Origin: Acaryochloris sp. CCMEE 5410
Lineage (GTDB): Bacteria > Cyanobacteriota > Cyanobacteriia > Thermosynechococcales > Thermosynechococcaceae
Direction of reading: 5' to 3'
Assembly: GCF_000238775.2 (NCBI RefSeq)
Contig: NZ_AFEJ02000001.1
Coordinates: 3,410,001 to 3,474,000, forward strand
Length of the DNA: 64,000 nt
Every line of letters begins with the position of its first letter. Within the stretch, counting starts at the first letter, position 1. The notes under the pieces are model-generated. The model was not told where the DNA came from, ran no database searches, and saw only the letters and a program-made list of their open reading frames with translations. The translations under genes were made by a program, and so were the position numbers. Of the stretch, positions 1 through 64,000 are shown piece by piece.

Positions 1-180
1 TCCCCAAAAGCAACCCAAACCAAACATGGCTTGTTCCATTCCTTCAGGAAAAGGAGGTTTGAGAGCATGACCGTTGACAAAGTGCTTGTCAGCAACAGGC
101 ATTGGCGTTGTTCGACCTGCTAATGCCTCCTCTGCAGTAGGTAACGTGAGCTTTTTCCCAAATAATCCAAAAAGAGCCAT
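1..180 (-). CDS. msrA: Peptide methionine sulfoxide reductase A, N-terminal part (cut by window edge)
   Basis: The first 60 codons are present, starting at an ATG (178-180 read on the minus strand) and running off the left edge. The frame ends in GLGCFWG, the MsrA active-site motif, with the catalytic cysteine at residue 57. The preceding stretch (LKPPFPEGMEQAMFGLG) is typical of the cyanobacterial/plant MsrA N-terminal extension. MsrA reduces methionine-S-sulfoxide in proteins using thioredoxin. It is transcribed leftwards from the long AT-rich gap at 181-1092. The rest of the gene is outside the window, so its integrity cannot be judged. Confidence 0.9.
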   Translation of the reverse strand, partial: MALFGLFGKKLTLPTAEEALAGRTTPMPVADKHFVNGHALKPPFPEGMEQAMFGLGCFWG

Positions 181-1092
181 AGTGCCAAAAATTAATTGAT
201 GAAGAACAGAGAGATATTATCTTCAGGGTAACGAATTCATGGATAGGCACGTTTCCCCTGACATGTCATAGATCGACATCTCCAATAGCCACAAGCGTGA
301 AAGATTAGAAGGCAAATCTATCGCTATTGCATCGTTCAATCTCTCAACGCTGAATCTACAACGCTATTTTACAGACCATTATATAGATAAAAACACTGAG
401 GATAACTTTAGAAGTTAGTTTGAGCAGAAAATACAGATATTAAAATTTTTCCGATTCCATAGATACAATACTTTATTTGATCGGAAAACACCGAGGAAAT
501 CTAGCATTATTTTATTTTCAGAGTATAAATATCAGAGTATTTACTGAGGTAGCCATATTTCTGAAGTAGCTACGCTAGTTATAGAATTCCCTGCAAAATA
601 AATATTCCGTATTTTCTCGCAATAAAAATCTAAACACTCAATGATAAATCAATAAATCAGATATCAATCGATGGACTAAGCTAACCGTCAAAGCTTTTCC
701 ATAGCCAGAGCTCACTTTTATCACTATTTTATTTTTAATCAGACTAAAAACAAAAGCAAAAGAAATTAAATCAGAACAAATCAAGCTTCATTATCTCTCT
801 TCTAATCAAGTTATACATTAGACGAAGTTTAATGACGTTAATTCATACACGGCAATGCCAGTATTGATATATGGCCTTCTATATCAATAGAAATTCGTAT
901 GTCAACACCACTCATATTTATGGGAGTCTCATCATCAAATACACAACATCTGGAAGAGATTTATTAATTCATTTATTCATAAACCAATCCATCAATACGA
1001 CATATTTAACTTAAAAAAATCCAATTATTGCAAGCAGCAAACCCATAAGATATCTTCACTAGTTTTTAATATCTCATACAACATCCAGTGCA
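181..1092. other. AT-rich intergenic region, no gene seen
   Basis: About 910 bases lie between the divergent msrA and the protease gene. No open frame of useful length or recognisable RNA is visible. The region is much more AT-rich than its neighbours and must hold the promoters of both genes, but I cannot point to convincing -10/-35 pairs. Confidence 0.5.
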
Positions 1093-4000
1093 ATGACCAA
1101 TCCAGCCAACCTCCAACAATCTAGTGATGTTATAAGTCCAGATCTGGATCACAATAAAAACTCTGAGATTAAATTTTCATCTAGCAATACAGCGGTTGTT
1201 TCAAACAACAGAAAAGAAGATGAGCATCTCTCTAAAGATGGCATAAAACCATCACAATTTTCTATTGAAGCATTAGAATCTTTATCAACTGAAGGAGTCA
1301 GCTTTCAGCAAGACGATAGCGTTGAACAATATCGTTTTGAACAGTATTTGAGCAGTAAGACATTTTCTCTATCTTCAAATCTGACCTCTCTCCTGACCCC
1401 TGCCAAGCAACAAGCAAGCTGTTCCAAATGTGGTCAAGTCGGATGCGCATGTTCTTCAAACCAGGCCCAGCCAAACCAGCAAGACAACAATCCTGTATTC
1501 AGTGGACACAACCACTATCATGGCAGTACTTCACATACCCATGGATTAGAGGGAGATTTCCCTGTATGGAATACGGCTGGCACTTCAGCTAGTATCGCTC
1601 CATCTTCTTCTTTAGCTGTTGGCAACACGTTTCGGCTTCACAGCAATCCTAATGCACAACACACCATTTATTTAGACTTTGACGGACATACGACATCCGG
1701 TACATGGTGGAATAATGGAGGTACCATCCGATCCTCAGCGTATGATCGAGATGGAAATAGTTCGTCCTTTAGTACGAGTGAATTATTAGAAATTCAGTCT
1801 ATTTGGCAGCAAGTTGCTGAAGATTTTGCCCCTTTCAATGTCAACGTCACGACCCAAGATCCAGGTGCTGCAGCCTTAAGCAAAACCAGTAGCAGCGACC
1901 GTCAATGGGGCGTTCGCGTTCTATTCACTAACAATCGTAACGATCTAGATGGCAGTGCCATAGCCGCCGGAGCCGGAGGAGTAGCCTATATCGGAAGTTT
2001 CAACCGGAATGTAGACCAGCCTGTTTTTGTGTTCAACAAAGGAGCTAGAGCGGCTGCCGTCACTGCCAGTCATGAGGTAGGGCATAGTTTATACCTCAGA
2101 CATGATGGTATCAGCGGTCAGACTGACTACCACCCTGGCCATGGGAGTGGTGCCACCAGCTGGGGAAGCATTATGGGTGCGCCTTTTCAGGAAAGCCTCA
2201 CGCAATGGAGTAAAGGAGATTACTACAACGCCAGTAATAAGGAAGACGATCTTGCCCTGATCACCACAAGAAATGGTTTTGGTTATCGCTCAGATGACCA
2301 TGGCAATAGCCAAGCCAGTGCATCATCTCTCGTTTGGAACGAGACAGGTAAGGTTAGCACTTTTGGCATTATTGAAAGAAACACAGACATCGACTATTTT
2401 TCTTTCACGACAGGAAGCGGCAATGTTTCCTTCGACATTACCCCCGCATCGCGAGCTTTCGTTGCCAATGGTGGTGGCAGTTATGCTACAGAATATTTAG
2501 AGTCTCAAGGCGCTAATCTCGATATCTGGGCAGGGTTATACAATACCGGTGGCACCTTATTAGCATCGTCTAACCCCAGCACGCTATTAAGCGCCAGTTT
2601 TGACTTATCTCTGACGGCTGGAACATACTTTATTCGGATTGATGGAGTCGGTAAAGATAATCCTCTCATCAATGGCTCACAAGGTTATTCGGATTATGGC
2701 AGTCTAGGGCAATATTCGATTGAAGGTGAAATTTCGTCATTTGCTGCGACAAAACTTGAAACAGCTGGCACCGCTGCGTTGTTGACGACCAGTTTGGGCT
2801 ACCAAGTTCAAGGCAATGGGGCAGAGCCACAGTTTGTCCGATTCAATGGCGAGATTGTCAGCAACACTTCTTTTGGAGGATGGTCAGCTATTGGGGTCGA
2901 AAAACTCGGGCAGGGCTATCAACTCCTATGGAAAAACACTAATGGGCAATATTCTGACTGGCGATTGGGTGCAAATGGGACCTACCAAAGCTCTCAAAGT
3001 ATCACTGCAGCAGACATCTCTAATTTAGAGTCGTCATTTCAGCAAGATCTTAATGGTGATCAACGAGTTGGAGCAACGATTGAAGCAGCCGGAACGGCAA
3101 CGCTGATGACAACCAGTTTGGGCTATCAAGTTCAAGAAAATGGCGCCAATCCACAGTTTGTTCGGCTCAATGGTGAGATCGTCGGCAGTAATTCCTTTGG
3201 AGGGTGGTCGGCTATTGGGGTCGAAAAACTCGGGCAGGGCTATCAACTCCTATGGAAAAACACCAATGGGCGATATTCTGACTGGCGACTGGATGCCAAT
3301 GGGACCTACCAAAATTCTCAAAGTATCACTGAAGCTGACATCATCAGTTTGGAGCCGTCATTTCAGCAGGACCTGAATGGCGATCAGCAAGCTGGCGCAA
3401 CGATTGAAACAGCTGGAACGGCAACGCTGATGACAACCAGTTTGGGCTATCAAGTTCAAGAAAATGGTGCCAATCCACAGTTTGTTCGGCTCAATGGTGA
3501 GATCGTCGGCAGTAATTCCTTTGGAGGGTGGTCGGCTATTGGGGTCGAAAAACTCGGGCAGGGCTACCGACTCCTATGGAAAAACACCAATGGGCGATAT
3601 TCTGACTGGCGACTGGATGCCAATGGGACCTACCAAAGCTCTCAAAGTATCACTGAAGCTGACATCATCAGTTTGGAGCCGTCATTTCAGCAGGACCTGA
3701 ATGGCGATCAGCAAGCTGGCGCAACGATTGAAACAGCTGGAACGGCAACGCTGATGACAACCAGTTTGGGCTATCAAGTTCAAGAAAATGGTGCCAATCC
3801 ACAGTTTGTTCGGCTCAATGGTGAGATCGTCGGCAGTAATTCCTTTGGAGGGTGGTCGGCTATTGGGGTCGAAAAACTCGGGCAGGGCTACCGACTCCTA
3901 TGGAAAAACACCAATGGGCGATATTCTGACTGGCGACTGGATGCCAATGGGACCTACCAAAGCTCTCAAAGTATCACTGAAGCTGACATCATCAGTTTGG

Positions 4001-4791
4001 AGCCGTCATTTCAGCAGGACCTGAATGGCGATCAGCAAGCTGGCGCAACGATTGAAACAGCTGGAACGGCAACGCTGATGACAACCAGTTTGGGCTATCA
4101 AGTTCAAGAAAATGGTGCCAATCCACAGTTTGTTCGGCTCAATGGTGAGATCGTCGGCAGTAATTCCTTTGGAGGGTGGTCGGCTATTGGGGTCGAAAAA
4201 CTCGGGCAGGGCTACCGACTCCTATGGAAAAACACCAATGGGCGATATTCTGACTGGCGACTGGATGCCAATGGGACCTACCAAAGCTCTCAAAGTATCA
4301 CTGAAGCTGACATCATCAGTTTGGAACCATCATTTCAGCAAGACCTGAATGGTGATCAGAACATTGAGCAAGCTCCGGTCTCAAAACAGTTCATTCATGA
4401 TGATATGTTAATCGGAAAATCTGCTAATGCGATCTTAGTAGGTGTAGATAGTCATCAGATATCCGTAGATAGTGATCAGAGTAGACAAGTCATCTCTCTA
4501 GATCCGAATGACGCAATTGATATAATTACCGATTTTGCAACCGGGATAGATGTCATTCAGTTGTCCGCATCCGGATTCGGTGGGAACTTAGTCGGCAACC
4601 AATACTTAGAGGCTACAGATTTTGGCTTAGGTGCTAGCGCCACAACCTCTCAGCAACGTTTCTTATACGATCAGGTGTCAGGACACTTGAGTTACGATAT
4701 CGACGGCAATGGGTCCATCAATCCTATCCATATTGCGACCTTCAGCTCTATGCCAGACTTGTCTCATCGCGATATCTACATCACGATTTAG
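1093..4791 (+). CDS. Large secreted metzincin-like protease with PPC domain, five 108-residue repeats and Ca-binding C-terminus
   Basis: This 1232-residue protein has no classical signal peptide, which together with the C-terminus suggests type I secretion (inference). In order it has a low-complexity N-terminus with a Cys cluster (CSKCGQVGCAC, about residues 110-120) and a His-rich patch; a metalloprotease domain with HEVGHSLYLRHDG (zinc ligands H327, H331, H337, base E328) and a Met-turn-like SIMG (M361); a pre-peptidase C-terminal-like beta domain at about 400-550; five tandem repeats of 108 residues at about 556-1092, each with GGWSAIGVEKLGQGY and a closing QDLNGDQ; and a tail resembling serralysin/haemolysin Ca-binding C-termini (DPNDAIDIITDF, YDIDGNGS). 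The usual metzincin glycine (HExxHxxG) is Tyr334 here. The protease family is well supported; the substrate is unknown. Confidence 0.8.
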   Translation: MTNPANLQQSSDVISPDLDHNKNSEIKFSSSNTAVVSNNRKEDEHLSKDGIKPSQFSIEALESLSTEGVSFQQDDSVEQYRFEQYLSSKTFSLSSNLTSLLTPAKQQASCSKCGQVGCACSSNQAQPNQQDNNPVFSGHNHYHGSTSHTHGLEGDFPVWNTAGTSASIAPSSSLAVGNTFRLHSNPNAQHTIYLDFDGHTTSGTWWNNGGTIRSSAYDRDGNSSSFSTSELLEIQSIWQQVAEDFAPFNVNVTTQDPGAAALSKTSSSDRQWGVRVLFTNNRNDLDGSAIAAGAGGVAYIGSFNRNVDQPVFVFNKGARAAAVTASHEVGHSLYLRHDGISGQTDYHPGHGSGATSWGSIMGAPFQESLTQWSKGDYYNASNKEDDLALITTRNGFGYRSDDHGNSQASASSLVWNETGKVSTFGIIERNTDIDYFSFTTGSGNVSFDITPASRAFVANGGGSYATEYLESQGANLDIWAGLYNTGGTLLASSNPSTLLSASFDLSLTAGTYFIRIDGVGKDNPLINGSQGYSDYGSLGQYSIEGEISSFAATKLETAGTAALLTTSLGYQVQGNGAEPQFVRFNGEIVSNTSFGGWSAIGVEKLGQGYQLLWKNTNGQYSDWRLGANGTYQSSQSITAADISNLESSFQQDLNGDQRVGATIEAAGTATLMTTSLGYQVQENGANPQFVRLNGEIVGSNSFGGWSAIGVEKLGQGYQLLWKNTNGRYSDWRLDANGTYQNSQSITEADIISLEPSFQQDLNGDQQAGATIETAGTATLMTTSLGYQVQENGANPQFVRLNGEIVGSNSFGGWSAIGVEKLGQGYRLLWKNTNGRYSDWRLDANGTYQSSQSITEADIISLEPSFQQDLNGDQQAGATIETAGTATLMTTSLGYQVQENGANPQFVRLNGEIVGSNSFGGWSAIGVEKLGQGYRLLWKNTNGRYSDWRLDANGTYQSSQSITEADIISLEPSFQQDLNGDQQAGATIETAGTATLMTTSLGYQVQENGANPQFVRLNGEIVGSNSFGGWSAIGVEKLGQGYRLLWKNTNGRYSDWRLDANGTYQSSQSITEADIISLEPSFQQDLNGDQNIEQAPVSKQFIHDDMLIGKSANAILVGVDSHQISVDSDQSRQVISLDPNDAIDIITDFATGIDVIQLSASGFGGNLVGNQYLEATDFGLGASATTSQQRFLYDQVSGHLSYDIDGNGSINPIHIATFSSMPDLSHRDIYITI
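2758..4360 (+). repeat. Five tandem 324-bp coding repeats
   Basis: The period is exactly 324 bp (108 codons) and lies in frame inside the protease gene. Copies 3, 4 and most of 5 are almost identical at DNA level, copy 2 is close, and copy 1 is clearly diverged. This gradient indicates recent expansion by unequal crossing-over or slippage at the 3' end of the array. Each unit encodes an aromatic-rich module with GYQLLWKN and YSDWRL elements, ending in a DLNGD loop that looks able to bind calcium. Confidence 0.95.
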
Positions 4792-4962
4792 GCTATAGAT
4801 TGGAGTGTTATCGCAATCCTAAGTACTAAGAAACGCAAATTTCTGAAGAGCTAGTCTGCCAACTCAGAACAGTCATGCTACCCTGTTGGCAATTCTGAAT
4901 CACGCTGGTCTTGAATCAGATACTCTTTGATGTTCGCCACATTGGTTCGACTGAATTAATTT

Positions 4963-7900
4963 GTGTTCGTAAAACAACTAGAACTTTCCCATTTCAAATC
5001 CTTTGGTAGTACCACTGCCATTCCCCTATTGCCAGGATTTACAGTCGTCAGTGGGCCAAATGGATCGGGTAAGTCCAATTTACTGGATGCCTTGTTATTT
5101 GCTTTGGGATTGGCGGGCTCGAGGGGTATGCGGGCGGAGCGTCTGCCCGATTTGGTCAATCATGCTCAAATTAAGCGGGGACATGCGATCGCAGAAACCC
5201 GAGTCACAGTCACGTTTGAACTCTCCCCCCAAGAGCTGGAAGAGTTAGCAGCAGCAGAAGCCGCTGAGGCAGAAGAAGCGGAACGACACACCAATACCAG
5301 CAACGTATCAACGATACCAAAACCGGATACGGCAACCAATCTTGCCCCCAATGAATGGCAGGTAACCCGCAAGCTAAGGGTGACCAAACAAGGCACTTAT
5401 ACTTCCTCCTATGCCATCAATGGTGAGTCCTGTACCCTCACCCAGCTCCACGAGCAGCTCAATCGCCGTCGGATTTATCCAGAGGGGTATAACGTCGTCC
5501 TCCAGGGGGACGTTACCAGCATCATTTCCATGAATGCCCGCCAGCGGCGAGAAATTATTGATGAGCTAGCCGGGGTAGCTAACTTTGATCGCCGCATCAA
5601 CCAGGCCAAAGACAAACTAGATGCGGTTAAGGAGCAGGAAGAGCGCTCTCGCATCGTTGAGCAGGAACTGAATGATCAGTGCGAAAGACTCGCCCGCGAT
5701 CGTATCAAAGCCGAAAAGTATCAGAAACTGCGCGCGGAACTGCAATCGAAAGCGGCTTGGGAAGGGGTATTGGCCTGGCGCGACCTACAAGCCCAGATTG
5801 ACAAGAAGCAAAAACAGCTAGCCACAGAACAACAAACCCAAGCCAAGCTAGAGATCGAAGCAACCGCCCTCGCCACAGAATTAGCAGAGATCTCCCAGAA
5901 GCTGGAAACCCTTAATGCCCAAGTCAAAGCGTTAGGGGAAGAAGAACATCTCGCCCTCCAAGCTCAAATTGCCACCCAGGAAGCCGAACTCAAGCAGCTC
6001 CAACGCCAGCAGGCTGAACTTGAACAGTCCCAAGAGCAAATTGCCCAATCCATCGTCAATAGACAACAGCAACTGCAAACACTCCAGGCCGAGATTCAGC
6101 AGGTTGGGGAACAGCGACAAACCTTAGAAACAACAGAAATTCCCCGATTAACCCAAGCTCGTAATCAGGCCCAGGAAGCTCTGGATACCACACGACAGCA
6201 GGCTCAAGCCATTGCCCAATCCGCCGATGCTTGGATTGAGCAGCAGTCCCACCTGAATCAGCAAATTAAAACGGTGTTACAAGCTTTGGAACCCCAGCGG
6301 GCTGAACAAGCTCAACTGCAAGAGCGAGTTCAGCAGTTAGACCGCCAAAGCGATCTGCAGCAGCAATCGGTGGAGCAAATTGCTCAAGAAGTGACAGAGA
6401 CCCAAACACAGCTAGAAGCAGCAGAAGCTGAGGTCTTGAAACGCCAAGAGCAGGTGCAAGATTGTGCCGGTGAGATCGCAGAAATCGATCACGACATCAA
6501 TACCCAACAAGAAACCCAAAATCGGCTGCTGCGGGAACAACAAGAGAAGCAGCGTCAGCTTGATAAGCTAGAAGCCCAAGAACAGGCTCAGCAAGAAGTC
6601 CAGGGCACCCATGCCACCCATATTATTCGCAAGGCTAAGCTAGCAGGAGTCCACGGTTTAGTCGCTCAACTGGGGCAGGTCGATGCCCACTATCAGACTG
6701 CTTTAGAAATCGCAGCAGGGGGTCGCCTCGGCTGCTTAGTGGTTGATGATGATGCGGTTGCCTCAGCCGGAATTGAACTGTTAAAGCGAGAGCGGGGCGG
6801 GCGAGCCACCTTCTTACCCTTGAATAAAATGCGCCCTCCGAAGGGATTGCCGTCTTTAACCGCCTCGGGCGCTATCGATTTTGCCATTGAACTGATCGAT
6901 TTTGACCCCATCTATGAGCCGATTTTTGCCTATGTATTTGGCAATACCGTCGTCTTCAAAACCCTGAGTGACGCCCGTCGCCATATCGGCAAATACCGAA
7001 TGGTCACCTTAGATGGCGAACTGCTCGAACCGACGGGAGCCATGACTGGCGGGAGCCGCAACCGCCATAACACCCTCCATTTTGGGACCGGCGAAGCGGG
7101 AGAATCAGCGGCGATTATGGCCTTAAAGCAGCGCTTGTCGGAAATTGCCACCCTGCTCCAGCCCATAGAAAACAAAATTGAACAGACTCAAGCTAAGTTA
7201 GCCAGCAAACATCAAGAGCTGAGTGGCTTACGCCAACAGCATCGTGAAGCTCAACTCAAAACCGAGCAGTTGCAAAAAGAACTCAAGGTATTGGCGGATC
7301 GCCAAGCCCATCTGGAAAAACAGCGACAAACCTACGGCTCGGATCTCAAAGGTGCGCAGGATCGTCTCCAGACCCTACAAACCGATCTGCCCCAAAAAGA
7401 AACTGAATTAGAACAGCTGCGGGACGCTTTAGAAGAGCTGGAGCAGTCCCAAACCCATGGCGAATGGAAAACCCTGCAAAACCAGATTCAGGGCCAAGAA
7501 TCCATAGTGGCTGGACGTGAACAGGCCCTGCGCGAGGTCCAACAACAAATTCAAGAGCTGACCAGCCAGCAAGAGCGTCTGCAAGAGAAACAAGAGCAGG
7601 CGGAAGTAACGTTGCAAACCCTGCAGACCCAAACCGAAACCCAGGCCACCCAAAAAGCCGAAAATCAGGACCAGCAGAAGCAAATTGAAGCCACCATCGC
7701 CACTTTGCGCACCGAGTTAGCCAAATTAGAAGAGCGCTTAGGGAGTGAGAAACAAGAACGCGATCGCGTCGAAAAACACTTGCAAGAACGCACCGCTGCC
7801 CATCAACAACTCCTCTGGCAAATTCAAAAAACCCAGGATAAACAGCAAGAGCACCAGGAACTGATTCAGCAGCTACAAACCCAGCTGCAAGCCAAAGCAG

Positions 7901-8625
7901 CAGAACTCCCCGATCCCTTACCTGAAATTCCCGAGGATCTGACCCTAGAGCAGCTACGCGAGGAATTGCAAAAGCTGCAAAAGCGCCTCCAGGCCATGGA
8001 GCCTGTGAATATGCTCGCCATCGAAGAGTATGAGAGGACTCAAGAGCGCCTGGTTGAGTTAACCGAAAAACTGACCACCCTGGAATCTGAGCGCACGGAA
8101 CTTCTCCTGCGCATCGAGAACTTCCGCACCTTACGCTATCAATCCTTTCGCGAAGCCTACGATGCCATTGACGTCAATTTCCAGAGTATCTTCGCTGAAC
8201 TCTCTGATGGGGATGGGCATTTACAGCTAGACAATCCCGAAGACCCCTTCCAGGGCGGCCTCAATCTCGTGGCCCACCCCAAAGGCAAGCCCGTCCAGCG
8301 CTTAGCCTCCATGTCCGGGGGCGAGAAATCTCTGACCGCTCTGAGCTTTATTTTTGCCCTGCAGCGCTATCGGCCGTCTCCCTTTTATGCCTTTGATGAA
8401 GTCGATATGTTTCTAGATGGGGCCAACGTAGAGCGCCTGTCCAAAATGATTCAAAAACAGGCCAAGCAAGCCCAGTTTATTGTGGTCAGCCTCCGTCGTC
8501 CCATGATTGAAGCCTCCGATCGCACCATTGGCGTCACCCAGGCTCGCGGCACCCATACTCAAGTCATTGGTATGCAGTTGCGCCCGACAGTGACCGAACC
8601 TGCTACCCCTGTAGAAGCCTCATAA
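4963..8625 (+). CDS. smc: Chromosome segregation protein SMC
   Basis: A full-length SMC ATPase (1220 residues). The GTG at 4963 gives the standard N-terminus (FVKQLELSHFKSFG), although no strong ribosome-binding site precedes it. Walker A is GPNGSGKSN (31-39). A Gln/Glu-rich coiled coil follows, with a hinge at about 555-705 (LAGVHGLVAQLG, GCLVVDDD), then a second coiled coil, the signature motif MSGGEKS (1117-1123) and Walker B FDEVDMFLD (D1145, E1146). SMC homodimers with ScpA/ScpB compact and segregate the chromosome. ScpA/B are not in the window. Start uncertainty is small. Confidence 0.97.
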   Translation: MFVKQLELSHFKSFGSTTAIPLLPGFTVVSGPNGSGKSNLLDALLFALGLAGSRGMRAERLPDLVNHAQIKRGHAIAETRVTVTFELSPQELEELAAAEAAEAEEAERHTNTSNVSTIPKPDTATNLAPNEWQVTRKLRVTKQGTYTSSYAINGESCTLTQLHEQLNRRRIYPEGYNVVLQGDVTSIISMNARQRREIIDELAGVANFDRRINQAKDKLDAVKEQEERSRIVEQELNDQCERLARDRIKAEKYQKLRAELQSKAAWEGVLAWRDLQAQIDKKQKQLATEQQTQAKLEIEATALATELAEISQKLETLNAQVKALGEEEHLALQAQIATQEAELKQLQRQQAELEQSQEQIAQSIVNRQQQLQTLQAEIQQVGEQRQTLETTEIPRLTQARNQAQEALDTTRQQAQAIAQSADAWIEQQSHLNQQIKTVLQALEPQRAEQAQLQERVQQLDRQSDLQQQSVEQIAQEVTETQTQLEAAEAEVLKRQEQVQDCAGEIAEIDHDINTQQETQNRLLREQQEKQRQLDKLEAQEQAQQEVQGTHATHIIRKAKLAGVHGLVAQLGQVDAHYQTALEIAAGGRLGCLVVDDDAVASAGIELLKRERGGRATFLPLNKMRPPKGLPSLTASGAIDFAIELIDFDPIYEPIFAYVFGNTVVFKTLSDARRHIGKYRMVTLDGELLEPTGAMTGGSRNRHNTLHFGTGEAGESAAIMALKQRLSEIATLLQPIENKIEQTQAKLASKHQELSGLRQQHREAQLKTEQLQKELKVLADRQAHLEKQRQTYGSDLKGAQDRLQTLQTDLPQKETELEQLRDALEELEQSQTHGEWKTLQNQIQGQESIVAGREQALREVQQQIQELTSQQERLQEKQEQAEVTLQTLQTQTETQATQKAENQDQQKQIEATIATLRTELAKLEERLGSEKQERDRVEKHLQERTAAHQQLLWQIQKTQDKQQEHQELIQQLQTQLQAKAAELPDPLPEIPEDLTLEQLREELQKLQKRLQAMEPVNMLAIEEYERTQERLVELTEKLTTLESERTELLLRIENFRTLRYQSFREAYDAIDVNFQSIFAELSDGDGHLQLDNPEDPFQGGLNLVAHPKGKPVQRLASMSGGEKSLTALSFIFALQRYRPSPFYAFDEVDMFLDGANVERLSKMIQKQAKQAQFIVVSLRRPMIEASDRTIGVTQARGTHTQVIGMQLRPTVTEPATPVEAS

Positions 8626-8646
8626 ACTAGCATTCATTCTAGATGC

Positions 8647-9879
8647 CTATTGCTTCGATGCTTCTGGTTCAATATCTCGTTCCGTTTTCAGCCATCGCGT
8701 TTGCGGCTGGACAAAAAACTTGAAGTAAATTGGCACTTTCCACAAGAGATAGACCGGAATAGAAAAGAGAGTCGAGACGGGTAAATCTTGTCGCCCAACA
8801 CTGAACCAGGCTGAACCCAAGGCAAGACTGAGACAAGTACCCAACAAGATCAACACCATGAGAGGAAGCCACGAGACGAAGCCTAGGCCCCAAAACAGGC
8901 CAGATAGACTGAACGCGAGCAACCACAACAACACTAGCAGGGATAACGGCGGGACCGATAAGTCCAAAGCCAACATTACAAGATCCAGGCGTTTTTGTTG
9001 CCATGCTTCCCTTAGCAGGTGAGGGACCTGGGTCAGAATCACTTCTAGATGGCCATGTTCCCAGCGAGATCGCTGACTTTGAGCCGCCTGATTTTGCATC
9101 AACCGTCCGATGACTCTGCCAGTAGTGATGTAGGTGGGAGTATGACCTGCGATCGCAAGATCGATCGTCAGCTGCATATCATCCACACACTTACTGCCCG
9201 CCAACGGGGCCTGCTGCAAAATAGTCCAGGGAAAAGCCATCCCCGACCCTGCTAAAACACAGGGATAGCCCAGCTGAGTAATCCCCACTGACCGCACCCA
9301 ATTCCGTACTTTAATCGCAAAGATAGAGATGCGATCTGTGATACCACGTTCTGCCCCCACATCCATCAGATAGGTGGCCTGAATTGGGCGTTGTTGCTCC
9401 ACAACTTGCTGAGCTAATCGAGCAATCGTTCCTGGCCTCAACTGACAATCCGCATCAACAATAACTACCACCTCTGGGGGAGTCTCTTGCATATGCTTCA
9501 CCGCAAAATCCAAGGCATACCCTTTGCCTCGATAGCGTACATCCTCCCGCTCCAACACGGTCACTCCACAAGAGCGTGCAATCGTCGCTGTCTGATCTGA
9601 ACAATTATCCGCAATAACTATAATCTGAGAGGCCTCTGCAACTTGCCCTAACAATCCATCCAGAGTTGACCGAATCTTGTCCGCCTCATTATGAGCTGGC
9701 ACAAGAATATTGAGACTGAGGGGTAACGGAACCTCCTCCTCATCCATCTCCCGAAGCTGAATCGCTGCAGCCCCAACTAGACATTCAACACAGAACACAA
9801 GACTGGGAATGCCAAGGAGTACCACACTACCCCACAGCAGGAGATGACTAAAAAGCGAGACCAGCCTGCTCAACAGCAC
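8647..9879 (-). CDS. Membrane glycosyltransferase, family GT2
   Basis: This 410-residue processive-type GT2 has an N-terminal membrane helix (about 9-37), a cytosolic GT-A domain and about three C-terminal membrane helices. Visible motifs are ILVPAHNEADKI (nucleotide-sugar binding), DAD (142-144, metal binding), VDD (232-234, in place of the usual TED) and QRSRW (269-273), the acceptor/glucan-binding motif of cellulose and hyaluronan synthase relatives. It probably elongates or initiates a surface polysaccharide from a UDP-sugar. It lies 134 bp downstream of the Wzz/BY-kinase gene on the same strand, which supports a role in exopolysaccharide production. The sugar cannot be deduced. Confidence 0.88.
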   Translation of the reverse strand: MLLSRLVSLFSHLLLWGSVVLLGIPSLVFCVECLVGAAAIQLREMDEEEVPLPLSLNILVPAHNEADKIRSTLDGLLGQVAEASQIIVIADNCSDQTATIARSCGVTVLEREDVRYRGKGYALDFAVKHMQETPPEVVVIVDADCQLRPGTIARLAQQVVEQQRPIQATYLMDVGAERGITDRISIFAIKVRNWVRSVGITQLGYPCVLAGSGMAFPWTILQQAPLAGSKCVDDMQLTIDLAIAGHTPTYITTGRVIGRLMQNQAAQSQRSRWEHGHLEVILTQVPHLLREAWQQKRLDLVMLALDLSVPPLSLLVLLWLLAFSLSGLFWGLGFVSWLPLMVLILLGTCLSLALGSAWFSVGRQDLPVSTLFSIPVYLLWKVPIYFKFFVQPQTRWLKTERDIEPEASKQ

Positions 9880-10013
9880 AGTAATTTTGCCTTACGAATG
9901 AGAAACAAACAGCCTCTGAGACGAGACTTCTCCTTAGTGTTCCCGTCCTGCCCAACTGAGCCATCTCTTGTTCAGATAGGAGGCATTAAACACCCACCAA
10001 ACAACGGTTTACC

Positions 10014-12341
10014 TTACTGCCGAGGACTGACTCGAAAAATATCAAACTCATCTTCCAGTTCTTCCGCATCAAAATAGTCATCATCAACATATTCTTCATG
10101 GGAGCCACCACTCGCATCTTCTCCAGAAAAATTAGACACCAACCCCAGAATTGGCAATCGCGAAGCCTGTAGATCTTTCAACATTTTGAGCAGGCTCGAT
10201 TGCTGCGTTTTACCAATCCCGACCACCATCAGCAAACCATCCGCATTGATCGACAAGAAATTAGCATCGGCATGCCCCTGAAGATAGGGCGTGTCATAAA
10301 TGACTAAATCAAACGTACTCTGGAGTTGTTCCATTAAATACTTCATTTGATTAGAGGCCGAAGACTTATTAGCCTTTGACCCCGTTTGTCCCGCAGTCAG
10401 CAACGACAGATTCTTCTGATAGGGCACCCGTTGAATCAACTCATTCGGATCCAGGTTGCGGTCTATCACATCACTCAATCCCTCTGCGTTGGGCACACCT
10501 AAGCGGGTATGGAGTTGTGGAAACGCCATATTGGCATCTACTAGCAATACGCGTTGTCCCATGCGGGCAGCAGACTGGGCCAGATAGAGAGCCACGGTGG
10601 TTTTTCCATCCCGAGCCGCCACAGAGCTGATCACCAAGGACCTTACAGGGGGTTCGATCGGCAAAAACCGAATCTTGGTATACAGGGCCTCTGCTGCTTG
10701 CAAAAAGGCCTGGTTTTGATGATTCGCCACAGAGGCTTCCCCAAACTCGCTACCATTGGGGTTCTTATCAATGGCTTCAATGGCTTGATTGAACGGTAGA
10801 CTCCCCAATAAGGGCAGCCGAGTTTGATCCGTTAAATCATCAATACTAAAAAAGGCATCTCGGTGTTTCTCTCGCAAGAGTGCAGCCCCTAACCCTAGCA
10901 AAAAGCCACCAATCACACCCAAGGCAATTTTTTTGGTCCGGCTCTGCTCCGGTAAAACCAAGTTACCTTCATCGTCGGTTCTGAGCTGTGGTTCCGTCGG
11001 AATTTGCCAAGGGATTTCTCTTTGTGCCGCTTCAACCTTTAAAGCTTCTCGTTTTAATAACAGCTGATTGAGGGTAGTGGTATCAATTTCTAGCTGACGA
11101 CTCAGTTGCTCGTACTTTCGCTTTACGGCAGGGAATCGGCGCAGTTGAGCATCCACCGTAGCTGCCGCTTGAACCGATGCCTGATTGCGTATTTCTAAGA
11201 CTTGAATTTCATTCAACGTGTCGATCATTTGCTGACTTAACGAGCGTTGAATAGAATTTTGAAACTGAGGTAAAGTGTTCGCACCAGAGGAGCCAGCGCG
11301 ACTTTGGCTAACCAGCTTACGCGTCTCCTGGTTCAATAAAGCCTGCAGATTTCTTTGGCGTTCTCGTAATTCTTGAACCACCGGGTTGGCATCCGTAAAA
11401 CGGGCTCTTTCTTGCGCCAACTGAGTCTCAATTTGCTTCAACTGATTCAGTAGCTCTTGATAACGCGGATCTTCACTAAGAGACGATGCAGCAATCACTT
11501 GATTGGGTGCTAGCCCTAGCTGTTTCTGCAAATTGGCATATAGTTTTTGCTGGGCTCGTAAATTCCGTTGGGTTTCTAACCGCTGAGTTTCGAGTTCCCT
11601 CGCCTGCTTTGCTAATTCAACCCCTTCACTATCCAAATCGCTGATGCGCTCTTGCTGTTGGAGGGTTTGCAACTGCCCTTCCAAACTATTGACCCGCTGC
11701 CTCAGTTCTGGCAGTTGTTGCTCAATAAAAGCCACCCCACCTCCAATCCGGCTTTTACGATCTTCAAGACTGTATTTGAGGTAGCCGTTGGCCAATTGTT
11801 CCAGCACATAGATAATTTTGACGCGATCGGCTGATTCATAACTAACTCGAATCAGCTTGGTTTTCTCAAACTCGTCCTGACCGATGCGCTCAACCTTCAT
11901 ATCTTTCAGCAATTCGTTGTAGCTGACTGGATATTTCGATTCAATTTGCTTCAAAATCCCCGCCAAGACTTTAGGACTCCTGAGCACTCGAATGAGCGTT
12001 GAGTAGTCTAGCCCTTCTTGATTGGGAATATTGCCATCACGAGACAAAACAGACGGATCGGTCAATCGACCCGTTTCTGTCACGGGCTCCACTAACAGCT
12101 GAAACTCTCCTTCATAGGTTAAGGGGCGACTCAGAACTAAATAAATCGTCAACCCAGCCACTAAGATGTTAATCCCACCAATCAGCAATATATTGCGACG
12201 AATCAACCGCCACAAAGGCCGAACGTTGAGTCCTTGCTTACCAGCAGACTGATGATTCTCTGGACTTCCTAAAGGCGTATACTCTGACTGCTCATAAGCC
12301 TGCATCAAAGATAAGGATTGTTCATCAAGTTCAGATTTCAT
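10014..12341 (-). CDS. Polysaccharide co-polymerase with BY-kinase domain (Wzz/Wzc/GumC type)
   Basis: This 775-residue inner-membrane protein has a cytosolic N-terminus, TM1 at about 49-71, a long periplasmic Wzz-type coiled coil, TM2 at about 470-492, and a cytosolic P-loop tyrosine-kinase domain. The kinase motifs are AARDGKTT (K580), Walker A' VLLVDAN (D602) and Walker B VIYDTP (D683). These proteins control chain length and export of capsular or exopolysaccharide. The C-terminal tail is acidic and has only two closely spaced tyrosines instead of the usual Tyr cluster, so autophosphorylation may be limited. It is followed by a GT2 gene, and the two are likely co-transcribed. Confidence 0.9.
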   Translation of the reverse strand: MKSELDEQSLSLMQAYEQSEYTPLGSPENHQSAGKQGLNVRPLWRLIRRNILLIGGINILVAGLTIYLVLSRPLTYEGEFQLLVEPVTETGRLTDPSVLSRDGNIPNQEGLDYSTLIRVLRSPKVLAGILKQIESKYPVSYNELLKDMKVERIGQDEFEKTKLIRVSYESADRVKIIYVLEQLANGYLKYSLEDRKSRIGGGVAFIEQQLPELRQRVNSLEGQLQTLQQQERISDLDSEGVELAKQARELETQRLETQRNLRAQQKLYANLQKQLGLAPNQVIAASSLSEDPRYQELLNQLKQIETQLAQERARFTDANPVVQELRERQRNLQALLNQETRKLVSQSRAGSSGANTLPQFQNSIQRSLSQQMIDTLNEIQVLEIRNQASVQAAATVDAQLRRFPAVKRKYEQLSRQLEIDTTTLNQLLLKREALKVEAAQREIPWQIPTEPQLRTDDEGNLVLPEQSRTKKIALGVIGGFLLGLGAALLREKHRDAFFSIDDLTDQTRLPLLGSLPFNQAIEAIDKNPNGSEFGEASVANHQNQAFLQAAEALYTKIRFLPIEPPVRSLVISSVAARDGKTTVALYLAQSAARMGQRVLLVDANMAFPQLHTRLGVPNAEGLSDVIDRNLDPNELIQRVPYQKNLSLLTAGQTGSKANKSSASNQMKYLMEQLQSTFDLVIYDTPYLQGHADANFLSINADGLLMVVGIGKTQQSSLLKMLKDLQASRLPILGLVSNFSGEDASGGSHEEYVDDDYFDAEELEDEFDIFRVSPRQ

Positions 12342-13047
12342 CGTGACCTCAAAGGAGAAGGCTCAGGACCCTACATACATCAAAATACTAACTTGCAAAT
12401 CGATAGGAGAATGAATTCACGAGCCTGAGTCGGTTCTTGCACACCATATTTTAAGATTTATCTGCTGTTTCCACGCCAAATTACATCAACAATTAGAGTC
12501 TTTCTGGAGAGAATATTTTTTTGATGAGTTCGAAAGTACTGTTCTCTCCCGTGGTCTCTTGCGTTTGAGAGACAGAACTGTCTTTGCTGCTTGATAAATA
12601 GTATAACGAGGTATTTTCAAGAGCGTAAAATAGCTACAATTGCTAAAAGCCTTATGGCTCAAGACTTTACACCTTACCTTAAGTCAAATAGCCCATCATG
12701 AAAAATTTTAATTCTCACAGAAAATATTTTATTTAAACTTCTATAATTTATCCCACCCTATACCTCATAAGTCCCTCACACTCTGAGAGTAGTTTTGTGA
12801 CAAGATATTTTATTGAGTATGGCAGCAGGGTATAAATTATTCAGTGAATCTAACTTCTTTTTCCCTAAGATTCATATTAAAATTGCCCTATTCAAAAGAA
12901 TCTTTTCATTTAATTTCTCTTGTGTTGCCACTTTTATTTTCTTTGGCTATCCTTATGGAGTGTAATTTAGATCACAGCATTTCTTGTTTCACAAAACGGA
13001 CTTGCAGGGGCATCCTAAAACCTATATTTTCAAAAGCGAGAGCACTC
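12342..13047. other. AT-rich divergent promoter region
   Basis: About 700 bases lie between the BY-kinase gene (leftward) and the exported protein at 13048 (rightward). The open frame of the rightward gene extends up to a GTG at 12844, but that part is AT-rich and would place about 68 residues ahead of a clean signal peptide, so I treat it as non-coding. No RNA gene is recognisable. Confidence 0.5.
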
Positions 13048-13635
13048 ATGGATAAATTAATGAGAGTGGCCAGATTATCGGTTTTGGTTGGTGTTGTCTC
13101 CTTTTGCCCAACAATTATTATCACCCCAGCAGCTTCTGCAGAGTCTATTTCACCTACTACTGCAGTAGGACAAGCTCCTCAAAATTACGGTATCGTTCGG
13201 TCAGCAGGCCTCAACACTCTTGAAATTAGACATTTAAGTGGGGGTTATCGGACATACTCGGTTTCCAGTGATTTAACCGCTTCCATGGCTTTAGGCCCAG
13301 GAGACTTTGTAGCCTTTAATGCGGATGCCAACGGCACACTCACCGAACTCCGTCCCCCTCAAATTGCTCGCATTTTTGAAGGAACAATTTCTAACATTCA
13401 AGGCAATCAGATTACGATTGTTGCACCGGACGGTTCATCTTTGACAACAACCGTTGCCGCCAATTCCATTAATCGGCTAAAGCTATCTCTTGGGACAGGC
13501 TTAAGCGTGACTCAATACGAAGGCATTAGTGCCACGAAAGTATGCTGCATTTCTAAGTTTACACAACAGCCTCCCGTGGTCGTACCTCCGGAACCCGCGG
13601 CTGAACCTCCTCAACCTATCCCAGCCTTATGGTAG
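13048..13635 (+). CDS. Exported protein of unknown function
   Basis: I chose the ATG at 13048 because it begins a good signal peptide: basic MDKLMRVAR, a hydrophobic core, and a likely cleavage after AASA near residue 30. A weak GAGAG sits 8-12 bases upstream. The mature part (about 165 residues) has two small beta-rich segments with IRHLSGGYRTYSV and a related GTISNIQGNQITIVAPDGSSLTTTV, a pair of cysteines (KVCCIS), and a proline-rich tail (about PPVVVPPEPAAEPP). It precedes a PEP-CTERM protein by about 110 bp on the same strand, so both may be surface proteins. I do not recognise the family. Confidence 0.65.
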   Translation: MDKLMRVARLSVLVGVVSFCPTIIITPAASAESISPTTAVGQAPQNYGIVRSAGLNTLEIRHLSGGYRTYSVSSDLTASMALGPGDFVAFNADANGTLTELRPPQIARIFEGTISNIQGNQITIVAPDGSSLTTTVAANSINRLKLSLGTGLSVTQYEGISATKVCCISKFTQQPPVVVPPEPAAEPPQPIPALW

Positions 13636-13747
13636 ACTCACTCCTTCTCAAGACCTCAAACAACAGCTGGCTCCTTCGAGGTCCGTCCCTTGATCCAGCT
13701 ATAACTCTTTTTCAGATTGATCCTGGGGAAATAGGGAGTAAACGCAA

Positions 13748-14491
13748 ATGAACAACATTAATAAACATCCATCTCAAACGATTGGCCTCGCCATCACCCT
13801 AGCGGGTATTATCCACACACTGCCCCTACACGCAGCGCAACTCAACTTTGATCAATCAGAAACCGAGGGCAGTCTAACAACCCCCAACGCTATTAGTAAT
13901 TGTGCCCAAGAGTCTGATCCAAATTTGACATCCCAGTCTAATCCAGAGGTCTCCAATCTATCCCAAACCTTGACACTGGGCTCCACTCTTATTGCTGATA
14001 ATCGTGCCACGGCAAATGATGCTGGTTTGTTCACATCCGAGTCATCCTTAGTCGCTCAATCGGTCATAGATGATTGCTGTGTTGTTGGAGACACAGCTAT
14101 TGGTGGCCCTTCTGCTTTTGAAGATGCTGCATTATGCGGTCTGGGTGGCGTACCTCCAACCGGGGGAGCTGCGCCGGGTGGCTTTCCTTTTCCTGTACTA
14201 GCCGCTTTAGCGCCAGCAGCAGCTGTTCCTTTAATCGCAACAGGTGGAGATCCAGAACCCACTCCAACGCCTACCCCAACACCAACACCTACTCCGACAC
14301 CGACACCAACACCCACTCCTACTCCAACGCCTACCCCGACACCAACACCTACTCCAACGCCGACACCCACTCCAACACCGCCTCCCACCAAGCCTCCAGA
14401 AAAAGTACCTGAGCCATCTACAATGGCTGGACTGCTGATTGGCGGTGCTATCTTCGGCATCTACAAACGGAGAAAGAAATCAAAAGACTAG
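13748..14491 (+). CDS. PEP-CTERM surface protein with Pro-Thr tract
   Basis: This 247-residue protein has an N-terminal signal peptide (about 1-31, ending LHAAQ), a Ser/Thr/Asn-rich middle, a run of about twenty Pro-Thr dipeptides (about 171-216), and a C-terminal sorting signal: VPEPST, a hydrophobic helix, then KRRKK (about 220-247). PEP-CTERM proteins are processed by an exosortase, usually in strains that make exopolysaccharide, and the Wzz/GT2 genes are nearby. No exosortase gene is in the window. The PT tract is probably an extended, glycosylatable stalk (inference). Start ATG at 13748 follows AGGGAGTAAACGCAA, a plausible ribosome-binding site. Confidence 0.85.
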
Positions 14492-14512
14492 CGACGCCAG
14501 CTTTACTTCTTA

Positions 14513-14552
14513 AGCAAATAGCGACGGCCTAAAAAGACCGTCGCTATTTGCT
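14513..14552. terminator. Strong hairpin between convergent genes
   Basis: AGCAAATAGCGACGG pairs perfectly with CCGTCGCTATTTGCT (15 bp) around a short A-rich loop. It sits between the end of the PEP-CTERM gene and the end of sqdB. No long T-run follows on the plus strand. It probably terminates transcription from both sides. Confidence 0.8.
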
Positions 14553-14582
14553 CCAATTTCAGCTAGGTAGTCGTGAATCTGC

Positions 14583-15746
14583 CTATTTACGCCACTTAGA
14601 CGTACATAGGATTTTGGAGTGATCGCACCGATCTTTATACTTCGCTGCAATTTCAGTTACTTCTTTCATCAGGCCAACATCTAACTTCGTCGGTTGCAGA
14701 CCTAAATCCATAAAGCACTTATTCTCAACAAATAATTCGTTTTCTGCTGCCTCTGTTCTGGGATTTTCTAAGTAGTCAATCTTAGCGCCAGTAATATCTG
14801 CAATAATCTTAGCCAAATCCCTCACCCGGTGGGTTTCAGTCATTTGGTTAAAGATTTTGACGCGCTCCCCTGATTCAGGAGGATTCTCAACGGCTAGTTG
14901 AATACATTTAACGGTGTCTTGGATATGAATAAATGCTCGGGTCTGACCACCCGTGCCATGCACTGTTAAGGGGTGGCCAATGGCGGCCTGCATCAGAAAT
15001 CGGTTCAGGACAGTCCCATAATCACCATCATAATCAAAGCGATTAATCAGGCGTTCATCCTGCTTTGTATCTTCTGTATTCGTTCCCCAGACCACACCTT
15101 GGTGCAAGTCGGTGACTCGAATCTTATCATTCTTGTTGTAGTAATAGAAGAAGAGCTGATCCTGGGTTTTAGTCATGTGATAAACACTGCCCGGATCCGC
15201 AGGATAGAGGATTTGCTTTTCAACCACCTCACCGGTATCAATCACCACCTGAACATCGAGATAGCCTTCAGGAATCTTCATGCCAGCAGTACCATAGCCA
15301 TAAACGCCCATGGTGCCCAGGTGAACCACGTGGATATCCAGGCCAGATTCAACGATGGCAGCTAAAACGTTATTGGTCGCATTGAGATTGTTATTAACCG
15401 TATAGCGCTTTTGCCGGGATGACTTCATGGAATACGGTGCAGCCCGTTGCTCAGCGAAATGCACAACCACATCAGGGCGATAGGTGCAAAACAGATTTAA
15501 GAGCCGATCATATTCCGCCGCGATATCGAAGTTGTAGAACTGAATATGCTTGCCTGTTATGTCTTGCCAGGTCTTCAGGCGAATCGAAATCGGACTAATG
15601 GGGGTTAACGAGTTGGTCTCCAACTCATTATCAATGTTGCGCCTGGATAAATTATCTACAATGACAACATCATGGCCAAGTTTGGATAGATGTAGCGCAG
15701 TTGGCCAGCCGCAGAACCCATCACCGCCCAATATTACAATGTTCAT
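14583..15746 (-). CDS. sqdB: UDP-sulfoquinovose synthase
   Basis: A 387-residue short-chain dehydrogenase/epimerase-like enzyme that makes UDP-sulfoquinovose from UDP-glucose and sulfite, the head-group donor for the thylakoid sulfolipid SQDG. The N-terminal NAD site is GGDGFCGWP (7-15). The family-specific HFAEQRAAPYSMKS (about 96-109) and the catalytic T145, Y189 and K193 (YHMTK) are all present. Length matches SQD1/SqdB. It stands alone; the glycosyltransferase partner SqdX is not in the window. Its promoter must lie in the 262-base gap at 15747-16008. Confidence 0.96.
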   Translation of the reverse strand: MNIVILGGDGFCGWPTALHLSKLGHDVVIVDNLSRRNIDNELETNSLTPISPISIRLKTWQDITGKHIQFYNFDIAAEYDRLLNLFCTYRPDVVVHFAEQRAAPYSMKSSRQKRYTVNNNLNATNNVLAAIVESGLDIHVVHLGTMGVYGYGTAGMKIPEGYLDVQVVIDTGEVVEKQILYPADPGSVYHMTKTQDQLFFYYYNKNDKIRVTDLHQGVVWGTNTEDTKQDERLINRFDYDGDYGTVLNRFLMQAAIGHPLTVHGTGGQTRAFIHIQDTVKCIQLAVENPPESGERVKIFNQMTETHRVRDLAKIIADITGAKIDYLENPRTEAAENELFVENKCFMDLGLQPTKLDVGLMKEVTEIAAKYKDRCDHSKILCTSKWRK

Positions 15747-16008
15747 GCTTTGTCCCTAAACCGAATGTCTCAATTACAGACGAGAATTTGAATCTTCAGA
15801 ATTGCTGGTCAGTCAACGACACACCCTTTTCAGCAACCGTTAGATACGCTACCCGTTTATAACAGCTTCATAGTCTTTAAGAATATCTCAAATCGGGGAC
15901 CATCACGATTTGGGGTTGTGACAATGCTCAGATCGTATTTTGGTCAACCGCTGGGATACGGTGAGTCTTAAAAATGATAAGGTTCAGCGTCTAGACCTCA
16001 CATGGACT

Positions 16009-17196
16009 TTAGGCTTTAGACATGACGAAATTGGCAAAGCTTAGCTCGTTGACCTTATTCCATTTGTAAACCTTTTCGCGAAAGGCTTTCCAGGGTTCAT
16101 AGATCTCTTTAAAGCTAGCCTCTTTTGCCGCGTTCTCCTCATAGATCTCAAAGGAGATTTTTTGGGCGGCTTGCAGGATATCGTCGCTATAGCGAGTGAG
16201 TTGCGTCCCCCCTGCCACTAACTGAGAGATAACATCACGGTTTAAGGCATCATAGGCAGCCAACATATTGATATTGGCTTCGTAGGCCGCCGTTTTGAAG
16301 ATTTCTTGGTATTCCTTGGGCAATTTATCCCAAGCTTGGCGATTGACTAGGACATCGAGGGTCGGACCGGGTTCCCACCAGCCGGGATAGTAATAGTATT
16401 TGGCGGCTTTTTGTAAACCGAGTTTCTGGTCATCATAGGGTCCCACCCATTCTGCGGCGTCGATGGTGTTTCGTTCTAAGGCCAGAAAAATATCGCCACC
16501 GGGCAGGACTTGCACATTGACTCCTAGCTGCCGCATCACTTCACCCCCTAACCCAGGGATCCGCATTTTGAGTCCTTTTAGATCGCTAGCCGTTTTGATC
16601 TGGCGTTTGAACCAGCCGCCCATTTGCGCTCCCGTGTTACCCGCCGGGAAGTTAATGACGCCAAAATCTGCATAAATTTTTTGCATGGCTTCCAGACCAC
16701 CGCCATGATAGAGCCAGGCATTTTGCTGCTGGGCAGTCAAGCCAAAGGGAACGGCAGTGGCAAAACCCAGAGCGGGGTTTTTACCAATGTAGTAGTAACT
16801 AGCGGTATGACCACATTGGACACTACCGGAGCGAACCGTGTCTAAGACTTCTAAGGGTGGGGCAATTTCGCCCCCCGGTGAGACCTGAATTTGAAACCGA
16901 CCATCGGTCATGGCACTGACGCGATCGCTAATGGTTTTGGCACCGCCATAGATGGTATCTAAGGATTCTTGCCAACTAGTGGCCATGCGCCAGCGCACCT
17001 TGGGTAAGGCACCAGAACTGCTGGTGGAGGAGCGCCGACAGGCGGCAAGAGTGGTGGTTGCGATCGCACCCACTGCCGAATTTCGTAATAACTTGCGTCG
17101 TTTCAACTGTTCGCTCCTCAACCCTACAGGGGCCATCTCGCTAAGCCTGCTATCAGAGGACTTTCGGCAAATCTTCCGAGAGATAACCGCCTCCAA
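16009..17196 (-). CDS. TRAP transporter solute-binding protein (DctP family), orphan
   Basis: A 395-residue periplasmic binding protein of the TRAP family (TakP/DctP-like). The N-terminus has KRRKLLRNS (32-40) followed by a hydrophobic stretch and a lipobox ending at C53 (TLAAC), suggesting a lipoprotein, possibly Tat-exported. The true start may be M21, which leaves a normal-length leader. Family motifs seen are VRWRMATSW, the central [10 protein letters not shown] with its ligand-binding Arg, and [10 protein letters not shown]. The known ligands of this branch are organic acids. The DctQ/DctM membrane partners are not adjacent. The gene is divergent from the GH2-GH9 pair, with 161 bp between them. 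Confidence 0.88.
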
Positions 17197-17357
17197 TCCT
17201 ACCGATAAATGAATCCCCTACCGGAAAACGCAACAGAATGTTGCCATTCCTGCCCAATTCCCCCGATTTTTTAGGCAGAGGAGTAAATCAAGACTGTCGC
17301 TTCATGCAGTAGTAGGGGAACGCTAGGGCCATAAATTAACTTGTCTCTAGTAGCAAG

Positions 17358-19694
17358 ATGTCGAAAAGGCGACGATACCGACCGTTTTTAATTCTATTTG
17401 CGATTGGAATGTTCCTAGGATGCTTAACTGCCACGCATCCTAGACTGATCGCCAATCCTCACTTATTCCATGCCCAGGCTTACTGGACTCCGACGGTTAC
17501 CCAGACGGTCAATCAAACCTCCTTGGCGGGAACCTGGGAGTTTCAAGCTGATCCGCAGCCCCCAGCAGATAAGCTCTTGCTACAGCCGAGCGGACCGGAT
17601 ATTCCACCGGTCCCCCAGGGCCAATGGCAGGAGATTACCGTGCCTTCCAACTGGTATTTGCAAGGGCAAGATGTATCGGGGGTGGTTTGGTATCGCCATC
17701 AATTTCGCGCCAATAGCCAATGGCGGGGGAAGATCACCCGCCTCGTTTTTTCGGGGGTGGACTACACCGCCGATGTTTGGCTAAACGGACAATATCTAGG
17801 GTTTCACGAGGGCTATTTTCAGCCTTTTTCCTTTGATGTATCCAAGGCTCTGATGTTTTCGGGGCAGAATGAATTATTGGTGCGGGTCAACAGTCCCCTA
17901 GAGCCTGAAGGGCAAGATTGGTCCCTGCGTAAACGGTTAATTAAAGGCATTTTTAGCCACCACGATACCCGTCCGGGTGGCGCATGGACCGATCGCGGTC
18001 AGGAGAAAAATACGGGAGGTATTTGGGCACCCGTATTTTTGCAAGTCTCTGATCAAATCGCCATTGAGACGATTCAAATTACCCCGAAGTTCGATGACGA
18101 CTATCAACGGGCCACGGCCAAGGTGGATCTGATGGTCAACTCTCCAGGGCTGGGCAAAATCACTCTAGATGCCCATGTGCAGCTAGTACCCGAGAACTTT
18201 GAGGGAGTACCCATTGGCCCCATTCAAGTGCAGCGCACCCTGCACCAGGGAGCCAATCACCTCAAGCTAGAGGTTCCCGTAGACGACCCCAAACTCTGGT
18301 GGTCTTGGGAACATGGAGATCCCAATCTATATCGCCTCACGGTACAGTTGGCCGATGGCAAACGGCTACTGGATAAGGCCTCTGATGTGTTTGGCTTTCG
18401 CACCATTCAGTTTGACCCGATAGAAAAAATCTGGCGTTTGAATGGTCGCCGCCTCTTTTTACGAGGCACTAATTACATTGCCACCCAATGGCTAAGCGAA
18501 ATGACGCCGGACAAGTACCAAGCGGATATTGACCTGATGAAGGAGGCCAATATCAATACGGTGCGGGTTCATGCCCATGTGATCGGCAAGGAGTTTTATG
18601 AACTGTGCGATCGCAACGGCGTATTTGTCTGGCAAGACTTCCCCTTGCAGTGGGGCTATGAAGATACGCCCCAATTTCTCAAGGAAGCCACCCGCCAAGC
18701 CCAGGATATGATTGGTTACCTTTATAACCATCCCTCGATTCTGGCCTGGAGTCTGCATAATGAGCCGCCCTGGGATGCGGACTGGATGAAGTATAAGTAC
18801 GAGTCCTATGATCCAGAGCAAAATCGCGAGCTAGATGCCAAGCTATTTGCCAATCTCCAAGGAGAAGACCCGACCCGTCTACTCCATCCCGTATCTACCG
18901 TGGGGGAGCACCCCTGGTGGGGCTGGTATTCCCACACGATGTATAAATATGCAGAACCGACCACGGAAGCAATTATTTCCGAATTTGGCGCCCAAGCCTT
19001 ACCCCACCTAGCGTCCCTGCGGCGCATCTTTACGGAGGACGAGCTATGGCCGGATACGGAAGCGGAATGGGACAAGTGGCTTTACCACAACTTTCAGCGC
19101 CATGAAACCTTCAATATTGCCAAGGTGCCCATGGGCAATACCACCCAGGAGTTTATTGATAACACCCAGCAGTACCAATCCCAACTGATTCAGTTTGCCG
19201 CCGAAGCCTATCGCCGCCAGCGCTATCAGCCCGTTTCATCCATTTTTCAATTTATGTTTGTAGAGGATTGGCCGTCCATCAACTGGGGCATTGTCGATTA
19301 CTGGCGACAGCCTAAGCCCGGCCATGAAGCCCTGAAATGGGCCTATCAGCCCGTCTTACCCAGTATTGCGTGGCCGCAACTCACCTGGACCTTGGGAGAA
19401 ACGGTAGAGCTAGAACTCTGGGCCATCAACGATTTGTGGAAAGACTATCCAGAGGCCATCTTTACCTATTCTTTGCACCAGAATCAACAACGCCTCAAAT
19501 CCGGTCAAAGTCGGATTAATTTGGCTGCCGATAGTAGTCAGCCCGTAGATAAGATCTTTTTCCAGCCCCAGAACTTGGGTAGCTACACCGTCACCGCCAC
19601 CCTCAAGGATCGGTTAGGGACGGTCTTAGGAGAAAACCAGTTTGTATTTGATGTGATGGATCGGGGGGAGCCAACCAATGAGTCGACGTCGTAA
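17358..19694 (+). CDS. Secreted glycoside hydrolase family 2 enzyme
   Basis: A 778-residue GH2 enzyme (beta-galactosidase/mannosidase/glucuronidase class). A signal peptide or anchor lies at about 1-40. Next come a sugar-binding jelly roll (SLAGTWEFQ, VPSNWYLQGQDVSGVVWYRH), Ig-like domains, and the TIM barrel with acid/base E469 in SLHNEPPWD and nucleophile E542 in ISEFGAQ. The retaining catalytic pair is intact. The specificity is not clear from motifs. It overlaps the following GH9 gene by 17 bp, so the two are almost certainly translated together and may act in sequence on a beta-glucan-type polymer (inference). Confidence 0.9.
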   Translation: MSKRRRYRPFLILFAIGMFLGCLTATHPRLIANPHLFHAQAYWTPTVTQTVNQTSLAGTWEFQADPQPPADKLLLQPSGPDIPPVPQGQWQEITVPSNWYLQGQDVSGVVWYRHQFRANSQWRGKITRLVFSGVDYTADVWLNGQYLGFHEGYFQPFSFDVSKALMFSGQNELLVRVNSPLEPEGQDWSLRKRLIKGIFSHHDTRPGGAWTDRGQEKNTGGIWAPVFLQVSDQIAIETIQITPKFDDDYQRATAKVDLMVNSPGLGKITLDAHVQLVPENFEGVPIGPIQVQRTLHQGANHLKLEVPVDDPKLWWSWEHGDPNLYRLTVQLADGKRLLDKASDVFGFRTIQFDPIEKIWRLNGRRLFLRGTNYIATQWLSEMTPDKYQADIDLMKEANINTVRVHAHVIGKEFYELCDRNGVFVWQDFPLQWGYEDTPQFLKEATRQAQDMIGYLYNHPSILAWSLHNEPPWDADWMKYKYESYDPEQNRELDAKLFANLQGEDPTRLLHPVSTVGEHPWWGWYSHTMYKYAEPTTEAIISEFGAQALPHLASLRRIFTEDELWPDTEAEWDKWLYHNFQRHETFNIAKVPMGNTTQEFIDNTQQYQSQLIQFAAEAYRRQRYQPVSSIFQFMFVEDWPSINWGIVDYWRQPKPGHEALKWAYQPVLPSIAWPQLTWTLGETVELELWAINDLWKDYPEAIFTYSLHQNQQRLKSGQSRINLAADSSQPVDKIFFQPQNLGSYTVTATLKDRLGTVLGENQFVFDVMDRGEPTNESTS

Positions 19695-21417
19695 GTTAAG
19701 AGCGCTCTTAATCTGTTTTATCGCCTCAGTCGCTTTAACGATTGGGGTCGCTACGTGGGTCTGTAGCCAGCAGCTCGCCGAGGACTTTGCACCTAAAATT
19801 GTGCTCAACCAAGTTGGGTATCGCTCTAACTGGGACAAGGTGGCCTTTTTACTCAATGCAGAAGACAATGCACCTATTAAAACCAAAGTTGTTGATCAGC
19901 AATCGGGGAAGACAGTAGCTACGATCCAGCCTGGGCCTGCTGAATTGGATGAACAGAGTCGCGATCGCATCCAAACCCTAGACTTTTCCGACTTCAAAAG
20001 ATCCGGTGAATACTACCTGCAAGCGGGTGACTTAAAATCAGTCCCTTTCCAAATTGGCCAGGATATCTATCAGGACACCTTTACCAAGCTCTTGCGCACC
20101 TATTATTTACAGCGCTGCGGTGTCGCCATCTTTGATCCAATCACCGGGATTTACCACCCTCCCTGTCATCTCAAAGATGCCGTAATCGCCCATGATGACG
20201 CCTTTCACAAAGCGGGAGATACGGTGCAAAGCCAAGGGGGTTGGCACGATGCCGGGGACTACGGCAAATATGTGGCAACCACAACGGTCACCATCGGCAG
20301 CTTATTTAGTCTGTACGAGCAATATCCCCAAAACTTTACTGACGACCAGTTAAATATTCCCGAAAGTGGCAACCAGGCTCCCGATTTACTAGATGAGATG
20401 AAAGTCGGTCTAGACTGGTTACTCTCCACTCAGCGCCAAGATGGTGGAGTTTATCGCAAGCTCTCCGGCAAAGAATGGCCAATTGGCAAAGCCCCCGATG
20501 AAGATAAGCAAACTCGCTATCTGTATGGCGTTTCCACCCCTGAAACCGGGAAATTTGCCGCAGTAATGGCTATGGCGGGTCGGATCTACAAAGACCCCCA
20601 ACAGGCCAAAACCTATCTAGATGCCGCTCAGCTAGCCTGGGACTACTTACAGACTCAGAACCAAATACAAGAAGGCTGGATTGATGGCGATGACAGCGGT
20701 TCCGGGAAGTATCTCTTATCTGAAATTGACGTTGAGGACAGCCTGAAAACGGATATTGACGATCGGTACTGGGCCGCCGCCGAGCTATTCCTAACCACTG
20801 GAGACTCAAAGTTTGAGCAATATCTGGTGGACCATTTCGATCAGATGCCCTTTAACCTCTACGAGTGGAAGGATGCCTCCACCCTAGGCATGGTCGATTA
20901 TTTACTTTATGCCAAAGCAGACTCCAACCAGCTCAAACCCCAAATTCAGCAAAAACTCTTAGGCCGTGCCGATCAAATTATGGAGCGGGTCGAAGGGAGT
21001 GGCTATCGGTTGGCCAACCATCGCTTTATTTGGGGTTCCAACAAAATGACAGTCGAAGAAGGCATTACTTTAGTTCATGCCTATCACCTCACCCAAGCGC
21101 AGAAATATAAAGAAGCCGCCCTCGATCAGCTCCACTACATGATGGGTCGCAATCACTTTGACCAAACCTTTGTCACGGGTGTGGGCACCCATCCCGTGGC
21201 CAAGGTGAACCACCTCTTTGCCAGAGCGAAGCAAATCAACATTCCGGGGTTAGTCGTAGGGGGTCCCAATGATGGAGCCCAGGATAATATTGCTCCCAAA
21301 GGGTTAGGCATTCGCAGCTATCTCGACAGCGAAAAGTCCTATGCAACCAATGAATATGCCATTGACTACAACGCGCCCCTCATCACTCTTTTGGGGATGT
21401 TGTTAGAAACGTCTTAA
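19678..21417 (+). CDS. Secreted glycoside hydrolase family 9 (endoglucanase-like)
   Basis: A 579-residue GH9 enzyme. The N-terminus has a signal peptide or lipoprotein-type leader (cysteine at about residue 29). An N-terminal Ig-like cellulase domain (KIVLNQVGYRS, about 36-130) is followed by the (alpha/alpha)6 barrel. Catalytic features are intact: GWHDAGDYGKY with D191/D194 (water-activating base), the active-site His region MMGRNHFDQTFVTG, and acid E559 in ATNEYAIDYNAP. GH9 enzymes cleave beta-1,4-glucans by inversion. The start ATG at 19678 lies inside the end of the GH2 gene. Possible roles are remodelling the cell's own cellulose-like polymer or feeding on external glucan. Confidence 0.92.
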   Translation: MSRRRKLRALLICFIASVALTIGVATWVCSQQLAEDFAPKIVLNQVGYRSNWDKVAFLLNAEDNAPIKTKVVDQQSGKTVATIQPGPAELDEQSRDRIQTLDFSDFKRSGEYYLQAGDLKSVPFQIGQDIYQDTFTKLLRTYYLQRCGVAIFDPITGIYHPPCHLKDAVIAHDDAFHKAGDTVQSQGGWHDAGDYGKYVATTTVTIGSLFSLYEQYPQNFTDDQLNIPESGNQAPDLLDEMKVGLDWLLSTQRQDGGVYRKLSGKEWPIGKAPDEDKQTRYLYGVSTPETGKFAAVMAMAGRIYKDPQQAKTYLDAAQLAWDYLQTQNQIQEGWIDGDDSGSGKYLLSEIDVEDSLKTDIDDRYWAAAELFLTTGDSKFEQYLVDHFDQMPFNLYEWKDASTLGMVDYLLYAKADSNQLKPQIQQKLLGRADQIMERVEGSGYRLANHRFIWGSNKMTVEEGITLVHAYHLTQAQKYKEAALDQLHYMMGRNHFDQTFVTGVGTHPVAKVNHLFARAKQINIPGLVVGGPNDGAQDNIAPKGLGIRSYLDSEKSYATNEYAIDYNAPLITLLGMLLETS

Positions 21418-21515
21418 CGAACCTCTTACACCCACGCGCTTTTTCATCAGGGGCTGTGAAGCGTCAACTCACCGAGTGTTATCTTGAGTCATACTGAATT
21501 GCCTGAATAAAGCCC

Positions 21516-22121
21516 GTGAACACGCCTAGCCACGCGATTATCAACCTTGCCCTCCTGATGAATGTGACGGAGCAGCCAGCGGTGTTGGCGGTAACGGCGG
21601 GAGCCATTGCTCCAGATCTGCCCATGTTTGTGTTTTATGCCTGGGTGAAAGGGGTACGGAAATTACCGGAAGGTCAAATCTGGACGGAAGCTTACTATCA
21701 TCCCTTTTGGCAAACCTGCATCGATCTATGCCATTCCATTCCATTGGCGGGGCTGGCGGCTTGGGGCTGCTGGCAACTGGGGTTGATGCCTGCGGCCTTG
21801 TTTTTTATCAGTATGATTTTGCATTCTTTGGGGGATTTGCCAGTTCATAATGACGATGCCCACAAGCACTTTCTACCGCTCAGTCAGTATCGGCTGATTA
21901 GTCCCCTGTCTTATTGGGACCCGAAACATTATGGTCGGCAAGTGGCGTTTGTGGAGATGCTGCTGGTGTTGGGGACTTCTGTGTTGACGTTTCCGATTTT
22001 GGGTAATATTTGGGGCCAAGGGTTGGTGGTGTTGGTCAATATTTTTTACTGGTTTACCTTTGGCTATACGTTTTTGCGGCGACAGTTGCCTAATTTGTTT
22101 TGTCGAGCGCGGAATGCTTGA
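21516..22121 (+). CDS. Multi-spanning membrane protein of unknown function, YdjM/DUF457-like
   Basis: A 201-residue protein starting at GTG 21516. Hydrophobic segments lie at about 70-105 and 150-190. Polar motifs NTPSHAIIN (2-10), APDLPMF, HSLGDLPVHNDDAHKH and SPLSYWDPKHYG resemble the metal-binding residues of the inner-membrane putative hydrolase (YdjM/DUF457-type) group, but the match is by eye and weak. It stands 98 bp after the GH9 gene and is followed by about 200 bases before the kinase gene. The function is unknown. Confidence 0.7.
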   Translation: MNTPSHAIINLALLMNVTEQPAVLAVTAGAIAPDLPMFVFYAWVKGVRKLPEGQIWTEAYYHPFWQTCIDLCHSIPLAGLAAWGCWQLGLMPAALFFISMILHSLGDLPVHNDDAHKHFLPLSQYRLISPLSYWDPKHYGRQVAFVEMLLVLGTSVLTFPILGNIWGQGLVVLVNIFYWFTFGYTFLRRQLPNLFCRARNA

Positions 22122-22322
22122 GGGTTAGGTTTCGTCGAAGGAGAGGTTGGCGAAATGTTCTTGGAGGTAGCGGTGAACCCTACCGTTGAAGATAGGCATA
22201 TAGAGTGTTTAATTCGGGAATCCTAAATATAAAGCGATGTAAAGTTAGAGCTTTTTATTCGATAGGCAAGACCATTTAGCTCAGGTTCTACCCCATAGTT
22301 TCTGCCTCTATCCCCATCTTCC

Positions 22323-24227
22323 ATGCTTCATTGCCCAAACCCCACTTGCACCCATCCCCAAAATCTGGATGGTCGTGCAACCTGTCAGAATTGTGGACAA
22401 CCCCTGATCGGAATATTGCGCCATCGATATCACATCATCAAACCTATAGGTCAAGGTGGATTTGGCATTACCTATCTCGCCGAAGATATTGAGCGTTTTA
22501 ATGAAACTTGTGTCGTCAAACAATTAATCTATCAAAGCCCGGATAGCCCAGGAGCCCAGCAAAAAGTCCAAGCTCTATTTACCCAAGAAGCCCAACAACT
22601 CTTTCAACTGGGCACCCATCCGCAAATTCCCAACCTGCTCGCCTACTTCCACGAAGAAGGCCGTCAATATCTCGTCCAAGAATTTATCGAGGGCCATAAT
22701 CTCTCGCAAGTTTTGAAACGTGAAGGGGTATTTAACGAAGCGAAGTTAAGACACTTTCTTGCCAGTATTCTGCCCGTCTTAGGCTATATCCATTCCCAAG
22801 GCGTTATTCATCGCGATCTAAAACCGCACAATATTATGCATCGCCCCGCCGATGATCGCTATTTCCTGATTGATTTTGGAGTGACCAAGCAAGTTAATGG
22901 TCAAGAAACCGTAGGCACTGTTTTAGGCAGCGAAGGTTATGCAGCCTTCGAGCAATTACGAGATGGTCGAGCCTATCCCGCCAGTGATCTCTACAGTTTG
23001 GGGGTTACGTGTTTTCAGTTCTTGACGGGCCACGATCCACGCTCACTCCAGCTCCAAATTGGCTATTCTTGGACCCAAACCTGGCAAAAGCATCTCTGCC
23101 AGCCCCTGAGTCCCCAATTAGTCGATATCATCCATAAACTGCTACAAATTAATCTTGAACATCGCTATGCCTCCGTTGAAGACGTTCTCAAGGACTTGAA
23201 AAATCCCCAACCTCTGTCAACAGAAGTACAAAATGCATCCCATCGCCAACCTACTGTTGATCGTCAGTCTTACAAGCTTGAATTAGCTCAAGCAACTGAC
23301 CGTACTGCAATCATTTGTGAGCCAAGAAGCGCAATCCCAGCAGTATCAGCATCTCAACTGGAGTACCCTCCTTTACAAGCGACCCAGTTTGAGGTGGCAA
23401 CGCTCAATGTTATGGGCCAAATTCAGTCTGTTCAAACCCAAACAGCACAATACTTTATCGAAGCGCTAGGGGATGACCTTTCTCTCTCAATGATCGCGAT
23501 TCCAGCAGGGAGCATACTGATGGGGTCACCCTCAACAGAAACAGCCCGACGGAATTCCGAAGGACCGCAGCACCACGTCTCTGTTCCCAACTTCTATATG
23601 GGACAGTTCCCCATCACGCAAGCACAGTGGCAGACCGTCGCAGCCTTACCGACCATCAACCAAGCTCTCTCGCTAGATCCGTCTCAGTTCAAAGGACCAG
23701 ACCACCCCGTAGAAAACATTTCTTGGCTGGATGCAGTGGAGTTTTGTGGCCGACTGACTCAAAAATTCAAGCGACTATACCGTCTTCCCAGCGAAGCAGA
23801 ATGGGAGTACGCCTGCCGAGCTAATACAACAACCCCATTTCACTGGGGCGAAACCCTCACTGCTGACCATGCTAACTTTCATGGCATGAAAACTTATCGG
23901 TTGGCTCCCAAAGGGCAGTATCGCAATCAGACGACTCCTGTCGGAAGTTTTCGCCCTAATGCCTTTGGTCTCTACGATATGCACGGCAATGTCTGGGAAT
24001 GGTGTGCCGATCATTGGCATCCCAACTATCAAGACGCTCCTGTAGATGGCAGCATCTGGTTCGCCCAAGACGATGACAGAGCAGCCCAGACCACCCATCC
24101 CTGGCGAGGGGGATCCTGGTATGATGCGCCCGCCAGCTGTCGTGCTGCCTATCGAACCTTTGCAGATGCCGACTTTAAGAGCAGTAATTTAGGCTTTCGT
24201 GTCGTCAGTCCAGTTCTGTCCCCCTAA
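22323..24227 (+). CDS. Zinc-ribbon Ser/Thr protein kinase fused to FGE-sulfatase domain
   Basis: A 634-residue three-part protein. It has an N-terminal Cys4 ribbon (C4, C9, C21, C24), a Hanks-type kinase with Gly loop GQGGFG, K66, HRDLKPHN (163-170) and DFG (184-186), a linker, and a C-terminal formylglycine-generating-enzyme-like domain (about 375-630; IPAGSILMGSPS, PITQAQWQ, GNVWEWCADHW, RGGSW, GFRVV). All catalytic kinase residues are present. In most bacterial kinases of this build the FGE-like domain is thought to be a binding or lectin-like module, not a sulfatase activator. The next gene is a paralogue with a broken kinase. Conserved architecture suggests soluble cytosolic signalling; the substrate is unknown. 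Confidence 0.92.
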   Translation: MLHCPNPTCTHPQNLDGRATCQNCGQPLIGILRHRYHIIKPIGQGGFGITYLAEDIERFNETCVVKQLIYQSPDSPGAQQKVQALFTQEAQQLFQLGTHPQIPNLLAYFHEEGRQYLVQEFIEGHNLSQVLKREGVFNEAKLRHFLASILPVLGYIHSQGVIHRDLKPHNIMHRPADDRYFLIDFGVTKQVNGQETVGTVLGSEGYAAFEQLRDGRAYPASDLYSLGVTCFQFLTGHDPRSLQLQIGYSWTQTWQKHLCQPLSPQLVDIIHKLLQINLEHRYASVEDVLKDLKNPQPLSTEVQNASHRQPTVDRQSYKLELAQATDRTAIICEPRSAIPAVSASQLEYPPLQATQFEVATLNVMGQIQSVQTQTAQYFIEALGDDLSLSMIAIPAGSILMGSPSTETARRNSEGPQHHVSVPNFYMGQFPITQAQWQTVAALPTINQALSLDPSQFKGPDHPVENISWLDAVEFCGRLTQKFKRLYRLPSEAEWEYACRANTTTPFHWGETLTADHANFHGMKTYRLAPKGQYRNQTTPVGSFRPNAFGLYDMHGNVWEWCADHWHPNYQDAPVDGSIWFAQDDDRAAQTTHPWRGGSWYDAPASCRAAYRTFADADFKSSNLGFRVVSPVLSP

Positions 24228-24530
24228 GCACCAAATTTACGGAGGGTTTGTGCTGGGAAAAAATCGCCAGAGCGACAGTTATCAACCCTCGCTCAATGGG
24301 TTTATGCCAATACTCACTATCGATACAGTAAGGTATTAGTAACAGAAATAGGGGGTTTAATTGAGTTCTGTGAGTGCCTCAATTTCTCTAGCAGACTAAT
24401 GTTTCAAAACATGGTAGCTTCAATATTTCAAGTGATTATTGGATAACACTATCAAAGTAAGACTTGAACAATAAGCTATTCCAGTGTGCTGAGTGATTCT
24501 TTTCAATTGATTCCTATGAATATCTAAGCA
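24228..24530. other. Gap between paralogous kinase genes
   Basis: About 300 AT-rich bases with no open frame or hairpin I can support. Its length suggests that the second kinase gene has its own promoter. Confidence 0.45.
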
Positions 24531-26405
24531 ATGGTTTGTTGTCTCAATCCCAAGTGTGAGAAACCCCTCAACCCGGACACCAGTAAATATTGTCAACAGT
24601 GTGGTGCTAAACTAACGCTGTTAAGACGGCGATTCAAGATGGTTCGTCTGCTGGGTAAAGGTATGTTTGGCAATACGTATCTTGCAGAAGATCGAGATAA
24701 TTTGCAAGAGCCCTGCATTGTCAAACAGCTCATTTGTCAAGCCCAGGGAACGGATGCCAGCCAGACGGTTGTTGAACCATTTTTACAAGAGGCAGAACAA
24801 CTTAGACGGCTGAAAAAAAACCAGCATATCCCCAGCATTTTAGCTTACTTCGAAGAAAATTATATTCCCTATTTGGTCCAGGAATTTATCGACGGCCAAG
24901 ACCTGCAACAAGTCATTGAAAATCAGGGTCCCTTCAGTGAAAATCAAGTTCGGGCCTTGTTGCTAGAGCTATTACCCGTCTTACAGACCATCCATGATCA
25001 AGGGGTGATTCATCGGGATCTGAAACCCGCTCACATCATGCGTCAGCATTCGGACAACAAGCTGATTTTGGTGGGGTTTTGTGTCTCCAAACAAATCAAT
25101 TTATCTCGGTTACAACAAACCGATAACGTTCGCGAGAATACCAGCTACGCACCACCTGAAGTCTTTGCTGTCGACAAAGCCCGTCCCGGCAGCGATCTCT
25201 ATAGCCTCGGGGCAACCTGCGTCCATCTGCTCACAGGCGTTGCACCCCACGCTTTACCGATTCAGGGCGGGGCCGTATGGGTCGAACATTGGCAACAGCA
25301 TCTTCCCCAGCCGTTAAGTGCTGAATTAAAGCCAGTGCTAGAGAAGTTATTAAAGACAGACCTAGCGGAGCGATATACATCCGCGTTAGAAGTGCTCAGA
25401 GAAGTACGGGGCTTAGCCAAAGGAACCACTCGCCCCCTCCCTCAAGCCCCAGCCGTTCGAGTCGCCCAGGCCGCTGGCCAGACAGCCCCGCAGGTCAGAT
25501 CCCAGCCCAAGGTCCCCGCCCAGCAAACCACACTGCAGTCTAAACCTAAGTCTTCTACCCCTTCCTTCCAGGCGGAAGTCGCCCAGGTCGATGCCAATGG
25601 CCAAGTGGTGAGTCGCCAATTTCGTCCGATTGGCTACATAACTGAAGATATCGGTAAGGATGTCAAGCTGGAGATGGTGCATATTCCGGCAGGCCGCTTT
25701 TCCATGGGCTCGCCCCCTAGCGAGCAGCATAGACAACAGACCGAGAGTCCCCAGCATATTGTGTCCATTCCGGAGTTTTATTTAAGCCGCTATCCAATCA
25801 CTCAAGCGCAATGGCGGTTAGTCGCCGCCTTACCCGCTGTCAAGCGCGAACTGGATGATTCTCCATCCCACTTTACGGGAGATAATCGCCCCGTCGAAAG
25901 CGTCTCTTGGTTCGATGTCGTCGAATTCTGTAACCGACTGTCCCAGCTCACTGGCAAGGACTATCATCTCCCTAGTGAATCTGCCTGGGAATATGCCTGT
26001 CGCGCCGCCAGCAACACACCGTTTGCTTTTGGCGAAACCCTGAACACAGAACTGGCCAATTATGATGGCACGGCAACCTATGGGGCTGGATCAACGGGGA
26101 GTTTTCGCCAACAAACCACCCAAGTAGACAAGTTTCCGGCGAATCCGTATGGGTTATCGGATATGCATGGCAATGTCTGGGAATGGTGTGCAGACCACTG
26201 GCATGGCAACTATGGCAATGCTCCAGTTGACGGCAGCGTTTGGCAAGATCAATACTTTTTTGCCTGCGTGCTCCGGGGAGGAGCCTGGAACACTCAAGCG
26301 GCCAGCTGTCGTTCTGCCTCCCGCATTTGGGAAGCGGCCTCTGAACAAAGCAATCACATTGGGTTTCGGGTGGCCTGCACCTTAACCAAACCAGCTAGCC
26401 CATAA
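24531..26405 (+). CDS. Zinc-ribbon pseudokinase fused to FGE-sulfatase domain
   Basis: A 624-residue paralogue of the preceding gene with the same three-part build: ribbon C4, C9, C21, C24; kinase fold; Ala/Pro/Gln-rich linker (about 300-355); FGE-like domain (about 375-620, IPAGRFSMGSPP, GNVWEWCADHW, RGGAW). The Gly loop (GKGMFG), K65 and HRD (161-163) remain, but the metal-binding Asn is His168 (HRDLKPAH) and the DFG motif reads GFC (182-184). Loss of both Mg ligands predicts a pseudokinase. It may act as a partner or regulator of the intact paralogue (inference). The frame is open and well conserved, so it is unlikely to be a decaying pseudogene. Confidence 0.9.
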   Translation: MVCCLNPKCEKPLNPDTSKYCQQCGAKLTLLRRRFKMVRLLGKGMFGNTYLAEDRDNLQEPCIVKQLICQAQGTDASQTVVEPFLQEAEQLRRLKKNQHIPSILAYFEENYIPYLVQEFIDGQDLQQVIENQGPFSENQVRALLLELLPVLQTIHDQGVIHRDLKPAHIMRQHSDNKLILVGFCVSKQINLSRLQQTDNVRENTSYAPPEVFAVDKARPGSDLYSLGATCVHLLTGVAPHALPIQGGAVWVEHWQQHLPQPLSAELKPVLEKLLKTDLAERYTSALEVLREVRGLAKGTTRPLPQAPAVRVAQAAGQTAPQVRSQPKVPAQQTTLQSKPKSSTPSFQAEVAQVDANGQVVSRQFRPIGYITEDIGKDVKLEMVHIPAGRFSMGSPPSEQHRQQTESPQHIVSIPEFYLSRYPITQAQWRLVAALPAVKRELDDSPSHFTGDNRPVESVSWFDVVEFCNRLSQLTGKDYHLPSESAWEYACRAASNTPFAFGETLNTELANYDGTATYGAGSTGSFRQQTTQVDKFPANPYGLSDMHGNVWEWCADHWHGNYGNAPVDGSVWQDQYFFACVLRGGAWNTQAASCRSASRIWEAASEQSNHIGFRVACTLTKPASP

Positions 26406-26494
26406 GTCCTGCCAGCCCGTCTTCAAGTCAGAGCGTAAAAAAACCGCAATAATGATGGGAATGCTCATTTTCATGAGGTGCAACATCCTGCCGG

Positions 26495-29236
26495 ATGGAA
26501 GTTCTCTCCGTTACGCTGAAAAACTTTAAGGCCCATCGCGATCGCTACTATGAATTCCGACCGGGGGCCAATGCCATTTGTGGTGAAAATGGGTCAGGGA
26601 AGACCAGCATCCTGGAAGCCATTGCCTGGGTTCTATTCGATCACAGTGAATATAAACGAGCCGAACTGATTAGCGTCGGGGCCAAAAGTGCCCAGGCCAT
26701 GGTCAGCTTTATCTCCCACTTGGATGGGCGGGTCTATGAGGTGCGTCGCTGTACCAGTCGCGGCTATGAGGTTCACGACCCGCAGCTCAACCGCAAGCTA
26801 GAGCTGAAAAAACTGGATGATGTTCGCTGCTGGCTCTGTGAACATTTGGGGGTAGGGGTCCATACGGAACTGGCCAAACTCTTTGCGGAAACTATTGGCA
26901 TTCCCCAGGGCACCTTTACAGTAGATTTTCTCAAATCGGCGGGCGATCGCAAAAAGGTATTCGACCCCATCCTCAAGGTGGAAGAGTATAAACAGGCCTA
27001 CGATCAGGCCCAAAAATTAACCAGCTATGCCCAGGCCCAAGTCCAACAGCTAGAGCAAAAACTACAGGGCTACGACCAGCAACTCGAAGGCTGGGAAACC
27101 CTTAAGCAACAGAAGCTAGAGCTGGCCAACACCTTGACTCAACAGCAGGCCCAGATGCAAACCCTGGCCCAGCAGTTGGCCGAGATGCAGACGGAACTCC
27201 AGGATTTAAAGGCCAAAGACCAGGCCATCCAAACCTTAGAAAAACAGGTACAGCAGCTCCAAACCCAATGGACCAGTAAACAGGAAATTCTCCAGCTCTT
27301 AGAAGAGAATTGGCAGCAGGCCGACAAAGCTGTCCAGATTTGTCGTCAGCATCGCCCCCAATTTCAAGCCTATCAAAGCGCCCAAGAAGCCCTCAAAGCC
27401 CTCGCTCAACAACAGAAACAACGACAACAACTGTTGCAAGAACGCGATCGCATCCAAAATACCCTGCGCGATCAGCAAGTCCTGCTTTCCCAAAACCAAG
27501 GCCAGCTTTCCACCTTCGCCAAAATGGAAACAGAACTCCAAGACTGGCAAACCAAAGTCCCCCAGCAACAACAGCTCGAACAAGAAAAGACCACTTGCCA
27601 GCAAGCCCTACAAACCCTGGTCTCGGAACAACAGCAGCTGCAACGACTGCAAGAACAGCGCCACAAACAGCAGCAGAATCGAGAAACCCTCAACCAGACC
27701 ATTGGTCAACTGGTCGCTCTAGAACCCCAAGTTCAAGCTATTCCGAACTTTGAAACCCAGCAGCAAAAGATTCAAGAACGACTGGGACGGATTGCCGCCG
27801 CCCAGCAATTTGCCACAGAATTACAAACTTTACTGACCGAAGCTGAACCCCAACAACAGCAATATCAGCAACAAGTCGGCAAAGCCAAAGCTCTCCTCAA
27901 GAGCCTATCTCTGACTAAAGCCCAAACCACCCAACTCGCCACCCTCTTAGATCAAGGAGCTGCCCTCACTAACCAGATTATTCAGCAGCTGCAAGCGGCG
28001 TTTGCCGACATTATTGATCCGCAGGCGGTTACCAAACTCCAGCACCAGCTCCAGCAGATTAAAACCCAACTCAAAGCCGCCCAAAAAGCCCAGACCCAGT
28101 GGCTGATGTTAGAAGCCAAGCAGCAGCAGCTCACGGAACTGGATCAAGGGATGGCGTCCCTGCAACAGGAGTGCGATCGCATCCAAGTCTCCCTCAACCA
28201 AGAACCCCAACTCCAAAGCCAGCTCGCACAACTCAACACCCAGCTCACGGAGCTGAATAACCCCCAGGGCCATGTCAGCATCCTGACAAAACAGCTGCAA
28301 GAGGCTACCCAACTAGAAGCCGAAATTGCCCGTCTCCACCAGGCGTGCCAACGGCATGAACAGTCCCTCACCACCGTTGACACTCAGATCCAAGCCTTGG
28401 GAGATCTGGAGGCCCAAGTCGATGCCCAACAGCAGATCCAGCAGAAGCATCAGGAGGTCTATCAGCTCTATTTACGCCATCGAAATCAGGCTAATACGTT
28501 TAAAGAGCTGGATCAGCAACGCCGAGAGGCCATGGCAACCCAAACTCAGCTGCAAACCCAGCTTACAGAAGCTCAAGCCCAATGGCAGGAGCAACTGCAA
28601 GCCCATAACCCGGAGCGTTTAGCAGAATTAAGTCAAACCTATGAGCAACTGCAGCGCCAGCATGATCAGCTTCAGGGGGGGCTGGCACCGCAACAGGCAC
28701 AGCTCCAATATTTAGACCAACAACTGCAAACCAAGCAAGCCCTTGCCCAAGAGCGTGATCAGGTCCTAATCACCCTCGATGACAAGCGCCAAATCTCACA
28801 GTTTGTCACCGATGCTCGCAATATCTATAAACAAAGCGGCCCCCGGATCACCAAATTCTATCTCACGGAAATTTCTTGGGAAGCCGATCGGTTGTATCGA
28901 GAACTGCTGGATCGACCAGACGTGGCCTTACAGTGGACCGAAGATTATGAGATTCAGGTTCAAGAACAGGGCCACTGGCGCACCTTCAAGAGTCTGTCTG
29001 GCGGTGAGCAAATGTGTGCAGCGTTAGCAGTGCGATTAGCCTTACTGAAAGTCTTAGTGGATATCAATATTGCGTTTTTTGACGAGCCCACCACGAACAT
29101 GGATGAACTGCGTCGTCGGCAGCTGGCCGAAGCCTTGGGGCATCTCAAATCCTTTCATCAGCTATTTGTAATTAGCCATGATGACACCTTTGAGAGCGTT
29201 ACAGAAAATATTATTCGGGTCGAACGAGCCAGTTAA
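26495..29236 (+). CDS. SbcC/Rad50-like SMC-family ATPase
   Basis: A 913-residue ABC-type coiled-coil ATPase. Walker A GENGSGKTS is at 30-38, signature LSGGEQ at 834-839, and Walker B FFDEPTTNMD has D863 and E864. Between them lie two long Gln-rich coiled-coil arms. SbcC/Rad50 proteins work with the nuclease SbcD/Mre11 in end processing, but no SbcD gene is adjacent. The apex of the coiled coil has no CxxC zinc hook: the only CxxC (CWLC) is near residue 110, in the head. It may use another dimerisation element or be a distinct branch. Start ATG at 26495 fits the usual N-terminus (MEVLSVTLKNFKAH). Confidence 0.88.
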   Translation: MEVLSVTLKNFKAHRDRYYEFRPGANAICGENGSGKTSILEAIAWVLFDHSEYKRAELISVGAKSAQAMVSFISHLDGRVYEVRRCTSRGYEVHDPQLNRKLELKKLDDVRCWLCEHLGVGVHTELAKLFAETIGIPQGTFTVDFLKSAGDRKKVFDPILKVEEYKQAYDQAQKLTSYAQAQVQQLEQKLQGYDQQLEGWETLKQQKLELANTLTQQQAQMQTLAQQLAEMQTELQDLKAKDQAIQTLEKQVQQLQTQWTSKQEILQLLEENWQQADKAVQICRQHRPQFQAYQSAQEALKALAQQQKQRQQLLQERDRIQNTLRDQQVLLSQNQGQLSTFAKMETELQDWQTKVPQQQQLEQEKTTCQQALQTLVSEQQQLQRLQEQRHKQQQNRETLNQTIGQLVALEPQVQAIPNFETQQQKIQERLGRIAAAQQFATELQTLLTEAEPQQQQYQQQVGKAKALLKSLSLTKAQTTQLATLLDQGAALTNQIIQQLQAAFADIIDPQAVTKLQHQLQQIKTQLKAAQKAQTQWLMLEAKQQQLTELDQGMASLQQECDRIQVSLNQEPQLQSQLAQLNTQLTELNNPQGHVSILTKQLQEATQLEAEIARLHQACQRHEQSLTTVDTQIQALGDLEAQVDAQQQIQQKHQEVYQLYLRHRNQANTFKELDQQRREAMATQTQLQTQLTEAQAQWQEQLQAHNPERLAELSQTYEQLQRQHDQLQGGLAPQQAQLQYLDQQLQTKQALAQERDQVLITLDDKRQISQFVTDARNIYKQSGPRITKFYLTEISWEADRLYRELLDRPDVALQWTEDYEIQVQEQGHWRTFKSLSGGEQMCAALAVRLALLKVLVDINIAFFDEPTTNMDELRRRQLAEALGHLKSFHQLFVISHDDTFESVTENIIRVERAS

Positions 29237-29265
29237 AGCGTTCAGGCTCAGAGGACCTCACTCTC

Positions 29266-29757
29266 TTAAGGGGTCGTCCATTGGGTCACAGGGGCCGCAA
29301 TTTGCTGCTGTTTTTGGTAGGCCGCTACTTCCTGCTGACACATGCTCAGACTGTTCTGTTCGGTGTCACCCACGGATTGAATATGATGCATTTTAGTCAG
29401 GGGGACTTCAACTTCTAGGGCATTTTCATGGGGTGCCCCCAAGGACAACACGTCCAAGCGCTGATTCTTAGCCGTGCCCGTAAAACAACTGAACTCGGAT
29501 TGGGGATAGAAAAATGCTCCCGTGACGTTCTGGCCCTGCTTCTTAAACACAACATAGCCTTGGCCGATTTGATTGGCTTGATCCGTATCGCCATAAAGAT
29601 ACGTGCCATCAGCAAGGGGCGCTGCGGGACCGGAGGCCGCGATATTTGTAGGTTCTGCAACCGCGATACCAGTGCTTCCTAATACCAAGGCACTGCTGAC
29701 CGCCAATACAGTTTTCAGAGAACCAGAGAGGATTGAAGCTTGGAGAAATCTTTTCAT
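29266..29757 (-). CDS. Small exported protein of unknown function
   Basis: A 163-residue protein with a clear signal peptide (basic MKRFLQAS, hydrophobic core, likely cleavage after AVA near residue 34). The mature domain looks like a small beta-rich fold (DGTYLYGD, GYVVFKKQGQNVTGAFFYP) with two cysteines (SCFTG and SMCQQE) that could form a disulfide. I do not recognise a named family, though it reads like a conserved cyanobacterial protein. It converges with the SbcC-like gene. A CRP-like palindrome lies about 100 bp upstream of its start. Confidence 0.75.
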   Translation of the reverse strand: MKRFLQASILSGSLKTVLAVSSALVLGSTGIAVAEPTNIAASGPAAPLADGTYLYGDTDQANQIGQGYVVFKKQGQNVTGAFFYPQSEFSCFTGTAKNQRLDVLSLGAPHENALEVEVPLTKMHHIQSVGDTEQNSLSMCQQEVAAYQKQQQIAAPVTQWTTP

Positions 29758-29855
29758 TTTTAAAGTCTCACTACCACTTGTTTAATCTTCAGTTAAAAAC
29801 CTAGGAAAAACCGTGATCTTGTTGTGTCTAAACCGTGCTTTAAATCAATCATATG

Positions 29856-29871
29856 TGTGATCAAAATCACT
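29856..29871. promoter_or_regulatory. CRP/SyCRP1-like binding site
   Basis: TGTGATCAAAATCACT fits the TGTGA-N6-TCACA pattern of cyanobacterial cAMP receptor proteins with one mismatch in the half-sites. It lies about 100 bp upstream of the exported-protein gene read leftwards. Binding is inferred from the match. Confidence 0.5.
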
Positions 29872-30278
29872 CTTAATCTGCGTCTTTTTATCCCTCATTT
29901 TTTGGTTGCTAAATAAAATCTGAGAGTCTGGATAAGGGAAGAGAATCGATAGCGCAGTCAACTCCGTGTAATTGCTTATCTATACTGTGACAGTTTCTTC
30001 ATAGACCTCACAATGGTGGATACACTGAGTCTATCGAGACCAGATGAGCAGAACCTGTGAGGGATACAAAAATCTGATGAGACTTCCGTATATATACGGT
30101 TGTTCTACTTTTTGTCCTCGCTTCAACGCCCCATTAAAAAGCGGAAGGGCCAGCCAAATGTATCAGGTTGTAAACTCAAATTTTGGCCTATTTTATAGCA
30201 GCTCATCTGCGAGGAAATCCGCTTGTCATCAGGCAGATTGCCGCTTTGAGAACCGCTTGATTCAGAATGGATTGCCCT

Positions 30279-30294
30279 TGTGATCCGGATCATC
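30279..30294. promoter_or_regulatory. Weaker CRP-like site
   Basis: TGTGATCCGGATCATC has an intact left half-site and a core GATCCGGATC palindrome, but two mismatches in the right half. It lies about 170 bp before the gene at 30466. Confidence 0.35.
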
Positions 30295-30465
30295 AGAAGA
30301 CTTGATGTACGTTACAGCATAGAGATGGGCAAAAGAAGAATATAACCTTGTGAGTTAGATTCTTCGTGGATTTAACCTTCAGTCAGGTGGTATCGACAAC
30401 AGTAAGTCCGCTGTAATTCTGCTTACATCCGTTTCATTCTCTATCTTTTGAGGAGGGTACACCCC

Positions 30466-31014
30466 ATGACTCCAGAAGCCAAACAAATCCTGGTTCAACT
30501 TCGAGAAACCTTCTACGCCCAGTTTGCAACGGCTATGAAACGGGACGTGTCTGTTACCAAAGACAACTCCCTCATTTTTAGCCCGTCTCTCGCTGCGATC
30601 GCATCTTGGGTCGATGATCACCAACGCTTTAACTATCTCAGCGTTCAGGCCCACACCGCTCCTGATGCCCTCTTCCCGGATCGCCCCTTAACCCTGCGGG
30701 TGAACATTAATCCCCCCAGTGGTGTTGTCACCAATACCAAGAGCGTTCATAAGAAAACGGGCTTAAGCCTCAACGCATCCTGGAGCCTCAACCTCACGGT
30801 ACTACCGGAAGAGATTGTAGAGATGGCCCATTGGGTCGCCAGCTGGATTCATTCCCAAGATAATGACAGCATTGCCATTGCTGCTCCTTATCGCCTCAAA
30901 GTCACGCCCACTGAAAACAGCGACGACTATCAAGTTTGGACGCAAACTGCTTGGTATAGCCTCCATCCAGAAGAGCAGCCTGCTGCTCCCGTGGACCAGC
31001 CCCAAGCGGCTTAA
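30466..31014 (+). CDS. Conserved small soluble protein of unknown function
   Basis: This gene encodes 182 residues from ATG 30466. That start is chosen because AGGAGGG at 30451-30457 is a near-perfect Shine-Dalgarno sequence; the frame itself opens a little earlier at a TTG. The protein is soluble, with an N-terminal helix (TPEAKQILVQLRETFYAQF), a beta-rich centre (LTLRVNINPPSGVV) and an acidic, Pro/Gln-rich tail. There is no signal peptide, membrane segment or recognised catalytic motif. It precedes a CPBP protease by about 130 bp. I do not know its function. Confidence 0.75.
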   Translation: MTPEAKQILVQLRETFYAQFATAMKRDVSVTKDNSLIFSPSLAAIASWVDDHQRFNYLSVQAHTAPDALFPDRPLTLRVNINPPSGVVTNTKSVHKKTGLSLNASWSLNLTVLPEEIVEMAHWVASWIHSQDNDSIAIAAPYRLKVTPTENSDDYQVWTQTAWYSLHPEEQPAAPVDQPQAA

Positions 31015-31147
31015 TGACAGTTGCTATATCAGATCGCCCAGGGCTAGTCCTCTGCTGCACTCCATCAGACCTCCTGGGCGATCACCTCCAGCTCAGCAAC
31101 GTCCACCGCGCTAAAGTGAGGACGATGCTTTCTGGCAAAAAGCGCTT

Positions 31148-31885
31148 GTGAAACCGTCGAATTCTGCTCCTACTCAACCTTGGAATGCCCGAGAAACCGT
31201 AGGATTAACGATCTTGGTTTTGGTCGTTTTTTTCAGTATCAGTACTGCGATCGCACTCTTCTTCGTCATTTTACAGTTGGCGACAGACCCTAACCTCACC
31301 CCAGATATCGCTCTAGCGGCCATCGAAACCAATGGCTTGGCCCTATCCTTAGCTACCCTAATTTCAGGGATTGTGGCTAGCGGCCTGATTGTCGCCCTGT
31401 TGAAAATCCGTCCGGCCTTCACCGTTAAGCAGTACCTTGCCCTGCACAAACCCCGCTGGACCGACTGGTTGATCTGGCATGGACTCTTACTGGCCCTGAT
31501 GGTGCTGTCCGAATCAGTCCTAAGGGCCTTGGAATATCAAGAAACCTTTACTGCCGAGATCTATCAAACCGCTCAATTCCCTATGCTGCTCTACATTGCC
31601 ATTGTGGGAATTGCCCCTGTGTTTGAGGAACTGCTCTTTCGAGGGTTTCTCTTTCAGGGGCTGCAAAGGTCTCGACTCGGGCCAGTCGGTGCCGTTTTGA
31701 TTACAGCGGTGGGCTGGGCCATTTTACATGTGCAGTATGGCCCTCTCATCATCTGCCAAATCGTTTGCTTTGGCCTGCTGTTTGGGGTGGCCCGCTGGAA
31801 AAGCCAATCTTTGTTTGTGCCTCTCTCCATGCATTGTCTCAACAATTTGTTAGCCCTTTTGATCACTAGCCTGCAACAGCCTTAG
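31148..31885 (+). CDS. CPBP-family intramembrane metalloprotease
   Basis: A 245-residue polytopic membrane protein beginning at GTG 31148. The CAAX-prenyl-protease/bacteriocin-processing (CPBP, ABI) motifs are complete: EELLFRG (E160, E161, R165), H194 in ILHVQYG, and SMHCLNN (H229, N232/N233). There are about seven or eight hydrophobic segments. Members cleave membrane substrates or help in protein maturation; in phototrophs related proteins affect thylakoid biogenesis, but no substrate can be assigned here. A 9-bp inverted repeat (31900-31908 with 31933-31941) follows the stop and may help end the transcript. Confidence 0.88.
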   Translation: MKPSNSAPTQPWNARETVGLTILVLVVFFSISTAIALFFVILQLATDPNLTPDIALAAIETNGLALSLATLISGIVASGLIVALLKIRPAFTVKQYLALHKPRWTDWLIWHGLLLALMVLSESVLRALEYQETFTAEIYQTAQFPMLLYIAIVGIAPVFEELLFRGFLFQGLQRSRLGPVGAVLITAVGWAILHVQYGPLIICQIVCFGLLFGVARWKSQSLFVPLSMHCLNNLLALLITSLQQP

Positions 31886-32041
31886 CATCAGGGCTCGAGA
31901 GTCCCGTCGTATCAAGCTTTTCTCAGGGACTAGACGGGACTCGATTCATCCCAAAGACTACTGCTAAACTAAAATACAAACGCTTTAATAACGCGATATT
32001 CACGTACGCCTGATTTACGTCTTACAACGGTTGAAGTCATT

Positions 32042-32542
32042 ATGCCTAGCGACAATTTTATAGATAAAGCTTTTTCAGCAATGTCCGATGTCGTCATGAA
32101 AGTGATTCCTACGGATCAAAAGTCCAAAGATGCTTTCAAATACTATCGGTCCGGGATGGCTGCTCAGGTAGATGGCAACTATGCAAAAGCACTGGGTAAC
32201 TATACCGAAGCACTGGCTTTAGAAGAAGATCCCTTTGACAAAAGTTACATCCTCTACAATATGGGCTTGATCTTTGCCAATAACGGCGATCATGAAAAAG
32301 CCTTGGATTACTACCATCAATCGTTAGAGTTAAATCCAAATTTAGTCCAAGCGTTGTATAACACTGGGGTCATCCTCCATTACAAGGGCGAACAGGCAGA
32401 AGAAGCCGCTGAATTGGATGAAGCCGAACGCTTTTTTGACCTAGCGGCCGACTTCTGGAAGCGGGCTATTAAAATTGCCCCTAACAACTATAGTGAAGTG
32501 CAAAACTGGCTGAAGACCACGGGACGCGTCGGCGTCGGCTAG
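32042..32542 (+). CDS. ycf3: Photosystem I assembly protein Ycf3
   Basis: A 166-residue TPR protein required for PSI assembly at the thylakoid. The diagnostic N-terminus [20 protein letters not shown] is followed by three tetratricopeptide repeats ([42 protein letters not shown]; the third interrupted by [11 protein letters not shown]) and the ending [14 protein letters not shown]. Length and sequence are as expected. The ATG at 32042 is the only sensible start. It stands alone, and this photosynthesis gene is one of the main reasons for calling the host a cyanobacterium. Confidence 0.97.
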
Positions 32543-32546
32543 CCCT

Positions 32547-32579
32547 AGGAAAGAGGTCAGTCCTTTAAACCGCTTTCCT
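32547..32579 (+). terminator. Terminator after ycf3
   Basis: AGGAAAG pairs with CTTTCCT and is followed by CTTTTCCTC. The 7-bp stem with a T/C-rich tail is 5 bases after the stop codon. It is weak but well placed. Confidence 0.5.
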
Positions 32580-32623
32580 CTTTTCCTCACCCTGACCTCC
32601 AAAGACAAGCATCCGTTATCGTT

Positions 32624-32643
32624 CCCCTAGAAATTTCTAGGGG
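32624..32643. repeat. Perfect 20-bp palindrome
   Basis: CCCCTAGAAATTTCTAGGGG is perfectly self-complementary with no loop. It lies between the convergent ycf3 and DMT-transporter genes, 24 bases before the latter's stop. It may be a bidirectional terminator or a protein site. Confidence 0.75.
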
Positions 32644-32667
32644 GACTTGCAATATATATCGAAATGC

Positions 32668-33552
32668 TTATCCAGTCAGGGCCAATAATAGTCCGACCCC
32701 AATCACCGCCACAAAGGCCCCCAGCCATGCCCGGGAACTAATGCGCTCTCCCATCAGCACGGCCATAGGCAAGACAAATAAAGGACTCGTGGCATTCAAG
32801 GTTTGAGAAATCCCGGTTACCGTGTACTTGAGGGAGAGCTGCTGCAGCCAAATCCCCAAATAGGTCCCCGCAAACGAGGCCGCCAAAAGTCGGAGCAGCA
32901 GATCGGTAGTATTCATGGCTTGCCACCAGGTCTGAAGCTGCCGCCGCACCACTCCCCACACCACCACCACCACCACACCAGCCGCCAACCGCAACAAAGC
33001 GCCCCATTGAGGACTCACGGTTGTATTGTCTAAAGCCGTCCGCGATAAAATCGCACCAATGGCCTGAGCCAAAGATGCTAAGACGGCATAGAACAAACCC
33101 AGACCTTGATGTTTCACCGCATGGGTTTCAGCAGCCCGCTCACTAATCACCCAGACAATGCCCATAATGGTGACGGCAATCCCCACCCAGGCAAACGGAG
33201 AGAGCTGCTCCCGCAAAAACCACAGAGCTAGACAGGCGGATAGGGGAGGCGCTAGGGTGCCGAGTAGCAGCGTTCGCCTAGCCCCCAAATACCGTAAGGC
33301 TTCCAGATACACCGTATCGCCAAACCCAATCCCAATCGCCCCACTGAGAAGCAACAACAGGCTGCTTCTTCCGGCCAAAGCTGGCGCATCCAGTCTCTGG
33401 ACAACAATAGTCATTCCCAAGAGGGCAATCGCGATCACCCCTTTGCCTAGATTCAAGGCCAGGGCAGGGGCTCGCCGGCCTAAGGTAGCATAAATCATCG
33501 AAGCCACGGCCCATAGGAACGCTGCACTGACAGCGGCAATTTCTCCGATCAT
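32668..33552 (-). CDS. EamA/DMT-family transporter
   Basis: A 294-residue membrane protein with about ten hydrophobic helices arranged as two EamA repeats. The first repeat contains SGAIGIGFGDTVYLEALRYLGA and the second SFAGTYLGIWLQQLSLKYT and PLFVLPMAVLMGE, both typical of drug/metabolite transporters. Members export amino acids, nucleosides or other metabolites; the substrate cannot be read from sequence. The start ATG at 33552 gives MIGEIAAVSAAFLWA, a standard DMT N-terminus. It is convergent with ycf3 and about 200 bp from the DUF389 gene. Confidence 0.88.
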   Translation of the reverse strand: MIGEIAAVSAAFLWAVASMIYATLGRRAPALALNLGKGVIAIALLGMTIVVQRLDAPALAGRSSLLLLLSGAIGIGFGDTVYLEALRYLGARRTLLLGTLAPPLSACLALWFLREQLSPFAWVGIAVTIMGIVWVISERAAETHAVKHQGLGLFYAVLASLAQAIGAILSRTALDNTTVSPQWGALLRLAAGVVVVVVWGVVRRQLQTWWQAMNTTDLLLRLLAASFAGTYLGIWLQQLSLKYTVTGISQTLNATSPLFVLPMAVLMGERISSRAWLGAFVAVIGVGLLLALTG

Positions 33553-33754
33553 GGTGTCGACGCGATGGAATGGCTGATTTGAAGGCTCGTCATCTTAGCG
33601 GGTCATGGCTCATCGGGGTATGGAGGCTCATATTGGCATTTCAGGTATGTTTAAGCATCAAACTGGGAAGACTGGCAAATATTATGCTCTTGCGAATCTA
33701 TTTTGGCGCAACAAGGGCTTAGGCTTAACAATGGTATGTCCTGGGGAGTGATTT

Positions 33755-35521
33755 GTGGCAATACACCTTCGTAACTGGCTAGCCGATCATTTAGAGATCA
33801 GTCCTCGCCGTAAAGCAGAAATCTATCACAGCCTCCTGGATTCCGTCAGCTTAGGGGATATCAGTTACTGGCTGCAGGTGCTGTTCTCGGCTGGCATTGC
33901 CACTCTCGGGCTGGTCTTAAATAGTCCAGCCGTCATTATTGGGGCGATGCTGATTTCCCCCCTTATGGGCGGCATTTTGGCTAATGGCTTAGCCTTTGCC
34001 GTCGGTGATTTGGTCTTAGGCACTCGAGCGATCGTTAATTTAGCTGTGAGCTGTCTAGCAGCCATTGTCTTTGCCATCCTCATTATTGCCCCTATCCCTT
34101 TTAAGGAATTGACGCCCGAAATTGCCGCTCGGACACAGCCCAATGCCCTCGATCTCTTTATTGCCCTATTCTCCGGGGCGCTAGGGTCGATTGCCACAGC
34201 CAAAGAACCCAAAGGGGTTGTCACCTCTATTCCCGGAGTGGCCATCGCAGTGGCCCTGATGCCGCCCCTCTGCGTGGTCGGCTACGGTATAGGCATTCGC
34301 CTCAGCTCTGATGTCGTTGGCATTAGTGGGTTTCAAATTGCCCGGGGGGGTGGGTTACTGTTTTTAACCAATTTGGCCGCCATCACCTTAATGTCCATGT
34401 TGGTGTTTTTGGCCCTCAATATCGGTATGCCCGAAGTCAAATCTCAAGCCATCGAATGGCATGAAGAAGATCCCGAAAGTCGGTGGGTGCAAAATTTATT
34501 GACGCGACTGCCCGTTACCAATCAGCTCCAGAAAATCGGCAGTTTACCCAGCCGTCTCGTGGTGATTTTGCTGCCTATTCTGGCCTTACTCATTCCCCTC
34601 AATCAGGCTTTTTTACGCTTGCAGACAGAGTTAGCCCAAAAACAGGAAGACAATGCTCTACGCCGATTGGCGACCACGATCTGGCAGCGCAATTTTGCCA
34701 ATACGGCCACCGGAGAACCTCGGTCCTATATCAGCCAATTGAATACCGCCGCTATCGAGGACAAACTCACCGTTCAGTTAACGGTCTTTACTAGCGAGCC
34801 TTATACCCTGGACGATCGGCAGCAGTTTAGGGAGACCCTGGCTCGCCAATTAAACCGACCTGTTAATTCTCTGGATCTTCAGTTGATTGAGATTTTAACG
34901 GCGTCCAATGAGCTGCTGGCTCGGCTCGCCGATGACCCGGTAGCCCCCGAGCCCATTACGCCAGATACCCCACCCATCAGTGTCTCTCAGGCTCAAGTCA
35001 ATTTGCTGCAAACCGTCGATAAAGCTTTGGGCACGATGGTATTACCGACACCTGCTCTCCCCCTTCGCCACGAAGTTAGCACCAGTGCCATTAATCCCCT
35101 CACTCTCAAAATTATCTATCTGAGCGATCGTGACATCGGCAAAGATGCCCAAACCTTACTGCGAGAAGATCTACGCAATCGCCTCCAATCACCCATGACT
35201 CAAGTCATTTTGGAGCGAGTCCCGACGTTTCCTACCCCCTTAAATTTTGAATTGGATCTGTCAGCGATTTCCCCCGCAAGTCAACAAACCTTGAAGCAGG
35301 TGGGCACCATTCTGCAACAGCAGCCCAATTTGTCCGTGGACATTGTGGCGCGAGCCGAAACCTTGGAGAACCCCGTGATGAACGAGAATCGGATCAAAGC
35401 GGTCCAAACAGTCTTGACGAAAACTTGGGGCATCAATCCTCAGCGCATCCAGAGCCGATCTGGTCCCATCTTAAAACGGGGAGAGCGTCCGACGGTTCTG
35501 CTCAAAATTAACCTGAAGTAA
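33755..35521 (+). CDS. DUF389 membrane protein with OmpA-like C-terminal domain
   Basis: A 588-residue protein beginning at GTG 33755, preceded by GGGGAG. Residues about 30-230 are the DUF389 (TIGR00341-type) membrane domain, with conserved GAMLISPLMGGI and AIAVALMPPLCVVGYGIG. A further helix (about 267-288) is followed by a long soluble region. The last about 95 residues (FELDLSAISPASQQTLKQVGTIL, then SVDIVARAE, NENRIKAVQTVL, GINPQRIQSR) have the pattern of an OmpA-like peptidoglycan-associated domain, though the usual TD/R residues are only partly kept. The combination would tie an inner-membrane protein to the wall. The function is unknown. Confidence 0.82.
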   Translation: MAIHLRNWLADHLEISPRRKAEIYHSLLDSVSLGDISYWLQVLFSAGIATLGLVLNSPAVIIGAMLISPLMGGILANGLAFAVGDLVLGTRAIVNLAVSCLAAIVFAILIIAPIPFKELTPEIAARTQPNALDLFIALFSGALGSIATAKEPKGVVTSIPGVAIAVALMPPLCVVGYGIGIRLSSDVVGISGFQIARGGGLLFLTNLAAITLMSMLVFLALNIGMPEVKSQAIEWHEEDPESRWVQNLLTRLPVTNQLQKIGSLPSRLVVILLPILALLIPLNQAFLRLQTELAQKQEDNALRRLATTIWQRNFANTATGEPRSYISQLNTAAIEDKLTVQLTVFTSEPYTLDDRQQFRETLARQLNRPVNSLDLQLIEILTASNELLARLADDPVAPEPITPDTPPISVSQAQVNLLQTVDKALGTMVLPTPALPLRHEVSTSAINPLTLKIIYLSDRDIGKDAQTLLREDLRNRLQSPMTQVILERVPTFPTPLNFELDLSAISPASQQTLKQVGTILQQQPNLSVDIVARAETLENPVMNENRIKAVQTVLTKTWGINPQRIQSRSGPILKRGERPTVLLKINLK

Positions 35522-35910
35522 TAGTTTCTTCGGGTGCAGATAGAACCATCCAGGGCTTAATTACTATTGCCATAACTCTTTGGACAAGGGAATTAAGGCG
35601 TCTTAACAACCTAAAGCATGCTCAAAAAAGACGGTATAGTTGAAAAATTGTTGATATCCCAACTTCATCACTCTAGATTCAAGCCTATCTAAGCTTGGCT
35701 CATTTTTTCTTCAATCGATGAAATAAATAGCCTGAGTTTGGGAATGATAAGACTAGAGATACGTGATCCAGATCACAAATACAAGCCGCTATAGTCACTG
35801 CTCGCAGGGGATATTGCTGACATGCTGGATGGCAACCCTGTGCAACGATCCCGCAGAGATAGTCACAGTTGGGTGTCAATCCTGAATCACACCGTAGGGG
35901 GAAATGAGTC
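35522..35910. other. Intergenic region with a CRP-like site
   Basis: About 390 bases separate the DUF389 gene from a small gene. Apart from the palindrome at 35762-35777 I see no structure. The minus-strand frame at 35700-35912 looks like chance. Confidence 0.5.
35762..35777. promoter_or_regulatory. CRP/SyCRP1-like binding site
   Basis: CGTGATCCAGATCACA matches TGTGATC-N2-GATCACA at all but the first position, and its core GTGATC..GATCAC is a perfect inverted repeat. It lies about 134 bp upstream of the small gene at 35911. It is the best such site in the window. Confidence 0.55.
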
Positions 35911-36099
35911 ATGTCTGTTGTTCTAGCAGAACGATTTGCACATAATCCAGATTGGTCTAAAATTCAGCCGCATGATTGCGATCGCGCCCAAGAATTGGTG
36001 ACTTTAATCAAAACTCAAATTCATCAGGACCGCCAAACTCTGGCAGATGACTACTACGGTTGGATTTACGAATTAACCAAGCTTTTAAGTAGCCTGTAA
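35911..36099 (+). CDS. Small conserved-looking protein, 62 residues
   Basis: A short acidic protein starting at ATG 35911 after AGGGGGAAATGAGTC, which contains a good ribosome-binding site. It is soluble and probably helical (RAQELVTLIKTQIHQDRQTLADDYYGWIYELTKLL). It has codon use like its neighbours and a HIP1-type GCGATCGC inside. No known domain. It lies 62 bp before the secreted propeller gene and downstream of a CRP-like site, so the two may share a cAMP-responsive promoter (inference). Confidence 0.65.
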   Translation: MSVVLAERFAHNPDWSKIQPHDCDRAQELVTLIKTQIHQDRQTLADDYYGWIYELTKLLSSL

Positions 36100-36161
36100 C
36101 CCCTTTTTTACTCTGCGCGTCGCATTCAGGTCATATGCGAGTAACGTTAGAGTGATATGAC

Positions 36162-37742
36162 ATGTCAGTTAAGATTTGTCAACAATCTAGATCACAAAGA
36201 TCGAAAAAAGTTGGACGATATTTAGCCTTGAGCCTGGGACTAGTGCTGCTATGGCCGCTTCAACAGGCTCAAGCCGATAGTCCCTTAACCTCCACTGATC
36301 TGGCAACGGCCTATCAAGAGATGCCGGAAGTCCAGTTAGCTCAACGCACGAAAGTTGCCGAGGGTCAGGTCTTAACGTTCCTGTTAAGCGATGCCCCCAC
36401 AGACCAAAAAGCAGCGGTCATTAATGCCCTAGGCTGGAATTTTAACGGCCAACGAAATGGCTATCGTTTCCTAGCCGGTTTAGCCCAAGCCCAAGGACTG
36501 ACCCTACAAGAGATCCAACTTCACCATTTGCGGCCTACCGACCGCTTTGTCCTAGGCTATCTGCTGGCCATGGATGATTATTTTGAACTGTCTTCTTTAT
36601 CTAAAACGGCGACTGAAGATCTGTGGAAAGCCCGTCCTCTTCAACTGATCAGTCAAGCGGCCTATGCCTTACCCGATGATTTTACGGTGCAGTTTGTTCG
36701 CGCCATTGTCCAGGGACAGAACGACTTTTCCCGCTCTTGGTGCTCGATCTACCTAGAGCCACAGCAGGTGTTAAACCAATTTTCGATGGCGAAACGGAAT
36801 TTGCGACCGCAAGCCGTTACCCAGGCCATGCAGTATCTAAACCGCTATGAGTCCCACTGCCAGCACCCTGCTTTCTTGACGAACCAACCGTCCGTTAACT
36901 CTGAACTCAACCAAATCTACAAAATTGCCGAATTTCAGAATCAGATGGTCACAGCCACTCAGGGCGGGATTGTCTTTTGGGATCCACAATCCCAGACGGC
37001 AACCGCAACCCGAGCGGAGAAGCTCTGCACATCCCTGATGGTCTGGTCCAATGCGCTATGGGTGGGCTGTCAACATCGCCTGTTGCGTTTTGACGGTACC
37101 CACTGGAAACTCTATCGCTACAGCCCTCAATCCACTGAAAGCGGTTTTCAGCTCGTCCAAGGTCCTCAAAAAACCTTACTCGCCCGCCATGACGGCCAGC
37201 TTTGGCAGTTTGATGCCAAACAGAATCGCTTTGTCGCCACCGATCCCCAATGGGGATCAGGACAAGGCTATGACCTGATCTATCTCCAGAATGGAGAGCA
37301 ATGGCGCATCGACTTCCTTAAGGCCATCTGGCGGGATCAGCAGCGCTTTTCACTCCAGTCTGACGCCTATCCCGGTAACGACCCACGTTCGTTCTATGAA
37401 GATGCCAAGGGGCAACTGTGGGTGGTGGACTTTAACCAGGGCTTTTTCCGCTTCAATGATCAGACCCAAACCTTTCAAGCCATGCCCCATGTTGCCGGTA
37501 AGGGATCTGCGATCGCAACCGATCAACAGCACACCTACTTCTTGCACTACACCTCAGGATTGTATGTTCAGACGAAAGGTCAAGCCGACCCCACGTTCAT
37601 TGACCTCTCAGCATTAGGCTATATGCGAGACCTCTTCGTCGATCAGAAGGGTGATATTTGGATCGGGGGCTGGAATCAATTGGTGCGATTACGTCGCCAA
37701 GGAAATCAGTGGAGCCGAGACCGTTATCGCCTGTTTAACTAA
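36162..37742 (+). CDS. Secreted protein with beta-propeller-like C-terminal half
   Basis: A 526-residue protein. A signal peptide (basic start, LALSLGLVLLWPLQQAQA, cleavage near residue 39) is followed by a helical region (about 60-245) with VLGYLLAMDDYFELSS, then a repeated propeller-like half: GGIVFWDPQSQ, NALWVGCQHRLLRFDG, DGQLWQFDAKQNRF, KGQLWVVDFNQGFFRF, KGDIWIGGWNQLVRL. These resemble the Reg_prop blades of two-component sensor periplasmic domains, but no kinase or membrane helix follows. It is presumably periplasmic. The function is unknown. Start at ATG 36162; alternatives downstream would damage the signal peptide. Confidence 0.75.
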   Translation: MSVKICQQSRSQRSKKVGRYLALSLGLVLLWPLQQAQADSPLTSTDLATAYQEMPEVQLAQRTKVAEGQVLTFLLSDAPTDQKAAVINALGWNFNGQRNGYRFLAGLAQAQGLTLQEIQLHHLRPTDRFVLGYLLAMDDYFELSSLSKTATEDLWKARPLQLISQAAYALPDDFTVQFVRAIVQGQNDFSRSWCSIYLEPQQVLNQFSMAKRNLRPQAVTQAMQYLNRYESHCQHPAFLTNQPSVNSELNQIYKIAEFQNQMVTATQGGIVFWDPQSQTATATRAEKLCTSLMVWSNALWVGCQHRLLRFDGTHWKLYRYSPQSTESGFQLVQGPQKTLLARHDGQLWQFDAKQNRFVATDPQWGSGQGYDLIYLQNGEQWRIDFLKAIWRDQQRFSLQSDAYPGNDPRSFYEDAKGQLWVVDFNQGFFRFNDQTQTFQAMPHVAGKGSAIATDQQHTYFLHYTSGLYVQTKGQADPTFIDLSALGYMRDLFVDQKGDIWIGGWNQLVRLRRQGNQWSRDRYRLFN

Positions 37743-37910
37743 GAATTAATCTCTTCTTAAGTCGGATAATTCTTATTTGTTAAGCCCCTCACTTTCCGGA
37801 TGTCACTTTTTTGTATCCTAAAATACAATTATTCATATCTAGACTTGATATTTCTTGTATAGAGACCCCATTAATCAATAAGTCATAATTCTTCAAAAAA
37901 ATACTTGTTT

Positions 37911-38036
37911 CTAGGGTTCCGATTTGAGAGCAATTTCGCCTTAAATGACTGGTCCAAGAGAAACAGCTAGCTTTTTACATATCTATTACCCACAGACATG
38001 TAGCTAGTGACACGGAGGGACAAAAGCCCGGGAGAA
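37911..38036 (+). ncRNA. Guanidine-I (ykkC) riboswitch aptamer
   Basis: The leader contains the conserved blocks of the ykkC/guanidine-I aptamer in order: CTAGGGTTCCG (37911-37921), ACTGGTCCAAGAGAAAC (about 37948-37964), a variable stem with CTAGCT/AGCTAG arms, then ACACGGAGGGACAAAAGCCC and GGGAGA (about 38010-38035). These are known to form the guanidinium-binding pocket. It begins about 275 bases before the gdmH start on the same strand. Ligand binding normally turns on genes for guanidine export or breakdown, which agrees with the genes that follow. Confidence 0.93.
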
Positions 38037-38088
38037 TCAACGTTCACCGTACATTCGGTAATGATTGGCTCCGCGGGTTTTGTATTTT
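38022..38088 (+). terminator. Riboswitch-controlled intrinsic terminator (expression platform)
   Basis: The 3' end of the aptamer, AAAAGCCCGGGAGAATC (38022-38038), can pair with GATTGGCTCCGCGGGTTTT (38063-38081) around an inner hairpin ACCG/CGGT (38046-38059). A T-rich tail TTTTGTATTTT follows. Because the left arm is also part of the aptamer, the two folds exclude each other. The expected logic is an ON switch: guanidine stabilises the aptamer and blocks the terminator. Confidence 0.8.
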
Positions 38089-38184
38089 AAATGGACACGT
38101 CTCATCTTCCTCTAAAATGGCTGAGAAACAACATGAAGAAAGAAATTAACGTGACGAAGTAAAAACCCTAAATTTTCCGATATT

Positions 38185-39381
38185 ATGGCTGAAAACTCGA
38201 CCTTTGGTCCTCCCAATTCTGATCCTAATTTTTCGTCCACTGAGGCTAATCGTGCTTTAGAGAAAGAAGCACAATTGCCCCTCACGGGCTGGCAACAAGA
38301 AGTTGACCGAGGATTAGAACTGGGGTTAGAAGCGGCGGCTAGTATTCGCGATCGGAGCATCCCCACCTTTTCGCGAGGCGAGCTGCCCCACTATGCGGGC
38401 ATCAACACCTTCCTCAAAGCGCCTTACCTAGAAGATGTGCGTAAAGTCGGCGAATACGATATTGCTGTAGTAGGCGTTCCCCATGACTCCGGCACCACTT
38501 ATCGTCCCGGCACCCGCTTCGGCCCCCAGGGTATTCGTCGGATTTCAGCCCTGTATACCCCCTACAATTTCGAGCTGGGTATCGATTTACGAGAGCAGAT
38601 CACTCTCTGCGATGTGGGTGATATCTTCACCATCCCCGCCAACAATGAGAAATCCTTTGACCAAATTTCCAAAGGGGTCGCCCATATCTTCAGTTCTGGC
38701 GCCTTCCCCATTATCTTAGGGGGCGATCACTCCATTGGCTTCCCCACCGTTCGCGGCGTCTGTCGCCATCTAGGCGATAAGAAAGTCGGTATTATCCATT
38801 TCGATCGCCATGTGGATACCCAAGAAACGGACCTCGACGAGCGCATGCATACCTGCCCTTGGTTTCATGCCACCAATATGATCAATGCTCCGGCTAAAAA
38901 CCTAGTGCAATTAGGCATTGGCGGTTGGCAAGTGCCTCGACAAGGGGTCAAGGTCTGCCGAGAGCGAGCCACGAATATTTTGACCGTCACAGATATTACC
39001 GAAATTGGTCTAGATGCTGCCGTTGACTTCGCCTTAGAACGAGCCTTAGACGGCACAGACTGCGTTTATATCAGCTTTGATATTGACTGTATTGATGCCG
39101 GGTTTGTCCCCGGTACGGGCTGGCCAGAACCCGGCGGTCTGATGCCCCGAGAAGCCCTCTATATGCTGGGCAAGATTATTCAAAAAGCCCCCGTCTGCGG
39201 CTTGGAAATCGTTGAAGTGTCACCCCCTTACGACATCAGCGATATGACCTCGCTGATGGCCACTCGGGTCATTTGCGATACCATGGCCCATCTTGTGCTG
39301 TCGGGACAACTTCCTCGGCAACAAGCACCAGACTATATTCATCCTGAAGCCAATATGGACGTTGGTTCTGAGTGGGTTTAG
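38185..39381 (+). CDS. gdmH: Guanidine hydrolase (Ni-dependent ureohydrolase-family enzyme)
   Basis: A 398-residue member of the arginase/agmatinase fold. Metal ligands are H182 (GGDHS), D207, H209 and D211 (HFDRHVDTQ), and D299 and D301 (FDIDCID). Features unlike agmatinase are the long N-terminal extension, HFDRHVD in place of HFDAHxD, and PGTGWPEPGG (W313) in place of GTPEPGG. These match what I recall of the Synechocystis Sll1077 group, which hydrolyses guanidine to urea and ammonia with nickel. The guanidine-I riboswitch upstream and HypA/HypB-like genes directly downstream (3-bp gap) support this strongly. Automatic annotation would probably say agmatinase, which I think is wrong. Confidence 0.9.
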   Translation: MAENSTFGPPNSDPNFSSTEANRALEKEAQLPLTGWQQEVDRGLELGLEAAASIRDRSIPTFSRGELPHYAGINTFLKAPYLEDVRKVGEYDIAVVGVPHDSGTTYRPGTRFGPQGIRRISALYTPYNFELGIDLREQITLCDVGDIFTIPANNEKSFDQISKGVAHIFSSGAFPIILGGDHSIGFPTVRGVCRHLGDKKVGIIHFDRHVDTQETDLDERMHTCPWFHATNMINAPAKNLVQLGIGGWQVPRQGVKVCRERATNILTVTDITEIGLDAAVDFALERALDGTDCVYISFDIDCIDAGFVPGTGWPEPGGLMPREALYMLGKIIQKAPVCGLEIVEVSPPYDISDMTSLMATRVICDTMAHLVLSGQLPRQQAPDYIHPEANMDVGSEWV

Positions 39382-39384
39382 GTC

Positions 39385-39765
39385 ATGCATGAAACAGACA
39401 TGACCAAAGCCCTAATCATGACGGTCAAGGACTGGTACGATTCCCAGCCTGAAGATCCACAAATCACCAAAATTCATTTGGTCGTGGGTCGGTTTACCTG
39501 TGTGGAACCTGTCAGCTTGCAGTTTGCCTATGAAGTCCAAACCCGAGACACCTTCCTAGCGGGGACAGAGCTGGTGATTCGAGAGACGCCTTTAATCGCC
39601 TTTTGCCACCCCTGTCAGCAGGAATATTCTCCTGAAATGGGCTTGCAATATGCCTGTCCCACGTGTGGAGTCCCCATGGAAGACATCCGGTCCGGCCGCG
39701 AGCTCAAAATTGACCATATCGAATATTGTTCTGATTCAGCCCAAACCTATGCACCAAACTGTTGA
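39385..39765 (+). CDS. HypA-like nickel chaperone for guanidine hydrolase
   Basis: A 126-residue HypA-family protein. The N-terminal MHE (Ni-binding Met1-His2-Glu3) is present, as is the zinc site C74xxC77...C91xxC94 (CHPC and CPTC). HypA normally delivers nickel to [NiFe]-hydrogenase, but no hydrogenase genes are nearby. The gene sits 3 bp after gdmH and overlaps the HypB-like gene by 17 bp, so it most likely serves GdmH, as its Synechocystis counterparts (sll1078/sll1079) are reported to do. Confidence 0.9.
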
Positions 39766-40447
39766 CGCCGCCCTCGGCATTAACCTCTTACATGCCAATC
39801 AAGAAGGGGCCGATCACAACCAGGCTCACTTTAACGAATGGGGAGTGACCTGCTTTAACGTCATGAGCAGTCCAGGCGCAGGCAAAACAGTGCTGTTAGA
39901 GAAAACCCTGGCAGCTCTCAGCCCAGACGTCAATCTGGCCGTCATCGAAGGGGACATGACCACCGAACTGGATGCTGATCGCTTGCGAGCTTACGATGTC
40001 CCCGTGGTGGCAATTAACACGGGGCGGTCCTGCCATCTGGATGCCAAGATGGTCGCGGGCGGTATCCACCAATTGGAGCATTGCACCAATCCTAGAGAAC
40101 TGGATTTAGTGCTAGTAGAAAATGTCGGAAATCTTGTATGTCCGGCAGAATTTGAAGTAGGGGAACATGCCAAAGTTGCCCTACTCAGCGTGACAGAGGG
40201 GGAAGATAAGCCGCTGAAATATCCAGTGATGTTTCAAGCAGCCGATTGTCTGTTGGTGACCAAGATAGATTTAGTTCCTTATCTAAATATTGACATTGAG
40301 CAGATTGTCCAAAATGTCCGTCAGCTCAATCCCCATGCCACGATTTTGCCAGTGTCTGCCCAAACAGGGACAGGGCTTGCTGAATGGTTTGAGTGGGTGC
40401 GTCAACAGGTCGCCCAACCGAGTCGGACTGCAGTCGGTAGTCACTAG
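39749..40447 (+). CDS. HypB-like GTPase, nickel insertion for guanidine hydrolase
   Basis: This gene encodes 232 residues from ATG 39749; the frame opens earlier at 39650, but that part lies in the HypA gene and has no HypB similarity. The P-loop is SPGAGKT (41-47). The GTPase-domain metal site [10 protein letters not shown] (C95, H96) and [18 protein letters not shown] (C131) are as in HypB, followed by TKIDLVPYL (G4-type NKxD variant). The N-terminal His-rich nickel store of some HypB proteins is absent. It hydrolyses GTP to drive nickel transfer together with the HypA partner. It lies 27 bp upstream of the ABC binding protein, so it is in the same operon. Confidence 0.9.
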
Positions 40448-40474
40448 TTGTTTGTAAGCAGGTAAAAGATATCT

Positions 40475-41503
40475 ATGAAGCGACGCAATTTTTTATCCTT
40501 ATGTTTGGTTTTTCTCTGCAGCTTACTGCTGACCATCAGCTGTAGCTCCTCCCCCGAGACAACGACTGATTCTTCGGCTGGTGCTGGAGAGCCAGTCGTG
40601 ATTGGTTACAGTAACTGGGCAGGCTGGTGGCCCTGGGCCATTGCCGAACAAGAAGGGCTATTTGAAAAAAATAACGCTAATGTCAAGCTCAAATGGTTTG
40701 ATAATTACACCACTTCGATGGAAGCCTTGGCAGCGGGCCAATTGGATGGAAATTGTCAAACCCTCAACGACACAATTTCTTTTGCGGGCAGTGCCACCAA
40801 AGGTGAGGTCGCGGTTTTAGTTAATGACAACTCCGCCGGAAACGACAAGATTATCGTTACTGCCGAGATTAATAGCATTCAAGACTTAAAGGGCAAGAAA
40901 GTGGCCGTTGAAGAAGGGGTAGTGGATGACTTTTTGTTGACCTTGGCCCTGGAAGAAAACGGCATGAAGCGGGACGATGTGGAGATCGTCGGCTTGGAAA
41001 CAGGTAAAGCCGTGACGGCTTTCGTCGCAGGCAAAGCCGATGCTGTCGGCGCGTTCCCACCATTCTGGGCAACAGCGTTAAAGCGGGAAGGCAGTAAAGA
41101 GCTGATTTCGTCCAAAGAATTTCCAGGGGCCATTCCAGACTTACTCGTGGTAACCCAAGATTTAGTGGATAATCGCCCCGATCAAGTGCAGGCCTTGGTC
41201 GATACCTGGTTTGATATCCTAGCCTTCATGGATGAGAATCCCCAAAAAGCCGATGAAATCATGGCCAAGCGAGCCGGGGTCTCCTTGGAAGAAATGCAAC
41301 AATTCAAAGAAGGAACACGCTTCTTTAGCCTCGAAGATAATCTTGAAGCCTTCTCGGATGGGGAAGGCATGAAGCATATGCCGTTTGCCGCCAAACGAAT
41401 GGCCAAGTTTATGGTGGATGTCGGTTTCATTGAGGAGGCACCTGACTTAACCAAAGTGCTGGATGATCAATTTGTAAGGGCATACAAAGAAAAGCAAGCA
41501 TAG
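40475..41503 (+). CDS. ABC transporter substrate-binding lipoprotein, probable guanidine uptake
   Basis: A 342-residue binding protein of the NrtA/SsuA/TauA class. The leader MKRRNFLSLC ends in a lipobox with C23 (TISCSS). The mature part has VVIGYSNWAGWWPWAIAEQEGLF, LDGNCQTLNDTI and LKGKKVAVEEG, typical of nitrate/sulfonate/taurine-type binding proteins. It follows the guanidine hydrolase and its chaperones in one transcription unit under a guanidine riboswitch, so guanidine is the most likely ligand. That is inference from context, since this fold binds many small compounds. An aromatic-rich pocket (NWAGWWPW) would suit a guanidinium cation. Confidence 0.85.
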   Translation: MKRRNFLSLCLVFLCSLLLTISCSSSPETTTDSSAGAGEPVVIGYSNWAGWWPWAIAEQEGLFEKNNANVKLKWFDNYTTSMEALAAGQLDGNCQTLNDTISFAGSATKGEVAVLVNDNSAGNDKIIVTAEINSIQDLKGKKVAVEEGVVDDFLLTLALEENGMKRDDVEIVGLETGKAVTAFVAGKADAVGAFPPFWATALKREGSKELISSKEFPGAIPDLLVVTQDLVDNRPDQVQALVDTWFDILAFMDENPQKADEIMAKRAGVSLEEMQQFKEGTRFFSLEDNLEAFSDGEGMKHMPFAAKRMAKFMVDVGFIEEAPDLTKVLDDQFVRAYKEKQA

Positions 41504-41512
41504 TATCTCTCT

Positions 41513-41540
41513 ATTTCTGGGGCTGGTCAGCCCCAGAAAT
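41513..41540 (+). promoter_or_regulatory. Intercistronic hairpin between binding protein and permease genes
   Basis: ATTTCTGGGGCTG pairs perfectly with CAGCCCCAGAAAT (13 bp, minimal loop). No T-run follows, so it is more likely an mRNA-stabilising or partial-termination element that keeps the binding-protein message more abundant than the permease message, as in other ABC operons. Confidence 0.6.
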
Positions 41541-41571
41541 ACTAGATTATTGATGTGTCCCCTGAGCGCTT

Positions 41572-42417
41572 ATGACCTCTAATGGATCAGCTCCCCCACC
41601 ACAACCCCACCATCAGTCGGGTGGCCTAAAGCCAACTACTTTCTGGCGCATTGCTGAGGATATTCCAGCCAATCTTAAGTGGGCGTTAACAGCAATTTCC
41701 ATCGCTCTGCCCTTGGGGCTGTGGTGGGGAGTTTCCAGTACCGGAGTTGTGAATCCTGACTTTTTACCTTCTCCTATCAAGGTGGGGCAGGCCTTAGTCG
41801 ATCTGCACTCGGATGGCTTTTTGGTCAAAGATACGTTGATGAGCTGTTTTAGGGTTGGTATTGGCTTTTTTCTCGCAGCCCTCATTTCTGCTCCGATTGG
41901 CGTTGCTATGGGAACGTTTACCAGTATTCGGTCTCTATTAGAACCGATTATTGGCATTGTTCGCTATATGCCAGCACCTGCTTTTATCCCATTGCTGTTG
42001 ATCTATTTAGGGATAGAAGAACTCCCTAAAATTACGCTTATTTTCATCGGGACGGTGTTCTTCAACATCTTGATGATTATGGACGCCGTCAAGTTTATCC
42101 CCAAAGAGTTGCTGGAAACAACCTATACCCTAGGCGGAAGACGTCACCAAGTGCTCTTTCAGGTGATTACCCCCTATGTGATTCCCAATATTTTGGATGC
42201 CTTTCGGGTCAATATGGCCGCCTCTTGGAATTTAGTGGTGGTTGCCGAATTAATTGCTGCCAACGAAGGCTTAGGAAAACGCATTGAACTGGCTGAAAAA
42301 TTCTTTAGGACTGATGATATTTTTGCCTGCCTCATTGTGCTGGGACTGATTGGATTTTTTATTGATTTATTGTTCCGCTGGCTACTCCGCTTTTCCTGCC
42401 CTTGGGCCATTGACTAA
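41572..42417 (+). CDS. ABC transporter permease (SsuC/TauC/NrtB type)
   Basis: A 281-residue inner-membrane permease with about six helices. The cytosolic coupling motif is seen in the stretch LLETTYTLGGRRHQVLFQVITPYVIPN (EAA-type loop, about 193-219; the usual Ala-Gly is Leu-Gly here). The short N-terminus is Pro/His-rich. It forms the channel of the importer with the neighbouring lipoprotein and ATPase; the ATPase starts 9 bp later. As with the binding protein, guanidine is the proposed substrate from operon context. ATG at 41572 is the only good start. Confidence 0.88.
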   Translation: MTSNGSAPPPQPHHQSGGLKPTTFWRIAEDIPANLKWALTAISIALPLGLWWGVSSTGVVNPDFLPSPIKVGQALVDLHSDGFLVKDTLMSCFRVGIGFFLAALISAPIGVAMGTFTSIRSLLEPIIGIVRYMPAPAFIPLLLIYLGIEELPKITLIFIGTVFFNILMIMDAVKFIPKELLETTYTLGGRRHQVLFQVITPYVIPNILDAFRVNMAASWNLVVVAELIAANEGLGKRIELAEKFFRTDDIFACLIVLGLIGFFIDLLFRWLLRFSCPWAID

Positions 42418-42426
42418 CGAACCACC

Positions 42427-43203
42427 ATGCACTTAGAAGTTTCCCATCTGTATAAGCATTTCTCGACCCGTCAAGGGAAGCTGCTCGTGCTGAAAGATAT
42501 TAATCTGCATGTGGAGACGGGGGAGTTTGTTTGTGCGGTGGGAGCCTCAGGATCTGGCAAAACCACACTCCTGCGCATGGTGGCCGGGCTAGACACCGCG
42601 ACTTCAGGCAAAATCACCGTCGACGGACAGCCAGTCATTGGTCCGGGGGCCGATCGCGGCATGGTCTTTCAAAGCTATACCCTTTATCCCTGGCTGACCG
42701 TCGCCAAAAATGTGGGATTTGGCTTAAAACTCCAAGGGGTTGCCAAGCCTTTGCGTACTCAGCGAGTCGCTGAGTATCTAGACGTGGTGGGATTGTCTCA
42801 GTTTGCCGATGCATATCCCCGAGAATTGTCAGGAGGGATGAAACAGCGGGTTGCCATTGCCCGCGCCCTGGCTTCACAACCCAAAGTATTACTGATGGAC
42901 GAGCCGTTCGGGGCATTGGATGTGCAAACGAAAGAAACGATGCAGCAATTTTTGCTCGATTTATGGCGACGAACCGGCACCAGCATTTTAATGATTACCC
43001 ATGACGTGGAAGAAGCTATTTTCCTGTCACAGCGCATTTATGTGCTCACGGCTCGCCCTGGTTCGGTCCAACGAGAGATCGTGGTTAACTTACCCGCAGA
43101 GCGGACCTACACGATCAAACGTCAGTCCCTGTTTCAAGACTATCGAGATGAAATCATGGATCTGTTGCGGGAAACTCCAGACCTGAATCCAGTCATAGAG
43201 TAA
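42427..43203 (+). CDS. ABC transporter ATP-binding protein (SsuB/TauB/NrtD type)
   Basis: A 258-residue ATPase with all motifs intact: Walker A GASGSGKT (39-46), Q-loop Q82 (VFQSYTLYPWL), signature LSGGMKQ (134-140), Walker B LLMDEP (D158, E159), D-loop and the switch His (MITHDVEEA). It powers the importer formed with the two preceding genes. It is the last gene of the riboswitch operon and ends 7 bp from the convergent gene at 43211, leaving no space for a separate terminator. Confidence 0.92.
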   Translation: MHLEVSHLYKHFSTRQGKLLVLKDINLHVETGEFVCAVGASGSGKTTLLRMVAGLDTATSGKITVDGQPVIGPGADRGMVFQSYTLYPWLTVAKNVGFGLKLQGVAKPLRTQRVAEYLDVVGLSQFADAYPRELSGGMKQRVAIARALASQPKVLLMDEPFGALDVQTKETMQQFLLDLWRRTGTSILMITHDVEEAIFLSQRIYVLTARPGSVQREIVVNLPAERTYTIKRQSLFQDYRDEIMDLLRETPDLNPVIE

Positions 43204-43210
43204 AGCGCCG

Positions 43211-43762
43211 CTATCCTGGCTGCCGCTCTAGGGTGGCTTCCATCGTATTCAGAAGATAATGCTCGCTCATCATGCCGCTCGATAAGCGATAGCTATTCTC
43301 AGCAATGCGATGAAGCGTCTCAAAGCCGCTGCGGCGATCGCGATCGCCTAAAACCCAAAACCGCTGAACAATGGACTCGGGGCCAATCCAGCCTTCCCCT
43401 TCCACTTGGCCCAATTGGCTATGTTTAAGGACATAGGTATACCGCTGGTCGTTACTGCCTAAACGGCCCCGATATTGCATGATAATTTCTGAAGTGCCTT
43501 GACGAGCTACCGCTGATTCTTCCGGGAACAACAGCTTGGTTGCCATGGTAAACCAGCTGTCACAGTTCCAAGCCACGAGGGTGCGACCATGAATGGCAAC
43601 GGGGTCTTGGTTCCGTTCCATCCAAGTCCCTTTAAAAGTCCATCGGCCCGCATCCAATAAAAAGGTATGGGTCGCAGTGCCCCTATTGTCTGGCATTTCG
43701 TTAATGTAGGTGAGTCTTTGTCCTTCCCTTAGGATGCCCACGGGGTCAAGCCTCTGGATCAA
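43211..43762 (-). CDS. Protein of unknown function, translationally coupled to anmK
   Basis: The frame is open from 43846, but the first 28 codons would overlap the anmK coding end. I prefer the TTG at 43762, which overlaps the anmK stop as TTGA and gives 183 residues ([14 protein letters not shown]...). A GTG at 43741 is another option. The protein is soluble and rich in beta-strand-like segments with regularly spaced aromatics ([79 protein letters not shown]). That suggests a lipocalin-like barrel that binds a small molecule, but this is inference. No named family recognised. Confidence 0.6.
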
Positions 43763-44895
43763 ACAAGGTGTAATTCTCCCAGGAGAACCGGGCCAGCGGC
43801 ACCAGTCACCGTCGGCACGTTGCCAGGAATTTGCAGCTGTCGCCAATAGGCCAATACGGCAAATGCGATCGCTTCCTTCGCATCAGAATTCAACCCCAAA
43901 TTATCCGTCGTTAAGACAGTGCTACCGCCTAAGCGCTGCTGCAAACACTGCCGTAAATAACCATTGCGACTCCCACCTCCACAAAGGACGACCTGATCGG
44001 GCGGATGGGGTAAAAACTGGTCATAGTTGTAGACAATAGTGGCAGCAGTAAAGTCTGTCAGCGTCGCCAGCATATCTGCTGGACTAAGCTGATAAGGCGC
44101 TGCCGTTTGCAAACAGGTCTGTAAATAATCGGGACTAAATAACTCCCGTCCTGTGGACTTAGGGGGTGGCGCTTGGAAAAAAGGATGCTTCAGCCATTCT
44201 TCAATCAACGGCTGACAAGGACTGCCTTGAGCCGCCCAGGCTCCGTCGGCATCGTAGGTGAGTTCGCCCTGAGAAAAGTGCGCCACGGCCAAATCCATTA
44301 AGACATTGCCGGGGCCGGTGTCCCAACCTTTGACGCCAACGCCCAATTGGCTCGCATCAGTTAAAGGCGGTAGGTAGGTGACATTGCCAATCCCGCCAAT
44401 ATTTTGCACACAGCGATAGAACTCAGGATGGCTGAGCAAACAAATATCCAATTTGGAGACCAAGGGAGCACCCTGCCCCCCTGCCGCCATATCCGCTACC
44501 CGAAAATTGCTGACAGTATTGATGCCCGTTTGGTGGGCAATCACAGCACCGCGACCAATTTGGAGGGTATAGCCTAGGTTGCCCTGGGGAGGCCGATGAA
44601 AAACGGTTTGACCGTGGGAGCCAATCAGATCAGCTGCAGCCCCCTCGGCCTGAATCGACTGGGCCGCTCGAGCAAATTGCATTGCGATCGCATCATCCAA
44701 TCCCGCCAATGCCTCGATACTGAGGGGCTCTCCCCCACAGACCGCGAGAATTTGATTTCGGAGGGCATCGGGATAGGGATAGGTTTGCGATGCAATCAAA
44801 TCGACCTGTAAATCCAGTTCTCGGCCAGAAATATTCACCAGGGCGGCATCAATCCCATCCACGGAGGTCCCACTCATCAAGCCAATCACATACAT
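43759..44895 (-). CDS. anmK: Anhydro-N-acetylmuramic acid kinase
   Basis: A 378-residue sugar kinase of the ASKHA fold. The N-terminus [19 protein letters not shown] is diagnostic, with further signatures [49 protein letters not shown] and [11 protein letters not shown]. It converts 1,6-anhydro-MurNAc to MurNAc-6-phosphate in peptidoglycan recycling. It starts 2 bp after the Ser/Thr kinase-TPR gene and overlaps the next gene, so the three form an operon. The catalytic region is intact. Confidence 0.96.
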
Positions 44896-44897
44896 GG

Positions 44898-47330
44898 TTA
44901 CCCTTCTCCCAAAGAACGTAAAACACTCAGTACGTTGTTGTAATCATCGGTGCGGCCTTGCTTGGCATACAGATCAGCCGCTTTCTTTAGATCGGTAATG
45001 GCGTCTTGTCGCTTGTTTTGCACGGAATAGAGTAAGCCCCGCTTATAGTAATCTTCAGCCGCATCTGGCTTAATCCGCAGGGCATCATTGAGATCCTTTA
45101 AGGCTCCATCCAAATCTTTGAGCTGGATTCTAGCGCTAGCACGGTTAGAATAGGCCGCTTGACTACGCACCTCACTCTTGCGGGTGTCATTAATTTGGAT
45201 CGTACGTCCATAGTCTTGGATCGCTTTTTCATACTGCTTCAACCGCAAATAAATATTGCCGCGCACCGTATACAAAGCAGCACTGCTAGGATTAATTTCC
45301 AAACCTTTGTTGCAGTCTGCCAGGGCACGCTGCAGTTCATTCAGGGAAAATAAAGCCCCACAGCGATTGTTGAGGACAAAGGGATCCTTGGGGTTAATGG
45401 CAATCGCCCGATCATAATCTTGAAGAGCGCCTTCAAAATCCGCCTGCTGGCCTTGATAAGCCCGCAGTTCCCCCCTGAGCAGATAGGCACTGGTCGAGTT
45501 GGGATTACTCTGGAGCGCCTGATCAAAGGATTTACGGGCCTGCTCGATTTCTCCCTGCTCATAGAAGACCCCGCCCAGATTGGTATGGGCACGGGTGAGC
45601 TGGGGGTTAATAGTCAGGGCCTGATTGTAGTCTGCGATCGCATCTTGTTTTCGGTCCAGTCTAGATTTGGCATAGCCCCGACTTGTATATTCTTTCGCCG
45701 TGCGCACGGGCAGTTCCAGAGCCCGTTCCCAGTCTTGTTCTGCCCCATCTGAGTCCCCCAGAGCCGAACGATAGCTCCCTCGATTGACATGGGCTGACAA
45801 ATGATTCGACTCGGCTTGGATGGCCTTATCTAGCTCTTTGACCGCCGCTTCTAGCTTTCCCTGGACAAAAAATACAGACCCTAAATTGAGATAGCCTTGG
45901 GCCTGGTTGGGCTGCAACCGGATCGCTTTCCGATAATCGGCAATGGCCTTTTCATACTTACCCAGTTCCACCTGGGCATCTCCCCGATGGTTATAGGTTT
46001 CCGCATCTTTAGGGTCAAGGGTTAGGGCTTCGTTATAGTCTGAGATCGCAGCTTGGTATTCTCCAATGGCAAAGCGAATTGCACCTCGCTCGCGAAAGGC
46101 TGCTGCCGTTTTCGGCTGCTGTTCTAATAACGTATCGAACTGGGTAATGGCGTCCGGATATTTGCCAATTTCGGCATAGGTCTCCCCCAACTTCAGAGCC
46201 GCTTCCGTATAGTCCGCTTTGAGTTCTAATGCCTGTTCAAAATTTTCAGTGGCCGACTGCCAGTTGCCTGATTGGGCTGCCTGTTGCCCCCAAAAATAAT
46301 GCCATTGGGGACGAAAGAGAAAAAAGAGACTTGCGGATGCGATCGCAGCTCCCCCTACTCCTAAACCAATCCACTGCCACTTAGGCTTCTGGATCTTCGA
46401 TGTGGGCTGGCGAGCAGTTGATATCCCTGGTTCCGTGGCAGCAGGCTCAGAACTGGCAGGCACAACCTCATCCTCCGCCGAGGGATGGGACAAGACCGTA
46501 CTGGCTTGGGCCACAGACTGTAATGCCGTTCGCATGGCTGCAACGGTGGCAAATCGGTGCTTCGGATGGGGCTTCACCAGTTGATCGAGCAAGCTTCGAA
46601 AGGGAGGGCTGAGATGTTCACAATCTTGTTTCCACTGCAAACGCCCCGTGGCACTATCGGTCTCAAACTGATCGGGAAACTTGCCTGTCAGCAAATAAAT
46701 CGCCGTTAACCCCAAGCTATATAAATCGCTGGCAAACGTTGGTCGCCCTGCTGCCTGCTCTCGGGGCATAAAACCGAGAGTACCAATCACAATCGAGCGG
46801 CTGGGCTGGCCCTGGGCATTTATTTGGGTCGCCATTACTTCCTTAACGGCCCCAAAGTCAATCAGACACGGCTGCTGGTCAGCATTACGAACAATAATAT
46901 TGTCGGGTTTAATATCGCGATGAATAATGTTGTGACCATGAATGTAATTGAGCACATTCAAAATCTGATAAAGCAGTTTGATCACCTCTGCTTCATTCAG
47001 GGAACCTTGGGCCGTGACAATTTCGGTCAGGGTCTGGCCTTCAATCCATTCCTGTACCAAATTGAACTGCCCCTCTTCTTCAAAGTAAGCAAAGAGGTCC
47101 GGAATTTGCGGATGCCCTTGGCCAATCCGTTCCAAGATGGCCGCTTCCCGCTGAAATCGTTCCAGCACAATTTTCTGCACCCGATCATTATTGAGTACAG
47201 GTTTGAGCTGTTTAATCACACAAAATCGCCGGGATGGCATCTGCACATCTTCAGCTAAGAAGGTTTTACCGAATCCACCCTCATTTAAAGCTTTGAGAAT
47301 CTGATATCGGCCATTAACAAGTCCTACCAT
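44898..47330 (-). CDS. Ser/Thr protein kinase with transmembrane helix and TPR repeats
   Basis: An 810-residue protein. A Hanks-type kinase (about 8-275) has Gly loop [10 protein letters not shown]40, HRDIKPDN (137-144) and DFG (158-160), so it should be active. A Ser/Thr/Pro-rich linker and one membrane helix (about 323-341, [16 protein letters not shown]) are followed by about a dozen TPR repeats (about 350-800), which would lie on the other side of the membrane. This suggests a receptor kinase that senses proteins or wall material through the TPRs (inference). It is in an operon with anmK, which hints at a link to peptidoglycan turnover. Confidence 0.92.
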
Positions 47331-47383
47331 TTATTCTGTGATCTGCTGTATTCCCTTCAACAAGCAAGACAAACCCTGAATCC

Positions 47384-48271
47384 TCATGCCGCTAGGGTAA
47401 CCTGCATTCGCTTTTGTTGCCGTAAATAGCCATGCAAAATTTCAGCATCCATACCGTGGAGCATCAGCCGAAAGCCAGCATGGAGGGTAATCAGCGGGAT
47501 ACAGGGATGACGGTTGTTCACTAATCCTAAAGCCAGGGGATCTTGTAACAATTTGCTGATGTAAATAGCGATGGTTTCATCTAACTGCAATGAATTGGTG
47601 GCCCGCCAGAAATCATGATCCGACAGAAATAAGGCATAAACTGGCGTATATACCTCAATGGCAGACTGCAAATCCACAAAATTCAGCCAGCCTTGGCGTC
47701 CAGGATTAATCTCAAACTCTCCATCCGTAATGGCGTCAAAATTAAGCCGTTGCGGTGCTTCTAAGGTTCGATTCTCCGCCTTCAGCTTTTGATTCAGCTC
47801 AATAATAAAGTTGTAAATATTCAAGTCATGAATCAGAAAGGTATTGTCTTTTAAATCTTCTAGACAGGTGGGACGTAAAGATTGGGTAGACGTGATCTCA
47901 ACCCCAGCATTATCCGCAATAAATTTTAGAATCTCCGTCCCAATCACAAAGTGCCGCAAAATTAGATAGTTACTATCGGGCGTCACAAAATACTTCAATC
48001 CCCAATAGATCAGCTGATGCAACAGCCTCGATGAGCTTAACCATTCAGGAATCACAATCCGCAGCAGCTTCACCACCACAATCATCAATTTGGCAAAGGG
48101 GCGCACTAGGGGTAAAAAGATTCGGCGTGAACGGCTATTATGTCCCCTGAGCAAAGCTCGCTTCGATTCATCATGGAGGGGCAGACTCGCATCGATATAA
48201 AGGGCCAACCAAGGATTGGGGTCTTTAATATTAACGATTTGTTGATCAAACTCGGTCTGCCAACTCATCAA
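47384..48271 (-). CDS. Unknown 295-residue protein, third gene of KASIII-diiron cassette
   Basis: Its ATG (48271) overlaps the end of the diiron-oxidase gene by 4 bp (ATGA), a mark of translational coupling. The protein has a mildly hydrophobic, basic stretch near residues 50-75 (RRIFLPLVRPFAKLMIVVVKLLRIVIP), perhaps a membrane-associated helix. The rest is a helical domain with repeated His/Asp-containing motifs (LILRHFVIGTEI, LIHDLNIYNFI, LFLSDHDFWRATN, HAGFRLMLHGMDAEILHGYL). I do not recognise a family. The context says it works with the two upstream enzymes, possibly as a membrane-bound final enzyme or carrier. Confidence 0.75.
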   Translation of the reverse strand: MMSWQTEFDQQIVNIKDPNPWLALYIDASLPLHDESKRALLRGHNSRSRRIFLPLVRPFAKLMIVVVKLLRIVIPEWLSSSRLLHQLIYWGLKYFVTPDSNYLILRHFVIGTEILKFIADNAGVEITSTQSLRPTCLEDLKDNTFLIHDLNIYNFIIELNQKLKAENRTLEAPQRLNFDAITDGEFEINPGRQGWLNFVDLQSAIEVYTPVYALFLSDHDFWRATNSLQLDETIAIYISKLLQDPLALGLVNNRHPCIPLITLHAGFRLMLHGMDAEILHGYLRQQKRMQVTLAA

Positions 48272-48969
48272 TACTGTCCTAGTTCTTCTAGCTGGAGGAG
48301 GTATAGCCGAGCCGTAACTTTGGCGGTGCGGACAATCGCCTCATCCATTCCTGTTATATCCAAAATTGAGCTAGACAGCAGGTCTTCCAGTTCCTGGAGA
48401 TGATCTTCGTCATGGGCCGCATGGTAGCGATAAAACTCCAGCTGATCAGGATCCGTGATTAAAGGATTCTCGTCTAAGGCATTGGCAAAAGTTTGGGCGA
48501 ACCGCTTGCCTAAACCCTCAATAATAAACATGGCCCCTAATAAATCGAAGGGGTTAGGCTGCGAAGCCCGCTGATACATCCAGGCCGACAACGCTTCCGA
48601 GCCAATATTTTTACGGGCGCTGATCAACGCTTCTTTTTGGGCCCCAGAAGCCAGATAGCTTTTCTCCAACATTTGATAGTCAAGATGTTCCGTGGCCGCA
48701 TGGCGGATAAAGACGGAGCGCTGATCTAAGTAAGGAGCTGTAATTGAAGAGGCTGCTCGACTAATCCAACCGCTCCCTTCCACCACTTGCTGGTAATGGT
48801 CGCTAATTAAAGTCAGATAATCCGCCAACCGGAGCTGCTGCTGCATCGCCCGAGCAACAATCGGTACTGTTAATAATCGACTCTCGAAATCTGCCCACAC
48901 TATAGTGAGCTGGCGTAGCACCCGCTGGGCCTGGGTTACGTTACTTTGAAGTCGGGGTTGGGTTTGCAT
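48268..48969 (-). CDS. Haem-oxygenase-like diiron oxidase (HDO superfamily, TenA/UndA-like fold)
   Basis: A 233-residue all-helical protein of the iron-containing redox family. Candidate iron ligands are E94/H95 (HAATEHLDY), E151 (FIIEGLGKRF), and H183, H186, D187, H190 (YHAAHDEDHLQEL), a spacing like that of HDO enzymes such as UndA and other fatty-acid or amino-acid oxidases. Such enzymes use O2 and two irons to cleave or desaturate small acids. It lies 4 bp after a KASIII-like gene, so an acyl or fatty-acid-derived substrate is plausible (inference). The exact reaction is unknown. Confidence 0.8.
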   Translation of the reverse strand: MQTQPRLQSNVTQAQRVLRQLTIVWADFESRLLTVPIVARAMQQQLRLADYLTLISDHYQQVVEGSGWISRAASSITAPYLDQRSVFIRHAATEHLDYQMLEKSYLASGAQKEALISARKNIGSEALSAWMYQRASQPNPFDLLGAMFIIEGLGKRFAQTFANALDENPLITDPDQLEFYRYHAAHDEDHLQELEDLLSSSILDITGMDEAIVRTAKVTARLYLLQLEELGQY

Positions 48970-48973
48970 GGGA

Positions 48974-50110
48974 TTACACCACGGTTAAATGCATAAAGGC
49001 AGCAATACAGCGCCCGCTCTCGGGCACAAAGCAGAGGATCCGCTGTCCAGCCTGCAGTGGATGTTTTTGGACCAGCTCCTCTAGCATGATAAAGATGGAG
49101 GCCGTCCCGGTATTGCCATAGCGTTCTAGGTTATTGCACCATTTCTCTTCTGCAATCATGGCTCCTGTGCGGCGCAGCAGCCGCTTCATTTCTTCGCCTA
49201 AAGAGTGGGAAGAGTAGTGAGGTAAAAAATAATCGATGGCGTTGGGATCGAGATCGTACTTTTCTAGCAGCTCTAGATAGTAGCCCACCCAAACCGGGAA
49301 CATGGCATAGAGAATCTCAAAATCTTGCTTGAGGGCAATGGCACCGGCTTCATAGGCAGCCTGAGGAGACTCATATAAGCCCCATCCCTGGTCCTCAGCC
49401 CCAGTATTGCTTTTGGCTCCCGCATACATACAGGGCGGAAAGCGATCGGCAAAGGACTTAAACTGAATCCAATCAATCCGCAAAGAGACGCCATCAGGTT
49501 TAGGGCCGGGCTCTAGCACCACGGCTCCTGCCCCATCCGACAGGGTCCACCGCAAAAACTCAATTTGCGGATCCGGTCTAGCCGCTTCGTCGTAAAAAGG
49601 CCGATAAACCGAAGGACGAAACCAACGGCTGGCAAATTCGCTGCCACTCGCAACGGCTAGCTGAGACTCCCCCACTTTGACATTGAGCCAGGCATTTTTG
49701 ACCGCCATCAGGCTACTAGCACAAACACTCTGAAAGGAAAAAATGGCTAAGGGTGGAATGCCCAATTCACCATGGACTGCACTGGCAAATCCTGGCACCA
49801 GATAATCCCCTTGGGTCGTACTAGTGGCCAGCAAATCCACCTGCTCGGGCTGGCAACGGGCCTGCTTGAGGGCGTCGTGAATGGCATTCGCTGCCATCGC
49901 TGCGTTGGTATATCGATAGCCCCCTTCCATATTGAGGGCATAATAGCGATGCTTAATCCCATTTTTGCGCAGAATGGCGGATCCTAGGGTGGAGCTACGC
50001 TGACTAATATGGCCGATGTATGCCGCCATATCCCCATTGGCAACTGCCTCTCCGGGCAAAAATTTGCCGACTCCAGTAATGTAAACGTCTTGACCAGGAG
50101 ACATAGGCAA
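48974..50110 (-). CDS. 3-oxoacyl-ACP synthase III-like (KASIII/FabH-type) condensing enzyme
   Basis: A 378-residue thiolase-fold enzyme. The catalytic triad is complete: C130 (FQSVCASSLM), H298 (FLPHYSSHS) and N333 (RYGNTGTASIF). It is longer than housekeeping FabH (about 320), with an insertion around 205-260, and the pocket region differs, which points to a specialised condensing enzyme like those in secondary lipid or polyketide pathways. It is the first gene of a three-gene leftward cassette (4-bp gap, then 4-bp overlap). The housekeeping fabH would be elsewhere. Confidence 0.88.
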   Translation of the reverse strand: MPMSPGQDVYITGVGKFLPGEAVANGDMAAYIGHISQRSSTLGSAILRKNGIKHRYYALNMEGGYRYTNAAMAANAIHDALKQARCQPEQVDLLATSTTQGDYLVPGFASAVHGELGIPPLAIFSFQSVCASSLMAVKNAWLNVKVGESQLAVASGSEFASRWFRPSVYRPFYDEAARPDPQIEFLRWTLSDGAGAVVLEPGPKPDGVSLRIDWIQFKSFADRFPPCMYAGAKSNTGAEDQGWGLYESPQAAYEAGAIALKQDFEILYAMFPVWVGYYLELLEKYDLDPNAIDYFLPHYSSHSLGEEMKRLLRRTGAMIAEEKWCNNLERYGNTGTASIFIMLEELVQKHPLQAGQRILCFVPESGRCIAAFMHLTVV

Positions 50111-50658
50111 AGCTGACTCAGTGGTCAGTAACGGGCGACCTGTCTATATTCGATGCTATCGCAGCATCTACTGCCGAATCATAGCTCGTCTCGGGTTGAC
50201 TAGGGCCAAAGAGTTGCCTACATTGATCGAAAGCCTAATATTGATTGGCAAAAAGGAAATCACAACTCTTAAATAACGCCTCTACCAGACTTGAGGTCAG
50301 TCATTAGTACGCCTCGCTACATTTGCAGCTTCATCGGCTGTTGTATTGTCAAAAGATGGTGAAACATAGGCATGCGATTAAATCCTCTGATAAACGGCCA
50401 AATCCATACTTGTTAATAGATTTAACGATTGAGACCTATAAGTTTGACATCGAAATGGGCACACTACAGTCATCGGTGTTGATGGAGATTTGATATCCAG
50501 GCTATCGCCAACAATAGTTTGTCTTAGTCGTGTCCTAGCACACAAGTAGCAAGTTTAGCTTGCGGTCTCAGCGGTCGGGGGAGTCTGCATTGAGTTGCAG
50601 TAGGCCATCGCTTTTTCAGCAATAGTGTCACGTCCTCTTTCGAGATGTAAGTTTTGCA
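50111..50658. other. Divergent promoter region
   Basis: About 550 bases between the KASIII cassette and the rightward TPR gene. A small hairpin GCAAGTTTAGCTTGC near 50549-50563 is visible, but no gene or recognisable RNA. It must hold promoters for both directions. Confidence 0.45.
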
Positions 50659-51573
50659 GTGGTGTTTTTTCAAAGATTATTTCGTCAGCCTCAGCCGCCT
50701 AACCATGCCACACCGTCTGAAAGCCTAGAAGCGCGTTTAGCCGAGTATGATCAGGCGATCGCCCATGGAACAGATAATAACGATGTGTGGTTTGGGCGAG
50801 GGTGCGTCCAAGTTGAACTAAAGCGGTATCAAGAAGCCATTCGTAGCTTCGATAAGGCCTTGGCCCATCGCCCAAACCATTTAGACAGTTGGCACAATCA
50901 GTCTTTAGCCTATTGTCAATTGGGTCTATACGAAGAAGCTGTCAATAGCTATGAGCAGGCGCTTCATTTTGGCAGCGTCCCTTCTCAAGATTGGTATTTC
51001 TATGGCACATTACTCGCTCAGCTCGATCGCTACGAAGAAGCCATCGATAGTTACGAGGAAGCACTCAAGAAAGATCCCGATCGAGCGTTGATTTGGTATG
51101 ACCGGGGGATTGCTCTGTCCTGGTTAGGGCAGTTCGAAGATGCGATCGCAAGTTACGATCAAGCCCTCAATCTAGATACCACCCTTCATCAAGCCTGGTT
51201 CCGGCGCGGCTTAGCCTTTAATCAATGTCACAACTATGCCCAAGCCCTAAAATCCTTTGATAAAGCCCTATCAATAGACACCAAAGGTTCCGAAGTATGG
51301 GCTGCCAAGGGATTAGCACTCCTCCAACTGCAGCAATATGAAGACGCCATTACCGCCCATGATCAAGCGATCAAACTCAATGCCAAGGATGATCAAGTTT
51401 GGTACAACCAAGCCTGCTGCCATGCCCATTGTCAACAGTTAGATCAAGCTATATTCAGTCTTGAACAAGCCATTCACCTCAATCCAGAGGCCATTCGTGA
51501 ATTGGCTAGTACAGATCCTGACTTACAGGTTTTGCATCAACACCCCACTTTTCAAAAGCTGATTTCGATTTAA
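50659..51573 (+). CDS. TPR-repeat protein
   Basis: A 304-residue soluble protein from GTG 50659 (a GTG at 50662 is equally possible) made almost entirely of about seven 34-residue tetratricopeptide repeats (for example VWFGRGCVQVELKRYQEAI, LIWYDRGIALSWLGQFEDAI). The short N-terminus MVFFQRLFRQPQPP is basic and amphipathic. Such proteins are scaffolds for protein complexes. There is no catalytic domain. It stands alone and its partner is unknown. Confidence 0.85.
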   Translation: MVFFQRLFRQPQPPNHATPSESLEARLAEYDQAIAHGTDNNDVWFGRGCVQVELKRYQEAIRSFDKALAHRPNHLDSWHNQSLAYCQLGLYEEAVNSYEQALHFGSVPSQDWYFYGTLLAQLDRYEEAIDSYEEALKKDPDRALIWYDRGIALSWLGQFEDAIASYDQALNLDTTLHQAWFRRGLAFNQCHNYAQALKSFDKALSIDTKGSEVWAAKGLALLQLQQYEDAITAHDQAIKLNAKDDQVWYNQACCHAHCQQLDQAIFSLEQAIHLNPEAIRELASTDPDLQVLHQHPTFQKLISI

Positions 51574-51704
51574 GTGTCAGTTCTCAGGATTCTTATAAAA
51601 CGTTCATGGACGTTTCAGTCAATCCAATGACTTTACCCAGATAGTCATCATTCCAGCTTCAGATACCCCTCTTACATTGGAATCAATGAAGTTGGATCAC
51701 AGAC

Positions 51705-52013
51705 ATGAAACGCACGACTCGAACTGCCTTATCGCTCTTAACCAGCCTGACGCTCCACAGCATCGGATTTACATCACCCACCCTGGCTGAAACCACCCTC
51801 ACCCGTGGTCCCAATTTTGCTACCCATCCGGTCAACATAGGCAACGGTTCTGTACCTGCGATCGCTCAAGGTTCCTCAAGAACAACCCAGAGTCTGAATG
51901 ATACAGCCCCTCTTACCCAGACTGAATCAGGACGCGACACTACGACCCAGTCTTCAGAACCTCTTAAAATCATCACCCGTAGTCCCAATGGTGCAGCCCA
52001 TATTTTGAACTAG
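51705..52013 (+). CDS. Small exported protein of unknown function
   Basis: A 102-residue protein with a signal peptide (MKRTTRTALSLL..., cleavage near TLAET at about residue 29). The mature part is Ser/Thr/Asn-rich and likely disordered. It contains two loosely similar stretches, TRGPNFATHPVN and TRSPNGAAHILN, that may be remnants of a repeat. No family recognised. ATG at 51705 is the natural start. Confidence 0.6.
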   Translation: MKRTTRTALSLLTSLTLHSIGFTSPTLAETTLTRGPNFATHPVNIGNGSVPAIAQGSSRTTQSLNDTAPLTQTESGRDTTTQSSEPLKIITRSPNGAAHILN

Positions 52014-52142
52014 TCCCATCATATTGAGGATGACCAGTTGATACACCCCACGACGCAGGGCCGTTTGCTGATAGCAATCGACCCATGTTGAAGTGCAAGT
52101 GATTTTCCCCTGGAAAGTCACTGAATCCATCTTCATTTGCCC

Positions 52143-52172
52143 CCTACTACTAAGACATGTCTTGGTAGTAGG
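52143..52172. terminator. Strong hairpin terminator
   Basis: CCTACTACTAAGACATGTCTTGGTAGTAGG is an almost perfect 30-base palindrome (one G-T pair per arm) followed by CTTTATTCTT. It stands between the convergent exported-protein and DUF1823 genes and suits rightward termination; it could serve both. Confidence 0.8.
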
Positions 52173-52250
52173 CTTTATTCTTCTAAATCAGTGCCTTTCT
52201 CGTGAGATCTCACCCACAACATCCCTCTCTATAGGTCGTAAAACCGCGAC

Positions 52251-52643
52251 TCACCCAGCATTTGAGGCTGCGGATTTCTTCAGGTAGTTCAAAAACCAGT
52301 TCACGGCAGTGGCCCGGCGAGTCCGGCGCGGATTAAGCTCATCGACCGTGTAACCCCCAAAGCCTAATTCTGATTTCAGCAGCTGTTTGTTTTCTTTGGG
52401 AATGGAGCGGGTGAGCTTGATAGTGGCAGGACGACTGCCAATAAAGTCTGGCGGATCTGGGTAGACTTCTGTCCAGGTTTCATCCACTTGCGAAACATCC
52501 CATGCCTGCGAGACCGGATCATAGCGATAGCCCAAGTGATACCAGAGCATCCGATTAACTGTTTCATCAGGAATTTTGTCGTCCAAGATGGCCCAAAAAG
52601 TTTCTGATATTAATTCCGGTAAGTCAGATTCTGGCACAGACAT
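52251..52643 (-). CDS. DUF1823 family protein
   Basis: A 130-residue soluble protein of the DUF1823 family, known to me from cyanobacteria and plant plastids. Diagnostic segments are ETFWAILDDKIPDETVN, YHLGYRYDP, YPDPPDFIGSRPATIKLTRS, IPKENKQLLKSELGFGGY and RRTRRATAVNWFL. The function is unknown. It starts 3 bp after the DUF3611 gene and ends the cluster led by the BciB-type reductase. Confidence 0.88.
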   Translation of the reverse strand: MSVPESDLPELISETFWAILDDKIPDETVNRMLWYHLGYRYDPVSQAWDVSQVDETWTEVYPDPPDFIGSRPATIKLTRSIPKENKQLLKSELGFGGYTVDELNPRRTRRATAVNWFLNYLKKSAASNAG

Positions 52644-52646
52644 AGA

Positions 52647-53234
52647 TCATCCCGTTGGACGCTGTTGAGTGGTGCGCTGGAGCAGCCATAACGACGCAAC
52701 CACACCGGCAAACTGCCCCGCAATCGTATTAATACAGGCTTGAATCACAAATAGATCAATCGGTTCTACCAGTTGATTGGGGTTCAGGCTAAATACCGCT
52801 ACCCCTTGAGAAATGGCCTTACCGATGATCGCCCCTACAAACCATTCTCCCCCAATCACGGTCACCAAAATACCTACGAGATCCGTGAGCAAGACCATTT
52901 TCAGCAATCTCAGAGTGGCGGCTTTGGAAGGGGCATTGGCGCTAGACGGCGCTAAAAAACGACGTCCCCAGCGGGTATAGCGAAAACTCCAGAAAACGCT
53001 CACCCCCAAGAGCAAAATGCCGGCCACTGTGAATAACAGCCCTAAGCCGCTAATCGTATTGCCCGCCTGATTTGGATTACTGGCACGGCTGAAAAAGGCG
53101 AATAGAACCGTTACTCCCGAGATGATGCCTAGCACCGCCTTGATCCAGAAACTGATCCAACCGACAATGCGGAATGCACCACCCAAATTTTTCAAATTGG
53201 GCGACCGGGATAGAGCGTCAGACGGTCGGGTCAT
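52647..53234 (-). CDS. DUF3611 family membrane protein
   Basis: A 195-residue protein with four predicted helices (about 24-50, 60-85, 110-135, 160-185). The sequence reads as DUF3611 (GAFRIVGWISFWIKAVLG, TRWGRRFL, LLKMVLLTDLVGILVTVIGGEW), a family restricted mainly to cyanobacteria and plastids and related to the Tic21-type envelope proteins. The role is unproven. It lies 6 bp after the BciB-type gene and 3 bp before DUF1823, so the three are one transcription unit. Confidence 0.85.
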   Translation of the reverse strand: MTRPSDALSRSPNLKNLGGAFRIVGWISFWIKAVLGIISGVTVLFAFFSRASNPNQAGNTISGLGLLFTVAGILLLGVSVFWSFRYTRWGRRFLAPSSANAPSKAATLRLLKMVLLTDLVGILVTVIGGEWFVGAIIGKAISQGVAVFSLNPNQLVEPIDLFVIQACINTIAGQFAGVVASLWLLQRTTQQRPTG

Positions 53235-53240
53235 GCAGGT

Positions 53241-54434
53241 TTAGTCCGGTAAGTCATATTGACTGACAATGCGCTTGGCGTACTCAGGTACATGGGCATC
53301 TACCTTATCAGGATAGTTGCGCTTCACATACAGGTAGTTCCGGGTAAAGTGGGAATCAATGGAGAACCGCGCATATTCTAAACCTCGGGGACCAATCTTG
53401 TCGATCACCACACCCATCAGCTTCGCTGCCCACATGGGTAGGGTGACACCTTTGTCATAAGCAGGGATGCTGTTTTGCACCGCTGCATGGCGATCGCCCT
53501 CAGAAATAACGGGCTGGGTTTCCAGCTGATCCATCACCAGATCCAGCATTTCTTGCCCCGTTTCATTGCGGACCACAAGCCACTGCCAGCCATAGGGCGA
53601 CCCCATATAACCCACCACAAGATCCGCCAGGGAATTCGTGTAGTCAAAGCAGCTCATGCAGGACGGGGCAAAAATATCCTTGAGCTTATTGGTCTTCAGG
53701 CCAAAGAAAGGCACCGTCTCAATCGAGCCGTCTTCATGCTTAAAGTGGATGCGGAAGTCCTGCATAAATTCGTAATGGACGACCGTATCTGGAGATCGGC
53801 TCGTGGTTTCTAAAAAGGTCTGCAACCCAGCTCGATTCACATTGTCTACACAAGGGGTTCCCAGAACATACAGCTTTTCTAGTCCTAAGCTATCCTGAAC
53901 AGACCGCAAAGCCTGAGTTTGACATCCCACTCCAATTACACAGAGGCGCTTCAGCCCCGACTGCTCAATCTGCTCCAACACCGAGAGATTGGGAGAGAGG
54001 GTGGGCTTATTCACCCGAGCCGCCAACACCTCTTCCGGGGTACGGGCAATAATCGGCTTGGGTTGGAACCGATCTTCATCGGTATTTTGGATACAGACGA
54101 CGCCGTCCACTTTGCCCTGCTTCAGCATTTCCATACCGATGGTGCTGACAATGCCCGTCCATTGCGCCCCCGGAATGGGATCGACCTTGCGGGCCGTCAT
54201 CATTTGGTTGCTGACCCCGAAATACCAATCATCTTCGTTATCCAAGTCACGACTACGACCGTGGGCCTTTTCTTCTAATTCAGCCACCTGCTGATTTAAA
54301 AAGGCACAGGCTTCTTTTACATAGTGAATGTAGTAGGTATCGCACAGACCACATTCACTACAGAGTTCTTTAGCCGGTCGGCGACTCGTAGACTTGAGGG
54401 CTTTGGCTTTTTTATGGGGTTGTACCGCAGTCAT
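53241..54434 (-). CDS. bciB: Ferredoxin-dependent divinyl (proto)chlorophyllide 8-vinyl reductase, BciB/Slr1923 type
   Basis: The frame is open from 54533, but I chose the ATG at 54434 (397 residues, MTAVQPHKKAK), the length of cyanobacterial homologues. It belongs to the coenzyme F420 hydrogenase beta-subunit (FrhB) family: ferredoxin-like cluster C25xxC28xxC31 (LCSECGLCD), IGVGCQTQALRS, FAPSCMSCFDYTNSLADLVVGY, with FAD- and 4Fe-4S-binding features. In cyanobacteria this family reduces the 8-vinyl group of divinyl chlorophyll precursors; the related plant enzyme HCAR reduces 7-hydroxymethyl chlorophyll. BciB activity is the default; HCAR-like activity cannot be excluded. The Rieske oxygenase lies 140 bp upstream. 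Confidence 0.85.
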   Translation of the reverse strand: MTAVQPHKKAKALKSTSRRPAKELCSECGLCDTYYIHYVKEACAFLNQQVAELEEKAHGRSRDLDNEDDWYFGVSNQMMTARKVDPIPGAQWTGIVSTIGMEMLKQGKVDGVVCIQNTDEDRFQPKPIIARTPEEVLAARVNKPTLSPNLSVLEQIEQSGLKRLCVIGVGCQTQALRSVQDSLGLEKLYVLGTPCVDNVNRAGLQTFLETTSRSPDTVVHYEFMQDFRIHFKHEDGSIETVPFFGLKTNKLKDIFAPSCMSCFDYTNSLADLVVGYMGSPYGWQWLVVRNETGQEMLDLVMDQLETQPVISEGDRHAAVQNSIPAYDKGVTLPMWAAKLMGVVIDKIGPRGLEYARFSIDSHFTRNYLYVKRNYPDKVDAHVPEYAKRIVSQYDLPD

Positions 54435-54574
54435 AGTTAAATTAGGGTTCAGTCCTGCGAAGCAAAGGCAGGAGACCGAACTAAATGGTGATATCGCATT
54501 CCGATTGTAAACAGTTTCGGGGCCGCGACCCAAGCCTCCTCTTTTTTTCCTTCGCCGGATGAGTTTAGGAGCCG

Positions 54575-56098
54575 CTAATCATTATGGGCATGATCAAACG
54601 TATACACATAAAACATGCGGCTAAATCGCTGGAGTAAATAGCCCCCCGTCACGAAAACCACGCTACAGAGCACTAACTCCCAAAACTCAGGCGGAGGAGC
54701 CATCAAGAGCAACGTAGTATCAGGATGAGTGATGGCGTATAGGGCTTGCGATCGCGCATCCAGCATCACCCCCAATCCAAAACAAACCACCGCACTGACC
54801 CACATCACGACTTTTAGCTGCTGAATCCGATTTAAGGCCCCACGGCAAGCTTGGCAATCTTTAGTATGGGTGTTCCAAATATCAAAGAGCTGTTCCTTAT
54901 CGCGCTGAGGGGGTGGGAGTTGGGGATCACATTGCCACGGAATCCCTCCGCCTGCACGGGTTTTGATCCATTGCCGTAGGGCAATCACCATCTTGTCTTG
55001 GGGATTAGGGGTATAGACCGTTTCCAGCCAATCTCCCGGTTCTTGATGCCCAATGCGCTTTTCCTGATAGTGGAGAAACACTAAATCTTGATGGAGAAAG
55101 AGGGGGGCCAAAACATGGCCGAGCCATTTCGGCATGGGCCAAGCAAAAAAGCCCAAACCGGGAGGGGTTTTTCCATCCTTATCTTTAATTAACACCTGGC
55201 AACCGATATGGCGGCACCAGCCTGGGCGAGTGGGGCTCGCATAAAGCGCCAAAATCATCTGCCCATCCCTAGCAAAGGTGGTTTCAATCCGCATATGACA
55301 AGGGGGCTGAAAATTATGGACGGCCTTTCTGAGAATCGTATTGGCAAGGGGGGTGATATCAAAGGCAAAGCCTTCTTGGGTCGACACCTCCCGAACCGGA
55401 CTCATATCGTAATAATTGGCATCTCGATAGCGATTGCCCATAATGCCATGATGAGACACCGGTACATGGGCTGGATCCGCAATATTCTCCATAAAAAAGT
55501 CCCAGCCGTAGGGCAAATCTCGCACATACCAGAACAATTGAATCGCTCGATCGGGCAACTCTTCTAACTCCGGGATAATCCGAGGAGAGCGCTCCTGGCG
55601 GAGAGACTGGGAATTCTCACTGGGATCGGGCCACACCCAAATAAGCCCCTGCTGCACCTGAGTTGGATAGGAAATCGCACAAGATCGTGGGTTGGCTCGA
55701 TTCTGTTTGGCCGTTTCTAAATCACGACTTTGAGGAATATCTAAGCACTGCCCTGAACCGTCAAATCGCCAGGCATGATAGGCACACATTAAGGTACCAT
55801 CGACTTCGATTCGTCCTTCCGATAGGGGTGCAAGGCGATGGGGACAGCGATCTTCAAAACAATGCCATTTTCCCTGCTGATCATGCCAAATCACCAGCTC
55901 TTTTCCCAACAACTGAATGGCATGAGGGCTTTTCGGATCCAAGAACTCAGCCACTGCCACTGGATACCATTGTTGTGTCCATTGAAATTGTTCAGGTGTG
56001 GCGAGGGACGTTTCAGCGTCTGCAATGGAGGATGAGGTCTCAACCTGCTGAGAGGCATCATGGGTTGGATCAAGGGACAAGCGGTTTTGAGTCGTCAC
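54575..56098 (-). CDS. Rieske non-haem iron oxygenase of the PaO/Tic55/PTC52 family
   Basis: A 507-residue oxygenase. The Rieske 2Fe-2S site is C85xH87 and C105xxH108 (CPHRLAPL, CAYHAW). The mononuclear iron site is N205, D208, H211, H216 (ENIADPAHVPVSHH). A redox CxxC (C415, C418; DCQACRG), typical of the chloroplast pheophorbide a oxygenase/Tic55/PTC52/CAO-related group, precedes two membrane helices (about 430-450 and 475-495). These enzymes oxidise tetrapyrrole or related substrates with ferredoxin. The neighbouring BciB-type reductase supports a chlorophyll-related substrate, but which one is unknown. Confidence 0.92.
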   Translation of the reverse strand: MTTQNRLSLDPTHDASQQVETSSSIADAETSLATPEQFQWTQQWYPVAVAEFLDPKSPHAIQLLGKELVIWHDQQGKWHCFEDRCPHRLAPLSEGRIEVDGTLMCAYHAWRFDGSGQCLDIPQSRDLETAKQNRANPRSCAISYPTQVQQGLIWVWPDPSENSQSLRQERSPRIIPELEELPDRAIQLFWYVRDLPYGWDFFMENIADPAHVPVSHHGIMGNRYRDANYYDMSPVREVSTQEGFAFDITPLANTILRKAVHNFQPPCHMRIETTFARDGQMILALYASPTRPGWCRHIGCQVLIKDKDGKTPPGLGFFAWPMPKWLGHVLAPLFLHQDLVFLHYQEKRIGHQEPGDWLETVYTPNPQDKMVIALRQWIKTRAGGGIPWQCDPQLPPPQRDKEQLFDIWNTHTKDCQACRGALNRIQQLKVVMWVSAVVCFGLGVMLDARSQALYAITHPDTTLLLMAPPPEFWELVLCSVVFVTGGYLLQRFSRMFYVYTFDHAHND

Positions 56099-56102
56099 TG
56101 TC

Positions 56103-56354
56103 TTAACAATTGCGCTCGCAGCTAGGGTTCATCTTCCCCAATATAATCCTCAACGTTCCACGGGTTAATCGATTCCAGGCCACTTCGCCATCAAACCGAT
56201 GCATTTTGGCACTGTCCCTCTCACCGATCCGCTTAAAATCGAGGAACCGCTGACCTCGCTTCACCATCACTAACTCAAAGATGATGGAGATGAAAGGCCT
56301 CGGTTTGACAAAAGGCCAAAGAATAAGAATCATAATCCCCAGAAGCTTTGACAA
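56103..56354 (-). CDS. Possible small basic protein upstream of the Rieske oxygenase
   Basis: This is an 83-codon frame ending 4 bp before the Rieske gene start. It opens at TTG 56354, with an in-frame ATG at 56333. It begins with a hydrophobic stretch (LLGIMILILWPF) and continues as a basic segment (MVKRGQRFLDFKRIGERDSAKMHRFDGEV) that looks like real protein, with sensible codon use. I cannot place it in a family, and it could still be a chance frame. If real, it would be co-translated with the oxygenase. Confidence 0.4.
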   Translation of the reverse strand: MSKLLGIMILILWPFVKPRPFISIIFELVMVKRGQRFLDFKRIGERDSAKMHRFDGEVAWNRLTRGTLRIILGKMNPSCERNC

Positions 56355-56446
56355 GCATCCGAGGAATACTGAACTCGATTTGTCTCCGGCTTGTTTAGAC
56401 TCGCTTATTCTCTATTTCGCTGTCCACCCTCAACCTAAAGTGACTC

Positions 56447-57256
56447 ATGACCGTCTCTGAGAACCGCCCTAACTTGCCGCCCTCATCCCGGGTTCTGACC
56501 TTGGTGGGTCTGATTCTAATCCTGACCTTCTTTCTAGATTTTCTGGTCCGCTTGACCTCGCCCCAGCTTGGCAATGCCGAAGTCCAATTGACCCTACTCA
56601 ATGACTTAATCGATCGCGGCGTTATTCCCCTGATCGGTTTATCCCTGATTTATGCGGGTTTCTGGTTTCATCTATATACCAAGCCACCCCTGGTTACTGA
56701 TGCTCAAGACGATAAGGAACTGCGGGCAGCCTGGCAAGATCCCAAATTCTGGACCTTTGTCTTCGCCAGTGTTCTAGGACTGATGTTCTTACTGATTATT
56801 CCGTTTCACTATGCCAAAACCGGAGATGTGATTCAGAAAGCCCTCGATCAAGTTGAAGCAGAATGGACTCGTAACAAAGCCACCATTGATCAGCAGCTCA
56901 ATCAGGTCAAAGTCGAAGAGCAGCAATGGCAAGCCATCGGTAAAGACCCCACCCAGCTCGATCAGCTACTCAATAATCCCCAAATGCCGCCCCAACAAAA
57001 GGCCGCCCTTACCCAACTCAAGAAAGATCCCCAGGTACTGAAACAAAATGTAGACGCTCGGGTCAAGCAGCTCCAACAGCAACAAACCCAAGTTGCAGGT
57101 CAGTTAGCGGATGCGGAAAAGCGTAAAGCTGAGGTGGTCAAACGGGCAGAAGGAGAACGATCCATGACTCGTCTGCGGGCAGGAATTCGAAGTATATTAC
57201 TTGCGATCGCATTTGCCAGCATTGGCTGGACCGGACTACGAGACTCTTCCAACTAG
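56447..57256 (+). CDS. HpsJ-like membrane protein
   Basis: A 269-residue protein with two N-terminal helices (about 17-37 and 60-80), a third (about 96-120), a long Gln-rich coiled coil (about 125-235) and a C-terminal hydrophobic end. The pattern NDLIDRGVIPLIGLSLIYAGFW is like the HpsJ family, named from hormogonium polysaccharide secretion in filamentous cyanobacteria, but found more widely. Assignment is by eye. It is divergent from the Rieske operon and 67 bp upstream of murF. Confidence 0.7.
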   Translation: MTVSENRPNLPPSSRVLTLVGLILILTFFLDFLVRLTSPQLGNAEVQLTLLNDLIDRGVIPLIGLSLIYAGFWFHLYTKPPLVTDAQDDKELRAAWQDPKFWTFVFASVLGLMFLLIIPFHYAKTGDVIQKALDQVEAEWTRNKATIDQQLNQVKVEEQQWQAIGKDPTQLDQLLNNPQMPPQQKAALTQLKKDPQVLKQNVDARVKQLQQQQTQVAGQLADAEKRKAEVVKRAEGERSMTRLRAGIRSILLAIAFASIGWTGLRDSSN

Positions 57257-57323
57257 GGCCATCAGCAGACGGCCAGCAAGGTTTAGGGGATAATGACTAG
57301 CAGTCTTTAGAACATCCTCTCCC

Positions 57324-58670
57324 ATGACCTTGCAGGCTCCCCTTACCCAACTAATTGAGATTCTGGCCGCAAAGCCCCTTCATATCCCTGATGCTTTAAC
57401 CTCCCAGCAGGTTCAAGGCGTTAATACGGACACCCGCAGCCTGAAACCCCAGGAAATTTTTCTAGCCTTCTCGGGAGAGAACTTTGATGGTCATCGGTTT
57501 GCAGAGTCGGCAGTGCAGCAGGGCGCAATAGCTGCGATTGTCGATCACCCCATCGATGCAGCCATTCCTCAACTAGTGGTTCCAGATACCTTATTGGCCT
57601 ATCAGCGTTTGGGCCAATGGTGGCGACAGCAGTTTCAAATCCCGATTATTGCCATTACAGGCTCTGTCGGTAAAACCACCACTAAAGAGCTGATTTCAGC
57701 GGTCCTTGGTACGGCTGGATCCGTTCTCAAAACCGAGGCCAACTACAACAACGAAATTGGCGTCCCCAAAACCTTGTTAGGGTTAACCGCCGATCATGAC
57801 TATGCAGTTGTGGAAATGGGGATGCGGGGGCCAGGAGAAATCGCGGAACTGTCTCAGATTGCCCAACCCACCATTGGCGTGATCACCAATGTCGGCACTG
57901 CTCATATTGGTCGTCTAGGATCTAGAGAAGCCATTGCCCAAGCCAAATGTGAGCTACTAGCCCATATGCCTGCAAATAGTCTGGCAGTTCTCAATGCCGA
58001 TAATTCCTTACTGATTGAAACGGCTCAAACCGTGTGGTCGGGGGCTCAAGTCACCTATGGCCTAGACTCTGGCGATTTACGAGGACAGCTAGCGGATCAA
58101 ACACTACAGGTAGCGGGCCATTCTTTTCCCTTACCTCTGCCAGGGGCTCATAATGCCTTGAACTATTTAGCCGCCCTGACCATCGCCCAGCATCTCCATT
58201 TGGATCTCGCACCCCTACAGCAAGGTATTTTCCTGGAACTTCCTTCCGGTCGCGCTCGTAAACTCACCCTGCCTAACGATGTGGTGGTTCTAGATGAGAC
58301 CTATAACGCGGGCCTGGAATCCATGCAGGCAGCCCTCCATTTACTCGCCCAAACACCCGGCCAACGGCGAATTGCGGTACTGGGTCCCATGAAAGAATTG
58401 GGCGATTATGCCCCCGAACTCCATCGCCAAGTGGGCAATCTTGTCCAAACACTGAACATTGATCAGCTTTTGATCCTAGATCAAGGACCGGAAGGGAGTG
58501 CCTTAGCAGAGGGAACAACCACAGTCCCCACAGAGCAGTTTGCTAAGCATCAAGCCCTGATGGACTATCTCGATCAGCATATTCAGCCAGGCGATCGTCT
58601 CCTCTGCAAAGCGTCCCACTCCGTGGGGCTAGACCGCATTGTCGACCATCTCACCCAAGTCAAGGCTTAG
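57324..58670 (+). CDS. murF: UDP-N-acetylmuramoyl-tripeptide--D-alanyl-D-alanine ligase
   Basis: A 448-residue Mur ligase that adds D-Ala-D-Ala to the UDP-MurNAc-tripeptide. It shows VNTDTRSLKPQEIFLAFSG (substrate domain), P-loop ITGSVGKTTTKE (111-122), TEANYNNEIGVPKTLL, EMGMRGPGEI, and the C-terminal domain with DETYNAGLESMQAAL and LGPMKELG. All are standard MurF features. It converges with rph with 4 bp between stops. Confidence 0.96.
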   Translation: MTLQAPLTQLIEILAAKPLHIPDALTSQQVQGVNTDTRSLKPQEIFLAFSGENFDGHRFAESAVQQGAIAAIVDHPIDAAIPQLVVPDTLLAYQRLGQWWRQQFQIPIIAITGSVGKTTTKELISAVLGTAGSVLKTEANYNNEIGVPKTLLGLTADHDYAVVEMGMRGPGEIAELSQIAQPTIGVITNVGTAHIGRLGSREAIAQAKCELLAHMPANSLAVLNADNSLLIETAQTVWSGAQVTYGLDSGDLRGQLADQTLQVAGHSFPLPLPGAHNALNYLAALTIAQHLHLDLAPLQQGIFLELPSGRARKLTLPNDVVVLDETYNAGLESMQAALHLLAQTPGQRRIAVLGPMKELGDYAPELHRQVGNLVQTLNIDQLLILDQGPEGSALAEGTTTVPTEQFAKHQALMDYLDQHIQPGDRLLCKASHSVGLDRIVDHLTQVKA

Positions 58671-58674
58671 GCGC

Positions 58675-59394
58675 TTACGAGGCTAACGCCTGACGCTGGG
58701 CCTCGATTAACTGTTGAATGCCAATTTCTGCCAGGTCTAACATTTGATTGAGCTGGGGACGAGGTAGGGTGCCTTCTTCAGCCGTCCCCTGGACTTCTAG
58801 CAGCTCTAACTGTTCCGTTGCCACGACATTCAAATCCACCGCCGCACCGACATCTTCTGGGTAGTTGAGATCTAGAAAGGGCTGACCTTCTAGCAACCCC
58901 ACCGATACGGCGGCGACATGATGACGAATGGGGGATTGGGAGATTTCTCCCTTGCTCACTAGCTGATTCACCGCATCCACAAGGGCCACAAATCCACCCG
59001 TAATGGATGTCGTGCGCGTTCCTGCATCGGCTTGTAGGACATCGGCATCCACCACGAGGGTACGCTCTCCCAAAGCCTGTAAATCGAGGGCTGCCCGCAA
59101 ACTCCGACCGATTAACCGCTGAATCTCTTGGGTGCGTCCCGATAATTTCATCAGTTCTCGGCGCTGCCGTTCTGGAGTCGCTCCAGGTAGCATGCGATAT
59201 TCTGCCGTTAACCACCCCTGACCCGTGTCTTCTAAAAATCGGGGGACACCGGGCTGCACAGAAACCGTACACAGAACTTTCGTCTGTCCACATTCTGCCA
59301 GTACCGATCCAGCGGCAAAGTGGGTATACTCTCGGTGAAACCGAATCGGTCGAAGCTGATCCGGTTGACGGCCATCAGGACGTTGCCAAGTCAT
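58675..59394 (-). CDS. rph: Ribonuclease PH
   Basis: A 239-residue phosphorolytic 3'-5' exoribonuclease that trims tRNA 3' ends. Visible signatures are [13 protein letters not shown] (start), [39 protein letters not shown], and the catalytic region [20 protein letters not shown]. Length and motifs are complete. Upstream (59395-59634) is a short gap without obvious features, shared with the divergent CobO-like gene. Confidence 0.97.
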
Positions 59395-59634
59395 GTATGC
59401 TTATTCTCAACTACACAGGGGTTGGCATCCACCACTGACCTAAGTATTGTGGGTGAGCCAATTTAAATCCCAACCAGCATACTCTAGATCACCCACTCGA
59501 AATCCGGGCTTTAGTAAAAGATTCTTTCAAAACTTAATACTTCCCATAAAAATGTTGACGGATCCAATAGATATGGTGTTGACTATGGGGGAAAGTTACA
59601 GGTGAACGCTACATCTGTTGTTAGCATCTAAACT

Positions 59635-60171
59635 ATGGTAGCCCAGCTAGATACTCCTCCCCGCGCAGTTGATTCTCCATCACGCCATATTGTCGAAGGC
59701 TTGGTCAAAATCTTCACTGCACCGCATCGCAGTTTTTTCACCTCAGTAATGGCGCAAGCACTTCGGGAGGCTGGGCAAGGAACGCGGGTACTCGTCGTCC
59801 AATTTTTGAAAGGGGGCATCAATATGGGCCACCACCACCCCATGCACCTCTGTCAAAATTTGGACTGGTATCGCTGCAATTTACCGCGCTGTATTGATAC
59901 ACCAGAGTTAGAGACCGATGAAATGCAAGCCATGGAAGATCTTTGGCAGCATACGAAAACTGCGATCGCAGATGGGGATTACTCCCTTGTGATTTTGGAT
60001 GAACTCAGTTTGGCCCTCCATCTCAATCTCATTCCCGAATCAGAAGTCTTAGGGTTGATTCAGCAGCGTCCTCAGCATATTGATATGATTTTGACGGGGC
60101 CGAATATGCCCTCGTCCCTGATGGATGTCGCCGACCAAATTACTGAGATGCGACGCAGCGTTTGCCCTTAG
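59635..60171 (+). CDS. CobO/BtuR-like P-loop-fold protein with degenerate P-loop
   Basis: A 178-residue relative of cob(I)yrinic acid a,c-diamide adenosyltransferase. It keeps GLVKIFT at the start, RVLVVQFLKGG, the DYSLVILDEL Walker B-like strand and DMILTGPNMP...MDVADQITEMR. The nucleotide-binding loop, usually GNGKGKTTAA, reads APHRSFFTSV (29-38), so the Lys and Thr that hold ATP are gone. It is unlikely to be an ATP-dependent adenosyltransferase and may have been repurposed in cyanobacteria (inference). Its end lies 16 bp before the dcd start. Confidence 0.8.
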   Translation: MVAQLDTPPRAVDSPSRHIVEGLVKIFTAPHRSFFTSVMAQALREAGQGTRVLVVQFLKGGINMGHHHPMHLCQNLDWYRCNLPRCIDTPELETDEMQAMEDLWQHTKTAIADGDYSLVILDELSLALHLNLIPESEVLGLIQQRPQHIDMILTGPNMPSSLMDVADQITEMRRSVCP

Positions 60172-60187
60172 TCCTGAAGAGGTTTCT

Positions 60188-60784
60188 GTGATCAAAAATG
60201 ATGCTTGGATCACCAGGATGGCTAATCAAGGCATGATTAGCCCTTTTGAGCCCCAGCTCGTACGGGAAGTGGAAGGCGATCCAGGGGTCTCTCAGCGCGT
60301 GATTAGCTATGGTCTATCGTCCTATGGCTATGATTTGCGATTGAGTGCCAACGAATTTCGTGTCTTTCGCCACATCCCTGGCACCATCGTTGATCCCAAG
60401 CATTTCAACCCTGCAAATTTAGAACCCGCAGCCCTGCATACGGATGAGAATGGCAGCTATTTTATCTTGCCAGCCCACTCCTATGGTTTGGGAGTCGCCC
60501 TTGAGCGTTTAGCGGTGCCGGAAAATGTCACGGTCATCTGTATTGGCAAAAGCACCTATGCCCGTATTGGCCTCATCGCCAATTTGACCCCCGCAGAAGC
60601 CGGCTGGCGGGGGCATTTAACCCTGGAATTTTCGAATTCATCCAGTGCCGACTGCCGGATTTACGCCAATGAAGGCATTGTCCAACTGCTCTTTTTTGAA
60701 GGCGAGCCCTGCACCGTCAGTTACGAAACCCGGCAAGGGAAATATCAAGACCAAGATGAACAGGTCACCCTGGCCCGGTTGTGA
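60188..60784 (+). CDS. dcd: dCTP deaminase
   Basis: This gene encodes 198 residues from GTG 60188. That start is chosen because it gives the conserved N-terminus (IKNDAWITRMANQGMI), although the frame opens at 60125 inside the previous gene. Signatures are VISYGLSSYGYDLRLS, VDPKHFNP, CIGKSTYARIGLIANLTPAEAGWRGHLTLEFSNSS (with catalytic Glu in AEAGW) and LFFEGEPC. It deaminates dCTP to dUTP for thymidylate synthesis. Confidence 0.95.
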   Translation: MIKNDAWITRMANQGMISPFEPQLVREVEGDPGVSQRVISYGLSSYGYDLRLSANEFRVFRHIPGTIVDPKHFNPANLEPAALHTDENGSYFILPAHSYGLGVALERLAVPENVTVICIGKSTYARIGLIANLTPAEAGWRGHLTLEFSNSSSADCRIYANEGIVQLLFFEGEPCTVSYETRQGKYQDQDEQVTLARL

Positions 60785-60795
60785 TCCCCGATGTA

Positions 60796-61638
60796 TTAAC
60801 GCCGAATCCAACCATTGATGGTAAAGCGACTGTCGGCAAACTGCTTCGAGGGACAGGTCACTGGTAACACTTCATGCATATAACGGCTGAGAAAAAAGAC
60901 GATGCTGTTATTGCGGGGATCAACGGTTTGAAACGTGTCTGCCTGGACGTAAAAGTTATTTTCGATTTTGCTGTCATACACCCGCAACTCTCCCCCTGAG
61001 AAGGGCTTGGGTTCTTTATAGAAGTAGTAAACGTAAGTCAGCTCACGGGTCGCTGTATCGGGACTGCCGTTATCGTTATGCAACTTGTAAAAGTTGCCAT
61101 CATTGTGGGACGTGAGCTGAGTTTCAATTTCCGAGGCTTGAAAAGCAGGTAGCTTCAGCTGTGTCAACACGGCAGGCAAGACCTGCTCAATGCGTTCCAT
61201 CACCCGCTGGGCCAAGCCATCTACATTCGGCAGAATCATGGACTGACGATAATCAGGGGTATCCGTTGTGGTTTGGGTAGGTACAAACGCAGATGCTTGT
61301 TGAATGGTGGTTTGGAGTAAAGCCTGATGTTCAGCAGCCGTCAAAAACTGATCCATCTGCACATAGGGAGAGAGGAGCACCTCTAAGGGCGCTGGATTGA
61401 ACGTAGGCTGAATATACATGGGAGGTTCCGTCACCAAACCTACTAAATGTTGGCTGGAAAAGCACAGCCCCGCATGGCCCGCCTGTAACGGGATTTGAAA
61501 CAATTCTGGCGGCTGAGACGTAACCGAAACCGCTTGAAACAAACGCTGTAGCAGCGGATCTGTAGCCTGCAAATAAACAGTTTGATGATGTCCGCCCTGG
61601 AGGAGCAAGTCGACTTTAACGATAGAAGGTGGGGTCAT
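60796..61638 (-). CDS. 2-oxoglutarate/Fe(II)-dependent oxygenase (prolyl-4-hydroxylase-like)
   Basis: A 280-residue protein with a variable N-terminal part (about 1-85) and a C-terminal double-stranded beta-helix. The iron triad is H187, D189 (LHNDNGSPD) and H255 (YMHEVLPV), and R271 (RFTINGW) binds 2-oxoglutarate. The motif GGELRVYDS is typical of the P4H-like branch. The substrate is unknown (protein or small molecule). The gene is convergent with dcd (11 bp) and follows cobK by 56 bp. Confidence 0.88.
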   Translation of the reverse strand: MTPPSIVKVDLLLQGGHHQTVYLQATDPLLQRLFQAVSVTSQPPELFQIPLQAGHAGLCFSSQHLVGLVTEPPMYIQPTFNPAPLEVLLSPYVQMDQFLTAAEHQALLQTTIQQASAFVPTQTTTDTPDYRQSMILPNVDGLAQRVMERIEQVLPAVLTQLKLPAFQASEIETQLTSHNDGNFYKLHNDNGSPDTATRELTYVYYFYKEPKPFSGGELRVYDSKIENNFYVQADTFQTVDPRNNSIVFFLSRYMHEVLPVTCPSKQFADSRFTINGWIRR

Positions 61639-61694
61639 AGCTGAATAGATTTCAAATCGTGGCAGCCCACATCAGCTGTCTGGTCTCCCACATC

Positions 61695-62483
61695 TTAGAC
61701 CGGTTTCTGGTGGAGGGCAGCTTGGCAAAATTGCACAGCGGTTTCTATATCGCTCGTTTGGTGGGGATAGGGCACTATAGGTCGCTTGATGATGATCAAG
61801 GTAACGCCCAAGGCCTGAGCCACACGACGCTTAATATCTTCCCCCCCAGGCTGGCCAGACGCTTTCGTAACGACAACGGAGATTTGCCACTGCTGCCAAA
61901 GGGCTTTTTCCAGATCGAAGGAAATAGGAGGGCGCAAAGCAATAATGCGATCGCAACTCAATCCCGCATCCACTGCCGCCCGAAATGCCTGAGCACGAGG
62001 CAAAATTCTCGCAAATAATGTGCTTTTGGATTGGCATTCTCGAAACAGCGGTAGCCATTTGCTGCCAATCGTCAATAAAACCCGCTGCCCCTCTAGGTAT
62101 TGCCCATGCACGAGTTGCGCAACGGTATCAACCTCCACGACCCAAGGATTAGCCGCTAAGTCATCAGCCCTAGAAGACCGCTCAAATCGTAAGTAAGGAA
62201 TCTGAAGCTGAGTGGATACTTGTATGGCCAATTTCGAAATCTCTGTGGCATAGGGATGAGACGCATCCAAAATCGCGCCAATTTGTTGGTCTCGACAAAA
62301 TGTTGGCCAGGTTTGATCAGTCAAAGCGCCTGTACAAACTCTTAAGCCCAATGACTGAAGATACAGATCCTGAGCCGAGTCAGTCAGGACTGTAATCACG
62401 CCAGGGAGACCCGCACCATCTAATGCAGAAGCTAACTGAACACTTTCCGTTGTCCCTCCAACTAGCCAAATTCGAGCAGGCAT
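61695..62483 (-). CDS. cobK: Precorrin-6A/cobalt-precorrin-6A reductase
   Basis: A 262-residue reductase of corrin-ring synthesis (CobK/CbiJ). The N-terminus ARIWLVGGTTESVQLASAL carries the GGTxE motif, followed by DASHPYATEISKLA, PYLRFERS (substrate pocket) and VLLTIGSKWLPLF. The C-terminal VVTKASGQPGGEDIKRRVAQALGVTLIIIKRP is characteristic. It uses NADPH. It is the only classical cobalamin-pathway gene here apart from the diverged CobO-like protein. Confidence 0.94.
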   Translation of the reverse strand: MPARIWLVGGTTESVQLASALDGAGLPGVITVLTDSAQDLYLQSLGLRVCTGALTDQTWPTFCRDQQIGAILDASHPYATEISKLAIQVSTQLQIPYLRFERSSRADDLAANPWVVEVDTVAQLVHGQYLEGQRVLLTIGSKWLPLFRECQSKSTLFARILPRAQAFRAAVDAGLSCDRIIALRPPISFDLEKALWQQWQISVVVTKASGQPGGEDIKRRVAQALGVTLIIIKRPIVPYPHQTSDIETAVQFCQAALHQKPV

Positions 62484-62748
62484 CTTCAGTCAATTGCGAG
62501 TAATTAGCTTTAACATAAATGAACACTGAGTCTATGACCAGACAGCTAAATCAACACTTAAAGAAAAATGCTCTCTAACTAGACTTTTTTGGGCATCCTA
62601 GGGATTAAGAACCAATTCGTTCTACCTCAAGGGGGGAAACCTAGCAATAGGTTGTGAGGTTGTCGATATCAACGCAGGTACCTAACCAAAAGGCACTGCT
62701 GTTATAAGCCTTTTAACAACTCTCAATAGACTTGAGTACGACTTGGTT

Positions 62749-64000
62749 GTGGAAATCAATCAGAAAAAACAGGCCCGACATTTACTCATTTTTGAGGACA
62801 AAGAAGGATTAAGGTTGGTGCCTCTAGAGGCCTCCTCACACTCTTTGGGGCGTGATCCAACCAATTCCATAGTGCTGCATTCAAAAGCAGTTTCCCGTCA
62901 GCATGCGTTATTACTGCGGGTGACCAGCTCTGATCCCAATAACTATGGCTTCTTACTGATTGATGGCGATTTACAAGGCCAACGCAGCACCAATGGCATT
63001 AAGGTCAATGGCGTTAAATGTCGGTCACGTCGCCTGCAAGATCAAGATCTGCTCACCTTTGGCAACCACATCAAAGCCCGATACATTGCCGTTGTTCCTC
63101 AATCTGATGCCGAATTTGAGGAATATTGTCGTACCGCCGATTATGAAGCCCTCTTCACCCCTCCTGCGTCTCAATCGACCGTCGTCCCCGAACAACCTTC
63201 AGCCCTAGAAGAGGAAGGTTTGGATGAGGCCCCTCTCATTCGACTGGCCTCTTTCCCCGAAATTTCTCCCAGCCCCATGCTGGAAATTAATCTCGAAGGA
63301 GAACTGACGTATCTCAATCCAGCCGCAGTCAGTGCCTTTCCAGAACTCCCTTTATTGGGAATGCAGCATCCAGCTTTAAACGGCCTCCTTAATTTCATCC
63401 ACACCTCTGATACCAACATTTTGGTCCGGGAAATTACTGTTGCCGACAAGATGTATGAGCAATCGATTCACTTTATTTCTGAGAGCGATCTAATTCGCTG
63501 CTGCGTCTTTGATATTACCGAGCGCAAGCTAGCCGAAGCTGAGCTCCGCAAACGCGATCGCTTACTACAGAGCGTGGCTCAAGCCACTACACATCTCCTA
63601 GAAAATGTTGGATACGACGCCATTGACACTGCTTTGGCAATTTTAGGTGAAGCAGCTGGAGTTGATCGCATTTGTATTTGCAAAAATCACACGCTACCGG
63701 ATACCGGCGAAAGCGGAACTAGCATGCGGTTTGAGTGGGTTCGCTCCTCCATTGAATCCGTGCGCCACCGCCCTCATAGACAAGAGCAAAGCTATCACTC
63801 CCCCCATCTCAGACGCTGGTATCACGCCTTAACCGACGAGGTCACCATTCGCAGCCTGGTTCAGGACTTGCCCGAAATCGAACAACAGGTCTTAGCCCAA
63901 GACAGTATTCTGTCGATTTTAGTGGTTCCCATTATTGTCAATCACCGATTTTGGGGATTTATTGAACTTCATAACTGCACCCGCGAATATCACTGGTCCC
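62749..64000 (+). CDS. FHA-PAS-GAF signalling protein, N-terminal part (cut by window edge)
   Basis: The frame is open from 62686 to the end of the window. GTG 62749 is the likely start (TTG 62743 is an alternative). About 417 codons are present. An FHA domain at about 12-100 has G34R35, S49R50xH52 and a later STNGIKVNG, all expected for phosphothreonine binding. A PAS domain follows at about 185-265 (MLEINLEGELTYLNPAAV, ending CCVFDITERKLAEAEL), then a coiled linker and a GAF domain (from about 280; AGVDRICICKN, VVPIIVNHRFWGFIELHN). The output domain (histidine kinase, cyclase or phosphatase) is beyond the edge. Confidence 0.88.
   Translation, partial: MEINQKKQARHLLIFEDKEGLRLVPLEASSHSLGRDPTNSIVLHSKAVSRQHALLLRVTSSDPNNYGFLLIDGDLQGQRSTNGIKVNGVKCRSRRLQDQDLLTFGNHIKARYIAVVPQSDAEFEEYCRTADYEALFTPPASQSTVVPEQPSALEEEGLDEAPLIRLASFPEISPSPMLEINLEGELTYLNPAAVSAFPELPLLGMQHPALNGLLNFIHTSDTNILVREITVADKMYEQSIHFISESDLIRCCVFDITERKLAEAELRKRDRLLQSVAQATTHLLENVGYDAIDTALAILGEAAGVDRICICKNHTLPDTGESGTSMRFEWVRSSIESVRHRPHRQEQSYHSPHLRRWYHALTDEVTIRSLVQDLPEIEQQVLAQDSILSILVVPIIVNHRFWGFIELHNCTREYHWS

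Follow-up and report, generated by a model that had tools for sequence, protein, structure and literature searches.

A guanidine operon in Acaryochloris

Acaryochloris sp. CCMEE 5410 contains an Acaryochloris-type copy of the known gdmH-ghaA-ghaB-importer operon. In the window (the whole 64 kb stretch of DNA that we analyzed), the list of open reading frames places six genes on the same strand, 3' of a guanidine-I aptamer (37911–43203; Table 1). The operon itself is not new. We hold its overall reading (an operon copy with a predicted promoter and switch, guanidine import, nickel loading, hydrolysis, and a distant urease) with high confidence. To what was known we add points that we infer from our analysis: a terminator that overlaps the aptamer, an NtcA-type box, and the linkage of the importer family to a second guanidine pathway.

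Table 1. Features of the operon and its upstream region, in window coordinates.
Feature	Position	Strand	Evidence
NtcA-type box GTATCCTAAAATAC (GTA-N8-TAC)	37813..37826	+	sequence; predicted
Predicted extended -10 TGATATTTC	37846..37854	+	TA begins 22 nt after box
Guanidine-I (ykkC) riboswitch aptamer	37900..38036	+	RF00442, 75.2 bits; full-length match (model positions 1-107)
Expression platform	38020..38090	+	terminator-like hairpin (38020-38083) with a U-rich tail
GdmH-type Ni-dependent guanidine hydrolase, 398 aa	38185..39381	+	7esr/7oi1, 793.5 bits; PF00491
HypA-like nickel chaperone (GhaA), 126 aa	39385..39765	+	TIGR00100, 111.8 bits, cut-off 88.1
HypB-like GTPase nickel chaperone (GhaB), 232 aa	39749..40447	+	TIGR00073, 307.2 bits, cut-off 121.2
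Importer substrate-binding lipoprotein, 342 aa	40475..41503	+	TIGR01728 SsuA_fam, 284.1 bits, cut-off 163.5
Importer permease, 281 aa	41572..42417	+	PF00528, 79.5 bits
Importer ATPase, 258 aa	42427..43203	+	PF00005, 114.5 bits

Pfam and NCBIfam models concur with the gene assignments of a preliminary description (a ureohydrolase, HypA, HypB, and a full ABC importer). The intergenic gaps that it listed (3, -17, 27, 68, and 9 bp) are reproduced exactly from the ORF coordinates with a HypB start at 39749. The longest open reading frame for HypB (265 aa) opens at 39650, and the match to TIGR00073 begins at residue 41 of this frame, so the ATG at 39749 is the likely start, as had been assumed. With this start, HypB overlaps HypA by 17 bp.

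We compared gene order across the best 80 of at least 573 GdmH loci, which form a related and biased sample of non-independent loci. The order and strand of all six genes are identical in 48 of the 80, so the arrangement is not due to chance. GdmH and the chaperones are present, with the importer absent from the examined flank, at 13 loci, and 10 loci with short flanks were set aside. In a sample of 146 genomes from the phylum, GdmH is present in 26, and the binding protein is linked to GdmH in 22 of these. Standard models give agmatinase-like, hydrogenase maturation, and sulfonate transport labels, which hides a nitrogen pathway of 26 of the 146 sampled genomes.

The importer had been called the less explored part of the operon, which proved incorrect: it is already published as part of the Synechocystis operon (PMC8390497, PMC12186494, PMC10094980, PMC10119275). 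Wang 2021 placed sll1080–sll1082 within the same guanidine-riboswitch operon and reported that all were raised in guanidine-producing Synechocystis (PMC8390497). The importer in the guanidine operon is also described or proposed in a 2025 review (PMC12186494), an ammonium-stress study (PMC10094980), and a picocyanobacterial survey (PMC10119275). The operon had also been described as self-contained. The parts of this claim that concern sensing, nickel loading, and hydrolysis are supported by the covariance-model, sequence, and solved-structure matches. Completeness is not, because the gene set takes the pathway only as far as urea, and urease is encoded away from the operon in this genome (C1:1095552).

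Substrates of the hydrolase and the importer

Against solved structures, the hydrolase scores 793.5 bits with Synechocystis GdmH (7esr/7oi1) and 587.8 bits with 9fek, and the next score is 166.8 bits. The protein could instead be an agmatinase or a guanidinobutyrase for polyamine or arginine breakdown, with the riboswitch being incidental: it scores 171.4 against the agmatinase equivalog TIGR01230, merely 3 bits short of the cut-off (174.3), and Sll1077 was formerly proposed to be a 4-guanidinobutyrase (PMC2242806). However, guanidine has been shown to be the preferred substrate of Sll1077 (PMC8390497), and the guanidine-I aptamer adjoins GdmH in 24 of the 26 GdmH genomes from the phylum sample. 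Also, the scores with the two solved guanidinases are far above those with the guanidinobutyrase 3nio (156.8 bits) or with chains named agmatinase without qualification (130.3 bits or less). Given this score gap, we rejected both identities, and we consider this explanation very improbable. This comparison of scores, rather than a tree, agrees with the earlier assignment of the protein as a GdmH-type hydrolase. The stretches GGDHS, DRHVD, and SFDIDCIDA align to 7esr, where SFDIDCIDA is identical; these are conserved arginase-fold motifs that supply the metal ligands. Close kinship to a characterized enzyme supports the prediction that GdmH hydrolyzes guanidine to urea and ammonia; the urease encoded elsewhere would then finish the pathway.

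The importer could likewise have another role: its genes might share nothing but the operon with the guanidine genes and bring in taurine, sulfonate, nitrate, or urea. Its binding protein, in which Cys23 is conserved, passes the SsuA_fam cut-off. The predicted model (pLDDT 90) is nearest to TauA (6ssy, 21% identity) among solved folds, with SsuA also among the nearest, and, as noted above, the importer is absent from the examined flank at 13 of the best 80 loci. But the binding protein does not reach the cut-off of the SsuA equivalog, and its scores are far below the cut-offs of the taurine equivalog TIGR01729 (59.7 versus 304.25) and the urea-type model TIGR03427 (155.3 versus 333.9). Also, W48, W51, W54, D99, D118, D124, and E146 show a conservation of 97% or more across 61 relatives and, where aligned, they differ from TauA and SsuA, except that SsuA has E at D124. 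The putative placement of pocket residues is by strand order alone. Overall, TauABC and SsuABC resemble the window's importer in fold and ABC architecture but share just ~21% identity with it, and the window's importer has a predicted signature of acidic residues and tryptophans in its pocket loops. On the basis of the model scores and the residue signature, we rejected a default assignment as an importer of sulfonate, taurine, or urea.

In three genomes (G156, G126, and G113), members of this importer family lie in linkage with genes of the guanidine carboxylase pathway, and GdmH was not found in these genomes at E = 1e-100. Because this linkage is to another guanidine pathway and without GdmH, it independently supports guanidine as the cargo. 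We consider a cargo unrelated to guanidine very unlikely. From the linkage within the operon, the common riboswitch class, and the linkage to the carboxylase pathway, we infer that the cargo is guanidine, and the importer would bring in guanidinium.

To build a quick tree of the importers, we kept rows that reached 80% coverage and 45% identity, which gave 58 rows with all three genes. The carboxylase-linked importers are intermixed with the GdmH-linked importers: a 17-row clade has 12 GdmH-linked members and 5 without GdmH at the locus. For the five-row group, the starred branches require the label to change three times or more. These sequences suggest that the importer may have moved between pathways. 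In an AU test, one common origin of the three importers linked to the carboxylase pathway was not rejected (p = 0.162).

The nickel chaperones

No hydrogenase is encoded alongside the operon's HypA and HypB. The genome's NiFe hydrogenase is on contig C5, and ~5 kb from it are a further HypA and HypB (identities of 31% and 41%). Because this other pair is near the hydrogenase, the operon's pair looks dedicated to the guanidine operon, and we rejected the idea that these chaperones are borrowed for the hydrogenase. GhaA and GhaB would load nickel into GdmH.

The riboswitch and its terminator

An aptamer upstream of the operon had been proposed, and the Rfam covariance model finds it: RF00442 matches at 75.2 bits (E = 1.5e-11), above its gathering score of 63. 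This is the sole Rfam match above the gathering score in the window. We found no second match to RF00442 in the 8.09 Mb genome among the 150 of 299 candidates that were scored. The start of the operon region as first described (37911) falls 11 nt inside the aptamer. Among the 81 closest GdmH loci listed, 11 do not have the aptamer's core motif; Rfam recovered one of these (L078), so the aptamer is absent by both motif and Rfam at 10 of 81 loci, including one from Acaryochloris (contig L004), which speaks against this control being general.

The 5' arm of the terminator-like hairpin is the conserved 3' end of the aptamer, so the aptamer and the expression platform are mutually exclusive. The hairpin has a minimum free energy of -27.2 kcal/mol (z = -3.87), and just 1 of 200 shuffles was as good. 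In 70 of the GdmH loci listed, the equivalent pairing is better than all 30 shuffles in 58 leaders and is not better than all of them in 12. A simple scan for promoters and terminators found nothing above shuffles and missed the long hairpin.

Because the terminator uses the aptamer's 3' end, and in light of the folding, the conservation, and the published description of this riboswitch class, guanidine should switch the operon on. The RNA leader would fold into the guanidine-I aptamer, a fold that the covariance model supports. Without guanidine, the 3' end of the aptamer would pair downstream to form the terminator. If guanidine is bound, the 3' end would be retained in the aptamer and transcription would read through.

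A putative NtcA promoter

We take GTAN8TAC to be the consensus for NtcA, and GTAN8TAC followed after 22 nt by TAN3T to be the consensus for NtcA-activated promoters. The genome encodes ntcA. We searched the 260 nt 5' of the aptamer in 68 of the listed loci, those that have the aptamer motif and at least 200 nt of upstream sequence. GTAN8TAC was present in 51 of 68 loci and missing from this range in the other 17. Mononucleotide shuffles gave a mean of 5.2 loci and a maximum of 12 (200 shuffles), and nine control motifs were each found in 0 to 8 loci. Among all 51 boxed loci, TA lies exactly 22 nt after the box in 39, and TGNTA has this spacing in 31.

The box might not be NtcA's: it could be the site of another regulator or an inherited sequence without function. 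The loci are related, so the counts are not independent. The full TAN3T at a spacing of 22 was found in just 10 of the 46 boxed loci that were counted for this motif, and the window lacks it: the window has the box and the TA at 22 nt, with C as the last base of TAN3T. With spacings of 21–24 allowed, TAN3T was found in 13 of 46, which is within the range of the shuffles (mean 7.9, maximum 17). On the other hand, the eight inner bases of the box vary among loci, the box is far more common than in shuffles or controls, and the TA is precisely spaced, so we think it unlikely that the box is unrelated to NtcA. Judging from these patterns in the DNA, the box and the TA spacing suggest a predicted gate that requires both nitrogen starvation and guanidine. 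Transcription would very likely start at the promoter with the NtcA-type box, which would be active when nitrogen is short.

The Synechocystis operon is down under excess ammonium, and this response requires the protease Slr1821 (PMC10094980). In that study, the ntcA transcript was unchanged, and the parts of the study that were covered do not name the operon as an NtcA target. A link from NtcA to guanidine or gdmH was not found in the parts of the CC-licensed PMC literature that were covered.

We lean slightly towards a broader proposal, in which an NtcA promoter that senses nitrogen shortage and guanidine-I antitermination that senses the substrate act in series as a conserved AND gate with two inputs, and the importer is an interchangeable module that moved between the hydrolase and carboxylase pathways, either of which it can serve. 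If both this nitrogen gate and the sharing of the importer are real, guanidine use would be expected only under nitrogen shortage, and there would be a sequence signature to tell guanidine importers from sulfonate importers.

Comparison with known systems

By published description, sll1077–sll1082 of Synechocystis sp. PCC 6803 are the same genes, with the same guanidine-I riboswitch (PMC10094980, PMC8390497). This is a different organism, and the comparison covered the gene descriptions and the protein (the hydrolase's 793.5 bits to the crystal structure). The guanidine carboxylase operons also carry the guanidine-I aptamer, and those of the three cyanobacterial genomes above include an importer of the same family. 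They use ATP-dependent carboxylation (a carboxylase, UAAP1/2 as the carboxyguanidine deiminase, and allophanate hydrolase), whereas the window's operon would use direct hydrolysis. The guanidinase operon of Nitrospira inopinata likewise has a guanidine-I riboswitch and a related hydrolase (9fek), but it has an APC permease in place of the ABC importer and, unlike the window, is described without nickel chaperones (PMC11410670).

Operon content and conservation

In the window, a guanidine-I aptamer is followed on one strand by genes for a GdmH-type hydrolase, HypA, HypB, and the binding protein, permease, and ATPase of an importer. The reading frames, common strand, and intergenic gaps in the preliminary description all match the ORF calls. 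That description regarded the importer as less explored, which does not hold: the operon, including the importer, is already described in PMC8390497, PMC12186494, PMC10094980, PMC10119275, and PMC12930504. The window contributes one more member of this published operon.

Features in and around the guanidine operon (window coordinates)
Feature	Position	Strand	Evidence
NtcA-type box GTATCCTAAAATAC	37813-37826	+	sequence match to GTAN8TAC
Guanidine-I aptamer	37900-38036	+	RF00442 full-length match, 75.2 bits
Terminator-like hairpin	38020-38083		folding of RNA 38016-38090
211-aa ORF	43211-43846	-	ORF call

Compared with Synechocystis GdmH (7esr, 7oi1), the hydrolase reaches 793.5 bits, and with the guanidinase of Nitrospira inopinata (9fek) 587.8 bits, versus 166.8 bits for the best remaining solved chain, proclavaminate amidinohydrolase, which bears out its description as GdmH-type. 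NCBIfam's agmatinase model falls just 3 bits short of its cut-off (171.4 vs. 174.3), which explains the usual agmatinase label. The rest of the genome has just one further match at E 0.001, a distant one (30% identity, partial length). Among the matches listed, the nearest named records are Acaryochloris MAGs (up to 96% identity), which makes an Acaryochloris-like cyanobacterium the probable host.

The operon's HypA and HypB each score above their own equivalog cut-offs. A second HypB, with HypA adjoining, lies at 265198 on contig C5 of the same genome (41% and 31% identity to the operon's HypB and HypA), about 5 kb from a NiFe hydrogenase large subunit (259202-260461). Because this other pair sits near the hydrogenase, the operon's pair looks dedicated to GdmH. 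The urease alpha gene is away from the operon (C1:1095552).

We compared the nearest 80 of at least 573 hydrolase loci. The canonical six-gene order is found in 48/80, and 3/80 have all six genes in a different order. GdmH and the chaperones occur without the importer in the examined flank in 13/80, other arrangements account for 6/80, and 10/80 were not classed because their flanks were too short. Importer-less loci include L113 (2318-6612, genome G039), L027, L033, L034, and L052. In Picosynechococcus-type genomes (L019, G086, and G111), the six genes are rearranged with GdmH last, and a search for the aptamer found none. By both motif and Rfam, the aptamer is absent from ten GdmH loci (L004, L016, L019, L027, L028, L032, L035, L053, L074, and L076); L004 is an Acaryochloris contig whose hydrolase is 96% identical to the window's. 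The riboswitch seems to have been occasionally lost or relocated at GdmH loci.

The 211-aa ORF ends 8 nt past the operon's last stop, so the two are convergent with almost no spacer. A Pfam scan of this ORF gave no family.

Riboswitch and NtcA-type box

The covariance-model search supports the aptamer, which is the sole RF00442 match found genome-wide (150 of 299 candidates scored). The hairpin (-27.2 kcal/mol, z -3.87, 1/200 shuffles as good) is followed by a U-rich tail. Its 5' arm, ACAAAAGCCCGGGAG, doubles as the aptamer's conserved 3' end, which makes the two folds mutually exclusive; when the whole leader is folded alone, the terminator is favoured over the aptamer. In 58/70 relatives, including the window, the aptamer's 3' end and a T-flanked downstream stretch pair better than all 30 shuffles; in the other 12/70, they do not. 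This arrangement fits an ON switch that acts by antitermination.

In 51/68 loci, a GTAN8TAC match is present in the 260 nt preceding the aptamer. Mononucleotide shuffling (200 rounds) gave a mean of 5.2 and a maximum of 12 such loci, and each of nine control patterns turned up in 0 to 8. The distance from the first box to the aptamer is 56 to 234 nt, with a median of 88. Among the 51 loci with a box, 39 have TA exactly 22 nt past it (the next commonest spacing, 28 nt, occurs in 20), and 31 have TGNTA. We take a box followed by TA at 22 nt to be the layout of NtcA-activated promoters. The full TAN3T was not enriched past the shuffle range (13/46 boxed loci; shuffle maximum 17). Of six leaders that lack GdmH, four also have the box ahead of the aptamer (L106, L107, L109, and L110, not L105 or L108), and it is absent from three tested stretches of the aptamer-less loci L114 and L115.

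The genome contains ntcA (373.9 bits; cut-off 245). According to PMC10094980, excess ammonium represses the Synechocystis operon, this effect is tied to Slr1821, and the wild-type ntcA transcript was unchanged. Because of these last two observations, we go no further than to infer that NtcA may control the guanidine operon.

The importer and its binding protein

The binding protein belongs to the SsuA family (284.1 bits; cut-off 163.5) and fails both the taurine and the urea equivalog models. Its closest paralogue in the genome is 25% identical over partial length. A structure model built with 35 relatives (pLDDT 90, pTM 0.83) comes closest, among solved folds, to TauA (6ssy; 21% identity, TM 0.70 by query) and SsuA. 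Conservation reaches 97% or more at 70 positions across the 61 relatives compared. In the model, W48, W51, W54, Y78, N93, Q95, T96, D99, N117, D118, D124, and E146 appear to lie in or beside strand-end loops, which is where the cleft is in such folds. Most of them differ in the alignment to TauA and SsuA, except that TauA keeps N93 and SsuA keeps T96 and has E at the D124 position.

A second, divergent importer is found at L111 (8367-11035, minus strand, G055:C1) and L054 (9579-11228); its ATPase is 57-59% identical to the window's and its binding protein about 27-28%. In G055 it is preceded by its own guanidine-I aptamer, and in L054 it is downstream of GdmH-HypA-HypB. This is possibly another lineage of guanidine importers. 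In L005, an Acaryochloridaceae MAG (1298-4105 and 5339-7598), a 50%-type importer lies upstream of GdmH instead of a 90%-type importer downstream, a possible importer replacement.

Distribution across the phylum

In a sample of 146 genomes from the phylum, RF00442 is found in 52, GdmH in 26 (E 1e-100), and the binding protein in 27 (E 1e-60). The aptamer is within 600 nt upstream of 24/26 GdmH genes, and the binding protein is within 6 kb of 22/26.

Some genomes carry the binding protein but have no GdmH match, among them G156, G126, G113, and G088. The order in G156 and G126 is aptamer, importer, UAAP1, UAAP2, and a urea-carboxylase-type protein (1205-1207 aa, 1911-1925 bits; cut-off 1304); G156 has an additional aptamer ahead of the UAAP genes. 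UAAP1/2 is presumably carboxyguanidine deiminase. The importer in G113 is divergent from UAAP and carboxylase genes (1831 bits) that are headed by an aptamer, and it is followed by an allophanate hydrolase gene. In G088, the importer and carboxylase genes are on separate contigs, each with an aptamer ahead. PMC12186494 treats the carboxylase pathway and reads "urea carboxylase" as guanidine carboxylase; following this literature, the carboxylases of these four genomes would be guanidine carboxylases. Neither the conserved NtcA-type box nor the importer's double use in cyanobacteria was found stated in the CC-licensed PMC literature searched.

A quick importer tree places the window inside a 16-row clade whose members are exclusively GdmH-linked. 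The five rows that lack GdmH at their locus fall in a 17-row clade together with 12 GdmH-linked rows, and an AU test did not reject a single origin of the three carboxylase-linked rows (p 0.162).

L116 (2636-3105) and L117 (2674-3155) come from members of the phylum with small genomes (about 2 Mb, family f24); in both, the aptamer immediately precedes a 105-aa protein. The L116 protein, the one of the two that was scanned, scores 125 bits against SugE of the guanidinium exporter type (cut-off 126).
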